A stretch of 64,000 bases of DNA, from the NCBI RefSeq assembly GCF_016615955.1, contig NZ_CP067113.1:2418001-2482000 (forward strand), read 5' to 3'. The notes below the pieces were generated by a model. That model had not been told where the DNA came from and did not search any database. It saw only the letters and a list, made by a program, of their open reading frames with translations. The stretch comes from Luteimonas sp. MC1750 (GTDB taxonomy: Bacteria; Pseudomonadota; Gammaproteobacteria; Xanthomonadales; Xanthomonadaceae). The position numbers and the translations under genes were made by a program. Shown here in pieces: positions 1 through 64,000 of this stretch; positions within the stretch are counted from its first letter, which is position 1, and each line of letters begins with the position of its first letter.

Positions 1-454
1 CGAGCCGGTGCACGATGCCCGCGCGCGGGATCGCGGCCAGCGCCGGGTCGCGGAACAGCAGCGCGTTGACCAGGGTGCCGGTGTGGTTGCCGGCGCCGGG
101 ATGCACCACCAGGCCGGCGGGCTTGTCGATGACCAGGACCTCGGCGTCCTCGTAGAGCACCGACAGCGGGATGTCCTCGGGGCCGGCGCTGACCTGGGGC
201 TCGAGGGTCGCGGTCAGCATCACCTCCTGCCCGCCGCGCACCGCTTCGCGTGGGCGCACGGTCGCACCGTCCAGCAGCACGTCCCCGGATTTCACCCAGG
301 TCGCCAGCCGCGAGCGGGAGTACTCGGGGAACAGCTCGGCCAGCACGGCGTCGAACCGGCGGCCGGCCATGGCGTCGGGCACCCGGGCCGTACGGGGGGC
401 GTCGGGGGCGGCGTCCGCCGCATCGGGGGCGTCGGCGTCGTGGTCGTCGGTCAT
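1..454 (-). CDS. rluD: 23S rRNA pseudouridine synthase RluD, N-terminal part (cut by window edge)
   Basis: Only the first ~151 codons are present. RluD makes the pseudouridines of helix 69 in 23S rRNA. The sequence shows an N-terminal S4-like RNA-binding region ([21 protein letters not shown], then GDVLLDG), followed by the start of the RluA-type catalytic domain ([15 protein letters not shown]). It ends at GIVHRL, just before the expected catalytic Asp of the HRLDxxTSG motif. The start is the ATG at 454-452. The first ~25 residues are rich in Asp and Ala. It is divergent from bamD, a common arrangement in gammaproteobacteria. Family assignment is firm; activity cannot be judged because the catalytic Asp lies outside the window. 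Confidence 0.92.
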
Positions 455-503
455 GGCGGGGTCCGGTTCAGGCGTGGCCCGCTGGTGGCGCGGGGCTGGC
501 TGC

Positions 504-509
504 TATTAT
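504..509 (+). promoter_or_regulatory. Possible -10 element for bamD
   Basis: TATTAT lies 35 bases before the bamD start in an otherwise very GC-rich divergent gap (455-543). No convincing -35 hexamer is visible, so this is weak evidence. Confidence 0.3.
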
Positions 510-543
510 CCCCGCTCCACGCCATCCCCGTCCCGGACGCACC

Positions 544-1398
544 ATGACCCGAAGCACCACCCTGTTCCGCCGCGCCCTGCTGCTCGTGCTGCTGGCAGCG
601 CTCGCGACGTCCGGCTGCGCGCGGCTGAAGGGCGCCCTGAAGGACGAGGATGCCAACGAGGGCGTGGCGGTCGAGACGCTCTACGACCGCGGCCACACGC
701 TGATGCGCCGCGGCAACTGGAGCGGCGCGACCACGGTCTACCGGCGCCTGGTGGCGCAGTACCCGTACGGCGCGCAGACCGAGCAGGCGCTGATGGAGAC
801 GGCCTACGCGCAGTACAAGATGGGCCGCCACGACGACGCGGTGTCGACCATCGACCGCTTCATCCGCACCTATCCGACGCATCGCCACGTGCCCTACATG
901 TACTACCTGCGCGGCCTGGTGAACTCGTCGCGCGACACCGTCTTCCTGCAGCGCGCCTGGAACCTCGACGCCAGCCGCCGCGACCTGGCCACCCCGATGC
1001 AGGGCTACAACGACCTGCGCACCGTGGTCGAGCGCTACCCCAACAGCCGCTACGCCGCCGACGCCGCCAACCGGATGGTCGCGCTGCGCAACATGTTCGC
1101 CCGCCACGAGATCGAGACCGCGCTCTATTACATGCGTCGCGATGCCTGGGTCGGCGCCACCGAGCGCGCCCGCTACCTGCTGGAGACCTATCCGCAGAGC
1201 GAGTACCAGAACGACGCGGTGGCCGTGCTGGCCGCGGCCTACACCGAGCTCGGCAACGAGACCCTGGCGGCGGACGCCCGCCGCGTGCTGCAGCTCAACG
1301 AGCCCGACCACCCGTACCTCACGGGCAAGTGGCCGGACTACCCGTGGACGATCCGCAAGCTCAACCCCTTCGCGCCCGAGAAGACCGCGATCCAGTAA
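544..1398 (+). CDS. bamD: Outer membrane protein assembly factor BamD
   Basis: This 284-residue outer-membrane lipoprotein of the BAM complex helps fold beta-barrel proteins. The first 25 residues form a lipoprotein signal ending in ATSGC, with Cys25 as the predicted lipidated residue. The rest is a run of tetratricopeptide-like helical repeats typical of BamD (YDRGHTLMRRGNW, AQYPYGAQTEQALMETAYAQYK, IRTYPTHRHVPYMYYLRGL, ERYPNSRYA). Length fits the family (about 245-290). The ATG at 544 is chosen because it gives a proper signal peptide; longer in-frame extensions do not. It is monocistronic, followed by a REP pair and convergent nadE. Confidence is high. Confidence 0.96.
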   Translation: MTRSTTLFRRALLLVLLAALATSGCARLKGALKDEDANEGVAVETLYDRGHTLMRRGNWSGATTVYRRLVAQYPYGAQTEQALMETAYAQYKMGRHDDAVSTIDRFIRTYPTHRHVPYMYYLRGLVNSSRDTVFLQRAWNLDASRRDLATPMQGYNDLRTVVERYPNSRYAADAANRMVALRNMFARHEIETALYYMRRDAWVGATERARYLLETYPQSEYQNDAVAVLAAAYTELGNETLAADARRVLQLNEPDHPYLTGKWPDYPWTIRKLNPFAPEKTAIQ

Positions 1399-1425
1399 GC
1401 CGGACGGCCACGCTGCCCCCGCGCC

Positions 1426-1505
1426 CCTGTAGGAGCGGCTACAGCCGCGATCCACGTTCCGGGATACCGAGACGATCCATCGCGGCTATAGCCGCTCCTA
1501 CAGGG
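1426..1505. repeat. REP inverted pair between bamD and nadE
   Basis: One copy of the window's palindromic repeat (TGTAGGAGCGGCTACAGCCG, then CGATC) at 1426-1452 faces an inverted copy at 1479-1505. The pair can fold into one long hairpin and may end transcription from both convergent genes. Confidence 0.9.
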
Positions 1506-1516
1506 CGGTGGCTACC

Positions 1517-3154
1517 TCAATGCGGGTAGCGGTTGCTGATCGGGTAGCGCCGCTCGCGACCAAACGCGCGGCGGGAGATCTTCGGGCCGGGAGCCGCCTG
1601 CTGGCGCTTCCACTCGCTGTTGCGTACCAGCTTCACCACCCGGTCCACGACCGCGGCGTCGAAGCCGGCCGCGCGCACCTCCTCGCTCGACTGCTCCTGG
1701 TCGACGAAGCGCAGCAGGATCGCGTCCAGCACGTCGTAGGGCGGCAGTGAATCCTGGTCGAGCTGGTTGGCGCGCAGCTCGGCCGAAGGCGGGCGGGCGA
1801 TGACCGCGGGCGGAATCACCGGCGCGCCGCCGACTGTATTGCGCCACTTCGCCAGGCCGTAGACCTCCGTCTTGTACAGGTCCTTGATCGGCGCATAGGC
1901 ACCGGCCATGTCGCCGTAGATCGTGGCGTAGCCCACCGCGTACTCGCTCTTGTTGCCGGTGGTCAGCACCAGGCCCCCGAGCTTGTTCGACAGCGCCATC
2001 AGGATCACCCCCCGCGCGCGCGACTGCAGGTTCTCTTCGGTGACGTCGACGTCGCGGCCTTCAAAGGCCTCGCCAAGGCTGGCCAGCAGGCCGTCGAACG
2101 CCGGCTCGATCGGCACCGTCATCATCTCCACGCCCAGCGCGCGGCACTGCTCGGCCGCCAGGTCGTTGCTGAGGTTCGCCGTGTAGCGCGACGGCATGCG
2201 CACCGCGGTGACGTTTTCGGCGCCCAGCGCCTCGACCGCCATCGCCAGCACGATCGACGAATCGATCCCGCCGGACAGCCCCAGCCAGGCGCGGCGGAAG
2301 CCGTTCTTGCCGAAGTAGTCACGGATCCCGCGCACCACCGCGCGCCAAGCCAGCGCGTCCATGCTTTCGTCGCCGTCGTCCATCCAGACCACCGGCGTGA
2401 ACGCGCGGCGCTCCGGGGCGTAGTCGAGCACCAGCCACTGGTCGGTGAAGGCCGCCGCGGCCGGGTGCACCGTGCCGTCGCCGTCGGCCACCACCGACGA
2501 GCCGTCGAACACCAGCGCGTCCTGCCCGCCGACGACGTTGAGGTAGGCCAGCGCGGCGCCGGTGTCGCGCGTGTGCGCGGCGATCATCGCGTCGCGCTGG
2601 GCGTGCTTGCCCCGCTCGAAGGGCGAGGCGTTGGGCACCAGCACCAGCTGCGCGCCCTGCGCCACCGTGTCGGCGATGGGCTCGGCGAACCAGAGGTCCT
2701 CGCAGACGAGCAGACCGACCGGCACGCCCTTGACGTCGAACACGCAGGAGCCGCCGTGGCGATCGACGTGGAAATAGCGACGCTCGTCGAAGATGTTGTA
2801 GTTGGGCAGCTCGCGCTTGCGGTAGGTGTGGGCGATGCGGCCGTCGCGCAGCACGCTCGCCGAGTTGTAGAGGCTGCTGCCGGACGATTCCGGCCAGCCG
2901 ACGACGGCGACGATGCCCGTGGCCGCATCCGCGATGGTCCGAAGCGCCTGCTCGCAGTCGGCCAGGAAGGCCGGCCGCATCAGCAGGTCCTCCGGCGGAT
3001 AGCCGCTGACGGCCAGCTCCGGGAACACCACGATGTCGGCGCCGTACTCGTCTCGCGCCTCGCCGATCATGGCGGCGATGCGCGTCGTGTTGCCGGTGAT
3101 GTCGCCCACGGGGAAATCGAACTGGGCCAGGGCGATGCGGAGCGGTTCGGTCAT
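1517..3154 (-). CDS. nadE: Glutamine-dependent NAD+ synthetase
   Basis: A 545-residue two-domain enzyme that amidates nicotinic acid adenine dinucleotide to NAD+, the last step of NAD synthesis, using glutamine. The N-terminal nitrilase-type glutaminase domain (about 1-260) shows the expected Glu46 (FPELAVSGYPPEDL), Lys113 (KRELPNY) and Cys151 (LLVCEDLW). The C-terminal synthetase domain has the PP-loop GLSGGIDSSIVLAMA and the later TTGNKSEYAVGYATIYGDMAG block. The ATG at 3154 is one base after the ccdB stop codon. An ATG four codons upstream would overlap ccdB, and the shorter start matches the usual N-terminus. The position implies co-transcription with ccdAB, although an internal promoter cannot be excluded. 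Confidence 0.95.
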   Translation of the reverse strand: MTEPLRIALAQFDFPVGDITGNTTRIAAMIGEARDEYGADIVVFPELAVSGYPPEDLLMRPAFLADCEQALRTIADAATGIVAVVGWPESSGSSLYNSASVLRDGRIAHTYRKRELPNYNIFDERRYFHVDRHGGSCVFDVKGVPVGLLVCEDLWFAEPIADTVAQGAQLVLVPNASPFERGKHAQRDAMIAAHTRDTGAALAYLNVVGGQDALVFDGSSVVADGDGTVHPAAAAFTDQWLVLDYAPERRAFTPVVWMDDGDESMDALAWRAVVRGIRDYFGKNGFRRAWLGLSGGIDSSIVLAMAVEALGAENVTAVRMPSRYTANLSNDLAAEQCRALGVEMMTVPIEPAFDGLLASLGEAFEGRDVDVTEENLQSRARGVILMALSNKLGGLVLTTGNKSEYAVGYATIYGDMAGAYAPIKDLYKTEVYGLAKWRNTVGGAPVIPPAVIARPPSAELRANQLDQDSLPPYDVLDAILLRFVDQEQSSEEVRAAGFDAAVVDRVVKLVRNSEWKRQQAAPGPKISRRAFGRERRYPISNRYPH

Positions 3155-3155
3155 G

Positions 3156-3470
3156 TCAGATCCCATGCGTCAGCATGTCGATGGCGGCAAGGATCGCATG
3201 CCGCTCCTGCGACAGGTCGGCGACCTGCTTGCCGAGCATGCGCACTGGCACACCCATGACCTGCGCCGTGTCCATCACCAGGTGGCCGTCATCGACGTGC
3301 AGACGCGGCATCAGGCGTTCGATCACCCCGCCAACGTGCTCGATCGCCACCAGCGGCACGACGACGCGCGAACCCAAGGTCTCGATCAGATCGCTCTGCA
3401 CGTCCAGGAAGCACGGAATCCGCCTTCGCGAGATGGCATCCGCGTTGGCGTACACCACGAACTGGGTCAC
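3156..3470 (-). CDS. ccdB: CcdB-family toxin (DNA gyrase inhibitor family)
   Basis: This 104-residue protein aligns by eye with plasmid F CcdB along its length: FVVYAN..., FLDVQSDLIETLGSRVVVPLV, HVDDGHLVMDT, GVPVRMLGKQVADLSQERHAILAAID. Known CcdB poisons DNA gyrase through its last three residues, Trp-Gly-Ile. Here the tail is ThrHisGlyIle, so the Trp is replaced by His102. The chosen start is a GTG whose last two bases fall in the ccdA stop codon (GTGA overlap), giving tight coupling with ccdA. Longer in-frame extensions run through ccdA and are rejected. Family is clear; gyrase-poisoning activity is uncertain because of the missing Trp. Confidence 0.88.
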   Translation of the reverse strand: MTQFVVYANADAISRRRIPCFLDVQSDLIETLGSRVVVPLVAIEHVGGVIERLMPRLHVDDGHLVMDTAQVMGVPVRMLGKQVADLSQERHAILAAIDMLTHGI

Positions 3471-3733
3471 TCGCCGGTCCTGGACAGGAAGGCATGCACG
3501 TGGTCGCTCAACATGCCGTCCCGCGCGATGCGTTCGTTGTAGGCGGCAATCGCCTCGCGGTTCTCCTCCAGCCACTTCTCGCGCCGACGCGCCCGGACCT
3601 CGGCATCGAGCGCCTTCTCCAGCGTGGCGGACAGGTTGATGTCGAGTGCCCGCGCGGCCTCCAGCAGGCCCTCGTTGATGCTGACGTTGGTGGCTCGCTT
3701 GCCGTAAGCGGCATATTCGTCGGAGATGCGCAT
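3467..3733 (-). CDS. ccdA: CcdA-family antitoxin
   Basis: This 88-residue antitoxin has an N-terminal ribbon-helix-helix-like DNA-binding segment (RATNVSINEGLLEAARALDINLSATLEKAL) and a charged C-terminal part (RARRREKWLEENREAIAAYNERIARDG). The latter corresponds to the toxin-binding tail of plasmid F CcdA (RRLRAERWKAENQEGMAE). It is somewhat longer than the 72-residue F protein. It is the first gene of ccdA-ccdB-nadE. The start ATG is itself part of an ATGCGCAT octamer, two more copies of which lie upstream in the promoter, so autoregulation is likely. Confidence 0.9.
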   Translation of the reverse strand: MRISDEYAAYGKRATNVSINEGLLEAARALDINLSATLEKALDAEVRARRREKWLEENREAIAAYNERIARDGMLSDHVHAFLSRTGE

Positions 3734-3789
3734 GGCGGCTTACTTGAATGGATGCGCATCCATCATGCGCATTCGACCGCCCCTGTCAA
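3726..3789 (-). promoter_or_regulatory. ccdAB promoter with three palindromic octamer operators
   Basis: Read on the minus strand: -35 TTGACA (3789-3784), a 16-base spacer, then CATGAT as -10 (3767-3762). The self-complementary octamer ATGCGCAT occurs three times, at 3726-3733, 3752-3759 and 3765-3772. The spacings are 26 and 13 bases. The middle copy is the core of a perfect 16-base palindrome (3748-3763). The copies cover the -10 region through the ccdA start codon, as expected for a CcdA/CcdB autorepression operator. Binding is inferred, not shown. Confidence 0.7.
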
Positions 3790-3802
3790 ACGCCGGGAGT
3801 GA

Positions 3803-3828
3803 AGAAGGCCGCCTTGCGGCGGCCTTCT
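3803..3828 (-). terminator. Hairpin terminator after sucCD
   Basis: An 11-base-pair stem AGAAGGCCGCC with a 4-base loop lies between the sucD end and ccdA. On the minus strand it is followed by a modest pyrimidine run (TTCACTCCC). It probably ends the sucCD transcript. The weak T tract lowers confidence. Confidence 0.6.
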
Positions 3829-3838
3829 CCTCCTGCCT

Positions 3839-3935
3839 CTGTAGGAGCAGCTAAAGCTGCGATCGGATCCGACAGATCGCGGCCAGGATTGCTCCATGCC
3901 GGGTCGTCGATCGCGGCTATAGCCGCTCCCTACAG
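3839..3935. repeat. REP inverted pair downstream of sucD
   Basis: A diverged copy (GTAGGAGCAGCTAAAGCTGC) at 3839-3866 keeps its internal palindrome through compensating changes. It faces a standard inverted copy at 3909-3935. The compensation suggests that the hairpin itself matters. Confidence 0.88.
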
Positions 3936-3944
3936 TTCCTGCGG

Positions 3945-4823
3945 TCAGCCGGCGAGGCGCTTGGCGATCGCGGCACCCAGGTCGCCCGGCGAACGCACGG
4001 TGGTGACACCGGCCTTCTCCATCGCGGCGAACTTGCCTTCGGCCGTGCCCGAGCCGCCCGAGGCGATCGCGCCGGCGTGGCCCATGCGCTTGCCCTTCGG
4101 CGCGCTGGCACCGGCAATGAACCCGACCACCGGCTTGGTCACGTACTCGGCGATGAACTCGGCCGCTTCTTCCTCGGCCGAACCGCCGATCTCGCCGACC
4201 ATGATGATGCCCTGGGTCTGCTCGTCGTCCTGGAACAGCTTCAGGCAGTCGATGAAGTTCAGGCCGTTGATCGGGTCGCCGCCGATGCCGATCACCGTCG
4301 ACTGGCCAAGGCCGGCGTCGGTGGTCTGCTTGACCGCTTCATAGGTCAGCGTGCCCGAGCGCGACACAATCGCGATCTTGCCCGGCTGGTGGATGTGGCC
4401 CGGCATGATGCCGATCTTGCACTCGCCCGGGGTGATGATGCCGGGGCAGTTCGGCCCCACCAGCACCGTCTCCGGATAGGTCGTGACCAGGGTCTTCTTG
4501 ACGCGCAGCATGTCCAGCACCGGGATGCCCTCGGTGATGCACACGATCACCTGGATGCCGGCCTCGGCCGCTTCCAGGATGGCGTCGGCCGCGAACGGCG
4601 GCGGCACGTAGATCACCGAGGCATTGGCGCCGGTCTCGGTGACGGCATCGGCCACGGTGTTGAAGACCGGCAGGCCCAGGTGCTCGGTGCCGCCCTTGCC
4701 CGGGGTGACGCCACCCACGACCTTGGTGCCGTAGTCGAGCATCTGCTCGGCGTGGAAGGTGCCCTGCTGGCCGGTGAAGCCCTGCACGATCACCTTGGTG
4801 TTCTTGTTGACGAGAACGCTCAT
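3945..4823 (-). CDS. sucD: Succinyl-CoA ligase, alpha subunit
   Basis: This 292-residue TCA-cycle subunit binds CoA and carries the phosphohistidine intermediate. Seen: the N-terminal CoA-binding Rossmann region ([17 protein letters not shown]), the [21 protein letters not shown] block, and the active-site His249 in [20 protein letters not shown]. Length matches E. coli SucD (289). It lies 25 bases after sucC, and the two form one leftward operon as in most proteobacteria. The beta subunit is the partner for substrate-level phosphorylation of ADP or GDP. Confidence 0.97.
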
Positions 4824-4848
4824 TTCTTCAGGATCCTTGGAATTCGGC

Positions 4849-6015
4849 TCAGGCGGCCTTGGCGGCTTCGACGGCCTTCTTCGCGCCGTCGTTGATGTTG
4901 TCGGCGGCGGTGATCGCCAGGCCGGAGTTCTTCAGCAGCTCCTTGCCGGCGTCCACGTTCGTGCCCTCGAGGCGCACGATCACCGGCACCTTGACGTCGA
5001 CTTCCTTGACCGCGGCGATGATGCCTTCCGCGATCATGTCGCAGCGCACGATGCCGCCGAAGATGTTGACGAAGATCGCCTTCACGTCGTCGGACGACAG
5101 GATCAGCTTGAACGCCTCGGTCACGCGCTCCTTGGTGGCGCCGCCGCCGACGTCGAGGAAGTTGGCCGGCGAGCCGCCTTCCAGCTGGATCACGTCCATC
5201 GTCGCCATCGCCAGGCCCGCGCCGTTGACCATGCAGCCGATGTTGCCGTCCATGGTCACGTAGTTCAGGTCGTGCTGGCTGGCCTTGACCTCGGTCTCGT
5301 CTTCCTGGCGGATGTCGCGCATGGCGACGAGTTCCGGATGGCGGAAGCCGGCGTTGTCGTCGGAGTCGACCTTGCCGTCGAGCACCGCGAGGTTGCCGTC
5401 GGTGAGGATGGCCAGCGGGTTCAGCTCGACCAGGGCCAGGTCCTTCTCGTTGAACAGCTTGTACAGGCCCATCATGATCTTGGTGAGCTGGTTGACCTGC
5501 TTGCCGGTCAGGCCCAGGCCGAAGCCCATGTCACGGCACTGGTAGGGCTGCAGGCCCTGGATGAAGTTGACGTTGAGCGACTGGATCTTCTCCGGCGTCT
5601 CGGCCGCCACCTGCTCGATGTCCATGCCGCCTTCGCTCGACGCGATGAAGGTGATGGACTGCGTGGAGCGGTCGACCAGCACCGACAGGTAGAGCTCCTT
5701 GTCGATGTCGGTGGCCTGGGTCACCAGCACCGAGTCGATCGGCAGCTCGATGCCGGCCGTCTGGTAGGTCGCCATCTTCTTGCCGAGCATGCCCTTGGCG
5801 TGCTCGCGCACGTCGTCGAGCGAGCGGCAGAGCTTCACGCCGCCGGCCTTGCCGCGGCCGCCGGCGTGGATCTGGGCCTTGACCACCCAGAAGTCGCCAC
5901 CGATGGCCTTGGCGGCGTCGACCGCTTCTTCGGGGGTGCGGGCGACACGCCCGGCGGGGACTGCGATGCCGTAATCGGCGAACAGCTGCTTCGCCTGGTA
6001 CTCGTGGAAGTTCAT
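4849..6015 (-). CDS. sucC: Succinyl-CoA ligase [ADP-forming], beta subunit
   Basis: A 388-residue subunit, the same length as the E. coli protein. It begins [17 protein letters not shown], a near-invariant start for this family, so the ATG at 6015 is secure although the frame stays open much further upstream. The N-terminal ATP-grasp domain includes [17 protein letters not shown]. The C-terminal CoA-ligase part has the [18 protein letters not shown] block. It catalyses succinyl-CoA + Pi + NDP to succinate + CoA + NTP with SucD. It is divergent from pilS. Confidence 0.97.
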
Positions 6016-6054
6016 GTGGGGTCCGTCGTGGGAAAGTGGGACACAGCGCCAGCC

Positions 6055-6060
6055 ATTATA
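6055..6060 (-). promoter_or_regulatory. -10 element of the sucCD promoter
   Basis: A perfect TATAAT on the minus strand lies 39 bases upstream of the sucC start. No good -35 hexamer is seen in the GC-rich sequence upstream, so the promoter may depend on an activator. Confidence 0.55.
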
Positions 6061-6087
6061 GTGCCCAGACGCCCCCGGAGCCCGCCC

Positions 6088-7692
6088 GTGCCCCCAGAAG
6101 CCCCCGATCGCGCCATGCGGCGCGAGCTTTACCTGCTCGCCCTGTACCGCACGCTGGAGGCCGCGCTGCTCGCGCTGGCCGTGTTCGGGCCGCTGAAGAA
6201 CACGTTCGGAGGCGAGGCCCGCGACCCGGCGCTGGCGGTGGCGGTCGCGGCGACCTATCTCGTCGCGTCGGCGGTCCTGCTGCTGCTGTCGGGGCGGCGC
6301 TCGGTGCCGCTGACCTCGCACGTGGTGTTCGGCGTGCTGATCGATATCGCGGTCGCCACGCTGGCCACCCACGCCCTGCCGTTCGCCGGCCCGGGCATCG
6401 CCATGATGCTGCTGTTCAACGTCGGCGCCGCGGCCCTGCTGCTGCCGCTGCATCTCGGGCTCGCGGCGGCCGCGCTGGCCTCGGGCGCGCTGGTGTTCCA
6501 GTACGTCCTGGTGGTCACCGACGGCAATTCCATGCGCGAGCGCCCGCTGGCCGAGGTGCTGATGTTCTCGGTCAGCTACCTGGCGATGGCCACGCTGACC
6601 AACCTGCTCGGGCGCGACATGCGCGAAAGCCGCGACCTGGCCCAACGGCGCGGCGCCGAGGCCGCCAACCTGGCCGAGGTCAACGAACTGATCATCCGCC
6701 GCATGCGCGTGGGCGTGCTGATGGTCGACGGCTCGGGGCGCATCCGCATGGCCAACGAGGCCGCGCGCATCCTGCTGGGCGAGTCCGGTGCCGACTCCGA
6801 GGCCACCCCGCGCACCCTCCCGCAGATCTCCCCGGCGCTGGCCATGCGCGTGGCCGAATGGCGGCGCAGCGGCCAGACCGACGACACGCCCCTGACCATC
6901 GGCGACGACGGCAACGAGGTGCTGCCACGCTTCACGCGGCTCCTGGCCACCGACGACACCACCCTGATCTTCCTCGACGACACCGCGCTGGTCTCGCGCC
7001 GCGCCGAATCGCTGACCCTGGCCGCCATGGGCCGCTTCTCCGCCAGCCTGGCGCACGAGATCCGCAACCCGCTGGCCGCGATCAGCTACGCCACCCAGTT
7101 GCTCGAGGAGTCGCGCGACATCGGCGACAGCGACCGGCGGCTGCTGCAGATCGTCCACCAGCAATGCCTGCGCACCAATGCGATCGTCGAGAGCGTGCTG
7201 GGCCTGGCCCGCCGCGAGCGCGCCCAGCCGGAGAACGTCGACCTGGTCGGCCAGGTACGCGCCTTCATCGACGACTACCGCCAGACCTGCCCGGAGGAGA
7301 ACGCCAGCCTGCGCCAGGGCGGCCAGCTGCCCGAAGTGCCGGCGATGGTCGACCCGCGCCACCTGCAGCAGGTGCTGACCTCGCTGGCCAACAACGCCGT
7401 GCGCCACGGCCACCAGCCCGGCGAGGCCGCGCGGATCATCTTCCACGTCGACGTGCTGGAAGGCCGTCCGGTGATCGAGGTGACCGACCGCGGCCCCGGC
7501 ATCCCCGACGCGGTGAGCCACCAGCTGTTCCGCCCGTTCTTCACCACCTCCGAGCAGGGCACGGGCCTGGGCCTCTACATCGCCCACGAGCTGTGCCGCG
7601 CCAACGACGGCCGCCTGGAGTACGTCTCCGTCCCCGGCGGCGGCGCCTGCTTCCGCATCACCCTGCGCGGCGGCTCGGTGATGCTGGCCTGA
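6088..7692 (+). CDS. pilS: PilS, sensor histidine kinase of type IV pilus regulation
   Basis: About 534 residues. The N-terminus holds six hydrophobic segments (roughly residues 20-185), followed by a PAS-like domain ([24 protein letters not shown]) and a kinase core. The core shows the H-box [20 protein letters not shown] with His323, the N-box NNAVRHG, the G1 box DRGPGIPD and the G2 box [11 protein letters not shown]. PilS phosphorylates PilR to switch on pilin transcription. I chose the GTG at 6088, with GGAG seven bases upstream; an in-frame ATG at 6115 is the alternative and would remove nine residues. A REP cluster separates it from pilR. Confidence 0.93.
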
Positions 7693-7703
7693 AGCCGCCC
7701 CAC

Positions 7704-7864
7704 CCTGTAGGAGCGGCTAAAGCCGCGATCGCCCCGGCCGACCACCCCTGTAGGAGCGGCTAAAGCCGCGATCGCCCTGGCCGAACACCCCCTGTAGGAG
7801 CGGCTACAGCCGCGATCGCCCTGGCCCAAGACCTTGCCATCGCGGCTGTAGCCGCTCCTACAGG
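7704..7864. repeat. Cluster of four REP copies between pilS and pilR
   Basis: Three direct copies (7704-7731, 7747-7774, 7791-7818), each followed by a short CGCCCYGGCC-like spacer, are followed by one inverted copy (7839-7864). The direct copies plus near-identical spacers suggest local duplication. The cluster fills most of the 257-base gap. Confidence 0.92.
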
Positions 7865-7878
7865 CTGGTCCCAAGCCT

Positions 7879-7907
7879 TTGACACTCGTCACAGTCTGCA
7901 AAAAAGT
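7879..7907 (+). promoter_or_regulatory. Possible promoter of pilR
   Basis: TTGACA at 7879-7884 is followed after 17 bases by AAAAGT (7902-7907), a poor -10. The surrounding 60 bases are clearly A/T-richer than the flanks. It would allow pilR expression independent of pilS, across the REP cluster. Confidence 0.3.
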
Positions 7908-7949
7908 GCCAAAATTGGTCACCCGGACCGGAAGCCAGTCTTTTTTGCC

Positions 7950-9353
<1,404 letters not shown>

Positions 9354-9368
9354 CCCTCGCGCCCCCCC

Positions 9369-9395
9369 CCTGTAGGAGCGGCTACAGCCGCGATC
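9369..9395 (+). repeat. Single REP copy after pilR
   Basis: One standard copy lies 15 bases after the pilR stop with no inverted partner nearby. Confidence 0.88.
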
Positions 9396-9443
9396 ACCGC
9401 CCGCGAAGTCCGTCACGAAGCCCATCGAACAGCTGACAAATCA

Positions 9444-9470
9444 CGTCACTTCCGTGCGCGCAAAGTGACG
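9444..9470 (+). promoter_or_regulatory. Candidate PilR upstream activator site
   Basis: A perfect 8-base inverted repeat, CGTCACTT and AAGTGACG, is separated by 11 bases. Its centre is about 100 bases upstream of the -24 element of the pilA sigma-54 promoter, a normal enhancer distance for an NtrC-type activator. A further CTGACA/GTCAC-rich sequence lies just upstream (9405-9440). Confidence 0.55.
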
Positions 9471-9555
9471 CTCCAGGTCCACTAATTCCCATCAGCGACA
9501 ACCAAGACCGTGAATCCCGTTGCACAACGGTTCATCCGCGTCGCGAAGCCCACAC

Positions 9556-9572
9556 TTGGCACGGGTTCTGCA
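9556..9572 (+). promoter_or_regulatory. Sigma-54 promoter of pilA
   Basis: TTGGCACG, four bases, then CTGCA: a -24/-12 element with one deviation from the TTGCA consensus. It lies about 100 bases before the pilA start, leaving a moderately long 5' leader that ends in a strong AGGGGA ribosome site. Confidence 0.85.
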
Positions 9573-9672
9573 TACACTTCCCTGCACGTGCAACGTTGCA
9601 CGGCAAATGCGGTTCCGGAACCCAAGCCGGCTTCGCAGCACGTGAAGTTCACTCCACTCCTAGGGGATACAC

Positions 9673-10077
9673 ATGAAGAAGCAGCAGGGCTTTACCCTCA
9701 TCGAACTGATGATCGTGGTTGCGATCATCGCCATCCTGGCCGCGATCGCGCTGCCGGCGTACCAGGACTACATGGCCCGCTCGCAGGCCACTGCTGGTCT
9801 GGCTGATATCCGTGGCGGTGTGACGGCGGCGGAAGAGATGGTGCAGCGTGGTAGCGGCGCAGCCATTTCGCTGAACAACGTTGGCCTGACGAGCCCGACG
9901 ACGCGCTGCACCATTGTCGCTACCGCAAACGCGACCACGCCCTCCCTCGCCTGCACTCTGGTGGGCAATCCGCGGGTGAGCGGCTCGCACGTTACCCTGA
10001 CCCGTAATGCCAGTGGCCAGTGGCCGTGCACGACCAACATCACCGAGGCGAAGCACCGTCCCGCCCACTGCGGTTAA
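9673..10077 (+). CDS. pilA: Type IV major pilin PilA
   Basis: A 134-residue type IVa prepilin. The short leader MKKQQG is cut by PilD before Phe7 in the motif G|FTLIEL, with the conserved mature Glu5. The N-terminal helix ([32 protein letters not shown]) is canonical. The head has four cysteines in two close sets: one in the middle, and a C-terminal pair closing the D-region loop (WPC...HRPAHC). It is preceded by a sigma-54 promoter and an AGGGGA ribosome site seven bases before the ATG, and followed by a strong terminator. It therefore looks like the highly expressed main pilin. Confidence 0.96.
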
Positions 10078-10133
10078 GAGATTCACTCTGACCGACTATG
10101 GCGGCAACGCCAAGCTTTACGCGTGACGACCGG

Positions 10134-10169
10134 GAGGGGGCGGCTACCAAAGTCGTCCCCTCTTTTTTT
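10134..10169 (+). terminator. Rho-independent terminator after pilA
   Basis: A nine-base-pair stem (GAGGGGGCG against CGTCCCCTC, one G-T pair) is followed directly by seven T residues. It separates the pilA transcript from the second pilin. Confidence 0.9.
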
Positions 10170-10204
10170 GGGGCTGCGCTGTTTGCGGAACAGGGGACAA
10201 ACGC

Positions 10205-10609
10205 ATGAGATCGTCCGGGTTTACTCTGATCGAGCTAATGATCGTGATCGCGATTCTCGCGATTCTGATGACAATTGCCCTCCCCGCGTACCAGGATTAC
10301 GCAGTCCGAACTCAAGTGACTTCGGGACTGGCAGACATCGCATCCGGCAAAGCATTGTTTGAGTCCCGTATCGTCGCCGACAGCATGATCACCTTTTCAC
10401 CGAGCGACGTTGGACTGCCTGCCAGTACCCCGCGTTGCAGCTCTATCTCCATTACGCCGGGTGATACTGGAAACATCTCATGCACGCTGGCCGGACACCC
10501 CCTGATACAGGGGGAAACGATCCGGCTGACACGCGTGGCATCAGGCACATGGACCTGTCACGCGCCAGCGGGCGCTTTGGCCAAGCACCGGCCAGAAGGA
10601 TGTTCATGA
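10205..10609 (+). CDS. Second type IV pilin (PilA paralogue)
   Basis: A 134-residue prepilin, the same length as PilA. The leader is MRSSG and the mature start is [32 protein letters not shown]. The head shares the overall plan ([15 protein letters not shown]) and the same four-cysteine pattern, ending WTC...KHRPEGC. The two heads otherwise differ strongly, so this is a diverged paralogue. No sigma-54 element is seen in the short gap after the pilA terminator, so it may rely on read-through or an unseen promoter. Its stop overlaps the start of the first GT-C-like protein (ATGA), linking it to that gene. Confidence 0.93.
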
Positions 10610-12462
10610 CAACAATCAGACCCGGTTGGGCATCCTGGATGACATCCGGATGGCTATGCCTGGTCGTCGCAATTGCGATCCTGGCCTATCTCCCGGGATT
10701 GTCGGGCGGCTTCCTGTTCGACGATTTCCCCAACATCGTCACCAATCCACGCGTCCACGCCAGCGCGTTGACGCTGGACAGCCTGTCGGCCGCCGCAGGC
10801 GCCTATGAGCCGGGGCCCTACGGCCGCCCCCTGGCCACGATCGGCTTCGCCTTGGACCACTACCTCGGCGGCGGCGATCCTCTCACGTACAAGCTGCACG
10901 GCCTGCTGATCCACGTCCTCAACGCCTGCCTGGTGTTTGCACTCGCACGAGTGCTGCTATCCACGGGCGGCGTGCGATCGGCAGACGAATCCAGGCGAAT
11001 CCTGCCTGCGGCGGCGTTGCTGGCGACGGCCTGGGCCATACACCCGCTGCAGGTCTCGTCGGTGCTCTATGTCGTGCAGCGCATGGAGACGCTGTCCGCC
11101 TGCTTCATCCTGCTGGCCCTGCTCGCCTACTGCAGAGGGCGACTTGACCAGCTTGAGGGCCGCTCGCATGGCTGGGGGTGGCTGGCCCTCTCCGCCGCCC
11201 TCACGGTCGTGGGCCTGTTCGCAAAGGAATCCGCCGCCATCACGCCGCTGCTGGCGCTGGTGCTGGAGGCGTGCCTGTTCCACTGGAAGGCGCAATCGGC
11301 TCGCACGCAGCAGGTGCTGCGGGTGCTGTATGTACTAGGCGGTGCACTCGGCCTAGCGCTGCTCGGCGTCGCCTTCTGGCACTACGGCAATCCGGAGGCC
11401 TACGCGTACCGCGAATACTCCGCGTGGGAACGCCTGCTGACCCAGGCCCGCGTGCTGGTCCTGCATCTGAAGCAGATCGTCCTGCCCATTCCCTCGAGGA
11501 TGCCGTTCTACTACGACAACTATCCGCACTCCGCTGGTCTATTCCAGCCCTGGACAACGGCGGCCAGCATCGCAGTCCTCGCAGCAATGACCGGACTGGC
11601 CCTCTGGCTCAGGACACGATTGCCGCTTGCGGCGTTGGGCATCTTCTGGTTCCTGGCGGCCCACGCGCTGACCAGCGGCATCATTCCGCTGGAACTCGTC
11701 TACGAGCATCGCAACTACCTCGCGCTGTTCGGGATCCTGCTTGCTATTTACGTGCTGGCTTCCGAATGGGTGCGCAAGGTGACTGCCTCGCCGATCATCC
11801 GCGCGGCACCGGTAGCGGTTATCGCCGGACTCTTCGCCATCACCCTGATCAGGTCGATGACCTGGGGGTCTCCGCTCCTGCTGGCGATGGACATGACCGC
11901 CACAAATCCGGGCTCGCCGCGCGCCAGCAACGACCTGGCGACACTCTACTTCAGCCTGGCGGAAGGCGACCCCGGCTCACGGGAGTGGACGCTGGCAACG
12001 CAGGAGTTCGAGCGTGGCGCGGCCTTGCAGGGGTCGTCCCCGCTGCCCGAGCATGGCCTGATCCTGATGAATGCGAGTGTCGGGCTGCCTGCATCTGACG
12101 CGTGGTGGGACGGCCTGATCCACAAGCTGCAGGTGCGCCCGATCTCCCCCCAAGAACAGATGGCTGTCACCGGGTTGCTGTCGGAGCGACAGAAGGGATT
12201 CCAGATCGATGACCAGCGGCTCTCGACTGCGTATCGCTCGCTTGTCGACAGAGGCGACCTTCCCGCGCATGTCTATTGCAACATCGGCGATCATGCCCTG
12301 AACCGGCTGGGCGACACGGAGTTCGGAAAGCACATGTTCCTCACCTGCGCGCGCAAGTCCGGGTTGGACCCACGCTTCATTCGAAAGACCGCGGAGATCC
12401 TCCGAGCTGAAGGTCACCATGAGGTCTCAACGGCACTCCTGGAACTCCAGGCCGACCGCTGA
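10606..12462 (+). CDS. GT-C-like multispanning membrane protein, possible pilin glycosyltransferase (copy 1)
   Basis: About 618 residues. It has a first transmembrane helix, then an extracytoplasmic loop with FLFDDFPNI (Asp39-Asp40). More hydrophobic helices follow ([54 protein letters not shown] and others). The soluble C-terminal ~180 residues are probably helical repeats. The acidic pair in the first loop and the overall plan resemble GT-C O-glycosyltransferases of the TMTC/PMT kind; this is resemblance, not identification. Chosen start is the ATG at 10606, with AAGGA upstream, overlapping the pilin stop. Position next to the pilin suggests sugar transfer to pilin. It could instead be a membrane protein of other function. 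Confidence 0.72.
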
Positions 12463-12487
12463 TTCCGATCGTCGACAACACCGAGCA

Positions 12488-14356
12488 ATGGACCAGCGCA
12501 ATACGCGGCCTGCGGCCGCATCATCCAGCCTCCTTGGCCCGCCTCCTGCGACCCGCGGAGAGGAAGACACCCGCCATCGATGGATGATCACCGCCGCCGC
12601 TGTGCTCCTCATTGCCGTTGTGTACTGGCCGGTGCGTCACGGAGGCTTCGTCTGGGACGACATCATCAACTTCGTCGAGAATGACTGGCTCCAGGCGGGA
12701 TCCCAGTGGCAGCACTACATTCTTCGTGACTTCAACGGCTGGACGAACTATTTCAGGCCCGTGGGTGTCGGCCTGTTCACCATACAAGTCCGCTTGTTCG
12801 ACAACCAGCCAGGCCCAATGCATCTGGTCTCGCTGGGCATGCACCTTTTCAACACCGCGCTGGTTGGAACTCTCGCAGCGCGAGTGATGGGCCCGCTGAA
12901 GGCCTTGGGCCGACACGCCCGCTTGGCCTGGCTGGCTGGCTGCATGCTGTTCTATGGCCTGCACCCGGTGCTGATCGAGACCGTCGCGTGGGTTGGTACC
13001 CAATACGATCAGCTCGCAACGGGATTCATGCTGTTGGGAGCCTGCGCCGCACTTTCGTTGCGGCGGAGGTTCGTTCGAGCAAGCATGGTCGGGCTGTGCT
13101 TCTTCCTGGCCATCTGCTCGAAGGAATCAGCCGCGTCCTTCCCAGTGCTGTTCCTGCTGCTGGACTGGGTGGTCTTCGCGAAGTCATCGCGAGGAACGGG
13201 CATGGCGGCCCTGCGTCGCAGCTTCCTGCGCCGGAACTCGGCGGCGATCATCGCCATCGTGATCGCTTCGGTCGGATACCTGCTGTTCCGCAACTTCGGG
13301 CTCGGACATCTGCTGCAGCATGTAGCGGTAGGTGGGGGCGACCTGTCGATCTTGGGAAGTCTCCAGAAAATCGCCTGGACACTCTTCACCTACCTGAGGG
13401 TGCTGATCTACCCTTGGAACGGCTTGAATCCGATCCACTCCTACGATCCGTCCTACTTCACATCGTTCCGACCCACTATCGCACTCATTCTTGCCGGCCT
13501 TGTGGCACTACTGTTCTGGGCGACAGTGGCCGTTTACAGGCGAGCATCGGCAGCCGCCTGCGTGGTTCTTGTCATTGCGTCTGCCTTGTTGCCAGTCCTG
13601 AATATCGTGCCCACCGCGTTCGCGCTCAGTCTCTACCACGAGCGATACGCCATCAACGCGTTGGCGTTTGGCACCGCGCTGTTGCCGTTGCTTTCCTGGC
13701 CACGTCCACGCGTCGTTTCGCCACGGCTCACGCGCATGCTGCTGTCCGCCGCGGCAATCGTCTGGCTTGGAAGTTCCATTCTGACGATACGTGCCACGTT
13801 GCCTCTTTGGCTCGACGACGAGCGACTCTGGCTTTGGGCGCTGGAAGACAATCCAACAAGTGAACTCGCGCAATACAATGCCGTTGCTGCCCTGCTTCGC
13901 AATGGAAAACTGGCGAAAGCAAGCGCGCAAATCGATAGGTTTGCGGCAGGGGACGAGGCGTGCACCCGTTGCGACCTACTGGTCGCAAGCATCGAGTTGA
14001 ATAACGGCGACATCCGTCGCGCAGCAGAACTGGTTGACCGTATCCGGGACGCTCCGGAGACCGCCGTGAATCTTGACGTTCGTGGCGACTACTTTCTGAC
14101 TGCAGGGCGTCTCGCTCTGTCGCAAGAAAGAAACCTCGCAGCGGTCGAACTGCTCCGCTCTGGAATCGAACTCCATCCAGGCCAGCTTTCAGCGCAGGTC
14201 GATCTTGCCAAGGCGCTTTTCAACACTGGGCAGTTGGATGAAGCGATTGCCGCCGCGACCAAGGCAGTAGACATTGCAGATGACGCGAATCGACCCTTGA
14301 TCGTTGCGTGGCGCGACAGCATCGAGGAATCGCTGAAGAACACGCAATCGCAGTAG
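12488..14356 (+). CDS. GT-C-like multispanning membrane protein with TPR tail (copy 2)
   Basis: About 622 residues, same design as its upstream neighbour but diverged. After a first helix (ITAAAVLLIAVVYWPV) comes the loop HGGFVWDDIINFVEND with Asp57-Asp58. Helices then run to about residue 450 (LAGCMLFYGLHPVLIETVAWVGTQYDQLATGFMLLG and others). The C-terminus holds TPR-like repeats (AVELLRSGIELHPGQLSAQVDLAKALFNTGQLDEAIAAATKAV). Key shared blocks with copy 1 are xDDxxNx[37 protein letters not shown], and CSKESAA/FAKESAA. These mark a tandem paralogue pair. An oligosaccharyl or monosaccharyl transferase role on pilin is inferred from context only. The ribosome site is weak. Confidence 0.72.
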   Translation: MDQRNTRPAAASSSLLGPPPATRGEEDTRHRWMITAAAVLLIAVVYWPVRHGGFVWDDIINFVENDWLQAGSQWQHYILRDFNGWTNYFRPVGVGLFTIQVRLFDNQPGPMHLVSLGMHLFNTALVGTLAARVMGPLKALGRHARLAWLAGCMLFYGLHPVLIETVAWVGTQYDQLATGFMLLGACAALSLRRRFVRASMVGLCFFLAICSKESAASFPVLFLLLDWVVFAKSSRGTGMAALRRSFLRRNSAAIIAIVIASVGYLLFRNFGLGHLLQHVAVGGGDLSILGSLQKIAWTLFTYLRVLIYPWNGLNPIHSYDPSYFTSFRPTIALILAGLVALLFWATVAVYRRASAAACVVLVIASALLPVLNIVPTAFALSLYHERYAINALAFGTALLPLLSWPRPRVVSPRLTRMLLSAAAIVWLGSSILTIRATLPLWLDDERLWLWALEDNPTSELAQYNAVAALLRNGKLAKASAQIDRFAAGDEACTRCDLLVASIELNNGDIRRAAELVDRIRDAPETAVNLDVRGDYFLTAGRLALSQERNLAAVELLRSGIELHPGQLSAQVDLAKALFNTGQLDEAIAAATKAVDIADDANRPLIVAWRDSIEESLKNTQSQ

Positions 14357-14408
14357 CAAATAGACGTCAGCTTCGTCTACCTCAGAAAGATCTTCCACGG
14401 AGTCTCTC

Positions 14409-15569
14409 ATGGCCTCTAATAAGCCCTACCTTGTTTTCGGCGCCCCCAGCATCGGTGAAGAGGAAATCACAGAAGTCGGCTTGGTGATGCGCAGCGGGTG
14501 GCTGGGAACCGGGCCGAAAGTTGCGCAATTCGAACAAGACTTTGCGGCGTACAAAGGCGTCAGCAGTTCATCCGTCGCCGCGGTGAACTCGTGCACTGCC
14601 GCCTTGCACGTGAGCATGGTGGCGGCTGGGCTGGATCCAGGGGCCGAAGTGATCACCACCCCGCTGACATTCTGTGCCACTGTCAACGCAATCCTCCACG
14701 CGGGCCTATCTCCCGTCCTCGCCGATGTCGATCCTGCCACGCAATGCATCGACCCCGAAGCGATCGAGGCCGCCATCACGCCGCGTACTCAAGCGATTCT
14801 GCCTGTACATTTCGGCGGACGTCCGTGCGACATGGATCGCATCATGGCGATCGCCGAGAAGCACAGGCTGGTGGTCATAGAGGATTGCGCGCACGCCATC
14901 GAAACCGAGTACAGGGGACGCAAGGCGGGCACGTTCGGCGACTTCGGCTGTTTCAGTTTTTATGTCACCAAGAACGTCGTCACCGCCGAAGGCGGCATGA
15001 TCCTGGCAAGAGACGAGTCACTGGCAGCGCGGGCCAAGGTACTTGCGCTGCACGGCATGAGCAAGGATGCATGGCACCGATTCGGGGACGCTGGCTACAA
15101 GCACTATCAGGTAGTTGAGTGCGGCTTTAAGTACAACTTGACCGACTTGCAGGCAGCGCTGGGCCTTCACCAGCTTGCGCGCGTGGAGCAGAACTGGCTG
15201 AGGCGACAGAAAGTCTGGCAGCAGTATCAGGCGGCACTTGTCGACGCCCCTGTTGGCACACCGCTCGATCCCGCACCTGACACCAGGCACGCCCACCACC
15301 TCTACACCGTCATGATAGACGTCGAACGGTGCGGCGTGACCCGCGATTCCTTCCTCGATCGGATGCACGCGCTTGGGATCGGCACCGGCGTGCACTACCT
15401 GGCAGTTCCTGAGCATCACTATTATCGCGAGCGCTTTGGTTGGCGCCCAGAGCAATGGCCCAATGCCATGGAGATTGGTCGCCGCACTGTGAGCTTGCCG
15501 CTTTCACCCAAACTCGAAGACGCCGACGTGCTTCGGGTTCTTGAAGGAGTTTCAGCCTCACTCGCGTGA
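14409..15569 (+). CDS. DegT/DnrJ/EryC1/StrS-family sugar aminotransferase
   Basis: A 386-residue PLP-dependent enzyme of the family that aminates nucleotide keto-sugars. Seen: the N-terminal substrate loop (SGWLGTGPKVAQFEQDFAAYKG), AVNSCTAALHVSM, TTPLTFCATVNAI, Asp159 in VIEDCAHAIET, and the PLP lysine Lys188 in FSFYVTKNVVTAEGG. It probably makes a UDP- or dTDP-4-amino sugar. It follows the GT-C pair by 52 bases on the same strand. Together with the acetyltransferase at 15.6-16.2 kb on the opposite strand, it could make an N-acylated amino sugar for the glycan. The enzyme class is confident; the exact sugar is not. Confidence 0.9.
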   Translation: MASNKPYLVFGAPSIGEEEITEVGLVMRSGWLGTGPKVAQFEQDFAAYKGVSSSSVAAVNSCTAALHVSMVAAGLDPGAEVITTPLTFCATVNAILHAGLSPVLADVDPATQCIDPEAIEAAITPRTQAILPVHFGGRPCDMDRIMAIAEKHRLVVIEDCAHAIETEYRGRKAGTFGDFGCFSFYVTKNVVTAEGGMILARDESLAARAKVLALHGMSKDAWHRFGDAGYKHYQVVECGFKYNLTDLQAALGLHQLARVEQNWLRRQKVWQQYQAALVDAPVGTPLDPAPDTRHAHHLYTVMIDVERCGVTRDSFLDRMHALGIGTGVHYLAVPEHHYYRERFGWRPEQWPNAMEIGRRTVSLPLSPKLEDADVLRVLEGVSASLA

Positions 15570-15648
15570 GCCCAGGAGGCAGCAGTTGCGGTGTCCGTCG
15601 TGCGACGCACTGCGAAATTGCCACCATGCCCGGGTGATCAGATTGCGG

Positions 15649-16161
15649 TCAGCTACGCAAACCCGTCCTTACGGCGGGAACGCCCACGTAGACGCTGTGC
15701 CGTTCAAGCGCGCCCTTCACGAGTGCGCCCGCGCCGACGACCGTGCCTTCACCAACCTTCGAACCGGACAGAAGGGTCGCTGATGCTCCGATCCAGCAAT
15801 TCGCACCAATGCATATGCCGTTGTTCTCAGACGGGTACCGCACCGAAAGCGGAGACGCGTGGGATTCGCCTGCGTCCGAATGACTCATGAGCGTTACGCG
15901 TGGCGAAAGCACCGCGCCGTCGCCGATCCGCACTGGCCCCGCGAGGTCAAACAGGCAGTCGGTGCCGACATGCACATCGTTGCCAATCGACAGATTGGAG
16001 AATCCTCGCTGCAGGTTGATGAAACGGCAGTCGTAGATCCTCGCGTTACGCCCTATGGCGGCGCCGAGCATTGACAAAAGCCGGGCACGCAAGCGCGGAT
16101 TGATACATAACCGTAGCAATATCTCTACGACCAAGAAAAGGCCGTACTTCAGGTCATGCAC
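15649..16161 (-). CDS. Left-handed beta-helix (hexapeptide) acyltransferase
   Basis: A 170-residue protein with the imperfect hexapeptide repeats of the LbH family: IGRNARIYDCRF, LSIGNDVHVGTDC, VRIGDGAVLSPRVTLMSHS, ICIGANCWIGASATLLSGSKVGEGTVVGAGALVKG. It ends VPAVRTG, the usual close of WbbJ/maltose-acetyltransferase-type enzymes. The His in MSHSDAG fits the catalytic base. A short hydrophobic N-terminal stretch may anchor it. It is last in the leftward glycan operon and overlaps the flippase-like gene by eight bases. Donor and acceptor are unknown; acetyl-CoA and a sugar are likely. Confidence 0.87.
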   Translation of the reverse strand: MHDLKYGLFLVVEILLRLCINPRLRARLLSMLGAAIGRNARIYDCRFINLQRGFSNLSIGNDVHVGTDCLFDLAGPVRIGDGAVLSPRVTLMSHSDAGESHASPLSVRYPSENNGICIGANCWIGASATLLSGSKVGEGTVVGAGALVKGALERHSVYVGVPAVRTGLRS

Positions 16162-17092
16162 TTTTGTTTCCCTCCGACGTCCTGAGTGCGAGAAATCCTA
16201 CCCCGGCACCGATCCCGTCCACTAACAGCAACGCAATTCTGGACGTAACGGCGAGGAGCGCCATCAGTTCGAAAGGTACGCCGGAAGACGGGCCGAGAAG
16301 TAGCAGCACCGCTTCACGGGCGCCAAGACCGGCAGGCAGCATGCTCGCGAGCCCCGCAACGTAGGACAGTGACAAACATGCCACGACCAGCCCCGTACCA
16401 ACCTCGGCGACACCAGGGAGCGTGCTGGCAAGCTGCCACCATCCGATCAGGTACATCGCCCAGAATCCGGCGAGCTGGAGGGCCAAGGTTATTCCAACCC
16501 GGGAGACAGGCAACCCGACGTCCCGTACGGCTGCCAACTTCTTCGGAAGCGGCAGCCGGACAATTGCAAAGTTGAGCAGGTTGAACACCCAAGAGCGCTG
16601 CAGCGTCGATGCAGTCACAGCGAACGCCAGCAACAACGCCCCCAGTCCGATGGTAGTTCCATACCAGTGAGCGAGGAGCAGGGCTGCACCGATACCGCAG
16701 GTCGTGAAAAGCACGATCACCGCAAGCTCAACGTTGACAAGAACCAGCCGTGCTGGCGATTCGGCGCGGATTATGGACGCCTGCGCAACCATGCCCCACA
16801 CGCGGCCCGGAACGTACTTGCCCAATTGAGTGAACAAGAAGACGCCGGCCATTCGCCGCTGAGAACCGGCATCGCCTTCCGGACGCCCCAACATGGTGGC
16901 AAACAGCACAGCTACGAACACATTCGCGAGCACGAGCGCGAAGATCGATGTTGCAAATGCCTGCGTGCTTGTAGTCGAGATGGCGTCCTGAAATGCGTCT
17001 CTTGAGCGGTAGACCAAATAGCTGAAGAACAACAGTCCGACGATGACCATCGCGCGGAGAAAGCTAGCGCGAGAGAATGGAGTCTGTGTCAA
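16154..17092 (-). CDS. Flippase-like / LPG-synthase transmembrane-domain protein
   Basis: A 312-residue polytopic membrane protein with about eight hydrophobic segments. It carries blocks typical of the lysylphosphatidylglycerol-synthase TM/flippase-like family: QLGKYVPGRVWGMVAQ, LSYVAGLASMLPAGLGAREAVLLLL and a final VDGIGAGVGFL. Members are often found in glycan and lipid clusters, with roles suggested in moving or modifying lipid-linked substrates. It lies in the middle of the leftward operon, 39 bases after a methyltransferase. A role in moving a lipid-linked sugar is inference from company. Confidence 0.78.
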   Translation of the reverse strand: MTQTPFSRASFLRAMVIVGLLFFSYLVYRSRDAFQDAISTTSTQAFATSIFALVLANVFVAVLFATMLGRPEGDAGSQRRMAGVFLFTQLGKYVPGRVWGMVAQASIIRAESPARLVLVNVELAVIVLFTTCGIGAALLLAHWYGTTIGLGALLLAFAVTASTLQRSWVFNLLNFAIVRLPLPKKLAAVRDVGLPVSRVGITLALQLAGFWAMYLIGWWQLASTLPGVAEVGTGLVVACLSLSYVAGLASMLPAGLGAREAVLLLLGPSSGVPFELMALLAVTSRIALLLVDGIGAGVGFLALRTSEGNKSA

Positions 17093-17131
17093 TTGTCACT
17101 CCGTGGGGCTGTCAGGTTACCAACACGCATA

Positions 17132-17854
17132 TCACCGCGCATGCCGCAGATGGAATACGAATCCTGGTTGCACTGGCGCCAGCGCTCTGCCGGCACGCGC
17201 AGCAAGTCCAAACGCGCGTCCCGACATAGCGTCTTCCGGGAACCCGGCTTCCAGCCTTTCCGCAAAGACGTTGCGGTACTCGAAACCCGCCTCGCGAAAC
17301 CAGCGGGCCAGCCGGAAATAGCTGGAAGAGTACGCGTCGAGTTCCCTGGCCCTGTGCGATCCAAGTGCGGTCATGCAACGATGTGCGGTCGTTCTGGGCA
17401 GCCAATGCACGAACGGCCAGAATACATGCGGCTCGATGGGCCACCACAGGTTTGGACCAGCAAAGTAGCAGTGTCCATCGCGCTTCAGCATCCGGTGAAT
17501 GTTCACCAGTAGCGCGAACGGATCGCGCACATGTTCGTAAACCTGATTGCAGACCACGATGTCGTACCTCGCGGCAGGTAAAGGCGGCTCGGGGCCATCA
17601 CATTCACCAACATGGAAGCGCAGGTTTTCGGTTTCGGCTTCAAACGTCCGCCAATGAGTCCACGAGTCCGGATCAACACCTTCTACATACTGCACTTGGT
17701 CCGCCAGTGCCCGAGCGATGCCGCCACTGCCGCAACCCGCGTCCAGCCATCGCCCCCCTACCACAGTGTCCCCGCATATCATCCGCATGGTGCGCAAGAT
17801 TGCGGCGGCCTTCCGGTCCCTGTTCTTGGCACCCCAGCGCGGTTCAGTAGACAT
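17132..17854 (-). CDS. Class I SAM-dependent methyltransferase
   Basis: A 240-residue Rossmann-fold methyltransferase: motif I RWLDAGCGSGGIARALADQ, acidic loop VEGVDPDS, motif IV DIVVCNQVYEHVRDPFALL, and LKRDGHCYFAGPN. This matches the Methyltransf_11/UbiE-like group. The ATG at 17854 overlaps the end of the GT4 gene by 11 bases; a longer in-frame start would read through that gene and is rejected. The substrate is unknown; in glycan clusters such enzymes often methylate a terminal sugar. Confidence 0.85.
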   Translation of the reverse strand: MSTEPRWGAKNRDRKAAAILRTMRMICGDTVVGGRWLDAGCGSGGIARALADQVQYVEGVDPDSWTHWRTFEAETENLRFHVGECDGPEPPLPAARYDIVVCNQVYEHVRDPFALLVNIHRMLKRDGHCYFAGPNLWWPIEPHVFWPFVHWLPRTTAHRCMTALGSHRARELDAYSSSYFRLARWFREAGFEYRNVFAERLEAGFPEDAMSGRAFGLAARAGRALAPVQPGFVFHLRHAR

Positions 17855-19004
17855 GGGTTCTGCTCGATGCCTTGGCCAGAATGCAAGTGGCCGAGGCCTT
17901 GACGTCGAACCTCGCCGCCATAGCGACACATCCTGAGGCGTGCTGGATCGGCGAAGCCTGGATAGCCTCACGCAGCGCGTGCACGATCCCATCTGCAGTC
18001 GCCTTCGGAGCGAGAACGCCACAGGCAGGGGTCTGGGCCAGAAGACCAGGAAAGTCGCCCACCGGTGTGACGACGACCGGCAAGCCCAGCTTCATCGCAT
18101 CGGAGAACACCACCGGAATGCTCTCGATCCTCGACGGAATCAGCAGGTAATCGGACGCCAGCATGGCGTCCTGGGCTTGGTCGCGGGTCAGGTAACCCGT
18201 CAGTTCCACCGGTTTCGCGTCATCCTGCAGTTTCCGCACGGCGGCACGCACTTCGACATCAAGGGGGCCGCCTCCGGCCACCACGACCCGCTCAATGCCG
18301 CCCCAGTCGGACGCCGACAGCTGCGCCAGCGCTTCCAGCAGAAGATCCACCCCCTTGTTGGGATGCCAGCGCCCCAGGAACAGGAAGCGGTACGGCGGCA
18401 GGCTGCGCATCGGCTCCAGGCGCACACGGTCGATCCTGCGCGTGCTGGGCAGGAAGGCCACCTCCCGCCCTGCGATGGCACGCGTGTCTTCCATGAGCTT
18501 CAATCCATCCGACCAGCAGTGCGTGGCTCCAGCGAGAATTCTCCGGAGAAGGCCGCGCACCACCGGGATCCGTCCCAGGCTCCATATGTCGCTACCGAGC
18601 GTCCATACCGAGTACCCGCAGGCGTGCTTTCGCGCCGACCTGCGCGCCCACTCGCCGCACGGCAGGGCCCATAACGCCAGGATGTGTGCGACAGGACCCG
18701 CAGAAGCCGCTTGCTCCGTTGCGCGCGCGCCGCCCACCATCACGCGGGCGATCTTCAGGGCATCAGACGGCTGCCAGGGCCGAAGCGTCGAGAGCGGCTG
18801 ATCCGGAGTACGGTAACGGAACACATCGACGTTCTCTGACCAGGACTCGACGGCCTCCACGCCTCCGGGCGCGACCACGCGGATCGGCATGTGCTGCGCC
18901 AGCTCCTCGGCCAGATCGGCCACGAACGCGCCCGCAGCTTCGCTCCCGTCACCGGTGATCGGAAACGATGATGTCACCAGGACAAGCGCTGGCAACTCGT
19001 TCAT
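17844..19004 (-). CDS. GT4-family glycosyltransferase
   Basis: A 386-residue GT-B glycosyltransferase. The N-terminal part is LVLVTSSFPITGDGSEAAGAFVADLAEEL. The C-terminal nucleotide-sugar domain shows FLFLGRWHPNKGVDLLLEAL, VVAGGGPLDVEV and the GT4 acidic signature ESIPVVFSDAMKLGLPVVVTPVG. Start is the ATG at 19004, overlapping the preceding methyltransferase stop (ATGA). It is predicted to be cytoplasmic, adding a sugar to a lipid-linked acceptor. The sugar is unknown. Confidence 0.88.
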   Translation of the reverse strand: MNELPALVLVTSSFPITGDGSEAAGAFVADLAEELAQHMPIRVVAPGGVEAVESWSENVDVFRYRTPDQPLSTLRPWQPSDALKIARVMVGGARATEQAASAGPVAHILALWALPCGEWARRSARKHACGYSVWTLGSDIWSLGRIPVVRGLLRRILAGATHCWSDGLKLMEDTRAIAGREVAFLPSTRRIDRVRLEPMRSLPPYRFLFLGRWHPNKGVDLLLEALAQLSASDWGGIERVVVAGGGPLDVEVRAAVRKLQDDAKPVELTGYLTRDQAQDAMLASDYLLIPSRIESIPVVFSDAMKLGLPVVVTPVGDFPGLLAQTPACGVLAPKATADGIVHALREAIQASPIQHASGCVAMAARFDVKASATCILAKASSRTHVY

Positions 19005-19729
19005 GGCCGCACGGCCAGCACTCGATAACCCGCCGTCAAGGCGGGCCAGGGTGGAAGAAGCCTGCCCAGCAGCCAAGAAGCGATGTTGACCAGCGGAATC
19101 ACAACGGTCAGGAGCGGCAGCAGAAGAATCGCGTAGCTGCGCCGGCGGATTGCTTCTCCCGCCGTCCCGCCGAGCGCAAGACTGAACAGCAAGCCGGCGC
19201 TTTCGACACTTCCCAACGTGGGCGAACACTCGCTGGCTGCGAGGCCCGCCGCCTGAAGTTCCCGCTGCAGTCCATGCGCCGTGTAACGCTGGTAGTCGTG
19301 AGGCGCGTCGTGCACCGGGTACAGGAACGGCAGCGTCATCAGCAGGACCCCTCCAGGCTTCAGCACTCGCGCGATCTCCGGCAATGCAGCCTCCGGATGA
19401 CGAAGGTGCTCGAGCACTTCAAGCAGAAGCACGGTGTCGATGGAGGCATCCGGGAACGGCAACCGGCCTGCGTCGCCGAACACGTCCGGTTTTGCTCCGT
19501 AAAGCACGCCGCCGGTAGCAGGATAGTCGAGTGCCAGGTACTGACTGTCGGCCCGAAGGTGGGGAACGATCCAGCGGTCGGCGCACCCGATGTCGAGCAC
19601 GCGGCCCTGGGCATGCTGTCCGACCCAACTTGCAGTGCCTGCCTGGCTGCCCAACAGCCATTGCGGGTGCAGCGGCGTTCGCCTCAATGGCAGGAGCCAG
19701 CTGCGGACGCGCTGGAGTGGTGGGTTCAC
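19001..19729 (-). CDS. SAM-dependent methyltransferase with membrane-like C-terminus
   Basis: A 242-residue protein: motif I GRVLDIGCADRWIVPHL, YLALDYPATG, then VLLLEVLEHLRHPEAALPEIARVLKPGGVLLMTLPFLYPVHDAPHDYQRYT, typical of Methyltransf_11. The last ~60 residues include a hydrophobic stretch (SYAILLLPLLTVVIPLVNIASWLLG), suggesting membrane association. It overlaps both neighbours by four bases (ATGA), so it is translationally coupled within the glycan operon. The substrate is unknown; a lipid-linked sugar would fit the hydrophobic tail. Confidence 0.84.
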   Translation of the reverse strand: MNPPLQRVRSWLLPLRRTPLHPQWLLGSQAGTASWVGQHAQGRVLDIGCADRWIVPHLRADSQYLALDYPATGGVLYGAKPDVFGDAGRLPFPDASIDTVLLLEVLEHLRHPEAALPEIARVLKPGGVLLMTLPFLYPVHDAPHDYQRYTAHGLQRELQAAGLAASECSPTLGSVESAGLLFSLALGGTAGEAIRRRSYAILLLPLLTVVIPLVNIASWLLGRLLPPWPALTAGYRVLAVRP

Positions 19730-20577
19730 GTGTCGCGCCGGTAAGTCAGGGACGTGATCTGCTCGGAGATCAGCCCGATCAGGAAGATGATCACCGACGC
19801 ACTGAACAGCAACACGCTCATGTTGGTGAAGCGGCCTTCGGTGAAATATGTATACGCGTAGTATCCGAGAGCTGTCAGAAAGAACACCATCGATACCGGA
19901 ACGAACAGCTTCAACGGCGAATACAGCGTCGCGATCTTGAAGATGATGAGCAGGAAGCGGACGCCGTCGCGGAGCGGGCGGATATGGCTGCGGCCGATGC
20001 GGCGGGCAACGGGTACGGGCTCGTACGCGACGGCATACGCGCTTCTGAAGAACGCCATCGTGGACGTCGTCGGATAGCTGAACCCGTTTGGCAGCAAATG
20101 CAGGAATTCACGGAACCTGTCCGCGCGCACGACCCGGAAGCCCGATGTCAGATCCTTCACATCGAATCCGGTCATGCGGCTCGCCAGCCAGTTGTAGAAC
20201 GCGTTGGCGGCGCCACGGTGCATGCCCGCCTGATCACTCCAGCGGCGAGCTCCGACCACCATGTCATAGCCCTGCTCGAACCTGGCCAGCAGCGTTGCGA
20301 TGTGGGCCGGATCATGCTGTCCGTCTGCATCCATGAAGACCAGGGTGTCACCCGTGGCGGCGCGCGCTCCTCTCTTGATGGCAGCGCCGTTCCCCATCGG
20401 GTAAGGCGATGACAGCACCTTGGCGCCATGGGCGGAGGCGACCTCGGCGGTCGCATCGTCTGACCCGTCGTCCACCACGATGACCTCGGCCCCCGGCAGG
20501 ATGGCCCTGAGCGCAGGCAAGGTGCGGCGCAGGCCTTCGGCCTCGTTCTTGGCGGGCAGGATGATCGAAACTTGCAT
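19726..20577 (-). CDS. GT2-family glycosyltransferase, polyprenyl-phosphate sugar synthase type
   Basis: A 283-residue GT-A enzyme: SIILPAKNEAEGLRRTLPAL, VIVVDDGSDDAT, PMGNGAAIKRGARAATGDTLVFMDADGQHD (DAD at 83-85), and GARRWSDQAG. Two hydrophobic helices follow at the C-terminus (LKLFVPVSMVFFLTALGYYAY, VLLFSASVIIFLIGLIS). This plan matches dolichyl/undecaprenyl-phosphate sugar transferases that make the lipid-P-sugar donors used by GT-C enzymes. That fits well with the two GT-C-like proteins at 10.6-14.4 kb. It is first in the leftward operon, divergent from pilB. Confidence 0.88.
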   Translation of the reverse strand: MQVSIILPAKNEAEGLRRTLPALRAILPGAEVIVVDDGSDDATAEVASAHGAKVLSSPYPMGNGAAIKRGARAATGDTLVFMDADGQHDPAHIATLLARFEQGYDMVVGARRWSDQAGMHRGAANAFYNWLASRMTGFDVKDLTSGFRVVRADRFREFLHLLPNGFSYPTTSTMAFFRSAYAVAYEPVPVARRIGRSHIRPLRDGVRFLLIIFKIATLYSPLKLFVPVSMVFFLTALGYYAYTYFTEGRFTNMSVLLFSASVIIFLIGLISEQITSLTYRRDT

Positions 20578-20660
20578 GGCTTCCCCTTTGCCGGAAAGGG
20601 TAGCCGGAATGCCTGGCCCACGTCAGTGCGGCGGACCGGAGCGTGACGTCCGTCAGGCTG

Positions 20661-20676
20661 TGGCACAGGCATTGCT
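20661..20676 (+). promoter_or_regulatory. Sigma-54 promoter of pilB
   Basis: TGGCACA, four bases, then TTGCT matches the -24/-12 consensus fully (TGGCACR-N4-TTGCW). It lies 34 bases before the pilB start, giving a leader with a GGAGG ribosome site. An ACGTCA/TGACGT inverted repeat lies just upstream (20620-20649), but closer than a usual enhancer. Confidence 0.8.
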
Positions 20677-20709
20677 TGCGCTAAAGTCTGCGCATTGCGG
20701 AGGACCCCC

Positions 20710-22434
20710 ATGAACGCAGTCCCATCGGCCAACCTGGTCGGCATCACCGGCATCGCCCGTCGCCTCGTCCTCGACGGGGTCCTGGACGATGCCACAGCCC
20801 GTGACGCGCTGGACAAGGCCACCCGGGAGCGCAAGCCCGTGTCCCAGTACCTGCGCGAGCACAAGCTGGCCACCGCGGCCCAGATGGCCGCCGCCAACTC
20901 GATCGAGTTCGGGATGCCCGTCTTCGACCCGTCAGTGATGGACGGCAGCCAGAGCGGCCTCAAGCTGGTCAGCGAGGAGCTGCTGGCCAAGCACCCCATC
21001 TTGCCGCTGTTCAAGCGCGGCGGGCGGCTGTTCGTAGGGACGCCCGACCCGACCAATACCCATGCGCTGGACGAGGTGAAGTTCCACACCAACCTGGTGG
21101 TGGAGCCGATCCTGGTGGACGAGGAGAAGCTGCGCCGCTGCCTGGAGCTGTGGCAGGACGCCGGCGACAGCTTCGGCGAATCGCTGGACGATTCCGAGGG
21201 GCTGGACAACCTCGACATCACCGGCGGGGAGGAGGACGGCGCGGAGGGCGGCGTCGACGCCAAGGGCGACGACACGCCGGTAGTCAAGTTCGTGAACAAG
21301 GTCCTGATCGATGCCATCAAGAAGGGCGCGTCGGACATCCATTTCGAGCCCTACGAGAACGACTACCGGGTGCGCCTGCGCATCGACGGCATCCTCAAGC
21401 AGGTTGCCAAGATGCCGGTGAAGCTGAACCAGCGGATTACCGCGCGCCTGAAGGTCATGGCGCAGCTGGATATCGCCGAGAAGCGGGTGCCCCAGGACGG
21501 CCGCATCAAGCTCAACATCAGCAAGACCAAGCAGATTGACTTCCGTGTCAGCACCTTGCCGACCCTGTTCGGCGAAAAGGTCGTGCTGCGTATCCTGGAC
21601 GGCAGCGCAGCCAAGCTCGGCATCGACAAGCTTGGCTATGAGCCCGAGCAGCAGAAGCTGTTCCTGGACGCCATCCACAAGCCCTACGGCATGGTCCTGG
21701 TGACCGGCCCCACCGGCTCCGGCAAGACGGTCAGCCTGTACACCGCCCTGGGCATCCTGAACGACGAGACCCGCAACATCTCCACGGCGGAGGACCCGGT
21801 GGAAATCCGCCTTCCAGGCGTCAACCAGGTCCAGCAGAACGTCAAGCGGGGCATGACCTTCGCCGCGGCGCTGCGCAGTTTCCTGCGTCAGGATCCGGAC
21901 ATCATCATGGTGGGCGAAATCCGCGACATCGAGACCGCCGAAATCGCGATCAAGGCCGCGCAGACCGGCCACATGGTGCTCTCCACCCTGCACACCAATG
22001 ACGCCCCCCAGACCATCGCCCGCCTGATGAACATGGGCATTGCGCCTTTCAACATTACCAGCTCGGTGACCCTGGTCATCGCGCAGCGCCTGTGCCGGCG
22101 GCTTTGTCCCAAGTGCAAGCGCCCCCAGGAGCTGCCGGACAACGCGCTGCTGGCGGAGGGCTTCGCGACCGATGACATCCGAGAGGGTTTTACCGTTTAC
22201 GAGGCCGTGGGCTGCGACGAGTGCACCAGCGGCTACAAGGGGCGCCTGGGCATCTATCAGGTGCTGCCGATGAGCGAGGAGATCCAGACCATCGTGCTCC
22301 AGGGGGGCAACGCCCTGCAGATCGCCGAAGCGGCGCAAGGAGCCGGCGTCAAGGATCTCCGCCAGTCGGCCCTGGTGAAGGTGAAGAGCGGGCTGACCAG
22401 CCTGGCCGAGATCAACCGCGTGACCGTGGACTGA
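20710..22434 (+). CDS. pilB: PilB, type IV pilus extension ATPase
   Basis: A 574-residue hexameric ATPase that drives pilus extension from the cytoplasmic face. The N-terminal MshE/GspE N domain (ITGIARRLVLDGVLDDATARDALDKA) is followed by the catalytic core. The core has Walker A GPTGSGKT around residues 333-340, the Asp box STAEDPVE, Walker B DIIMVGEIRD, and the His box STLHTNDAPQ. A tetra-Cys zinc site follows (CRRLCPKCK...CDECTSGYKG). The ATG at 20710 follows GGAGG closely; a TTG further upstream is less likely. Confidence 0.96.
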   Translation: MNAVPSANLVGITGIARRLVLDGVLDDATARDALDKATRERKPVSQYLREHKLATAAQMAAANSIEFGMPVFDPSVMDGSQSGLKLVSEELLAKHPILPLFKRGGRLFVGTPDPTNTHALDEVKFHTNLVVEPILVDEEKLRRCLELWQDAGDSFGESLDDSEGLDNLDITGGEEDGAEGGVDAKGDDTPVVKFVNKVLIDAIKKGASDIHFEPYENDYRVRLRIDGILKQVAKMPVKLNQRITARLKVMAQLDIAEKRVPQDGRIKLNISKTKQIDFRVSTLPTLFGEKVVLRILDGSAAKLGIDKLGYEPEQQKLFLDAIHKPYGMVLVTGPTGSGKTVSLYTALGILNDETRNISTAEDPVEIRLPGVNQVQQNVKRGMTFAAALRSFLRQDPDIIMVGEIRDIETAEIAIKAAQTGHMVLSTLHTNDAPQTIARLMNMGIAPFNITSSVTLVIAQRLCRRLCPKCKRPQELPDNALLAEGFATDDIREGFTVYEAVGCDECTSGYKGRLGIYQVLPMSEEIQTIVLQGGNALQIAEAAQGAGVKDLRQSALVKVKSGLTSLAEINRVTVD

Positions 22435-22545
22435 GTTGCCTGAATCCAGCATCCGGTCACATACGAAAATTTCACTTTTCGCGCCAAGGGTTTAGGATGC
22501 AGGTTGGCTGCCCGACCGGGGTTCCGGGCCTTTAGGGGATTGACT

Positions 22546-23817
22546 ATGGCTGTGACAGGTGGCGCTGCGCGCTCCGCTGCGAAGAAGCCGGCTGCGCCCA
22601 CGCGCACGGGCGTCGAGATGGCACCGTTCGTATGGGAAGGTACGGACAAGCGCGGGAAGAAGATGAAGGGCGAGCAGACGGCGAAGAATGCCAACCTGCT
22701 GCGCGCCGAACTCCGCCGGCAGGGCATCACGCCCACGGTCGTCAAGGCAAAGTCCAAGCCGCTGCTGGGCGGTGCCGGGAAAACCATCTCCTCGAAGGAC
22801 ATCGCGGTGTTCAGCCGTCAGCTCGCCACGATGATCAAGTCCGGCGTGCCGATCGTGCAGTCGCTGGAGATCATCGCGAACGGCAACAAGAACACCCGCA
22901 TGAAGGCGATGGTCGACAGCCTGCGCCTGGACCTCGAGGGTGGTCTGTCGATCTACGAGGCGATGAGCAAGCACCCCGTCCAGTTCGACGAGTTGTACCG
23001 CAACCTGGTCAAGGCTGGCGAGGGCGCGGGCGTGCTGGAAACGGTGCTTGAGACCATCGCCAACTACAAGGAAAACATCGAGACGCTGAAGGGCAAGATC
23101 AAGAAGGCCCTGTTCTACCCCGCCACGGTGGTCGCGGTGGCGCTGCTGGTGAGCTCGATCCTGCTGGTGTTCGTGGTCCCGCAGTTCGAATCGGTGTTCG
23201 CCGGGTTCGGCGCCGAGCTGCCGGCATTCACGCAGCTGATCGTGGCGGCTTCGGACTTCATGGTCGCCTGGTGGTGGCTCATCGTGCTGATCCTGGGCGG
23301 CACCGCATTCGTGGCGATCGCCGCGTTCAAGCGTTCGCCGGCGTTCCAGCACTTCGTCGACCGGATGATCCTGAAGGTGCCGATCATCGGCCAGATCATG
23401 CACAACTCCGCCATCGCCCGGTATGCGCGCACGCTGGCAACCACCTTCGCGGCCGGCGTGCCGCTGGTCGAAGCGCTGGGCATCGTGGCCGGGGCCACCG
23501 GCAACTCGGTGTACGAAAAGGCCGTGCTTGAGGTGCAGAGCGACGTCGCCGTTGGTTACCAGCTCAACATGTCGATGAAGCAGGTCAACCTGTTCCCGCA
23601 CATGGTCATCCAGATGACGGCCATTGGCGAGGAAGCCGGTGCGCTGGACACGATGCTGTTCAAGGTGGCGGAATTCTATGAACAAGAGGTCAACAATGCC
23701 GTCGACGCGCTGGCGAGCCTGATCGAGCCGCTCATCATGGTCTTCATCGGCGTTGTGGTCGGCAGCATGGTCATCGGCATGTACCTGCCGATCTTCAAGC
23801 TCGCCGCCACCATCTGA
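22546..23817 (+). CDS. pilC: PilC, type IV pilus inner-membrane platform protein
   Basis: A 423-residue GspF-family protein that anchors the motor and pilin assembly site. Two GspF repeats are visible: FSRQLATMIKSGVPIVQSLEII in the first half, and YARTLATTFAAGVPLVEALGIVAG with the closing MTAIGEEAGALDTMLFKVAEFYEQEV in the second. Three long hydrophobic helices are at about residues 195, 245 and 400. An Ala/Pro/Lys-rich N-terminal tail precedes the conserved core. The ATG at 22546 has AGGGGA upstream. A 111-base gap with an A/T-rich patch separates it from pilB. Confidence 0.95.
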   Translation: MAVTGGAARSAAKKPAAPTRTGVEMAPFVWEGTDKRGKKMKGEQTAKNANLLRAELRRQGITPTVVKAKSKPLLGGAGKTISSKDIAVFSRQLATMIKSGVPIVQSLEIIANGNKNTRMKAMVDSLRLDLEGGLSIYEAMSKHPVQFDELYRNLVKAGEGAGVLETVLETIANYKENIETLKGKIKKALFYPATVVAVALLVSSILLVFVVPQFESVFAGFGAELPAFTQLIVAASDFMVAWWWLIVLILGGTAFVAIAAFKRSPAFQHFVDRMILKVPIIGQIMHNSAIARYARTLATTFAAGVPLVEALGIVAGATGNSVYEKAVLEVQSDVAVGYQLNMSMKQVNLFPHMVIQMTAIGEEAGALDTMLFKVAEFYEQEVNNAVDALASLIEPLIMVFIGVVVGSMVIGMYLPIFKLAATI

Positions 23818-23820
23818 CGA

Positions 23821-24681
23821 ATGGCCTTCCTCGACCAGAACCCCGAACTCGGCTATCCGCTGGTCGCAGGCCTCGGCCTGCTCGTCGGCAGCTTCCTCAA
23901 CGTGGTCATCCTGCGCCTGCCCCGGCGCATGGAATGGCAGTGGAAGCGCGACAGCCGCGAGATGCTGGGTGAGCCGGAGCTCTATGATCCGCCCCCGCCT
24001 GGCATCGTCGTCGAGCGCTCGCACTGCCCGAGTTGCGGCCACCAGCTGAGCTGGTACGAGAACATTCCCGTGCTGAGCTGGCTGGCACTGGGCGGCAAGT
24101 GCCGCAGCTGCAAGGCGCCGATCTCGGTGCAGTACCCGGCGGTCGAGCTGCTCACCATGGTGCTGCTGGTGGCCTGCGTCTGGCGCTTCGGCTTCGGCTG
24201 GCAGGGCTTCGGAGCCGGCTTGCTGACCTGCTTCCTGATTGCCCTCTCGGGTATTGATCTACGCACCCAGCTGCTGCCCGACTCCCTCACCTTGCCGCTG
24301 ATGTGGCTTGGCCTGATCGCGGCCGTCGAGAACCTCTACATCGAGCCCAAGCCGGCGCTGCTGGGCGCCATCGCGGGCTACGTCAGCCTGTGGAGCGTGT
24401 GGTGGGTGTTCAAGCAGCTCACCGGCAAGGAAGGCATGGGGCACGGCGACTTCAAGCTGCTGGCCGCGCTGGGCGCCTGGTGTGGCTTGGCGGGCGTGCT
24501 GCCGATCATCCTGATCTCGTCGCTGGTGGGCGCGGTGATCGGCAGCGCCTGGCTGTTCCTCAAGGGCCGCGACCGCGCCACGCCGATCCCGTTCGGCCCC
24601 TACCTGGCGATCGCGGGCTGGATCACCTTCATGTGGGGCGGTGGCCTGATCGACTGGTATCGGGGCATCGCCGGGTTCTAG
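23821..24681 (+). CDS. pilD: PilD, prepilin leader peptidase / N-methyltransferase
   Basis: A 286-residue polytopic membrane aspartyl protease that cuts prepilin leaders and methylates the new N-terminus. The N-terminal methyltransferase part has the four zinc cysteines 69, 72, 94 and 97 (CPSC...CRSC). The catalytic aspartates are Asp146 (SGIDLRTQLLPD) and Asp210 in the GxGD motif (GMGHGDFKLLAALGAW). It begins three bases after pilC and so is coupled with it. Both pilins in this window carry its substrate motif. Confidence 0.96.
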   Translation: MAFLDQNPELGYPLVAGLGLLVGSFLNVVILRLPRRMEWQWKRDSREMLGEPELYDPPPPGIVVERSHCPSCGHQLSWYENIPVLSWLALGGKCRSCKAPISVQYPAVELLTMVLLVACVWRFGFGWQGFGAGLLTCFLIALSGIDLRTQLLPDSLTLPLMWLGLIAAVENLYIEPKPALLGAIAGYVSLWSVWWVFKQLTGKEGMGHGDFKLLAALGAWCGLAGVLPIILISSLVGAVIGSAWLFLKGRDRATPIPFGPYLAIAGWITFMWGGGLIDWYRGIAGF

Positions 24682-24700
24682 CGCCGATGCCCTGCGCGAT

Positions 24701-24725
24701 TGTAGGAGCGGCTACAGCCGCGATC
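24701..24725 (+). repeat. Single REP copy between pilD and coaE
   Basis: One standard copy with no partner, in the 88-base gap. Confidence 0.87.
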
Positions 24726-24769
24726 CTGCGCGCTGGCGATCGCCGTCATTTCCAGCCAGACTTTCCGGC

Positions 24770-25408
24770 ATGGCCGACTACACCGTAGCGCTGACCGGCG
24801 GCATCGCCTCAGGCAAGTCCGAGGTCGAACGCCGCTTTCGCGCCCTGGGCGTGCACGTCGCCGATGCCGACCTGGCCGCGCGAGAGGTTGTGGCCCCCGG
24901 CACCCCAGGCCTTGCCGAAGTCGTCCGAGCCTTTGGCCCCGAAGTCCTTGGGCCGGACGGTGCAATGGATCGCCCCGCGATGCGGCGACGGGTATTTGCC
25001 GACGACGTTGCGCGCCGCCGCCTCGAAGCCATCATCCACCCGCGCGTCCGCGCCGCGCTGCGCGCCGCCTGCGAAGCCGCGCCAGGGCCCTACGCGATCG
25101 CCGCCATCCCGCTGTACGCGGAGGCCGGGGCTGAGGCCTACGCCCCCTGGGTGGACCGCGTGCTGGTGGTGGACGTGCCGGTGGAGGTGCAGCTCGAACG
25201 CCTGCTGCGGCGCGACGGCATCGACGAGGCGCTGGCATGGGAGATGATCCGCGCGCAGGCCACGCGCGAGCAGCGGCTGGCGGTGGCGGATGACGTGATC
25301 GCCAACCAAGGCCCGCTGGATGAACTCACCGGAACGGTCTCGCGGCTACACGCGCGGTACCTGCGGCTGGCGGAAGCCGCGCTTGGCGGGTCGGTGACAT
25401 CACGCTGA
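24770..25408 (+). CDS. coaE: Dephospho-CoA kinase
   Basis: A 212-residue P-loop kinase for the last step of coenzyme A synthesis (phosphorylation of the ribose 3'-OH). Seen: Walker A LTGGIASGKSEVE near the start, HVADADLAAREVV, IIHPRVRAAL, and the lid VQLERLLRRDGID. Length matches the family (about 200-210). The pilD-coaE neighbourhood is standard in this group. Confidence is high. Confidence 0.95.
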   Translation: MADYTVALTGGIASGKSEVERRFRALGVHVADADLAAREVVAPGTPGLAEVVRAFGPEVLGPDGAMDRPAMRRRVFADDVARRRLEAIIHPRVRAALRAACEAAPGPYAIAAIPLYAEAGAEAYAPWVDRVLVVDVPVEVQLERLLRRDGIDEALAWEMIRAQATREQRLAVADDVIANQGPLDELTGTVSRLHARYLRLAEAALGGSVTSR

Positions 25409-25435
25409 GGCAGCCCCCTCACAAGGGGTTCGGTC

Positions 25436-25897
25436 TTACATCCCCCGCGAGCGTTCACGCGCTGCAGCCGACGCCTCCGAGTAGCGGCACGCCCCGTCCC
25501 AGCCAACCTGCGCAAGCGCGCACATGCCGGCCGCGGATGCGCCCACAAGGCCGAGTCCGGCGGAACCATCCAGTGCCGGCCGAAGGTCCCATGCGTACGC
25601 GAATCCGACCGCGCTTCCAGCCGACATCCCGACTGCGACCTGCAACCACGGGCTCGCTGCGACTCGCGGCAGGTGCTGCAGCAGCGACACCAGGACACCG
25701 ACGATGAACGCGGGGATGAACATCAGCCCGTAGGTCACCCTGGTCAGCCACAGCAGCAACCCGCCGGGCGGGCGCCAGGTGTCGCCCAGCATTGGCGGCC
25801 CAACCAGGCACAGCCAGGCCAGCACGGTCATCGGCGGACCCGCCAGGCTGTACAGCAGCAGCGTCCGGGCATTCAACAGCGCGAGGAGGGCCGTCAT
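25436..25897 (-). CDS. Small integral membrane protein of the lipase operon
   Basis: A 153-residue protein not recognised as a known family. It has about four hydrophobic segments (LLLYSLAGPPMTVLAWLCLVG, LWLTRVTYGLMFIPAFIVGVLVSLL, VAVGMSAGSAVGFAYAW, GLGLVGASAAGMCALAQVGW) and an Arg/Ala-rich tail ending ARERSRGM. It is last in a leftward operon; its ATG overlaps the stop of the preceding gene (ATGA). Context suggests it serves the Tle1-like lipase, for example in immunity at the inner membrane, but this is speculation. Confidence 0.75.
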   Translation of the reverse strand: MTALLALLNARTLLLYSLAGPPMTVLAWLCLVGPPMLGDTWRPPGGLLLWLTRVTYGLMFIPAFIVGVLVSLLQHLPRVAASPWLQVAVGMSAGSAVGFAYAWDLRPALDGSAGLGLVGASAAGMCALAQVGWDGACRYSEASAAARERSRGM

Positions 25898-26367
25898 GGT
25901 CCCGCTGGATCCGTGCGCAGTGCGATCCGGCGATAGCCGTCCGCGTCGACACCGCGCGCATCACCGTCGATCCGGGCGCACAGCCGTCCGTCGCAGGAGG
26001 TCACGTCGGCGCGGTTGATGGCGTCGAGCAAGGCCTGGTCGCGCGCGACCGAGCCGAGTTCCCGGTACGCCGATGCCACCGTGACGCCCGCGGCGGCGGC
26101 CGCCAACACGGCGACGACGAGGAGGCTGCCCGAGACCATCCGCGACGCCCGCATCCGGGTGCGCATCGATGCCTGCTGCGCCGCGACCGCACGGGCGTTG
26201 TCGATGGCCAAGGCGTCAGACATCCGTGCGACCTCGGCGGCGAACGCGGCAGCCACGGCCTCCACGCGCTGGACGGCGCGGGCGCTGCGCTCGTCCAGGC
26301 GCTCCGCGACGATCGCGAGTTGCAGGGCGAACTCGCGCGGATCACCGCGCTCCGGACCAATGCTCAC
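25894..26367 (-). CDS. Single-span membrane protein of the lipase operon
   Basis: A 157-residue protein of unknown family. The N-terminal ~65 residues look helical and may form a coiled coil (FALQLAIVAERLDERSARAVQRVEAVAAAFAAEVARMSDAL). One transmembrane helix follows (MVSGSLLVVAVLAAAAAGVTVASAY), then a periplasmic tail with two cysteines (VTSCDGRLCARIDGDARGVDADG), possibly disulfide-bonded. The GTG at 26367 overlaps the lipase stop codon (GTGA). The tight coupling makes a partner or immunity role plausible, but no function can be assigned from sequence alone. Confidence 0.72.
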   Translation of the reverse strand: MSIGPERGDPREFALQLAIVAERLDERSARAVQRVEAVAAAFAAEVARMSDALAIDNARAVAAQQASMRTRMRASRMVSGSLLVVAVLAAAAAGVTVASAYRELGSVARDQALLDAINRADVTSCDGRLCARIDGDARGVDADGYRRIALRTDPAGP

Positions 26368-27878
26368 GGCGATACCTGTGCTGGCGCCGCCGCCGGGTTG
26401 CGCGGCGCTGAAGACCGTTCGGGCGGGTGAAGACCTTCCCGCTCGACCTGCCAGGATCGGTCCGTGGCCATCCCTTCCCGCACCACGCCACTGACGAAGG
26501 ATGCCGCCATGAACGCGTGGCCCGCAGGCGTCGCCCTGTACATCGCCGTGGCAGCGTCCATTCCGGGCAGGTCGTTGCGGACGGCGGCTGCGACCAGCTG
26601 GGAAAAGCTCGCCTTCAGGTCCTGGGCATGTTCCAGCGCCTGCGCGCGCAGGGGAAACCGCGTGAAGGCCACCGCCTGGTCCACGACCCCGCTGTCGTGC
26701 TGGAACATGCCGCGCACGGCCTGCATCGCCGTGTCCATCTTGGGGTCGCTGCCGCCGGGCAGGCGCGCCCTGCCGACATGCTCGAACTCCAGCGTGGCGG
26801 CGACGCGAGGATCGACCGCGTCGCGCAGGCACGGCGTGGGCATCCGGGGACAGGCGGGGCCGAGCCGGGTGTGCAGCTCGCGCTCGCCATGCGTGCGGTA
26901 GTGGTGGTCTGGCCAGAGGCCGTACAGATGCTGTTCGGAGCGATGCACGGCGTAGAGCCTGGGATCCAGCGCCTCCGCCACCTTGCCCAGGCGTTCTCCG
27001 CCGAGCAGCGTGTTGAAGTAGTCGATCGCGAAGTTGTGGACGACGCGCCCGGTGCCGTCGAGCAGGTACGTACCACCCAGGTCGGAGTGGGCGCCGGGCA
27101 CTTCGAGATTCGCCATCCGCCCCTGGTCGGACAGGCCCGGCGGCAGGTGCTGGGTCGAGGTGAAATGGCTCCGTCCTTCGTCCCGGCTGGTGATCTGCAC
27201 CGCACTGACGTTCGATGCCGGCATGCCGCGGTCGGTGTCATAGACACCGGTGCCGACGGGATCTACGAGGAAAGCCACCTGCGCGGTCCGCCCTGGCGGC
27301 ACCAGCGGCGGCCGGTCCGCCCAGGCGATGCTCTTCAGGATTCCGTCGCCGTCGTACCGGGCGACGGCCCCGTCCGGATCCCGGATACCGCGCTCGTGCA
27401 CAAGACGCTCCAACAGCGCGACGGTCTCCGCACCGCGGCTGAACCCGATTCCGGCGAGGTGGATGCGGGCATTGGGGTCTTCACGCAACCATTGGCTGGC
27501 CTGCACGCAAAACTCGAGGTACGCATGCTCAGCCCTTTCTTCAAGCGTGAATGCCAGTGCCCCGTCCAGGATGCGCCGTACAGGTCCCGCTTGCGTGCCC
27601 ACACCTTCGAGGTATCCGACTTTCACTGAGGAATCGGCGAGTGATTCGATTGCACGACCAATAACGGCAACTACCGACAGTGCTTCAAGTCCGTCTTTGA
27701 GACGGCTGTTGCTGGTGCCGTCCAGTGCAGCGACATACAGCCTGTCGTGAGGCGATGTCATCAGCCTTGGCGCGCGTACCTGCTGCATCCGGGCGCGCGT
27801 AAGGTCGAGCATGGAATGCTCTTCCTTGCTCAGCACGCGCGCTTGCACGCCGTCGGGCGTGAGCCTGTATTCGTTCAT
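26364..27878 (-). CDS. Tle1-like (DUF2235) alpha/beta-hydrolase, candidate secreted lipase effector
   Basis: A 504-residue protein. It shows the DUF2235 plan: DGTSNS near residue 53, the nucleophile motif GFSRGA with Ser147, the acid Asp206 in FLVDPVGTG, and the base His264 in VPGAHSDLGGTY. These form a likely Ser-Asp-His triad. DUF2235 proteins include Tle1 phospholipases delivered by type VI secretion. No VgrG, PAAR or Hcp gene lies nearby and no export signal is seen, so the delivery route is open. The C-terminal ~180 residues are less typical, with no clear XVIPCD tail. It is coupled to the downstream membrane gene and follows a lipoprotein gene by 27 bases. Confidence 0.8.
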   Translation of the reverse strand: MNEYRLTPDGVQARVLSKEEHSMLDLTRARMQQVRAPRLMTSPHDRLYVAALDGTSNSRLKDGLEALSVVAVIGRAIESLADSSVKVGYLEGVGTQAGPVRRILDGALAFTLEERAEHAYLEFCVQASQWLREDPNARIHLAGIGFSRGAETVALLERLVHERGIRDPDGAVARYDGDGILKSIAWADRPPLVPPGRTAQVAFLVDPVGTGVYDTDRGMPASNVSAVQITSRDEGRSHFTSTQHLPPGLSDQGRMANLEVPGAHSDLGGTYLLDGTGRVVHNFAIDYFNTLLGGERLGKVAEALDPRLYAVHRSEQHLYGLWPDHHYRTHGERELHTRLGPACPRMPTPCLRDAVDPRVAATLEFEHVGRARLPGGSDPKMDTAMQAVRGMFQHDSGVVDQAVAFTRFPLRAQALEHAQDLKASFSQLVAAAVRNDLPGMDAATAMYRATPAGHAFMAASFVSGVVREGMATDRSWQVEREGLHPPERSSAPRNPAAAPAQVSP

Positions 27879-27905
27879 GCGATCCTCCTTGATCGCGCCG
27901 CCGGA

Positions 27906-28535
27906 TCAATGTGTTTTCGAATGCACGAGCACCAGACCTGTATGAAGGTCGCTGTGTGGATTCGCAGGATCCTGGAGTTCCTTCAAAGGGATCCAGGTAC
28001 TCATGTAGGTATTGATCGTACGATCGTTCACAACGAGGATGATGCCGGGTCGAGGGATAAGTGAGTCCTCCATGATGTCTTCTCTGGCCACGGTATGACG
28101 GACCATACGATCGGCGAAAATGTCGGCGATATCCACGCGTGCCATGAGCCTTGTGCCGTCGATGGTTGTCCACTCCACTTCGGCGGGTGGCGGGAAGTTT
28201 CTGATCGGTCCCCTGCCAGCATGAAGGGCTTCCCTCAGCGGCCGTTCCAGCGATGTGATCGGTGGTCTGGGCTGGTCGCTGCCATGCATTTGCCCTGCAT
28301 AGCTGATCTGGCAGGACGCCACGCCAAAACAGTACGCACCGAAGCTGTGAAACGGAAACCACAGCGGCCAATCCGCCACCGTCCCCGTATACGGACCATG
28401 CCCAGGCGGCGGCTTCATGTTGTCCGGCGAAGAAGGCGCCCTCGAGCTGCACGCTTGCAGCAGCGCGGCAGCCAGGATCAGAACGGCGGCGGTCCGGGCG
28501 AGGCGTGCCGCGCGCGAGTCACGTCGTGTGTGCAT
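27906..28535 (-). CDS. Lipoprotein, candidate immunity protein of the lipase operon
   Basis: A 209-residue protein with a lipoprotein signal: a positive N-terminus, a hydrophobic core, and LLQAC with Cys29 as the lipidated residue. The mature part has two cysteines close together (YCFGVASCQISYAG) and the WPLWFPFHSFGAYCFG stretch, and ends VLVHSKTH. The family is not recognised with confidence. Immunity proteins of Tle-type effectors are commonly periplasmic lipoproteins encoded beside the effector, and its place just upstream of the lipase fits that. The ATG start gives a proper signal sequence. Confidence 0.78.
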   Translation of the reverse strand: MHTRRDSRAARLARTAAVLILAAALLQACSSRAPSSPDNMKPPPGHGPYTGTVADWPLWFPFHSFGAYCFGVASCQISYAGQMHGSDQPRPPITSLERPLREALHAGRGPIRNFPPPAEVEWTTIDGTRLMARVDIADIFADRMVRHTVAREDIMEDSLIPRPGIILVVNDRTINTYMSTWIPLKELQDPANPHSDLHTGLVLVHSKTH

Positions 28536-28566
28536 GCGTCCATGTCCGTATGGGCTCGATTCGACG

Positions 28567-29423
28567 CTAGTCGCTCGCGCCCCCGACCGTCAAGCCGGGC
28601 TGGTGCGGACGTCCCGGCGCGCGCGCCTCTGCCGGCGGCGGCGTCAGCCCGGACGTCCGGCCACCAGCCATGGCCTGCGCGAACCTGTCCATCTCCGCGC
28701 GCGCCTGCGCCGGCGTGGCTTGGCTGGATCCGGGAACCTGCGGCACGATGAGCGAGACCTCGAGCAGGTACTGGCCATCGACGACGAACTGGCTGATGCC
28801 CATGGTGGTCAGGAGGTCTTCCTGGGCGTTGAAGCGGGACGTCGGGAAGCACGCCGACGGGGCACGGCCGGGGACCAGCATCTCCAGCCCGCGACCGGGT
28901 TTTCCGAAAGATGCACGAAGGTGACGGGCAGGCCCGGCACGGACCGGGCGCTCTCGAGCTGCAGGGACATCATGGCGACAAGCGTGCCGCTGGGGCTGCC
29001 CGTCTGCAGTGGCTCGGGCAATTCGGTCACCACCACGGCCGCGATCGGCGGAGCGTCGAGGTCGCGCGCGAACAGGATGGAATGATCGATGAAGCGGCGC
29101 GACCGGTCGCCCTCGACGATCGTCACGACCGGCTTCCCGCCTCCCGGCAGTTCGGGGATGGCGAAGCTGTATCCGGTTCCCGGCAAGGCGACCCGCCCTG
29201 ATGCCAGGATCGTGGCTTCCGCAGGATGGCGGACCTGCTGGAGCATCGCGTCGCGGCCGCAGTCAAGCGTCCCGAACCAGATGCTCTGAGCACCGGCCCC
29301 CGGTGCGCCATCGCGTGTCGCGGCGGCGGGTCCGGCCGCCAGGGCGAGGACCACCGTGAGCGCGAGTGCAGCTGGCAGGCGCGGATGCACGCGATGTGCG
29401 CCCCCTGCATTCGTGTCTTCCAT
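28567..29423 (-). pseudogene. Exported protein gene interrupted by a frameshift
   Basis: The first part (from the ATG at 29423, with GGAG six bases upstream) has a signal peptide (LPAALALTVVLALAAGPAAA) and reads well to about 28,905 (PVTFVHLSEN). Beyond this the frame becomes Arg/Ser-rich and stops at 28809. A different frame from about 28,900 to 28567 continues sensibly (LEMLVPGRAPSACFPTSRFNAQEDLL..., VVDGQYLLEVSLIVPQV). One extra base at the TTTT run 28900-28903 would join them into a protein of about 285 residues. It may be a true mutation, a programmed shift or a sequencing error. The family is not recognised; it is the first gene of the lipase operon. Confidence 0.65.
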
Positions 29424-29528
29424 GACGAGCTCCATCCCGGGTGGAGATCGAGCATGCCGCGCCCGGCAACGGACGCACCGTCGGGGAATCCTGATTCGGG
29501 CACCGGTGTGCGACGCGGCCGTGAGCCG

Positions 29529-30608
29529 CTATGCGCCGCGACAGCCCCACAGTGCACGGATCCCGGCGATGCCCTGCCCGCCCCGGCGCCTGGCGTCGCC
29601 CATGTCCTCCGGCCCAAGCCCGCCGATCGCATACACGGGCAGGCTCACAGACTCCCGCAGCGCTGCGAATGCCTCCCAGCCGATGCCCGGCTCGCCAGGG
29701 TGGCTGGCCGTCGCCTTCACCGCCCCCAGCACCACGAAATCGCAGCCCAGCCGCGCGGCGTGGGCGAGGTCTTCGGCCGTATGGCACGACGCGGCCAGCA
29801 GCGAACCTTCCGCCAGCATCGGGCGTTGGGTGATCGTGGCGAGCTGCGACGAGCGCAGGTGCACGCCAGTGCCCAGTTCGCAGGCCAGGGCGACGTCGGC
29901 GTTGACCAGCAGCTCCGCGCCAGCGCGGCGGCAGCGGGCAGCGGCGGCGGTCGCGAGTTCGCGGAACAGGTCGGGGGCGGCGCCGGGAAGGCGGAGCTGG
30001 ATGCGGGAGATGCCGTTGGCCAGCGTGGCGTCGAGGCCAGCGAGCCAGTCGACCGCGGCGGCGGTGGCATCTGTGTCTGTAGGAGCGGCTATAGCCGCGA
30101 TCGCATCTCCGCAAGTGCGATCGCGGCTATAGCCGCTCCTACAGGAGATCGCGGGCGACCGCAGACCGGTAATGGCGTAGGCGTCAGGCTGCGGCAGGCC
30201 GGGGCTGATGGCGTAGCGGTCGGGCTGTTGCAGGGCGGCCACCACGGGGATGTCGGCCGGGGGCATCGCGTAGCTCGACAGCTTGTGCGGCGGCACCCAG
30301 GCCAGGGCCTGGCCTTCGCGGCCGCGCGGGGTGCCGGTCCAGCGCGCGACATGGCGGACATCGAGTCGCAGGCGCTTGTCGGGATAGCGCTGCGGCACGG
30401 TGATCAGATGCTCGCCCACGCGGGCGTCGATGCCGAGCTCTTCCTGCAGCTCGCGGGCCAGCGCGGCCTCCGGGCTCTCGCCGGCCTCGCGCTTGCCGCC
30501 GGGAAACTCCCAGAGACCGGCGAGGTCACGGCCTTCGGTGCGGCGGGTCAGCAGGATCCGACCGCGGGGATCGGTGATGACGGCGGCGACGACTTCGACG
30601 ACTTTCAT
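29529..30608 (-). CDS. Nudix hydrolase fused to a ThiE-like domain
   Basis: A 359-residue fusion. N-terminal MutT-type Nudix domain (1-130) with the full Nudix box GGKREAGESPEAALARELQEELGI and the start MKVVEVVAAVITDPRGRILLTRR. The C-terminal thiamine-phosphate-synthase/TenI-like domain (about 180-359) has LLVNADVALACELGTGVHLRSS and PVYAIGGLGPEDM. This fusion is known in Pseudomonas and Xanthomonadaceae and probably cleans up oxidised nucleotides; the ThiE part may be degenerate. Oddity: residues ~154-178 (CRSGYSRDR...[10 protein letters not shown]) are encoded by an inserted REP pair lying in frame in the linker. Confidence 0.88.
   Translation of the reverse strand: MKVVEVVAAVITDPRGRILLTRRTEGRDLAGLWEFPGGKREAGESPEAALARELQEELGIDARVGEHLITVPQRYPDKRLRLDVRHVARWTGTPRGREGQALAWVPPHKLSSYAMPPADIPVVAALQQPDRYAISPGLPQPDAYAITGLRSPAISCRSGYSRDRTCGDAIAAIAAPTDTDATAAAVDWLAGLDATLANGISRIQLRLPGAAPDLFRELATAAAARCRRAGAELLVNADVALACELGTGVHLRSSQLATITQRPMLAEGSLLAASCHTAEDLAHAARLGCDFVVLGAVKATASHPGEPGIGWEAFAALRESVSLPVYAIGGLGPEDMGDARRRGGQGIAGIRALWGCRGA
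30077..30144. repeat. REP inverted pair inside the Nudix-ThiE gene
   Basis: A complete pair (30077-30103 and inverted 30118-30144) sits within coding sequence and keeps the frame open in both arms. It encodes about 24 residues between the two domains. Confidence 0.93.
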
Positions 30609-30636
30609 CGATAGGCCCCGAAGCCGCGTGCCCCAA

Positions 30637-30766
30637 TGCAGGAGCGGCTACAGCCGCGATCGCCTAGCACTACGGGATTGGCCGGGGCAGCCGCGGGATC
30701 GAGTCGCAACACCGGATTGGCCGAGCTAGCCGCGAGGTCGATCGCGGCTGTAGCCGCTCCTACAGG
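30637..30766. repeat. REP pair between secA and the Nudix-ThiE gene
   Basis: A copy at 30637-30662 and an inverted copy at 30740-30766 are separated by about 77 bases, longer than most pairs here. They occupy most of the 174-base gap downstream of secA. Confidence 0.88.
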
Positions 30767-30782
30767 GGGCGGTGCTTTGGCG

Positions 30783-33515
<2,733 letters not shown>

Positions 33516-33568
33516 TGGGTGACCGGTTGGGAGGAGTGGATGGCGCTGGCATGGGCCCGGAAACAGGA

Positions 33569-33589
33569 AAAGGGCGCGAGGCGCCCTTT
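33569..33589 (-). terminator. Hairpin upstream of secA
   Basis: A perfect nine-base-pair stem AAAGGGCGC with a three-base loop; on the minus strand the stem runs into TTTTCCTGTTT. It probably ends the transcript of the upstream M23 peptidase gene, though its position 54 bases before secA would also allow attenuation. Confidence 0.6.
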
Positions 33590-33684
33590 CCAGCTGGCCA
33601 CGGGATTGTACCGTGGGGGTCCCGGGACCGCCTATCAAGCCCCGCGGAGCGACCAGGCCTCGCGGCTGACCTGCCGAAACACCC

Positions 33685-33805
33685 TGCTGTAGGAGCGGCT
33701 ACAGCCGCGATGGCCCGCTGCCTGGCAGTGCCAAGCGGCAATCGCGGCTGTAGCCGCTCCTACAGGGCAGGCTCGCGCAATCGCGGCTGCAGCCGCTCCT
33801 GCAGG
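33685..33805. repeat. Three REP copies between the M23 peptidase gene and secA
   Basis: One copy at 33685-33712 and two inverted copies at 33740-33766 and 33779-33805. The last has GCAG in place of GTAG with a matching change on the other arm of its palindrome. With the hairpin at 33569 they make up the 300-base gap before secA. Confidence 0.9.
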
Positions 33806-33815
33806 GCTGATTGCG

Positions 33816-34727
33816 TCAGTGCTTCTCGCCGAGGAACTTGCGCGGATTCATCACGCGGCCGTTCTCCCAGACCTCGAAGTGCACGTGCGCGCCGGTGCTG
33901 CGGCCGGTGCTGCCGGCCTTGGCGATCTCGCGGCCCACGCGCACCAGGTCGCCGACCTGCACGGTGTTGCGGGAGTTGTGCGCGTAGCGGGTCACGTAGC
34001 CGTTGCCGTGGTCGATCTCGACCACGTTGCCGTAGCCCGAGCGCGAACCGGAATAGCTGACCACGCCGTCGGCCACGGCGAGCACCGGATCACCGGTGCG
34101 CGCATCGAAGTCGATGCCTTTGTGCCAGGCCGCGCCGCCGCCGAACGGATCGGCGCGGCGGCCGAAGCCGGAGGTGATGTAGCTGGAGGCCACCGGCGAA
34201 CGCGAGGGTACGGCGTTCTTGTCGAGCTCGCGGTTGAACAGCAGCATCTCGAGCACCGACAGCTGGCCGCCGGCGGCGGCGAAGTCGGCGTCGATGCCGG
34301 TGATGCCCTCGCGCAGCTCGCCCGCCGGCATGTCGCGCACCGGGCCATGGCCGCCGATGCCCACCGGGCTGTTGAAATCAAACTCGCCGTCGCCGAGCTG
34401 GGCGACCTGGGTCAGGCGGTCGCCGAGGGCGTTGAGGCGCGTGGCCTCGGCCTGCAGTTCGCCCAGGCGCGCCGCCAGGGCATTGACCTCGCGCTGGGCG
34501 TCGGCGCGGGTGTCCTCGAGCTGGGCATCCTGGGTCGCGAGCTCCGTGCGCAGCGCGTTGACCTCGCTGGACTGGATGCTGGCGCCGAGCGCCGCGCCGG
34601 CCACCAGGGTGGCCGCGACCAGCGCCAGCGGCTGGCGGGCGCCGAGGCCGGCCATGCGCCTGCCGCCGCGGCGGAGGTAATGCAGGCACCAGGCCTGAGA
34701 ATGAAGAAGCGTACGTTGTAGAGTCAT
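33816..34727 (-). CDS. M23-family (LytM) peptidoglycan endopeptidase
   Basis: A 303-residue protein with one N-terminal transmembrane helix (about 33-50), a coiled-coil region (about 55-105) and a C-terminal LytM domain. Zinc and catalytic residues appear intact: His202 and Asp206 (WHKGIDFDA), His281 and His283 (GAHVHFEVW). Preceding motifs are SGFGRRADPFGG and GYGNVVEIDHGNGYVTRYAH. It is probably an inner-membrane-anchored periplasmic DD-endopeptidase. It corresponds to the M23 gene next to secA in Pseudomonas. The ATG at 34727 is chosen as the first that gives a plausible short cytoplasmic tail. Confidence 0.9.
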   Translation of the reverse strand: MTLQRTLLHSQAWCLHYLRRGGRRMAGLGARQPLALVAATLVAGAALGASIQSSEVNALRTELATQDAQLEDTRADAQREVNALAARLGELQAEATRLNALGDRLTQVAQLGDGEFDFNSPVGIGGHGPVRDMPAGELREGITGIDADFAAAGGQLSVLEMLLFNRELDKNAVPSRSPVASSYITSGFGRRADPFGGGAAWHKGIDFDARTGDPVLAVADGVVSYSGSRSGYGNVVEIDHGNGYVTRYAHNSRNTVQVGDLVRVGREIAKAGSTGRSTGAHVHFEVWENGRVMNPRKFLGEKH

Positions 34728-34753
34728 ATCACCATGTCTTCCGGTAGAGCCTA

Positions 34754-35179
34754 GTGGCTTCCCCCAAAGGTCCGCGCGCCGTCCTCGACGCGCTGGCAGC
34801 CGATGCAAGCGGCCGCTCCCCGATCAAGCGCGCGTTGTGGCTCGACGCACTCGACCGCACCCTGCGCCCACATCTTCCGGTTTCACTTGCCGCGCACGCG
34901 CGGCTTGCGAATGTGGATGGCGCAAAGCTCGTGTACCTGGTGGATTCGCCACTGTGGAACGCCAGCCTCAGGCTTGCCGCTCCAGCGCTTCTGGACGCCG
35001 CCCGTTCGCACGGGCTGGATGTCCGGGAGCTCAGGGTCAGGACGACCACCCAGCCGCTGTTCCCGCCTGCGCGGGTCGAAACGGCCATACGTCCGCTGTC
35101 GGCATCCGCACCACAAGGGCTGCGGGATGCCTTGGCGTCGCTGCGTGTCCCCCTGGACGACGACAGCGACGGGTCCTGA
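34754..35179 (+). CDS. dciA: DciA-like (DUF721) protein
   Basis: A 141-residue protein with a DUF721-like core: LDRTLRPHLPVSLAAHARLANVDGAKLVYLVDSPLWNASLRLAAPALLDAAR. This corresponds to the KH-like fold of DciA, the replicative-helicase loader of bacteria without DnaC. It starts with GTG at 34754. It is divergent from the M23 gene by only 26 bases and located between secA and lpxC, as dciA is in Pseudomonas. Low sequence conservation means the helicase-loading role rests partly on synteny. Confidence 0.78.
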   Translation: MASPKGPRAVLDALAADASGRSPIKRALWLDALDRTLRPHLPVSLAAHARLANVDGAKLVYLVDSPLWNASLRLAAPALLDAARSHGLDVRELRVRTTTQPLFPPARVETAIRPLSASAPQGLRDALASLRVPLDDDSDGS

Positions 35180-35231
35180 ATTCGACGACCCGCTTCCGGG
35201 CCGACGGAGCATCCTAGCGGTCACGGGCATG

Positions 35232-35291
35232 TGAAACGTTAACCGGACCGGGCGTTATTTCGCCATTTCCGTTAATTTTTCATTAAAAAGA
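35232..35291. other. A/T-rich patch in the dciA-lpxC gap
   Basis: The 343-base gap between the convergent dciA and lpxC genes contains an unusually A/T-rich 60 bases. It includes GTTAAC (35238-35243), and TTAAT and ATTAA (35272-35286) in inverted orientation. It is not a clear terminator. The rest of the gap is a REP pair. Confidence 0.4.
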
Positions 35292-35351
35292 GCACCTGGC
35301 GCACATGATCCGGAAGGCGGACAGGTGGAGGACAGGTCCGTGAGGGCCGAA

Positions 35352-35505
35352 CCTGTAGGAGCGGCTATAGCCGCGATCGATCTCGAACGATGAAAGCAAC
35401 CCTGATGGGTGCCATTGCCCCGCGCGGATGCCGATGTGGATCGCCGCAGGGTCTGCATCCGGGATACAGCGGAGGGCGATCGCGGCTGTAGCCGCTCCTA
35501 CAGGG
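35352..35505. repeat. Widely spaced REP pair before lpxC end
   Basis: A copy at 35352-35378 and an inverted copy at 35477-35505, about 100 bases apart. Confidence 0.88.
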
Positions 35506-35522
35506 GGAGCCGGGGGAGCGCG

Positions 35523-36434
35523 CTACGCCGCCGGCTGCAGGGCGCCGTAGGCGACCGGGCTGGTATCCGTCTCGGGGTAGGTCACTTCTTCCCACGCGCC
35601 CTCTTCGGCCAGCAGCGCACGCACCAGCTTGTTGTTGAGCGCATGGCCGGACTTGAAGCCCTCGAAGGCGCCGATGATCGGTCGCCCCGCCAGGTAGAGG
35701 TCACCGACCGCGTCGAGGATCTTGTGGCGCACGAACTCGTCGGCGTAGCGCAGGCCGTCCTCGTTCAGCACCCGGAAGTCGTCGAGGACGATGGCGTTGT
35801 CCATCGAGCCGCCCAGGCCCAGGTTGCGGTCGCGCATGTACTCGAGGTCGCGCATGAAGCCGAAGGTGCGCGCGCGGCTGACCTCGCGGATGTAGTTCTC
35901 GGTCGAGAACTCCACCTCGGCCCGAGAGCGGGTGGTCGGGATGGCGGGATGGTTGAAGTCAATGGTGAACCCGAGGCGGAAGCCGTCGTAAGGCTCGAAG
36001 CGGGCGATCTTGTCGCCCTCGCGGACCTCGACCGGGCGGGTCACGCGGATGAAGCGCTTGGGCGCGTCCTGCTCGACGACGCCCGCCGACTGCAGCAGGA
36101 ACACGAACGGGCCCGACGAGCCGTCCATGATCGGCACCTCGGCGGCGGACAGCTCGACCATGATGTTGTCGATGCCGAGTCCCGCCAGGGCCGACATCAG
36201 GTGCTCGACGGTCTGCACGTTGGCGCCGTCGGTGGACAGGCCGGTGCAGAGCGTGGTCTCGGTGACCAGGGTGGCAGCGGCCGGGATCTCGACCGCCGGC
36301 TCGACGTCGATGCGGCGGAACACGATGCCCGAATCGGTCGGCGCCGGGCGCAGGGTCATATAGACCTTCTCGCCACTGTGCAGCCCCACGCCGGTGGCGC
36401 GGGTGACGTTTCGGATGGTGCGCTGCTGGGCCAT
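35523..36434 (-). CDS. lpxC: UDP-3-O-acyl-N-acetylglucosamine deacetylase LpxC
   Basis: A 303-residue zinc amidase, the committed step of lipid A synthesis. Seen: [21 protein letters not shown], zinc ligand His78 in [43 protein letters not shown], and the second zinc site [14 protein letters not shown] with the later [13 protein letters not shown]. Length matches E. coli LpxC (305). It lies downstream of ftsZ on the same strand, as in E. coli, but is separated by 382 bases with a hairpin and a REP pair and so may have its own promoter. Confidence 0.97.
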
Positions 36435-36495
36435 TCGCGGGGGCTCTGGGTCCTGAGCGGCCGCGCAGGGCGGGCGCCAAATGAAAGCGGTTCGC

Positions 36496-36524
36496 AATTT
36501 AGCACGCGACAGGCTGAACCTGAA
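36496..36524 (-). promoter_or_regulatory. Possible lpxC promoter
   Basis: On the minus strand TTCAGG, 17 bases, then TAAATT, about 60 bases before the lpxC start, in a locally A/T-richer stretch. It would uncouple lpxC from ftsZ. Confidence 0.35.
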
Positions 36525-36625
36525 CGGTGCGGGGCGGCCGTTGGCGGGGCTTGCCGTGGACGCACTGTCCTGCGTGCAGGGCGCGGCTATGGGTGCGATT
36601 GGCGGCAGAGGCAGCGCAAGAGCAA

Positions 36626-36720
36626 CCTGTAGGAGCGGCTATAGCCGCGATGGCGTTGGCTCTCGACGACCGCGCGTACCAGGACGTGCGGCGATCGCGG
36701 CTATAGCCGCTCCTACAGGG
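36626..36720. repeat. REP inverted pair between ftsZ and lpxC
   Basis: A copy at 36626-36652 and an inverted copy at 36692-36720, both with the TAT centre. Confidence 0.9.
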
Positions 36721-36785
36721 GCGGACCGGGCGTGGCGAGGGCGCGCGCTCGGGGCTGGAGCGCCCCGAACCACACCGTGGCCAAT

Positions 36786-36808
36786 GGGCCCCGCCATCGG
36801 CGGGGCCC
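36786..36808 (-). terminator. Strong hairpin after ftsZ
   Basis: A ten-base-pair G/C stem GGGCCCCGCC with a three-base loop, nine bases after the ftsZ stop. It lacks a T run, so it is either a terminator without the canonical tail or an mRNA-protecting hairpin. Confidence 0.55.
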
Positions 36809-36816
36809 CCTTCCGG

Positions 36817-38067
36817 TCAGTCGGCCTGGCGGCGCAGGAAGGCCGGGATGTCGAGGTAGCCGGACTCGTTGCCACCGCCGAAGTCGGCGACGGCGGGCGT
36901 GACCGGCGCGGCGGCCGGCTCGGCCGAGCCGCGGCGCAGGCCGAAGCCGCCCGTGGCCGCGACCGGCTGCTGCACCTCATCCTCGATCAGCATGCCGGTG
37001 GTGCCGTCTCGGCGGCCGGTGTTGATCAGCTGGATGTGCGAGCGGCGCTGGGGCTCCTGGTAGGCGTCGGCGCGGCCATGGCCGTGGCCGGTGCTGCGGG
37101 CGCGGCTGGCGTTGAGGCCGGTCGCCACGACCGTGACCCGAACGTCGTCCTGCATGTCCGGGTCGAGCACGGTGCCGATGACGATGGTCGCGTCCTCGCT
37201 GGCGAAGTTCTCCACCGTGCGGCCGACTTCGTCGAACTCGCTCATGGTGAAGTCCGGGCCGGCGGTGATGTTGACCAGGATGCCGTTGGCGCCGGCCAGG
37301 TTGACGTCGTCGAGCAGCGGGTTCTGGATCGCGGACTCGGCGGCGGCCTGGGCGCGGTCGTCGCCGCGGGCGGTGCCGGTGCCCATCATCGCCAGGCCCA
37401 TCTCGCCCATCACGGTGCGCACGTCGGCGAAGTCGACGTTGATCAGGCCCGGGCGCACGATCAGGTCGGCGATGCCCTGCACGGCGCCCAGCAGCACGTC
37501 GTTGGCGGCGCGGAAGGCCTGCACCATGGTGGCGTTGCGGCCGAGCACGGTGATCAACTTCTCGTTGGGGATGGTGATCAGCGAGTCGCAGCTGGCGGCC
37601 AGCTCCTCGATGCCCTTCAGCGCGACCTGCATGCGGCGGCGGCCTTCGAACGGAAACGGCTTGGTGACCACGGCGACGGTCAGGATGCCCATCTCCTTGG
37701 CCAGCTGCGCGACGACGGGCGCCGCACCGGTGCCGGTGCCGCCGCCCATGCCGGCGGTGATGAAGACCATGTCCGCGCCCTGCAGCGCTTCCATGATCTG
37801 GTCGCGGTCCTCGAGCGCGGCCTGGCGGCCGACTTCCGGATTGGCACCTGCGCCCAGGCCCTTGGTGACGCTGGTGCCGAGCTGCAGCTGCAGCTTGGAG
37901 CCGCAGTTCTTGATCGCCTGCGCGTCGGTGTTGGCGGTGATGAACTCCACGCCGTCCACGCTGCTGTTGACCATGTGGTTGACGGCGTTGCCACCGCCGC
38001 CACCCACGCCGATGACCTTGATGACGGCGTTGGGAGCCATCTTTTCAACCAGTTCGAAGTGCGCCAT
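36817..38067 (-). CDS. ftsZ: Cell division GTPase FtsZ
   Basis: A 416-residue tubulin homologue that forms the Z ring. Seen: [33 protein letters not shown], the GTP-binding signature [18 protein letters not shown], and the T7 loop area [16 protein letters not shown] variable linker follows, then the C-terminal peptide [13 protein letters not shown] that binds FtsA and ZipA. Last gene of the leftward dcw cluster. Unlike the genes upstream, it is separated from ftsA by 158 bases, which hold a degenerate repeat. Confidence 0.98.
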
Positions 38068-38176
38068 GTCCGTAGTCCTCTTGATGTCGTGATGTGGTGC
38101 TGGTTTTTGTTGTTATGGGTGTCGCGGGGTGGTGCGGATGCTTCGTTTTCGTTTTCGACGGGTGTCGTGGGAGGGG

Positions 38177-38203
38177 TCGCAGCTGTAGCTGCTCCTACAG
38201 GGG
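38177..38203 (-). repeat. Degenerate REP copy between ftsA and ftsZ
   Basis: An inverted-orientation copy with GCAGCTGTAGCTGC in place of the usual core, so the palindrome is kept. There is no partner. Confidence 0.75.
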
Positions 38204-38225
38204 TGTTGGCGGGTGCTGGCCATGG

Positions 38226-39461
38226 TCAGAACTCCCCCTGGAACCAGGTCTTGAGCTTCTTCAGGACGCTGCCGGCGCGGCCGGTGGGCAGCACGGGGCG
38301 GCGTGGGTGCTCGATCTGGCTGCCCATGAGCAGCAGGCCGACGCCGGTGGCGTGGACCGGGTTGTTGACCACTTCGCCCAGGCCGGTGACGTGCTGCGGG
38401 ATGCCCACGCGCACCGGCATCTGCAGCATTTCCTCGGCCAGTTCGACCACGCCTTCCATCTTCGCGGCGCCGCCGGTGAGCACCATGCCGGCGCGCACGT
38501 GCTGCTCGAAGCCCGAGCGGCGCAGTTCGGCCTGCACCATCTCGAAGATCTCCTCGTAGCGCGCCTGCACGGCCTGGGCCAGCGACTGGCGCGGCAGGCG
38601 CCGCGGCGGGCGGTCGCCGACGCTCGGCACCTGGATCGACTCCTCGCTGGTCGCCAGCTGCGCCAGCGCGCAGGCGTAGCGGACCTTGATCTGCTCGGCC
38701 TCGGGCGTGGGCGTGCGCAGCATGTGCGCGATGTCCTCGGTCACCTTGTCGCCGGCGATCGGCAGCGACGAGGTGTGGCAGATCGCACCCTGCACGAACA
38801 CGGCGAGATCCGTGGTGCCGGCGCCGATGTCGACCATCACCACGCCCAGCTCGCGCTCGTCGCTGGTCAGCACCGCGGTGCTCGAGGCCAGCGAGGAGAG
38901 CACCAGGTCGTCGATCTGCAGGTCGCAGCGCTGCACGCACTTCGAGATATTGGCGGCGGCCGACTGCGCGCAGACCACCAGGTGCGCATGCACCTCCAGG
39001 CGCACGCCGGTCATGCCGACGGGGTTGCGGATGCCTTCCTGCGAATCATCGAGCACGTATTCGCGCGGGATCGCGTGCAGGATCTTCTGGTCGGCCGGGA
39101 TCGCGACCGCCTTGGCGGCGTCGAGCACGCGGTCGAGGTCCGACCAAGTCACTTCGCCGTCGCGGATCGGCACGATGCCCGGCGAGTTCTTGCACTGCAC
39201 GTGGCTGCCTGAGATCGAGGCGTAGACCGAGCGGATGTCGCAGCCGGCCATCAGCTCGGCCTCTTCGATCGCGCGCTGGATCGACTGCACGGTGGACTCG
39301 ATGTCGACCACCACGCCGCGCTTGAGCCCGCGCGATTCGTGGCTGCCGATGCCGATCACCTCGATCGGGTTGCCCGGCGAGTACTCGCCCACCAGGGCCA
39401 CCACCTTGGAGGTGCCGATGTCGAGGCCGACGATCAGGGCCTTGTCGCCTTTGCGGTTCAT
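38226..39461 (-). CDS. ftsA: Cell division protein FtsA
   Basis: A 411-residue actin-like membrane anchor for FtsZ. Phosphate-binding loop ALIVGLDIGTSKVVALVGEY at the N-terminus; 1C subdomain with GGVVVDIE-type sequence (SRGLKRGVVVDIESTVQSIQRAIEEAELMAG); later MVDIGAGTTDLAVF and GMVLTGGAAKMEGV. It ends with the amphipathic membrane helix VLKKLKTWFQGEF. Its ATG overlaps the ftsQ stop (ATGA). Confidence 0.97.
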   Translation of the reverse strand: MNRKGDKALIVGLDIGTSKVVALVGEYSPGNPIEVIGIGSHESRGLKRGVVVDIESTVQSIQRAIEEAELMAGCDIRSVYASISGSHVQCKNSPGIVPIRDGEVTWSDLDRVLDAAKAVAIPADQKILHAIPREYVLDDSQEGIRNPVGMTGVRLEVHAHLVVCAQSAAANISKCVQRCDLQIDDLVLSSLASSTAVLTSDERELGVVMVDIGAGTTDLAVFVQGAICHTSSLPIAGDKVTEDIAHMLRTPTPEAEQIKVRYACALAQLATSEESIQVPSVGDRPPRRLPRQSLAQAVQARYEEIFEMVQAELRRSGFEQHVRAGMVLTGGAAKMEGVVELAEEMLQMPVRVGIPQHVTGLGEVVNNPVHATGVGLLLMGSQIEHPRRPVLPTGRAGSVLKKLKTWFQGEF

Positions 39462-40165
39462 GCAGTGCTTTCCTCGGCCCAGGTCAGGGCGAAGCCATTC
39501 GTGTATCGGAGATCTGCGCGCGACAGCGGCAGCTGTTCCTGCTGCAGCAGCTGCGGCAGGAGGCGGGCGAAACGGGCCATGCGGATGCGCGCCTGGTGGC
39601 TGCCGATGACCACCTCGGTGCCGTTGGAGAGGACCATCGCCCAGCTGCCGCGGTTGTCGAGCAGCAGCGCACGCACGCTGTAGCCGGCCGGCGCGAACAG
39701 GCCGCTGGCTTCCTGGTACAGCTCGACCACCTCGTCGACGCGGCCGTCGGGGCCGTGCAGCAGCGGCAGGCCCTGCGGCACGTCGACATCCGCGGCGGGG
39801 AATACGCGGCCCTGCTGGGACAGCAGGCGGCCCTCGCCCCAGCGCGCGTAGGGACGGTGTTCGCTGACCCGCACTTCGAGCACGTCGGGCCAGCGCTTGG
39901 ACACCTCCGCCTGCTCCACCCAGGGCAGGCGCGCGACGGCGTGGCGCGCCTCGTCCAGGCGCACCGCGAAGAAGCCCTGCTGCGCATAGGGCAGCACCGC
40001 TTCGCGCACGACGGCCGGATCGACCTGCTGGAGGTTGTCGTTGATCCGCAGCGTGCGTAGCGGCCAGCGCTCGGCGCCGATCCAGCCCTGGACCACGGCG
40101 ACCACCGGCAGCGCGACCAGCGCCACCGCGAGCGTCCAGGCGAGGATGCGCGCCAGTGCGTTCAC
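39458..40165 (-). CDS. ftsQ: Cell division protein FtsQ
   Basis: A 235-residue bitopic protein of the FtsQBL complex. It has one N-terminal transmembrane helix ([23 protein letters not shown]), then a POTRA domain ([72 protein letters not shown] region) and a beta domain ([32 protein letters not shown]). The chosen start is a GTG overlapping the ddlB stop (GTGA). Confidence 0.93.
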
Positions 40166-41100
40166 AGCGTCTGCTCCAGCACGCGCCAGCACAGCTCGGC
40201 GTAGTCACAACCCAGCTGCGCGGCGGCCTTGGGCACCAGGGAATGGCTGGTCATGCCCGGCGCGGTGTTCACCTCGATCAGCTGCAGGCCGCGCTCGCGG
40301 TCGCGCATCACGTCGACGCGGCCCCAGCCGCTGCACGCCGCCGCGCGGAAGGCGCGCAGCGCCAGGTCGCGGATCGCGGCTTCGTCCTCGCCGTCGAGGC
40401 CCGGACACAGGTACTGCGTGTCCTCGGCGACGTACTTGGCGTGGTAGTCGTACCACTCGCCGGCCGGCACGATGCGGATCGACGGCAGGGCGACGTCGCC
40501 GAGGATGCCGACGGTCAGCTCGTCGCCGCGCACCATCTGCTCCATCAGCAGCTCGCCGTCGTACGCGGCCGCGAACGCGATCGCCGGCGCCAGGTCGGCC
40601 TCGGCCAGCACGCGGAACACGCCGACGCTGGAGCCTTCGGACGACGGTTTGACGAACACGGGATAGCCGAGGCGCGCGGCGGCGGCGGCCAGGTCGGCGC
40701 CCTTCGCCAGCCGCTCGTAGCGGGGGGTCGGCAGGCCTTCGGACAGCCAGACCTGCTTGGTGCGGATCTTGTCCATGGTCAGCGCGCTGCCAAGCACGCG
40801 CGAGCCGGTGTACGGCACGCCAAGCGCGTCGAGCAGGCCCTGGAGCGTGCCGTTCTCGCCGGCGCCGCCGTGGAGGATGTTGAACACGCGGGCGTAGCGC
40901 CCGGCCTGCAGCTCGGCCAGCAGCGTCGGGACGCCGTCGACGGCGTGCGCGTCCACGCCGCGCGAGCGCAGGGCCTCGAGCACGCCGGCGCCGGAGTCCA
41001 GCGACACCTCGCGCTCGCTGGTGTCGCCGCCCAGCAGCACGGCCACGCGGCCGAAGGCGGTGGCATCGGTCACGCGCAGTGCGGGCAGGTGCAGGCTCAT
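40162..41100 (-). CDS. ddlB: D-alanine-D-alanine ligase
   Basis: A 312-residue ATP-grasp ligase that makes the D-Ala-D-Ala dipeptide used by MurF. Seen: [79 protein letters not shown], and the metal-binding end ELNTAPGMT-like sequence [20 protein letters not shown]. The ATG overlaps the murC stop (ATGA). It is in its canonical place between murC and ftsQ. Confidence 0.97.
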
Positions 41101-42551
41101 GCGCCCTCCCCCGCGGCCGGGAAGCCGTCGGCGGCCAGGCTCTGCGAGGCGTGGCCGATGTCGCCGGCGCCCATGACCAGCAGCAGGTCGCCGTCCTCGA
41201 GGATGTCGGGCAGCACGTCGCGCAGGTCGCCCGGTCCGTTGACCACGACCGGGTCGATGCGGCCGCGGGCGCGGATGGCGCGCGCCAGCGCACGCGCGTC
41301 GGCATTCGGCAGCGGCTGCTCGCCGGCCGGGTAGACCTCGGTCAGCACCAGCGCGTCGACGTCGGACAGGACGCCCGCGAAGTCGTCGAGCAGGTCGCGC
41401 GTGCGGCTGTAGCGGTGCGGCTGGAAGGCCACGACCAGGCGGCGCTCGGGCCAGCCGCCGCGCGCGGCTTCGAACACCGCCGCCAGTTCACGCGGATGGT
41501 GCCCGTAGTCGTCGACCAGCTGCACCCGCGCGCCGCGCGCGGTGGTGAGCTCGGCCAGGCGGTTGAAGCGGCGGCCGACGCCCGCGAACTTCGCCAGCGC
41601 GGTGCGCATCGCGTCCGGCTGGACGCCCAGCTCCCAGGCCACCGCCGCCGCCGCGAGCGCGTTCTGCACGTTGTGCCGGCCCGGCATCGCCAGCTCCATC
41701 GGCGTGGACGAGCCGTCGGGCAGCACCAGGTCGAAGTACATCGTGGCGCCGTCCTGGCGCACGTTGTCGGCGCGCACGTCGGCGTCGGCATGGAAGCCGT
41801 AGGTCATCACGTGGCGCGAAACCGTGCCGGCCAGCGCCGCCACTTCGGGGTCGTCGATGCACAGCACCGCGAGGCCGTAGAACGGCAGCCGGTGCAGAAA
41901 CTCGGAGAACGCCTGCTGCACGCGAGCGAAATCGCCGCCGTAGTTCTCCAGGTGGTCGACGTCGATGTTGGTGACGATGGCGACCAGTGGATTCAGGCGC
42001 AAGAAGCTGCCGTCGCTCTCGTCGGCCTCGGCCACCAGCCAGTCGCCGCCGCCCAGGCGCGCGTTGGCGCCGGCGGCCAGCAGCTTGCCGCCGATGACGA
42101 AGGTGGGATCGAGGCCACCCTCGGCCAGCACGCTCGCCAGCAACGAGGTGGTGGTGGTCTTGCCATGGGTGCCGGCCACGGCGACGCCGCGGCGGAAGCG
42201 CATCAGCTCGGCCAGCATCTCGGCGCGCGGCACCACCGGGATGCGCTGCGCGCGGGCTTCCAGCAGCTCCGGGTTGTCGGGCTGGATGGCGCTCGACACC
42301 ACCACGCAGTCGGTGCCCAGCACGTTGGCCGCGCCGTGGCCGCGATGCACGGTCGCGCCAAGGCCCGCGAGGCGGCGCGTCACCGCGCTGTCGGCCATGT
42401 CCGAACCCGAGACCTGGTAGCCCAGCGTGCACAGCACCTCGGCGATGCCGCTCATGCCGGTGCCGCCGATGCCGATGAAATGCACGCGCGAATGCCGCCG
42501 CGCGAAGTCGGCCATCGGCACGCCGTGGGTATCGTGAAGGCGGCGGATCAT
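41097..42551 (-). CDS. murC: UDP-N-acetylmuramate-L-alanine ligase MurC
   Basis: A 484-residue Mur ligase. N-terminal UDP-binding domain [30 protein letters not shown] loop [26 protein letters not shown]; central [14 protein letters not shown]-terminal [17 protein letters not shown] and GAGDIG. The ATG at 42551 overlaps the end of ftsW by four bases. murG is normally found between ftsW and murC but is missing here. Confidence 0.97.
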
Positions 42552-43858
42552 GCCTGGGCTCCGGGGCTGAGGCGGGGCTCGATGCGCTGGCGCAGGCGGC
42601 TGGTGCCGCGCGCGGCCAGCGACGGCACCGGCTGGGTGGTGGCGGGCATCGGCGCCGGCGGCGCGGCAGGCGAGGCGGCTTCGCCACGCAGGCGCGCGAC
42701 CTGGCGCTGGGTGCGGTCGAGCTCGTAGGACACGCGCAGCAGCAGGCCCACCGCGACGCAGGTCATCATCACGCTGGAGCCGCCCGACGAGACCAGCGGC
42801 AGGGTCAGCCCCTTGGTCGGCAGCAGGCCGAGGTTCACGCCGATCGAGACCAGGGTCTGCAGGCTCATCCACAGCGCGATGCCGAAGGCGATGTAGCCGG
42901 CGAAGTGGCGGCGGTTCTCGACGCAGCGCAGCCCGATCAGGAAGGCGCGGCCGACCAGCAGCGCGTACAGCCCGATCACCAGACAGACGCCGACGAAGCC
43001 GAGCTCCTCGGCGATCACCGCGAGGATGAAGTCGGTATGCGCTTCGGGCAGGTAGTTGAGCTTCTGGATCGAAGCGCCCAGGCCCACGCCCCAGAACTCG
43101 CCGCGACCGACCGCCATCAGCGCGTTGGCCAGCTGGTAGCCGCTGTTGAAGGGATCGGCGAAGGGGTCCATGAACGAGGTCAGGCGACGCATGCGGTAGG
43201 GCTCGGCGATCGCCACCGCGGCCAGCGCCGGCAGCAGCAGCACCACCGGCGCGGCCATCCGCGGCAGGTGGACGCCGCCCAGCACCAGCATCCCGGCGGT
43301 GATCGCCAGGATCAGCGCCAGCGAACCGAAGTCGGGCTGGAACGCGAGCAGGACCATCAGCACCACGGCCACGCCGATCGGCTTCAGCATGGCGCCCCAG
43401 GTGGCGTTGACCTCGTCGCGGAAGCGCACCAGGTAGCTGGCCAGCCAGACGATGTACATCACCTTGACCGCCTCGACGGCCTGGAACTTGGACACGCCCA
43501 GGTTGATCCAGCGCTGCGCGCCGTTGACGCTGGAGCCCAGCCCCGGAATGAACACCGCCAGCAGCGCCAGCACGCAGCCCAGCAGCAGCAGCCGGTCGTA
43601 ACGCTCGACGGTCTTGAGCTCCAGCCGCATCGCCATGAAGGCGAGCACGCCGCCCAGGCCCATGAACACCACGTGGCGCACCAGGAAGTAGTTGGGGCCC
43701 ACGCCCAGCTCCTCGCCGATGGCGATCGAGCTCGAGCCCACCATCACGATGCCGAGCGACGCCAGCGCCAGTGCGGCACCGAGCATCCACGGGTCGTAGC
43801 GCCCGCCGATGGACTCGAGGCGGACGGCCTGGCTGCTGCGGTCGTGGGTCCTGTCCAT
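42548..43858 (-). CDS. ftsW: FtsW, SEDS-family septal peptidoglycan polymerase
   Basis: A 436-residue polytopic membrane glycosyltransferase that works with FtsI. About ten transmembrane helices; SEDS hallmarks include [36 protein letters not shown] (conserved Asp), [48 protein letters not shown] and [11 protein letters not shown] Pro/Ala/Arg-rich cytoplasmic tail of ~50 residues follows. Start ATG shares one base with the mraY stop (TGATG). Confidence 0.97.
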
Positions 43859-44943
43859 CAGCGCACCTTCAAGGTGGCGAGGCCGACCAGCACGAGGATC
43901 ACCGAGATGATCCAGAAGCGCACGATCACGCGCGGCTCCGGCCAGCCCTTGAGCTCGAAGTGGTGGTGGATCGGCGCCATGCGGAACACGCGCTTGCCGG
44001 TGAGCTTGAAGCTGGCGACCTGGATCATCACCGACAGCGTCTCGATCACGAAGATGCCGCCCATCACCACCAGCACCAGCTCCTGCCGCACGATCACCGC
44101 GATGCAGCCGAGCACGGCACCCAGCGCCAGCGCGCCGATGTCGCCCATGAAGACCATCGCCGGATAGGTGTTGAACCAGAGGAATCCGAGGCCGGACCCC
44201 GCGATCGCGGCGCAGATGATCACCAGCTCGCCGGCCCCCGGCACCCGCGGGATCTGCAGGTACTCGGCGAACACCGCGTTGCCCGAGGCATAGGCGAACA
44301 CGCCCAGCGCGCAGGCCACCAGCACGGTCGGCATGATCGCCAGGCCGTCCAGGCCGTCGGTCAGGTTGACCGCGTTGGAGAAGCCGACAATCCAGAAGTA
44401 GGCGATGGCGACGAAGGACACGCCGGCCAGCGGCAGTGCCACCGCCTTGAAGAACGGGATGTAGAACGTGGTCGCGACGGGCGTGTCGGCGCTGAACCAC
44501 AGGAACAGGCCGGCGGCGAGGCCGATCACCGACTGCAGCGCGTACTTGGTGCGCGAGCGCATGCCGTTGGGGTCGCGCTTGACGATCTTGATCCAGTCGT
44601 CCCACCAGCCGATGGCACCGAAGCCGGCCATCACCACCAGCACCAGCCACACGTGCTTGTTGCGCAGGTCGCCCCACAGCAGCACCGAGGCCAGCACCGT
44701 GATCAGGATCAGCCCACCGCCCATGGTCGGCGTGCCGGCCTTGGAGAAATGCGTCTGCGGCCCGTCCTGGCGGATCGGCTGCCCACCCTTGTACTGGGCC
44801 AGCTTGCGGATCACCGCCGGACCCCACCAGAGCGACAGCGCCAGCGAGGTGAGGGCCGCGAGGATGCCGCGGAAGGTCAAGTAGCCGAACAGGCCGAACA
44901 GGCCTTCGAGCTGCTGCAGCCAGCGCGTGAGTTCAAGCAGCAT
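43858..44943 (-). CDS. mraY: Phospho-MurNAc-pentapeptide translocase MraY
   Basis: A 361-residue polytopic enzyme that moves phospho-MurNAc-pentapeptide to undecaprenyl phosphate, giving lipid I. Seen: [26 protein letters not shown], the Asp pair in [35 protein letters not shown], and the end [25 protein letters not shown]. Start is the ATG at 44943 ([10 protein letters not shown]), giving almost the same length as E. coli MraY (360). It overlaps the end of murF by 11 bases. Confidence 0.97.
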
Positions 44944-46417
44944 GGGTGTCGACTCCTTCAAGCAGCGCGTGGACCACGCGATCCATCGCGCTGCCGCGCG
45001 AACCCTTCACCAGCACCGTGGGCACCGGCCGATCACCCGCCACCGCCGGCGAACGACCCGCCCCTGTGGGAGCGGCTACAGCCGCGATCCGGGTGTCGTC
45101 GACAGCTGGCATCCGCGGCGTGGCGATCGCGGCTGTAGCCGCTCCTACAAGGGCGTCCTTCACCGCGGCGGCGAGGTCTTCGTGGGATGCGAACACCTGG
45201 CCGCCCTCGCCGAACGCCTCGACCGCCTTCGCCGCCAGCCTGCCCAGCGCGAACAGCCGCGCCACGCCCGCCTCGCGCGCGCGGCGGCCCGCGGCCGCGT
45301 GCAGCGCTTCGGCGTCCTCGCCCAGTTCGCGCATGTCGCCGAGCACCAGCCAGCCGCCACCGCCGGCCGTGGCCAGGGTGTCGATCGCCGCGGCCAGCGA
45401 ACCCGGATTGGCGTTGTAGCTGTCGTCGACCAGCCAGGCGTCCGGCAGGCGGTGGCGCACCAGGCGACCCTGCACCGGCCGGGCCAGCGTGAGCCCCTCG
45501 GCAATCGCAGCAAGCGGGGCGTCGCAGGCCAAGGCCAGCGCCGCCGCGGCCATCGCATTGGCGACGTTGTGCCTGCCCGGCAGCGCCAGCGCGACCGCGG
45601 CCTCGCCCAGCGGCGTCACCAGCACGAAGTCGCTGCCGTCCTCGCGCAGCACCAGGTCGCGCACGCGCACGTCGGCGCGGGCCACGAAGCCGAAGCGCAG
45701 GATCCGCCGACCATGCGCGCGCTCGGCGAAGAACGACTCGAAGGCGTCGTCGGCGTTGACCACCGCGGTGCCATCGGCCGGCAGGGCGTCGTAGATCGCG
45801 CCCTTGACGTCGGCGACGTTGGCGATCGTGCCCATGCGCTCGAGGTGCGCGGGGGCGATGTTGTTCACCAGCGCCACGCGCGGCGCCGCGATGCCGGCGA
45901 GGTACGCGATGTCGCCAGGCTTGCCGGCACCCATCTCGTAGACCGCGAAGCGCGCCGCGTCGTCGGCGTCGATCATCGCCAGCGGCAGGCCGATCTCGTT
46001 GTTGCGGTTGCCCGGGCTCGCGACCACGGTCGCGAAGCGCCCGAGGATCGACAGGGCGAGCTCCTTGACGCTGGTCTTGCCGTTGCTGCCGGTGACCGCG
46101 ACCACCGACTGCCCGACGCGCGCGGCCTGCAATGTGCGGGCAAGCGACCCCAGCGCCTCGACCGTATCGCCGACCACGACCTGCGGCAGCGGCGCGTCGA
46201 CGGGATGCGACACCAGGGCCGCGACCGCGCCGCTGGCGGCCGCTGCCGCGACATGCGCATGGCCGTCGAACTGCTCGCCGGCGATCGCCACGAACAGCGG
46301 CGCGCCGCCCGCGGCCAGGGTCCGGCTGTCGCTCACGACCGCGTCGACGAGCAGGTCCTCGCCCTGGAGCCGGCCATTGCAGGCCTGCGCGACCTGCGAG
46401 AGCGCCATTGGCTTCAT
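44933..46417 (-). CDS. murF: UDP-MurNAc-tripeptide D-Ala-D-Ala ligase MurF, with a REP-encoded insert
   Basis: A 494-residue Mur ligase, longer than the usual ~450. Seen: [28 protein letters not shown] loop [12 protein letters not shown] (109-116 core), [38 protein letters not shown], and the C-terminal [12 protein letters not shown] near residue 471. The extra length lies at about 424-465, just before KGSR: the stretch GAATAAIA...IAAVAAPTG is encoded by a REP pair inserted in frame. The insert falls in the variable end of the C-terminal domain, so function is probably kept. The ATG overlaps the murE stop; an ATG three codons later is also possible. Confidence 0.95.
45063..45150. repeat. REP inverted pair inside murF
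   Basis: A copy at 45063-45090 and an inverted copy at 45124-45150, both within coding sequence and read in a different frame from the pair in the Nudix-ThiE gene. No stop is created. Confidence 0.93.
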
Positions 46418-47889
46418 GCCCGGCCTCCGAGGGCGCGCTGCGCCACGTCGCGGTCGTCGAAGGGATGGCGGACGCCGCCGATCTCCTGCCAGGACTCGTG
46501 GCCCTTGCCCGCGACCAGCACGATGTCGCCGGGACCCGCCGCGCCCACGGCACGCGCGATGGCGGCGGCGCGGTCGCGCTGCACCGTCACCCGCGACGCG
46601 TCGGCGAACCCGGCCATGATTTCGGCCACGATGGCATCGCCTTCTTCGCCGCGCGGGTTGTCGTCGGTCACGATCACGGCGTCGGCGCCCTGCTCGGCCG
46701 CGGCCGCCATCTCCGGGCGCTTGCCGCGGTCGCGCTCGCCGCCGCAGCCGAAGACGCAGGTGATGCGGCCGGCGGCGTGGGCACGGACGCTGGACAGCGC
46801 CTGCACGAGGGCATCCGGCGTGTGCGCGTAGTCGACCACGACCAGCGGCAGGCCATCGTGGCCGCCGAGGCGGTTCATGCGTCCGGCGATCGGCTGCAGC
46901 CGGCCCAGCACGCCGGCGATCGCGTCGGCGGCGACGCCCTGGGCATGCAGCACGCCGGCGACGGCCAGCAGGTTCTCGACGTTGAAGCGGCCGAGCAGCG
47001 GCGAACGCACGGCGTGCCGCGCCTGGCCCACGCGCAGCCCGAAGGCGATCCCCGCCACGTCGAGCACGACGTCCGATGCCGCCACCTCGGCCCGCGCGTC
47101 GTCGCGCGCGCTGGTGGCGATGCGGCGCAGGCCCGGGGGCAGGCGCGCGAACAGTCCCTGGCCGAAGCCGTCGTCGACGTTGACCACCGCGGCCGCGAGC
47201 CCCGGCACCGCGAACAGGCGCTCCTTGGCCGCGCCGTAGGTGGCCATGTCGCCGTGGTAGTCGAGGTGGTCGCGGGTGAGGTTGGTGAACACGCCGACTT
47301 CGAAATGCACCGCGTCCACGCGGCCCTGGTCGAGCGCATGCGAGCTGGTTTCCATCGCCACCGCCTGCGCGCCGGCGTCGCGCAGCTCGGCGAGCAGCGC
47401 GTGCACCTGCAGCACCAGCGGCGTGGTGAAGCCGGTCGGGCGCACGTCGCCGTGCAGGCCCGCGCCCAGCGTGCCGATGGTCGCGGCGCGGCGGCCGAGC
47501 AGCTCCCAGGCCTGCGCCAGCAGTTGCACGGTCGAGGTCTTGCCGTTGGTGCCGGTCACGGCGACCGTGGACATCGCCGCCGAAGGACGGCCATGGAAGG
47601 CATCGGCCATCGCGCCCATGCGCGCGCGCAGGCCGGGGACGGCGATCGCGCCGGCAGGCGGCGCAGGCACGTCGCCCGGCACCGGCGGCTCGAAGAGCAC
47701 GGCGGCGGCACCATCGGCCAGCGCGCGCCCGGCGAAGTGCAGGCCATGGGTGCCGAAGCCGCCGATGGCGACGAAGCCGTCGCCTGCGCGCACGCTGCGG
47801 CTGTCGAGCACCAGGCCCGACACCTCGAGCGACGGCGGCACGCCGTCGACGTCGGGCAGCAGTTCGGCCAGGCGCATGCGGCGGCTCAC
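46414..47889 (-). CDS. murE: UDP-MurNAc-L-Ala-D-Glu:meso-DAP ligase MurE
   Basis: A 491-residue Mur ligase that adds meso-diaminopimelate. Seen: [25 protein letters not shown] loop [72 protein letters not shown]. The DNPR motif ([11 protein letters not shown]) marks the meso-DAP type rather than the Lys type. Chosen start is the GTG at 47889 overlapping the ftsI stop (GTGA), which gives the N-terminus [13 protein letters not shown]; the ATG at 47877 is an alternative. Confidence 0.96.
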
Positions 47890-49745
47890 CGACGCCCTCC
47901 CGGCGCGGCGGCTGCCGGCAACGAGGCCGGGGTGGCACCGGCCGGCAGCGCGCCCGTGGACAACGCGGCACTCGCACGCGCCTGGCGCGGCGCACTCCGC
48001 GCGCGCTCCTTGGCCTGCTGCTTGGCCTGCTCGGCCAGCCAGGTCTCGATGTCGTCCGGCGGCACGTCCATCAGGCGCAGGGCGCCATCCATGGTCTTCT
48101 GGAACACCGGGCCAGCCACCGCGCCGCCGTAGATGCCCTTGGCGGGATCCGGATCGTCGATCACCACCACCATCGAGTAGCGCGGGTTCTCGACCGGCAC
48201 CACGCCGGCGAAGAAGGACACGTAGCGGCGCGAGTAGCCGCCGCCCGAGGCCTTGCGCGCGGTACCGGTCTTGCCGGCGACGTGGTAGCCCGGGATCGCG
48301 GCCTGGATCGCGGTGCCGCCCGGCTCGGTGACCGTCTGCATCATCTTCAGCACGGTGTCGGCCACGGTGGCGTCCATCACCTGCGCGGGCTCTTCGTGCT
48401 GGCCCTTGACCAGGGTCGGGCGCACGGCGCGCCCGTGGTTGGCCAGCGTGGCGTAGGCGCGCGCGATCTGCAGCGGCGTGACCGACAGGCCGTAGCCGTA
48501 GCTCATGGTCTGCTTGCTGGTGCCGCTCCAGTTGGCGGCCGGCGGCAGCAGGCCCGAGGCTTCGCCGGGGAAGCCGCTGCCGGTGCTGCGGCCGAAGCCC
48601 AGGCTGGCGAGGTAGTCGTGGAAGTAGGCGTTGTCCAACTTCGCGACGATCCGCGAGGTGCCGATGTTCGAGCTCTTGGTGATCACGCCCGTGGTGTCGA
48701 GCACGCCCAGGTTGCGGTGGTCGGTGGTGCGGTAGCGGCCGTTGGGGATCCAGCCGGGGTTGGTGTCGAAGATCGTCTGCGGGGTGATCACGCCGGCCGA
48801 GAGCCCTGCCGCCACGGTGATCGGCTTGATCGTCGAGCCGGGCTCGATGAGGTCGGTCACGGCGCGGTTGCGGCGCGCATCGCGGTGCTCGCCGGTGACC
48901 GAGTTCGGGTTGTAGGTCGGCAGGTTGGCCATGGCGAGGATCTCGCCGGTACTGATGTCCATCACCACCACCGAGCCCGCGCTGGCGCCGGTCCGCTCGA
49001 GCGTGGCACGCAGCTCGCGGTGCGCGAGGTACTGCACGCGGCGGTCGATGCTGAGCGTGAGGTCCTTGCCCGGCTGCGCGGCGCGCACCAGGTCGACGTT
49101 CTCGACGATGCGGCCGCGGCGGTCGCGGATCACCTTCTGCGCGCCCGGCGTGCCGCGCAGCCATTCGTCGAACGCAAGCTCCACGCCTTCCTGGCCGGCG
49201 TCGTCGATGTTGGTGAAGCCGAGCACGTGGGCCAGCGCCTCGCCCTGCGGATAGAAGCGGCGGAATTCGCGCTGCGAGAACACCCCGGGCACCTTGTGCG
49301 CCAGGATCGCCTCGGCCTCGTTCGGATTGATGCGGCGCTTGAGGTAGACGAATTCCTTGTCGGCGCGCTGCGCGAGGCGGCGCTCGAGGTGGTCCAGCGG
49401 TACGCCGAGGGCCTCGGCGAGCTGCGGCAGCCGGTCCGGGTGCTTGAGCAGCTCCTGCGGATTGCCCCAGACGCTGTCGACCGGCGACGACACGGCCAGC
49501 GGCTCGCCGTTGCGGTCGGTGATCATGCCGCGCGAGGTGGCGATCGGGATCTCGCGCAGGAAGCGCGAATCGGCCTTCTGCTGGTAGTAGGCGTTGTCGA
49601 CCAGCTGCAGGTCGACCGCGCGCGCCACCAGGATGACGCCGCAGGCGCCGAGCACGCCGACGATCAGCTTCAACCGCCCGCGCAGGTCGAACTGCGCGCG
49701 GCCCCGCGGCCTGACGGTCCCGTTGCGGTCGCGGCGGAACCTCAC
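47886..49745 (-). CDS. ftsI: Penicillin-binding protein 3 (FtsI), septal transpeptidase
   Basis: A 619-residue class B PBP. It has an N-terminal transmembrane helix ([22 protein letters not shown]), a pedestal domain ([27 protein letters not shown]) and a transpeptidase domain. The catalytic motifs are EPGSTIKP (SxxK), SSN and KTGTARK. A Pro/Ala-rich C-terminal tail of ~60 residues is longer than in E. coli. The start is a GTG overlapping the ftsL stop (GTGA). It works with FtsW in septal wall synthesis. Confidence 0.97.
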
Positions 49746-50005
49746 GGCTGCACCACCACGATCTCGTCGGCCTCGGGGAACTTCATCCCCAGTCGCGCGC
49801 GTGCGACCTGGTCGACGCGGTTGGCCTCGGCCCAGGTGGCCTGTTCGAGCTGCAGGCGGCCGAAGTCGATGTTGAGCTCGTCGCGCTCGTCCACCAGCCG
49901 GGTCAGCTCGACGAAGAGCTGGCGATGCTGGTGGCGCGCGTGGACCACGCCGATGCCCGCGACGATGTTCGCCGCGAGCAGCACGATGACCAGGAAGCGG
50001 GTCAT
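49742..50005 (-). CDS. ftsL: Cell division protein FtsL
   Basis: An 87-residue bitopic protein with a short cytoplasmic end, one transmembrane helix ([20 protein letters not shown]), then a periplasmic leucine-zipper-like coiled coil ([45 protein letters not shown]). This is the FtsL pattern including the conserved RLGM-type end. It forms the FtsQBL complex. It overlaps rsmH and ftsI by four bases on each side. Confidence 0.94.
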
Positions 50006-50958
50006 GCCACCGCCTCCAACTTCTCGGCCACGCGCAGCACGGCGCTGCGCGCACGCGGATTGTCGGCAAGCTCGTCGGAACCGGCGCGGATGGCGCCGCC
50101 GATCTCGCGCAGGGTCGGCACGAACGGCGCGGCTTCGGGCAGGCGGCGATTGCCCGCCGGTGGCTTGGCACGCGCGGCGATGAAGCGCTTGGCGATCCGG
50201 TCTTCCAGCGAGTGGAAGCTGATCACCGCCAGCCGGCCGCCCGGGCGCAGCGCGTCGTGCGCGGCGGCCAGGCCGGTCTCCAGGTCGGCCAGCTCCTGGT
50301 TGACGTGGATGCGGATGGCCTGGAACGAGCGCGTGGCGGGATGGATCTCGTGGCGGCTCGGCTTCGGACGCGGCATCACCGAGGCGATCAGCTCGGCCAG
50401 CTGCCCGGTTCGGGTCAGCGGCGTCGCGATCCGGCGCTCGACGATGGTGCGGGCGATGCGGCGGCTCATCCGCTCCTCGCCATAGGTCCACAGCACGTCG
50501 GCGATCTCGTCGGCGGAAGCGCGCGCCAGCCACTGCGCGGCGCTTTCGCCGGCGTCGGGGTCCATGCGCATGTCGAGCGGGCCGTCCTTGCCGAAGCTGA
50601 AGCCGCGCTCGGCGACGTCGAGCTGGGGCGAGGACACGCCGAGGTCGAACAGCACGCCATCGAGTCCGGAAGAGGCAGCGTCCCAGCGGCCCAGTTCGGC
50701 GAAGCTGCCGCGGAAGATCGAGACGCGCGGGTCCGTGCCGAACCCGCGTTCGGCGACGGCGATGGCCTCGGGATCCTTGTCCATCAGCAGCAGCCGGCCT
50801 CCACTCCCCAGCGCCTGCAGCACGCCACGCGCGTGGCCGCCGCGGCCGAAGGTGCCATCCAGGTACGTCCCGTCCTCACGCACGCGCAGCCCTTCCATGA
50901 CCTGCTTGAACAAGACCGGAAGGTGCGCGGAGCGGGCATCCGCGGCACCCACGGTCAC
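50002..50958 (-). CDS. rsmH: 16S rRNA (cytosine1402-N4)-methyltransferase RsmH
   Basis: A 318-residue SAM methyltransferase (formerly MraW): [91 protein letters not shown], and a C-terminal [14 protein letters not shown]. It starts with GTG at 50958, overlapping the mraZ stop (GTGA). Second gene of the dcw cluster, its standard place. Confidence 0.97.
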
Positions 50959-51401
50959 AGCTGCAACCCGACCAGGTCGTCGCCCAGATCGTCGTCGCCC
51001 AGCGGCGTCCCGATCTGCGCGCGATGTGCCTGCTCGCTCCAGAGTTCGAACCTGTCGCCCATGCCCAGCAGGACGGCCTTCTTCTCGAGGCCCAGCGCGT
51101 TGCGCATGCTGGCGGGAATGGCGATGCGTCCGTTGCCGTCCGGCTCGACGATCGAGGCGGCGCCCACCAGCTTCAGCTGCATGGCGCGGTTGGTCGCCTT
51201 CAGGCGCGACAGCTTGTTGACGCTGTCACGCACGCCTTCCCAGACGGCGTAGGGGTAGATCCAGAGGGCGCCAACCTCGAAGGGGTTGTAGGTGATCACG
51301 AGGCGGTTGCCGAAATCGGACGCGACGATCTCCCGGTAGCCGGTCGGAATCGCCAGCCGTCCCTTGTCGTCGATCGTGATGGCGTTCTCGCCCTGCAACA
51401 C
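50955..51401 (-). CDS. mraZ: Transcriptional regulator MraZ
   Basis: A 148-residue protein with two AbrB-like halves: [19 protein letters not shown] and [40 protein letters not shown]. MraZ represses the dcw promoter. The GTG at 51401 is chosen (GGAG eight bases upstream; product MLQGENAIT, matching the family's N-terminus). A TTG one codon later and an ATG further upstream are alternatives. First gene of the leftward cluster. Confidence 0.95.
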
Positions 51402-51456
51402 GTCTGCCACTCCATACCCGTCTGCGGCGGGTTTCATGCGTCGGAAAACCACGATA

Positions 51457-51509
51457 TTCCCGGTCTCCCCACACGACACCACCTTAGGAGTGACCCCCAC
51501 CCTTGTCAA
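51457..51509 (-). promoter_or_regulatory. dcw (mra) promoter with candidate MraZ boxes
   Basis: On the minus strand TTGACA (51509-51504), a 17-base spacer, then TAAGGT (51486-51481) as a weak -10. Just downstream, three TGGGN-like elements recur every ten bases: GTGGTG (from 51482), GTGGGG (51472) and CGGGAA (51462). These match the known 10-base-spaced repeats bound by MraZ, so autorepression is likely. Confidence 0.6.
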
Positions 51510-51660
51510 CAGCTCCTGTGGGGAATTTTCGCCAGTGCCGTCAATGACTTGCAGCGAACTTGAGAGACTTGTTCAAGCTTTATCCACAAGCTCATGATTC
51601 GTCTCAGATTGTGAGAACCGTGACCTTCTTCACATGGTTTTGACATGTCGGGTTTGGCGA

Positions 51661-52030
51661 TGCCGGCCGTGGTTGCCCTGGGTGAGAATGTCCCCCGGCG
51701 GGCGGCCAGGCGTGGTTGCCCTTGGGTGCGAATGTCCCCCGGCGGCATGGATGCCGTGGCCCTTCCCGACATCCAGGCCGCCTCCTCCTTGAATTTCGCA
51801 CCCAAGGGCAACCACGCCCGGCTCCAACCGCCGAGGTGGACTGGTGGGGAGAGCCGGGCACCAGCGCAAGCTGGCGACGTCGTCGCGGTGTGCGAATGCT
51901 CGGGGTGGGAGAGAAGCAGCCCCGGCGTGGGTGGGAGGCCCTTGTGGCGAAATTCAAGGAGGAGGCGGCCTGGATGCCGGGAAGGGCCACGGCACCCATG
52001 CCGCCGAGGGACATTCGCCACAAGCGCCTC
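51661..52030. repeat. Mosaic of inverted and direct repeats between mraZ and rnpB
   Basis: A second repeat family, unlike the REPs. A unit of about 86 bases (51721-51806) is bordered by CTTGGGTGCGAA and its inverse. It recurs in inverse orientation at about 51951-52024, bordered by CTTGTGGCGAA and its inverse; the two share about 70 bases with few mismatches (for example GGCCGCCTCCTCCTTGAATT). A truncated direct copy precedes at 51661-51720. The arms flank about 145 bases carrying GGTGGGAGGC-type sequence. No coding function is supported. Confidence 0.8.
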
Positions 52031-52059
52031 CCACCCGCGCCGGGGCGGTCGGAGGAAAG

Positions 52060-52441
52060 AGGTGGCGGAGCCGGCCGATAAGCCGGGTTCTGTCGTGGAC
52101 AGTCATTCCTCTAGGCGCATCGTCACCGATACGCTCAAGCAACCTACCCGGACCCGACGCGGGCCGCGCCATGAGGTCCCTATTTGGTCTTGCTCCCGGT
52201 GGGGTTTGCCGTGCCGGTCTGTTGCCAGACTCGCGGTGCGCTCTTACCGCACCATTTCACCCTTGCCTGATCCATTCGCCCCGAAGGGCGTCCGGCCATC
52301 GGCGGTATCTTTCTGTTGCACTTTCCGTCGGCTCTCGCCGCCCAGGCGTTACCTGGCACCGTGCCCTGTGGAGCCCGGACTTTCCTCGGCACCCGGTTCC
52401 ACCGAAGTGGTTCCGGATGACGCGACTGTCTGGCCGACTCC
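52060..52441 (-). ncRNA. rnpB: RNase P RNA (type A)
   Basis: On the minus strand the sequence follows E. coli M1 RNA closely. The 5' end GGAGTCGGCCAGACAGTCGC pairs with the 3' GGCCGGCTCC to form P1. Conserved pieces occur in order: GAGGAAAGTCCGGGCTCC, GTGCCAGGTAACGCCTGG, AGTGCAACAGAAAGATACCGCC, AAGGGTGAAATGGTGCGGTA, AGCAAGACCAAATAGGG, GTAGGTTGCTTGAG, then ATGACTGTCC with ACAGAACCCGGCTTATCGGC. It is the catalytic RNA for tRNA 5' maturation. A GACAAT at 52456-52451 fits as -10. Confidence 0.97.
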
Positions 52442-52517
52442 GCCGCGCGCATTGTCGCACGCCGGCGGCCGCGCCCTTCGTCGCCGAGGCGCCCCGACTC
52501 GACACGCGCGCCTCCGG

Positions 52518-53342
52518 CTAGCCGCCGTACAGCGCCTTCCTCGGCGCGCCGGTGATCTCCGCGGCCAGGCGGGCTGCCACCGACGGTTTCAGTTCCGCCG
52601 CCAGCAGGGCGTAGACGCGCCGGCCCTCGGCGATCCGCGCATCGGCATCCTCGCCCGCGCCCTGCACCAGCAGCACGAACTCGCCGCGGCGCTGGTTGGG
52701 ATCGGCCTCGACCTGCGCCTGCAGCGCCGCCAGGTCGCCGTCTAGCACGGTTTCGAACAGCTTGGTCAGTTCGCGCGCCACCACCGCGGGGCGGTCGCCG
52801 CCGAAGGCCGCGACGCAGTCGGCCAGGGTGTCGGCGATGCGGTGCGAGGACTCATAGAAGACCAGCGTCCGCACCTCGCCCGCCAGCGCGGCCAGGCGCT
52901 CGCGCCGGGCGCCCGCCTTGGCCGGCAGGAAGCCTTCGAAGGTGAAGCGGTCGCTGGGCAGCCCGGCGACGCTCAGTGCGGCGACGATCGCGCTCGCGCC
53001 GGGCACCGGGCTGACGCGGATGCCGGCCTCGCGCGCGGCGCGCACCAGCCGGAAGCCGGGATCGCTGACCAGCGGCGTGCCCGCGTCGGACACCAGCGCC
53101 AGCGAATCGCCGGCCGCCAGGCGGGCGACCAGCCTGTCCGCGACCTCGGCCTCGTTGTGCTCGTGCAGCGCCAGCAGCGGCCGTTCGATGCCGAAGTGCG
53201 CCAGCAGCTGGCGCGTATGCCGGGTGTCCTCGGCGCAGACCGCGGCCACGGAGCGCAGCGTGTCCAGTGCACGCGGCGAGAGGTCGGCGAGGTTGCCGAT
53301 CGGCGTGGCGACGACATGGAGGGTGCCGGCTGCGGGCTGCAT
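52518..53342 (-). CDS. rsmI: 16S rRNA (cytidine1402-2'-O)-methyltransferase RsmI
   Basis: A 274-residue tetrapyrrole-methylase-fold enzyme: LHVVATPIGNLADLSPRALDTLRSVAAVCAEDTRHTRQLL, LALVSDAGTPLVSDPGFRLV, VSPVPGASAIVAALSVAGLPSDRFTFEGFLP, and FYESSHRIADTL. It modifies C1402 of 16S rRNA together with RsmH, also encoded here. The ATG at 53342 is used; the longer open frame upstream covers the divergent lpoA promoter. It is divergent from lpoA and convergent with nothing; rnpB follows on the same strand. Confidence 0.96.
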   Translation of the reverse strand: MQPAAGTLHVVATPIGNLADLSPRALDTLRSVAAVCAEDTRHTRQLLAHFGIERPLLALHEHNEAEVADRLVARLAAGDSLALVSDAGTPLVSDPGFRLVRAAREAGIRVSPVPGASAIVAALSVAGLPSDRFTFEGFLPAKAGARRERLAALAGEVRTLVFYESSHRIADTLADCVAAFGGDRPAVVARELTKLFETVLDGDLAALQAQVEADPNQRRGEFVLLVQGAGEDADARIAEGRRVYALLAAELKPSVAARLAAEITGAPRKALYGG

Positions 53343-53364
53343 CGTGTCCTTGCGGGGCTGACGG

Positions 53365-53370
53365 TAGAAT
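53365..53370 (+). promoter_or_regulatory. Possible -10 element of lpoA
   Basis: TAGAAT, 30 bases before the lpoA start in the short divergent gap with rsmI. No clear -35. Confidence 0.4.
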
Positions 53371-53400
53371 CCGGGACATTCTCGCAGCCGGAACGACCAG

Positions 53401-54582
53401 ATGCGCCACCCCTGGAAGCAGGCCTTCGCCGCCACCGCCCTCGCCCTGGCCATCGCCGGCTGTTCCACCGTGCAGGTCTCGCGTCCCGCCGAGGCGCCGG
53501 CCAGCCTGCCCGAGCCGGTGTCGACCAGCCACTGGCAGTTCGACGCCGGCGATCGCCCGCCCGCGGAGCGTGACGGCTATCGCCCGCCGCGCAAGCTGGC
53601 GGTGCTGCTGCCGCTGACCGGCAGCCTGGCAACGGCCGCCGGCCCCGTGCGCGACGGCCTGCTGGCCGGTTACTACGGCGAACAGCGCCGCCGTCCCGAC
53701 CTCGAGTTCTACGACACCCTGGGCACGGGTTATGGCGCGGTGGCGGCCTACCAGCGCGCGGTCGCCGAGGGCGCCGACCAGGTGCTGGGCCCGCTGGGCC
53801 GTGACGAAGTCGATGCGGTGTTCGAGCAGGCCACGGTCACCGTGCCGGTGCTGGCGCTGAACCGCGCCGGCACCCCGCCGACGAACAGCGCCAGCTACGC
53901 GCTTGCGCCCGAGGACGAGGGCAAGGCCGCGGCCGACTTCCTGGCCTCGCGCGGCGCGAAGCGCGTGCTGGTGCTGAGTTCCGGCGACGACAACGCCCGC
54001 CGCAGCATCGACGCACTGTCGGCGCGCCTGCAGGAGCTGGGCGGCGGCGTCGCCCAGTTGCTGGCGGTGGTGGGCGACAGCCCGCCCGACCTCGTCGGCC
54101 CGATGCAGGCCGCCGTGCAGGCCGAAGGCGGCGTGGACGCGGTGTTCTTCGCGCTGCGCGGGCCGCAGGCGCGCCTGGCCGCGGCCCAGGTGTCCGCGGC
54201 GGGGCTGTCGGGCCGCCCGCGCGTGGCGACCTCGCAGCTGCTGTCGGGCACCGGCAAGCCCGGCGAGGACGCGGCGCTGGACGGCATCGCCTTCCCGACC
54301 GATGCCTGGACCGTCTCCGGCGTGCCGGGCCTGCCCTCGGCGCGCGGCGTGGCGGACGCCCTGCCCACCGCCCGCGGTCCGGCGGCGCGCCTGTTCGCCT
54401 TCGGCTACGACGGCTGGCTGCTGTCGGCCTATCTCGCTCACCTGGCGAGCGGTGCCGACGCCTCGGTGTCGAGCGCCAGCGGCGTGCTGCGCATGTCGGC
54501 CGACGGACACGTGCTGCGCACGCCCGCCTGGTCGACCTTCAGCGGCGGCCACGTGGTGCCGCTGGCCGGCGCCGGCCGTTGA
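53401..54582 (+). CDS. lpoA: Penicillin-binding protein activator LpoA-like lipoprotein
   Basis: A 393-residue lipoprotein: signal peptide with ALAIAGC (Cys21 lipidated), a short linker, then a periplasmic-binding-protein-like domain ([30 protein letters not shown]..., [72 protein letters not shown]). This matches the C-terminal domain of LpoA, which activates PBP1A. It lacks the long N-terminal TPR domain of the E. coli protein (678 residues), as in other Xanthomonadaceae. The order rsmI-lpoA-yraN is conserved. Confidence 0.88.
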
Positions 54583-54950
54583 TCGACGCACGCCGGCGCG
54601 GTGCCGGCGTCGAAGCCGCGGCGCGCGCGCACCTGCTGCGCGCCGGCCTCGTGGAGGTGGCGGCCAATGCCGGCTACCGCCTCGGTGAACTCGACCTGGT
54701 GATGCGCGACGGCGACACCCTGGTGTTCGTCGAAGTCCGCTACCGCGCCAGCGCCGAGTACGGCGGCGGTGCGGAATCGGTCGACCGCGGCAAGCGCCGG
54801 CGCATCGTGCGCGCCGCGCAGCTGTTCCTGCTGCAGCATCCGACGCTGGCCGAGGACTACTGCCGCTTCGACGTGATCGATGCGAGCGGGGACCCGGACG
54901 CGCCGGCGTTCACCTGGCACCGCGATGCGTTCAGCCTGGACCAGGCCTGA
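54579..54950 (+). CDS. yraN: YraN family (UPF0102) endonuclease-like protein
   Basis: A 123-residue protein with the restriction-nuclease-like core of UPF0102: [75 protein letters not shown]. The GELDLV...VFVEVRYR acidic residues fit a PD-(D/E)xK-like site. It starts with TTG overlapping the lpoA stop (TTGA). Function in vivo is not established for the family. Confidence 0.9.
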
Positions 54951-54975
54951 GGGCCAGAGCCCCGCATCTGCTCTT

Positions 54976-55045
54976 CCTGTAGGAGCGGCTACAGCCGCGA
55001 TCCGACCTCGCGAGGAGCGATCGCGGCTGTAGCCGCTCCTACAGG
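54976..55045. repeat. REP inverted pair between yraN and thiL
   Basis: Close pair, 54976-55002 and inverted 55018-55045, between convergent genes. Confidence 0.92.
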
Positions 55046-55088
55046 GCGGAGGGCCTCGGACCCGAGCGAAACGTGAGGCCCGGAACGC

Positions 55089-56045
55089 TCAGGCGAAGTG
55101 CTCGTGCCCCGGGCGCTCGGGCCGCCAGGGCCGCCCATCCCGATCCACCGCCTGGACGCCCTGCCCCGCCACCACCGTACCCACGCGGGTGACTTCGACA
55201 CCCGTGGCGGCCGCACCCGCGGCGGCCCTGGCGATCGCATCGGCGCCCGCGGGCACGGTGAAGCAGAGTTCGTAGTCGTCCCCGCCCGCTACCTGCAGCG
55301 TGCGGACCGCCTCGCCTCCGAACCACCGACGCAGGCGATCGGCCCCCGGCAGGGCATCGATGTCGAGCAGCACGCCCACCGCGCTCGCGGCACAGACATG
55401 CCCGAGGTCGGCCAGCAGGCCGTCGGAGACGTCGATGCAGGCGCTGGCCACACCGCCCAGCGCGCGCCCCAGCGCAACGCGCGGGCGCGGCCGGTCGAGG
55501 CGCTCGCCCAGGGCGGCATCACGGGCGCCACCCGCGCGCCACTGCTCCAGCGCCGCCGCCGCGGCCCCCAGGCTTCCGCTTACCCACACTTGGTCGCCCA
55601 CGCGCGCGCCATCGCGGCGCAGTGCGCGGCCGGGATCGACGAAGCCGAGCACGGTGACCGAGATCGACAGCGGCCCGCGCGTGGTGTCGCCCCCGACCAG
55701 GGCGACGCGGTGCTCGCCGGCGAGCGCCAGGAAGCCATCAAGGAAACCGTCCACCCAGGCCGGATCGCCGTCGGGCAGCGACAGCGACAGCGTGCACCAG
55801 GCCGGCTCGGCGCCCATCGCGGCGAGGTCGGACAGGTTCACCGCCAGCGCCTTCCAGCCGACCCGCGCGGCCTCCGTGCCATGGGGAAAGTGCACGCCGT
55901 CGTTGAGCGTGTCCATCGCCACCACCAGCTGCATGCCCGGCGGGGGCTGCAGCAGCGCGGCGTCGTCGCCGATCCCCAGCACCACGTCGTCGCGCGGGTG
56001 CGCGGCGCGTGCGCGGATGCGTTCGATCAGCCCGAATTCGGCCAT
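55089..56045 (-). CDS. thiL: Thiamine-monophosphate kinase
   Basis: A 318-residue kinase converting TMP to TPP. Seen: FGLIERIRARA, VVLGIGDDAALL, MDTLNDGVHFPHGTEAARVGWKALAVNLSDLAAMGAEPAW, VALVGGDTTRGPLSISVTVLG, ACIDVSDGLLADLGH and VAGGDDYELCFTVP. All are hallmark acidic, metal-binding blocks of the AIR-synthetase-like fold. It lies 16 bases after nusB, the conserved nusB-thiL order. Confidence 0.96.
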   Translation of the reverse strand: MAEFGLIERIRARAAHPRDDVVLGIGDDAALLQPPPGMQLVVAMDTLNDGVHFPHGTEAARVGWKALAVNLSDLAAMGAEPAWCTLSLSLPDGDPAWVDGFLDGFLALAGEHRVALVGGDTTRGPLSISVTVLGFVDPGRALRRDGARVGDQVWVSGSLGAAAAALEQWRAGGARDAALGERLDRPRPRVALGRALGGVASACIDVSDGLLADLGHVCAASAVGVLLDIDALPGADRLRRWFGGEAVRTLQVAGGDDYELCFTVPAGADAIARAAAGAAATGVEVTRVGTVVAGQGVQAVDRDGRPWRPERPGHEHFA

Positions 56046-56061
56046 GCCGGCGGGCGCGCGC

Positions 56062-56535
56062 TCAGCCGCGCGCGGACTGCACTTCGGCCGCGCGCCAGTC
56101 GACGGCGGCGTGGTCGAGCACGCCGTTGACGTAGGTGTGCCCGTGCTCGGAGCCGAAGCGCTTGACCGTCTTCAACGCCTCGTCGATGACCACCCGGTAG
56201 GGCACGTCGATGCGGTGGCGCAGCTCGTAGGCGGCGATGCGCAGCATGGCGCGCTCGATGGGATCGACCTCGCCGATGGGACGGTCGAGGAAGGGCGCGA
56301 GCGCGGCGTCGATGTCGCGGCGGTGGGTTTCCACCCCGCGCACCAGGTCCTCGAAGTATTCGAGATCGGCGACTTCGTGCGCCTGCTCGTGCGCGAACTG
56401 CGCAATCGCGTTGCGCGCGTCGACGCCCGAAAGCTGCATCGCGTACACCGCCTGCAGCGCTCGCCGGCGCGAGCGCGAGCGCGCGACGGTGTCGATGCCG
56501 CCGCTGCGGCCTCCGCCGGTCCTGTTCGGCCTCAT
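56062..56535 (-). CDS. nusB: Transcription antitermination factor NusB
   Basis: A 157-residue all-helical protein. [19 protein letters not shown] is the typical N-terminal helix; [70 protein letters not shown] is the core, ending [10 protein letters not shown]. It acts in rRNA antitermination with NusE. The N-terminal extension ([17 protein letters not shown]) is slightly longer than in E. coli. The ATG overlaps the ribH stop (ATGA). Confidence 0.96.
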
Positions 56536-56999
56536 GGCAGCTTCACCAGCAGGTTGGACATCTCGATCGCGACCAGGGCGCATTCCTCGCCCTTGTTGCC
56601 ATGGCTGCCACCGGCGCGGTTCTCCGCGTCGGCCATGTCGTCGACCGCGAGCACGCCGTTGGCGACCGGCACGCCGCGCTCGAGCTGCACCCGCGCCAGG
56701 CCCTCGGCGCAGCTGTCGGCCACGTGCTCGAAATGGCGGGTGTCACCCCGCACCACGCAGCCCAGGGCGACGATCGCCGAATGCGCGCCGGCACCGGCCA
56801 GGCGCGCGGCGACCATGGGGATCTCCCAGGCACCGGGCACGCGGACGACGTCCACCGCCTGGGGCGGCACGCCGTTGCGCTCGAACGTCGCGCGCGCGGC
56901 GCCCACCAGCGCATCGACGATGCGCGGATTCCAGCGGCTGGCGATGATCGCGAAGCGCGCGCCTTCGGGCGCGTGCAGGTCGCCTTCGTGATGGGTCAT
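56532..56999 (-). CDS. ribH: 6,7-dimethyl-8-ribityllumazine synthase
   Basis: A 155-residue enzyme making lumazine from the RibB and RibD products. Seen: [110 protein letters not shown]. The catalytic His sits in TRHFEHV. Standard length and place after ribBA. Confidence 0.97.
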
Positions 57000-57113
57000 G
57001 GCGTGTTCCTTGGGGAGGAGCGCATTCTAGCCGGTCCGTCCACGGCGCATTCCCGGGGCAGGGGCCGGCCGGGAGACCCGTGGCCGGGCAGCGGCGGCCC
57101 GGAGCGCGCGGTT

Positions 57114-58250
57114 TCAGCAGGCGTCCGGCTCGAGGTACTCGACGACCTCGAGGCCGAAGCCGGCCAGGCCGACCTGCTTGCGCGGGGTCCCCAGCACGCG
57201 CAGCTTGCCCAGGCCGAGGTCGGCGAGGATCTGGCTGCCGGCGCCGTTGCGGCGCCATTCGGCCAGCGCCCCGCCCCGCCCGGTGGCCGCGGTCGTGGCC
57301 TCGTCGGACGAGACGGCTCCGGCATCGCCGGCACGCAGGCGCTGCAACAGCGCGTCAGGCGTCTGCCCGCCGTCGAGCAGGACCAGTGCACCGCGCCCTT
57401 CGGCGTCGATCGCCGCCAGCACGTCACCCACCGCCGGGCCGAAGTCCGGGCGCCGCCAGCGCAGCACGTCGGCCAGCGCGTTGCGCACCTGTACGCGCAC
57501 CAGGGTGGGCGTGTCGGCGTCGGGCGTGCCGCGCACCAGGGCGAAGTGCAGCGCGTGGCCCAGGCGGTCGTGGTAGGTGTGCAGCCGGAAGGCGCCGTGC
57601 TCGGTCTCGACGTCGCGGCTGTCGACGCACTCGACCGTGTGCTCGGTCTCCAGGCGGTGGCGGATCAGGGCCTCGATCGAGCCCATCTTGAGCCCATGCT
57701 CGCGCGCGAACACTTCCAGCTCCGGGCGGCGCGCCATGGTGCCGTCGGGGTTGAGGATCTCCACCAGCACGCCGGCCGGCTCCAGTCCCGCGAGCAGGGC
57801 CAGGTCGGCCGCGGCCTCGGTGTGCCCGGCGCGCGCGAGCACGCCGCCGGGCTGCGCGGTCAGCGGGAAGATGTGGCCAGGCTGCGCGAGGTCGGACGGC
57901 GCCGCGTTCGGGCGCACCGCGGTGCGGATCGTGTGCGCGCGGTCATAGGCGGAGATGCCGGTGGTGACGCCCTCGGCGGCCTCGATGCTGACGGTGAAAT
58001 TGGTGTGGTGCGACGACGTGTTCGACTGGACCATCGGCGGCAGGCCCAGCTGCGCGCAGCGCTCGCGGGTCAGCGACAGGCAGACCAGGCCGCGGGCGTG
58101 GGTGACCATGAAGTTGATGTCGGCCGGGCGCACGAGCTCGGCGGCCATGATCAGGTCGCCCTCGTTCTCGCGGTCCTCGTCGTCGACGATGACGACCATG
58201 CGGCCGGCGCGGAGTTCTTCGAGCAGTTCGGGGATGGGGGCGAAAGGCAT
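57114..58250 (-). CDS. ribBA: 3,4-dihydroxy-2-butanone-4-phosphate synthase with degenerate GTP cyclohydrolase II domain (RibBX type)
   Basis: 378 residues. The N-terminal RibB domain is intact: [84 protein letters not shown]. The C-terminal RibA-like domain (about 215-378) keeps some features ([25 protein letters not shown]) but lacks the zinc-binding cysteines and the CDCGxQL block. It therefore cannot be a normal GTP cyclohydrolase II. This is the known RibBX arrangement; a true RibA must be encoded elsewhere. A 160-base gap with REPs separates it from ribE. Confidence 0.93.
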
Positions 58251-58310
58251 GTCACTGCGACCTGGGTTGAGGATTGCGGAGTTGCGGGCGAGGCCCGGCG
58301 GCGACTGGCA

Positions 58311-58403
58311 CCTGTAGGAGCGGCTATTGGCGACTGTGGGAGCGGCTACAGCCGCGATCGCCCTTCATGATGGTTTCGATCGCGGCTATAGCCGCTCCTG
58401 CAG
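58311..58403. repeat. REP group between ribE and ribBA, one copy truncated
   Basis: A partial copy at 58311-58327 is broken after GGCTAT. A full copy at 58334-58361 has GTGGGAG in place of GTAGGAG, and an inverted copy lies at 58377-58403. The truncated copy looks interrupted by arrival of the second. Confidence 0.88.
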
Positions 58404-58410
58404 TGGTGGT

Positions 58411-59004
58411 TCACGGGGCGCTTTGCAGGCGTTCGAGATAGCGTGCGATCAGGTCGACCTCGAGGTTGACCGGGTCACCCACGCGCGTCGCGGAGAACGC
58501 GGTGTGGGCCACCGTATGCGGTACCAGCGCGACCTCGAAGGCCCCGGCTTCGGCGGCATTGACGGTCAGGCTGACGCCATCCACGCAGATCGAGCCCTTC
58601 TGCGCGACGTACTTCGCCAGCGCCGACGGCATGGCGAAGCGCCAGCGCTGCGCGCGCGCGTCCTCGCGCACGTCGAGCACGCGACCCGCGCCGTCGACGT
58701 GGCCGCTGACCAGGTGGCCGCCGAGGCGGTCGGTGGGCAGCATGGCGCGCTCCAGGTTGAGCGCCGCGCCCTCCGCCAGTCCGCCGAGAGTGGTCAGCGC
58801 GAGCGTCTCGTTGGAGGCGTCGGCCTCGAAGTGCGTCGCGTCGAAGGCGACCACGGTCAGGCAGACGCCATTGACCGCGACGCTCTCGCCCAGCTTCGCG
58901 TCCGCGAAGGGCAGCGTGCCGACGTGGATCCGCAGGCGGGCATCGCCGCCGCGCGCCTCGCGGCCGGCCAGGCGGCCGACGGCTTCGATGATTCCGGTGA
59001 ACAT
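58411..59004 (-). CDS. ribE: Riboflavin synthase, alpha chain
   Basis: A 197-residue protein with the duplicated lumazine-binding fold. MFTGIIEAVGRL is the invariant start, followed by SVAVNGVCLTVV and the matching second-half SICVDGVSLTVN; NLERAM, HLVSGHVDGAGRV. It dismutates two lumazines to riboflavin. It begins seven bases after ribD. The annotated ATG is chosen on the MFTGIIE start. Confidence 0.96.
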   Translation of the reverse strand: MFTGIIEAVGRLAGREARGGDARLRIHVGTLPFADAKLGESVAVNGVCLTVVAFDATHFEADASNETLALTTLGGLAEGAALNLERAMLPTDRLGGHLVSGHVDGAGRVLDVREDARAQRWRFAMPSALAKYVAQKGSICVDGVSLTVNAAEAGAFEVALVPHTVAHTAFSATRVGDPVNLEVDLIARYLERLQSAP

Positions 59005-59011
59005 GGGCGTC

Positions 59012-60130
59012 CTATCCTGCCGCGCCGGCATCGCCCGCCGGCTGCGCCGGGACCAGGCGCAGGCGCAGGTCGTCGCCGACGCTGACGATGTCTTCGATCC
59101 GCAGCGCCATGCGCTGGGTCATGTCGTGGATGTCGAGTCCGGCGAACAGCGGCCGCGCCTGCGCGCCCAGCAGCACCGGCGCCATGTACAGCAGCACCTC
59201 GTCGACCAGCCCGGCCTGCATGAAGGCGCCGGCCAGCGTGGCACCCGCCTCCACCTGGACCTCGTTGATGCCGCGATCGGCGAGCACGCGCAGCACCGCG
59301 GCGAGGTCGAGCGCATTGCCGAGCGCCGGCACGGCGACCCGGTCGCTGGAAAAATCGCGCGGCGGCTTGGCATTGGCCGCGTGCACGTAGAGCGTGGGGG
59401 CGTCGCCCTCGCGGACGCGTCCGCGCGCCACCGTGGCGAGGCCCGGATCGAGCACCACCCGCAGCGGCGGCACGAACTCCGCGTCGTCGTCCAGGCGCAC
59501 GGTCAACTGGGGATCGTCGGCCATCACCGTGCCCGAGCCGGTCAGGAGCGCGCCGGCGCGGGCGCGCCAGCGCATCACGTCACGGCGCGAGGCTTCTCCG
59601 CTGATCCATTTCGATTCGCCGCTGGCCAGCGCCGTGTGCCCGTCGAGACTCATCGCCAGCTTGACCCGCAGCCACGGCCGGCCGCGCACCACGCGCGACA
59701 GGTAGCCGCGATTGAGCGCCTTCGCGGCGGCTTCCATCAGCCCGTGCGAGACCTCGATACCGGCCGTGCGCAGGCGCTCGAAGCCGCTGCCGTCGACCTG
59801 CGGGAAGGGATCGCGCATCGCCGAGACCACCCGCGACACGCCCGCGGCAACCAGCGCGTCCGCGCAGGGTCCGGTGTGCCCGGTGTGCGCGCAGGGCTCG
59901 AGGGTGACGTAGGCGGTCGCGCCGCGCGCGCGTTCGCCGGCGGCCTCCAGCGCGAACACCTCGGCGTGCGGCCCGCCCTGGCGCTCGTGCCAGCCTTCGC
60001 CGACGACCGCGTCGCCGTGGGCCAGGACGCAGCCCACCATCGGATTGGGCCGCGTCGTCCAGGCGCCGCGCTCGGCCAGGCGGAGTGCGCGCGCCATCAT
60101 CACGTGGTCGGTTTCGGAGTAGCCGTGCAT
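59012..60130 (-). CDS. ribD: Bifunctional riboflavin deaminase-reductase RibD
   Basis: 372 residues. The N-terminal deaminase domain has zinc ligands His55 (HAE, Glu57 catalytic), Cys80 and Cys89 (LEPCAHTGHTGPC), preceded by TRPNPMVGCVLA. The C-terminal reductase domain has LRVKLAMSLDGHTALASGESKWISG, ADDPQLTVRLD, and INEVQVEAGATLAGAFMQAGLVDEVLLYMAP. It catalyses steps two and three of riboflavin synthesis. Its ATG shares one base with the stop of the DUF4272 gene. Confidence 0.97.
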   Translation of the reverse strand: MHGYSETDHVMMARALRLAERGAWTTRPNPMVGCVLAHGDAVVGEGWHERQGGPHAEVFALEAAGERARGATAYVTLEPCAHTGHTGPCADALVAAGVSRVVSAMRDPFPQVDGSGFERLRTAGIEVSHGLMEAAAKALNRGYLSRVVRGRPWLRVKLAMSLDGHTALASGESKWISGEASRRDVMRWRARAGALLTGSGTVMADDPQLTVRLDDDAEFVPPLRVVLDPGLATVARGRVREGDAPTLYVHAANAKPPRDFSSDRVAVPALGNALDLAAVLRVLADRGINEVQVEAGATLAGAFMQAGLVDEVLLYMAPVLLGAQARPLFAGLDIHDMTQRMALRIEDIVSVGDDLRLRLVPAQPAGDAGAAG

Positions 60131-60849
60131 CAGGTGATCGTTTCCACGTTCGAGTAGAGGGGGTCGGCGCCCGCCAGCCAGCTGGCGGCGCGATGGCGCT
60201 CGCTGGCGATGCTGGTGCAGCGGCTGATCGCGTCGGAGGCAGCGCGGTCGATGGGGTCGCCATCGATCGCGAGGTCGCGGTCGATCAGCGCCGCGGCATC
60301 GATGTCCAGCCGCGCCCAGCCGCCGGTGGCGACCACGGCTGCGAAGTCCATCGGGCCCGGGCGCAGCGCGTACTCGCGCAGGCGCCAGTGCACCGCGAGC
60401 TGGCGCGCCAGGAAGCTGTCGATCTCGTGCTCGGGGCGCAGGCTGGCCGCCTCGAGGGCCTCGAGCGCGCGCGTGTCCAGGAAACCGAGCGGACCCGCGA
60501 GGTCGTTGGGGTCGGCGAGCCGGTCGTGGGGCAGCGGCGGGTGGACGCCCAGTGCCCAGGCCAGCGCGTAGACGCCCTCGGCGCGCCAGCCGGCGTCGAG
60601 CACTGCGGCCTCGCCCAGGCTTCCGGGCGGCGCCTGCAGCAGGGCGCGTTCACCGTTTTCGAGCTCGGCATCGAGTCCGGTGCGCGCCAGCCACGCCAGC
60701 ATCCGCGCCTGCCAGTCGGCGGCGTCGGCGCGCGCGGCGTCGGCCTCCATCGCGGCCCGCGCGGCCACGGCGAACAGCGCCAGCGCACGGCGCAGCACCT
60801 CGGCCGCCTGCGGCCTGCGATCGCGCCCTGGCTCGCCCCTGCCCTGCAC
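60130..60849 (-). CDS. DUF4272-like protein of unknown function
   Basis: About 239 residues. It matches the DUF4272 pattern: AAEVLRRALALFAVAARA at the start, WRAEGVYALAWALGVHPPLPHD in the middle, LDTRALEALEAASLRPEHEIDSFLARQLAVHWRLREYALRPGPMDFAAVVATGGWARLDI at the end. No catalytic motif is evident. The GTG at 60849, four bases after the nrdR stop, is the best start but has no clear ribosome site; a GTG 17 codons later is possible. It sits between nrdR and ribD and is coupled to ribD (TGATG), so it is probably co-expressed with riboflavin genes. Confidence 0.75.
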   Translation of the reverse strand: MQGRGEPGRDRRPQAAEVLRRALALFAVAARAAMEADAARADAADWQARMLAWLARTGLDAELENGERALLQAPPGSLGEAAVLDAGWRAEGVYALAWALGVHPPLPHDRLADPNDLAGPLGFLDTRALEALEAASLRPEHEIDSFLARQLAVHWRLREYALRPGPMDFAAVVATGGWARLDIDAAALIDRDLAIDGDPIDRAASDAISRCTSIASERHRAASWLAGADPLYSNVETIT

Positions 60850-60853
60850 CGCG

Positions 60854-61390
60854 CTAGCGCTTCCGGCCCTTGCCGGAAGGCGGCTCGAAGGCGACCACGG
60901 CACCCACGCCGAGCAGCGGCAGCTGGCCGTCCTCGGGCAGGTCGCGCTCCAGCCGGTCGAGCTCCTCGCGGAAGTCGGCCACGTCCTGGAAGGAGCGATA
61001 GACCGATGCGAAGCGCACATAGGCCACGTGGTCGAGCTTGCGCAGCTCGGCCATCACGAACTCGCCCACGCGCCGCGAAGCCAGCTCGCGTTCGGTGGTC
61101 ATGCGCAGCTGGTGGATCACCGCGCGCACCGCGGCTTCGATCTGCTCCTCCGAGACCGGACGCTTGTGCAGCGCACGGTCGAAGCTCTGGCGCAGCTTGC
61201 GGGCGTCGAAGTGCTCGCGGCGGCCGTCCGACTTGATGATCGCCGGCAGCTTCAGCTCGATGGTTTCCAGCGTCGAGAAGCGCTCCCCGCAGGCTTCGCA
61301 CTCGCGCCGGCGCCGGATGGTGGCGCCGTCGTCGCTCACGCGCGAATCGATGACCCGGGTGTCGACGTGCTGGCAGAAGGGGCAGTGCAT
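60854..61390 (-). CDS. nrdR: Transcriptional repressor NrdR
   Basis: A 178-residue repressor of ribonucleotide reductase genes. The zinc ribbon uses Cys3, Cys6, Cys31 and Cys34 (CPFC...CEAC), with [31 protein letters not shown]. It is followed by an ATP-cone domain ([40 protein letters not shown]...). The end carries [18 protein letters not shown]. The nrdR-rib order is typical of gammaproteobacteria. The C-terminal tail is slightly longer than in E. coli (149). Confidence 0.97.
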
Positions 61391-61403
61391 CGCGTCGGCG
61401 GCG

Positions 61404-61930
61404 TCAGATGTCGTAGTTGAACGGCAGCAGGAAGGCGGCGCGCCTGGGTTCGCCGGCGCAGGTGGCCGGCGCGTAGGCGATCGCGCGCGCGGTGGCTTCG
61501 GCGGCGGCGGCGAAGCGCTCGTCGCTGGCACAGACCGCGCGCGCGTCGTGCACCCGCCCTTCGCGGTCGATGCGCACCAGCACCTGCGCGCCGCCGCTGA
61601 CGCCACGGGCCTGGAGCAGGGCCGGGTAATCCGCACTGGCGGGCACCTCCAGCTTGCGCGCGGGGCTGCAGCCGTCGCCGGTCTCGTCCCACTCCGCGTC
61701 CAGGCCGCGCAGTTCGTCGCGCGCGACGAGCTGGAGTGCGCCCGCCGAGCACTGGCCGGTCGATGCCTGGTAGCGCACCTCGAAGCGTGCACCGTCGTTG
61801 CTTGCCAGCGGCGCGCGCGCCATCCCGCTGGCGACCACGCGAGGCGTCGCGCCACCGCCGGCCGCGCATCCGGCGACGAGGACCACCGAAACGGCCATCG
61901 CCACCGCCGCGAACCGCCGGCGCGGGCCCA

Positions 61931-61931
<1 letters not shown>
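61404..61931 (-). CDS. TonB C-terminal-domain-like lipoprotein
   Basis: A 175-residue predicted lipoprotein (VVLVAGC, Cys22 lipidated). After a ~75-residue region with two cysteines, the C-terminal half follows the TonB-C pattern: [72 protein letters not shown]. No proline-rich linker or inner-membrane helix, so it is not a classical TonB. The chosen ATG overlaps the glyA stop by one base (TGATG); a start nine codons upstream would lie inside glyA. Function unknown, possibly an outer-membrane accessory protein. Confidence 0.8.
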
Positions 61932-63199
<1,268 letters not shown>

Positions 63200-63228
63200 G
63201 CCAGCTCCAGGGGCCGTGGGGACGGGCC

Positions 63229-63234
63229 ATTGTA
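63229..63234 (-). promoter_or_regulatory. -10 element of glyA
   Basis: TACAAT on the minus strand, about 30 bases before the glyA start, in a G/C-rich gap (63200-63274). No clear -35 and no sign of a glycine riboswitch. Confidence 0.5.
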
Positions 63235-63274
63235 GCCCGCCCCCCGCCCCCGGGCGGACGGGCGCCCCCGGAAC

Positions 63275-63769
63275 TCAGCGGCCCATGATCACGTCGGCGA
63301 TGATCCCGGTGGCGATGGCCACGAGCAGGAAGTCGCCGGTGTCGCTGCGGCGCCAGTGGTGGCCCCGCGGCGGCTGGCGCAGGCCGTAGGGACCGTAGTC
63401 GTGGACCACGTAGGTGGGCGCATAGCCGGCGTGGCGGTAGTGGTGGCCGCGTGCCCACGGCGGCGGGCCGCGGTGGCGCACCACCATGCGCGGCGGTGGC
63501 GCATAGACCACGCGGACGTCGCGACGGTCGTGGCGGCGGTCATGCCAGCGGTCATGCCGGCGGTCGTCATGGCGGCGCGCCTGGCGGTAGTCGCGGCGGC
63601 GATCATCGCGACGGTGCTCGCGGCGGTCGTCGCCGCGGCGCCAGTCCTGGCTGGAATGGCCGCGGTCATGGCCGCGACGGTGGTTGTCGCGTGCCTCTGC
63701 CGGAGCCGCGAAGGCGACTCCGAGCGCAAGCGCGAGGGTGGCAAGTCCAAGGGTGCGGATCGGATTCAT
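63275..63769 (-). CDS. RcnB-family exported protein, His/Arg/Asp-rich
   Basis: A 164-residue protein with a signal peptide (MNPIRTLGLATLALALGVAFAAPAEA). A long low-complexity section of His, Arg and Asp follows (about 27-80: [26 protein letters not shown] and similar), and then an RcnB-like end (YVVHDYGPYGLRQPPRGHHWRRSDTGDFLLVAIATGIIADVI). E. coli RcnB is a periplasmic protein of nickel/cobalt homeostasis. The His-rich part suggests metal binding, though many RcnB-like proteins have no proven role. The ATG at 63769 is chosen because it begins the signal peptide. Confidence 0.83.
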   Translation of the reverse strand: MNPIRTLGLATLALALGVAFAAPAEARDNHRRGHDRGHSSQDWRRGDDRREHRRDDRRRDYRQARRHDDRRHDRWHDRRHDRRDVRVVYAPPPRMVVRHRGPPPWARGHHYRHAGYAPTYVVHDYGPYGLRQPPRGHHWRRSDTGDFLLVAIATGIIADVIMGR

Positions 63770-63888
63770 CACGACTCTCCGGTGGAGGGGGTGTGAACCG
63801 ACTATCCCGTTGCGCGCCTGAACCATCGCGTTACCGGCAAGGCCCGGCCCCACTCCGGTGGATTCCATTCATTTTCCAGCGCCGCCGC

Positions 63889-63918
63889 GGCTTGCGCCCC
63901 GGCTGCAAGCCCTATAAT
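63889..63918 (+). promoter_or_regulatory. Promoter of the right-edge gene, with inverted repeat
   Basis: TATAAT at 63913-63918 is preceded by a TTGCG-type -35 at about 63892. Between and overlapping them lies a seven-base inverted repeat GGCTTGC (63889-63895) and GCAAGCC (63905-63911), a possible operator. Transcription would run to the gene starting at 63991. The rest of 63770-63988 shows nothing further. Confidence 0.6.
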
Positions 63919-63990
63919 CGCGCCATCCCATCCGCGCTTTCCGCCCATGGCCCCAGGCCCGGGCGGCGGCCACGCTGCACCGGAGCTCCC

Positions 63991-64000
63991 ATGTCGCAAT
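63991..64000 (+). CDS. Start of an unidentified gene at the window edge
   Basis: ATGTCGCAAT, with GGAGCTCCC directly upstream giving a GGAG ribosome site six bases before the ATG. Only Met-Ser-Gln is visible, so the product cannot be named. A good -10 (TATAAT) lies 72 bases upstream. Confidence 0.55.

Follow-up and report, generated by a model that had tools for sequence, protein, structure and literature searches.

The DNA between the pilin genes and pilB of Luteimonas sp. MC1750 holds a run of glycan-related genes, which raises the question of whether they serve the pilus whose genes they adjoin. We addressed it computationally in a window of 64,000 nt (contig NZ_CP067113.1, positions 2,418,001 to 2,482,000 of the forward strand), within which all coordinates below are given. 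As predicted from sequence, this slot carries a swappable gene set that most likely loads a lipid carrier with sugar and delivers that sugar to pilin.

Gene content and candidate control elements of the slot

The slot is bordered on the left by PilR (7950-9353) and on the right by the pilus extension ATPase PilB (20695..22434, plus strand; PF00437, 496.8 bits; MshEN, 54.1 bits). PilA1 (9673..10077, plus strand), a type IVa pilin (PF00114, 61.8 bits; N_methyl, 45.1 bits) that we infer to be probably the major one, is followed by a second pilin, PilA2 (10205..10609, plus strand; PF00114, 66.2 bits). As originally predicted, PilA2 overlaps the first of two GT-C genes, its stop codon lying on the GTC1 start with 4 bp shared. 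GTC1 (10606..12462, plus strand), a GT-C membrane glycosyltransferase with a TPR-like tail and the candidate pilin glycosyltransferase, precedes a second GT-C with a TPR tail, GTC2 (12488..14356, plus strand), and the expected sugar aminotransferase of DegT type, a DegT/ArnB-like nucleotide-sugar enzyme (14409..15569, plus strand; PF01041, 412.7 bits). The ArnB-ArnC-ArnT aminoarabinose pathway has lipid A as its acceptor; the island departs from it in that its DegT enzyme, whose best solved relatives are ArnB, does not reach the NCBIfam cut-off for ArnB (nor that for PseC) and belongs to a cluster found in only 5 of 17 GT-C loci.

On the minus strand lie GT2, an ArnC/AglJ-like polyprenyl-phosphate-sugar synthase homologue (19726..20577; PF00535, 107 bits), methyltransferase MT1 (19001..19729; PF08241, 55.7 bits), a GT4 glycosyltransferase (17844..19004; PF13692, 81.8 bits, scored on 17844-19229), methyltransferase MT2 (17132..17854; PF13489, 73 bits, scored on 17132-18022), an LPG_synthase_TM-like membrane protein as candidate lipid-sugar flippase (16154..17092) and the hexapeptide-repeat acyltransferase HEX (15649..16161; PF00132, 48.2 bits; 71.3 bits against the WcaF-like subfamily, under its cut-off). 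The start codons of MT2 and GT4 were picked by codon score. Overlaps of 4 (GT2/MT1), 4 (MT1/GT4), 11 (GT4/MT2) and 8 bases (flippase-like/HEX) give the arrangement expected of an operon; no overlap joins MT2 to the flippase-like gene. Chance ORFs are excluded, since relatives occur in many genera and two structure models are confident.

That GT2 is of polyprenyl-phosphate-sugar synthase type is supported by homology: among solved structures its best relatives are polyprenyl/dolichyl-phosphate-sugar synthases, namely ArnC and DPM synthase. It scores 108 bits against the AglJ model, under the cut-off of 325, and has two C-terminal hydrophobic helices by hydropathy count. The flippase-like assignment is weak, its PF03706 match of 29.7 bits not reaching the cut-off of 33.4. 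Other islands hold cluster mates of this protein or PF03706 proteins above the cut-off (L084, L088); of their multi-helix proteins, 7 of the 9 scanned exceed a cut-off (PF03706, Polysacc_synt types or ABC), and those of L034 and L082 matched no family.

Using the sigma-54 -24/-12 consensus, we located sigma-54-like plus-strand sites at 9557..9571 (one mismatch, 102 bp before pilA1) and at 20661..20675 (perfect, 35 bp before a pilB ATG at 20710). Matches with up to two mismatches are not above shuffles (58 found versus 82.65 expected), so that it is position and quality that speak for the sigma-54-like site before pilA1. Between pilA1 and pilA2, a terminator-like hairpin of 14 pairs with a T tract (10132..10164, plus strand) folds at -24.4 kcal/mol versus a mean of -1.9 and a lowest value of -12.8 in 30 shuffles, and is a possible attenuator. 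That such an element is conserved at this position has no more than partial support: 15 of 23 loci have a stem with T tract that reaches -10 kcal/mol or lower, a level that the lowest of 30 shuffles also passes in each, and the T tract was not found in 6 of the 23.

Fold, tail and motifs of the GT-C pair

Pfam assigned no family to GTC1 and detected TPR in GTC2 only. A GT-C profile compared by sequence with solved structures returned TPR, repeat or designed proteins, without any GT-C, in the best 60 of 96 rows, and fold comparison was therefore needed. Plain Foldseek gave nothing at E 0.001, its top ranks mixing OST and TPR chains; VIA re-alignment ranked GT-C enzymes first. Structural comparison of the predicted models thus placed both GTC1 and GTC2 in the GT-C fold, the feature on which the original prediction had been staked. 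Its further claims, an acidic pair in the first external loop and a soluble repeat tail, were recovered as FDD (residues 38-40 of GTC1) and WDD (56-58 of GTC2), and as C-terminal helical repeats in both models with structural matches to TPR proteins.

In 88/88 aligned GT-C sequences D40, R74, K207, E208, H368, Y371 and W420 are invariant, as is H146, while D39 is kept in 61/61 GTC1-type and 24/27 GTC2-type rows. Such invariance of the first seven residues, and the usual retention of the GT2 partner, would not be required of proteins dead in catalysis, which makes it very improbable that GTC1 and GTC2 have lost their activity and serve pilin as TfpY-like accessory chaperones.

Animal TMTC1-4 are O-mannosyltransferases with cadherins as substrates. 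GTC1 and GTC2 share with them the GT-C architecture, a C-terminal TPR region on the trans side, and motifs that match or partly match those listed in the accessible part of PMC7801869 (M1 DD, M2 SHKSYRP, M3 RxD, M4 KE(T/Q)xxT, M7 ERxxY). Against that list, the DD of M1 and the KE of M4 match, M2 is reduced to RP, M3 has its counterpart in RME (GTC1-type) or QxD/E (GTC2-type), and M7 in EHRNY (GTC1) and YHERY (GTC2). The likeness to TMTC/PMT enzymes that had been suggested is supported by the fold together with TMTC/PMT/ArnT-like motifs, those of TMTC being matched in part. They differ from TMTC1-4 in that TMTC_DUF1736 (PF08409) has no match in either at E 0.1; it is also absent among 25 of the 29 families listed for 63 rows, and among all families for 40 rows.

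The O-oligosaccharyltransferases TfpO/PilO, TfpM, PglS and PglL act on pilins or pilin-like proteins, the role proposed here, and carry WaaL-like O-antigen-ligase domains, according to PMC12645811; the genes for TfpO/PilO, TfpM and PglS often lie close to that of the substrate, as the GT-C genes of the island lie close to pilin genes. GTC1 and GTC2 have no such Pfam match, in agreement with the predicted contrast to TfpO-like enzymes, and the domain is absent among the families listed for 103 rows (25 of 29 families for 63 of them). The comparator model PglL_A matched in 3 of 274 genomes, which is not a fair rival count: the model spans 26 residues and is absent from the known TfpO/TfpM as far as that source describes them.

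Linkage to pilins and exchange of the island

At E values no worse than 3e-37 for GT-C and 6e-96 for GT2, both were found in an identical set of 17 of 61 relatives, with a pilin adjoining GT-C in 15 of the 17 loci. Across 274 genomes of the class the pair occurs in 74, GT-C alone in 13 (two without PilB) and GT2 alone in 2. This association holds among the 194 PilB-positive genomes (74 with the pair, 11 GT-C-only, 2 GT2-only, 107 with neither), by Fisher statistics that ignore phylogeny. PilB is present in 74/74 genomes with the pair. GT-C and GT2 matches lie at most 3 kb apart in 60/73; within scanned flanks of at most 8 kb, no more than 22 of the 40 named loci showed GT2, and none of the eight Dyella/Rhodanobacter loci did. 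A co-occurring GT-C and polyprenyl-phosphate-sugar synthase homologue would be expected of a three-component lipid-phosphate-sugar system.

Genetic linkage to pilin, as in a dedicated pilin glycosylation system, is also observed: a pilin-signature ORF accompanies 38/40 named GT-C loci, and a pilin lies within 2 kb of GT-C in 42/58 class genomes. The anticipated co-occurrence with pilins extends across many genera and is usual but not invariable. The converse, homologues regularly lacking pilins, is not the general pattern, although 7/58 class genomes have no pilin within 2 kb with flanking sequence present; among these, one contig begins at the GT-C genes (G320) and one genome has pilins 3.2 kb off (G177). 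Locus L124 has pilB/pilC but no pilin in the 5.8 kb upstream.

The island is clearly exchangeable, in a cassette-like manner, with GC3 of 0.62-0.81 versus 0.905-0.94 in pilR and pilB-D. PilA2 and GTC1 distances correlate in a Mantel test that allows for PilB distance only (r 0.79, p 0.001, 17 of 41 loci). It is likewise positive for PilA1 (0.75) and GT2 (0.56), indicating that the cassette moves as a unit and marks no single pilin as substrate. A one-to-one pairing of pilins and GT-C proteins was dropped, many named loci having two pilins and one GT-C. According to PMC10333488, the interval from pilB to pilC in some X. vesicatoria strains contains a pilin gene accompanied by two genes for glycosyltransferases and one for a RarD/EamA transporter. 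Conserved Ser/Thr residues (T63, T75 and S113 of PilA2; S37, T40, T51, T76 and S114 of PilA1) may owe their conservation to structure, and the two pilins hardly differ in S+T content (0.195 for PilA2 in 24 rows, 0.193 for PilA1 in 22; 14 loci arranged otherwise and 3 with no upstream pilin listed are omitted), which singles out no glycosylation site.

Exchange also bears on the view that the GT-C/GT2 pair is a Gtr/Arn-type modifier of LPS, O antigen or another periplasmic glycan, brought near pilins by an exchange hot spot. GT2, DegT and the GT-C fold alike resemble Arn components, and the Gtr systems outlined in the accessible text of PMC11127046, comprising a GtrA flippase, a GtrB polyprenyl-P-sugar synthase and a GT-C, parallel the island with its candidate flippase. 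They target O antigen, however, and pilin linkage and a TPR tail apparently fall outside that description. A hot spot would predict neither the pilin proximity in class genomes nor PilB in every pair-bearing one, nor the TPR tail; moreover, one genome (G094) has stop codons in its GT-C, GT2 and PilB matches alike, all within about 17 kb, as if jointly lost. We consider this explanation improbable.

A putative lipid-phosphate-sugar route to pilin

We regard the island as probably a pilin glycosylation cassette, whose three components would form a lipid-phosphate-sugar system directed at pilin. GT2 would act in the cytoplasm, loading polyprenyl phosphate with sugar, and the DegT enzyme would make or decorate the glycan together with GT4, the methyltransferases and the acyltransferase; the product may be the methylated, acylated amino-sugar originally proposed. 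A membrane transporter of variable type would turn the lipid-linked glycan to the periplasmic face. There, before pilus assembly, the GT-C enzymes, with the Asp pair in their first external loop, would move the glycan, whatever its number of sugars, onto Ser/Thr of membrane-held pilin presented by the TPR tail. GT2 and GT-C would form a constant core while the middle genes vary the glycan between strains, making pilin surface chemistry switchable, perhaps under pressure from phage or grazing.

Alternatively, pilins could be one target among many periplasmic proteins of a general, PglL-like O-glycosylation, a reading that we find unlikely but worth keeping in view: two GT-C paralogues and the TPR tail would suit it, and PglL modifies other proteins besides pilins, whereas PMC12645811 describes close substrate linkage, as seen here, for TfpO, TfpM and PglS but not as a widespread feature of PglL. 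Among dedicated pilin systems, TfpW of Pseudomonas group IV pilins resembles the island in having a GT-C gene adjoining pilA, and modifies pilin at multiple sites; by description only (the available part of PMC12369383), it differs in adding D-Araf, the island having a constant ArnC/AglJ-like GT2 and a TPR tail. Among the open-licence PMC papers listed by literature searches, none was seen to connect a GT-C of TPR-bearing or TMTC-like type with the glycosylation of pilin.

For the pilin glycosylation cassette, we lean slightly towards a broader reading: TMTC-like GT-C proteins with a TPR tail would form a large family that has no name yet, every member paired with an ArnC/AglJ-like polyprenyl-phosphate-sugar synthase of its own, and would glycosylate pilins as a dedicated system widespread in the class. 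Such a system would have no relation to the WaaL-like ligases of pilin and would draw on mono-phosphate lipid donors, and its middle genes would act as a serotype-like pilus cassette. If so, the cases studied in Pseudomonas, Acinetobacter and Neisseria would greatly understate how common pilin glycosylation is, and the enzyme would be built more like the TMTC O-mannosyltransferases of animals than like the WaaL-like pilin ligases already known. A pilin beside GT-C/TPR and GT2 genes would then be a genomic marker predicting bacteria with sugar-coated pili, and TPR-tailed GT-C enzymes would offer a simple bacterial model for the choice of protein substrates. The exchangeable slot would be to pili what serotype loci are to O antigen, and one could look there for phage-driven variation.

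Layout and composition of the pilR–pilB interval

The 2.99-Mb, one-contig genome of Luteimonas sp. MC1750, whose closest named protein matches in a protein search come from Luteimonas sp. MC1895, holds a pilin/glycan interval bordered on the left by pilR (7950-9353) and on the right by pilB (20695-22434). This interval encodes two type IVa pilins, PilA1 (9673-10077) and PilA2 (10205-10609), two GT-C/TPR proteins, GTC1 (10606-12462) and GTC2 (12488-14356), a DegT aminotransferase (14409-15569) and an opposed operon of six genes (15649-20577) that includes the glycosyltransferase GT2 (19726-20577). Because GC3 falls from 0.94 in pilR to 0.62-0.81 from pilA1 to GT2 and recovers to 0.91 in pilB, the entire pilA-to-GT2 stretch looks to have been acquired as a cassette. 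The end of PilA2 shares 4 bp with the start of GTC1, and between the two pilin genes lies a strong terminator-like hairpin; in other bacteria, according to excerpts of PMC11841053, a terminator behind the major pilin limits accessory gene expression. Sigma-54-like sites precede pilB (20661-20675, perfect match) and pilA1 (9557-9571, one mismatch); when up to two mismatches are allowed, the window shows no enrichment of such sites. GT2 carries a PF00535 domain and, by simple hydropathy, two hydrophobic C-terminal helices; among solved structures it is most closely matched by ArnC and dolichol-phosphate-mannose synthase, and its best NCBIfam model is AglJ, with a score below the cut-off.

Linkage of GT-C, GT2 and pilin genes

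GTC1 matched 17 of 61 relatives' genomes at E 3e-37 or better, with one further weak match (7e-6), and precisely the same 17 gave GT2 matches at E 6e-96 or better, the next genome reaching 5e-44; this GT2 cut was chosen after the gap was seen. Genome G005, missed by these counts, carries a distant GT-C directly after a pilin, together with an ArnC-like GT2 (locus L063). The GT-C adjoins a pilin in 15 of the 17 loci fetched for GTC1 matches, window excluded; the exceptions are L045, the locus of the weak match, and L044, which contains pilB-D and whose DNA stops ~2 kb past the GT-C. As read from the gene listing of our own ORF calls, GT2 directly adjoins pilB or pilC in 14/17 GT-C-bearing loci (window included), the others having two small ORFs (L081) or one gene (L087) in between, or no pilB (L089). 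A pilin-signature ORF was also evident in 38 of 40 named loci, labelled nearly all as Lysobacterales or Wenzhouxiangella, with one MAG labelled Rhizobium. L119, one of the two lacking it, starts inside the GT-C; L124 has pilB/pilC and no pilin in 5.8 kb upstream, its DNA stopping at the GT-C. Within the flanking DNA examined, GT2 was found in 22 of the 40, and in none of the eight Dyella/Rhodanobacter loci.

Across 274 genomes of the class, a combined GTC1+GTC2 profile matched 87 at E 1e-20 and GT2 matched 76 at E 1e-65, distributed as 74 with both, 13 with GT-C only, two with GT2 only (one of these with a stop codon in the GT2 match) and 185 with neither, in raw counts ignoring phylogeny. PilB (E 1e-140; interrupted by stops in genome G094) accompanies the pair in 74/74 genomes, and the 194 PilB-positive genomes split 74/11/2/107 in the same order, again as raw counts ignoring phylogeny. 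GT-C and GT2 match positions lie ≤3 kb apart in 60/73 genomes (own genome excluded). Of the 86 GT-C genomes besides our own, 58 (29 top-scoring and 29 hand-chosen) were inspected around the GT-C: 42 have a pilin no more than 2 kb away, nine have too short upstream DNA and seven have no pilin within that distance; the 15 N-methyl matches in our own 2.99 Mb set the chance expectation at ~0.03 per 6 kb. Genome G094 has stops in its GT-C (7), GT2 (2) and PilB (5) matches within ~17 kb (C1, about 1390552-1407662), a locus of T4P and glycosylation genes that is apparently decayed.

Of 41 loci (the window and the 40), 17 entered a comparison of distances, the other 24 being dropped for short segments or for absence of one of five genes from the DNA examined. 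Distance correlation was 0.83 for PilA2-GTC1 and 0.40 for PilB-GTC1, and partial Mantel values given PilB were 0.79 (PilA2-GTC1), 0.75 (PilA1-GTC1) and 0.56 (GT2-GTC1), each with p 0.001, the floor for 999 permutations. PilA2, beside GTC1, has a conserved T/S-F step at residues 63-64 (T/S 0.88; F in 22/24 rows from named loci and window), which is absent from the conserved columns listed for PilA1 and could possibly serve as a recognition feature.

Variable genes within the island and its slot

The middle genes differ among islands, with methyltransferases, GT4s, DegT, asparagine synthase and others coming and going. DegT is ~70-73% identical in several islands. Nine multi-helix proteins of other islands were scanned: seven scored above the cut-off of a transporter-type family (LPG_synthase_TM, Polysacc_synt or ABC), the remaining two having no match. 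An asparagine-synthase-like enzyme (scanned in L080, 9825-11534), with cluster mates in L081 and L063, lies within some of the pilin islands and perhaps amidates a sugar acid.

In 25 GT-C-negative relatives (26 loci, L063 excluded), the pilA-pilB slot is frequently short. Seven loci (L058, L062, L065, L066, L090-L092) have there a protein from a ~240-aa cluster, whose sole scanned member (L058) is, by its NCBIfam match (267 bits vs cut-off 200), a predicted TfpX/TfpZ-type pilin accessory protein. Four loci encode phosphoethanolamine-transferase-like, sulfatase-fold membrane proteins near the pilin (L066, 6265-8115; L059, 4479-6239; cluster mates in L069 and L077); of two scanned, both carry PF00884 and one exceeds the EptA_B_N cut-off. 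A pilin phospho-modification variant is possible on these domain matches, a parallel to the phosphoform modification that pilin undergoes in Neisseria. Beside the sulfatase-fold gene, L066 has a small methyltransferase gene, and L069 and L077 have a neighbour that falls in the same broad cluster. A long fused MFS/spermidine-synthase-like membrane protein also recurs in the slot near pilin genes, in L043 (11844-14861; this member scanned) and as cluster mates in L059, L084, L086, L088 and L092.

Proposed pathway and known systems

A 2025 review (PMC12645811) tabulates TfpO, TfpM, PglS and PglL, all WaaL-like, and word counts of its main text return neither 'TfpW' nor 'GT-C'. TfpW is the GT-C precedent for pilin modification. 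Among the literature matches listed (open-licence PMC papers), none describes the GT-C/GT2 pair of this island. We consider it likely that the GT-C glycosylates pilin from a lipid carrier charged by GT2, and hold the mechanistic details less firmly. The components would form a three-component system, as pictured in excerpts of PMC11127046, with pilin as the target. GT2 probably loads something other than the amino-sugar, since DegT of this cluster occurs in 5/17 GT-C loci, and the GT4 and transporter types hint that the GT-C may move more than one sugar in this island. Because GT2 is constant and the middle genes are variable, these islands may build on a common first sugar with variable outer parts.
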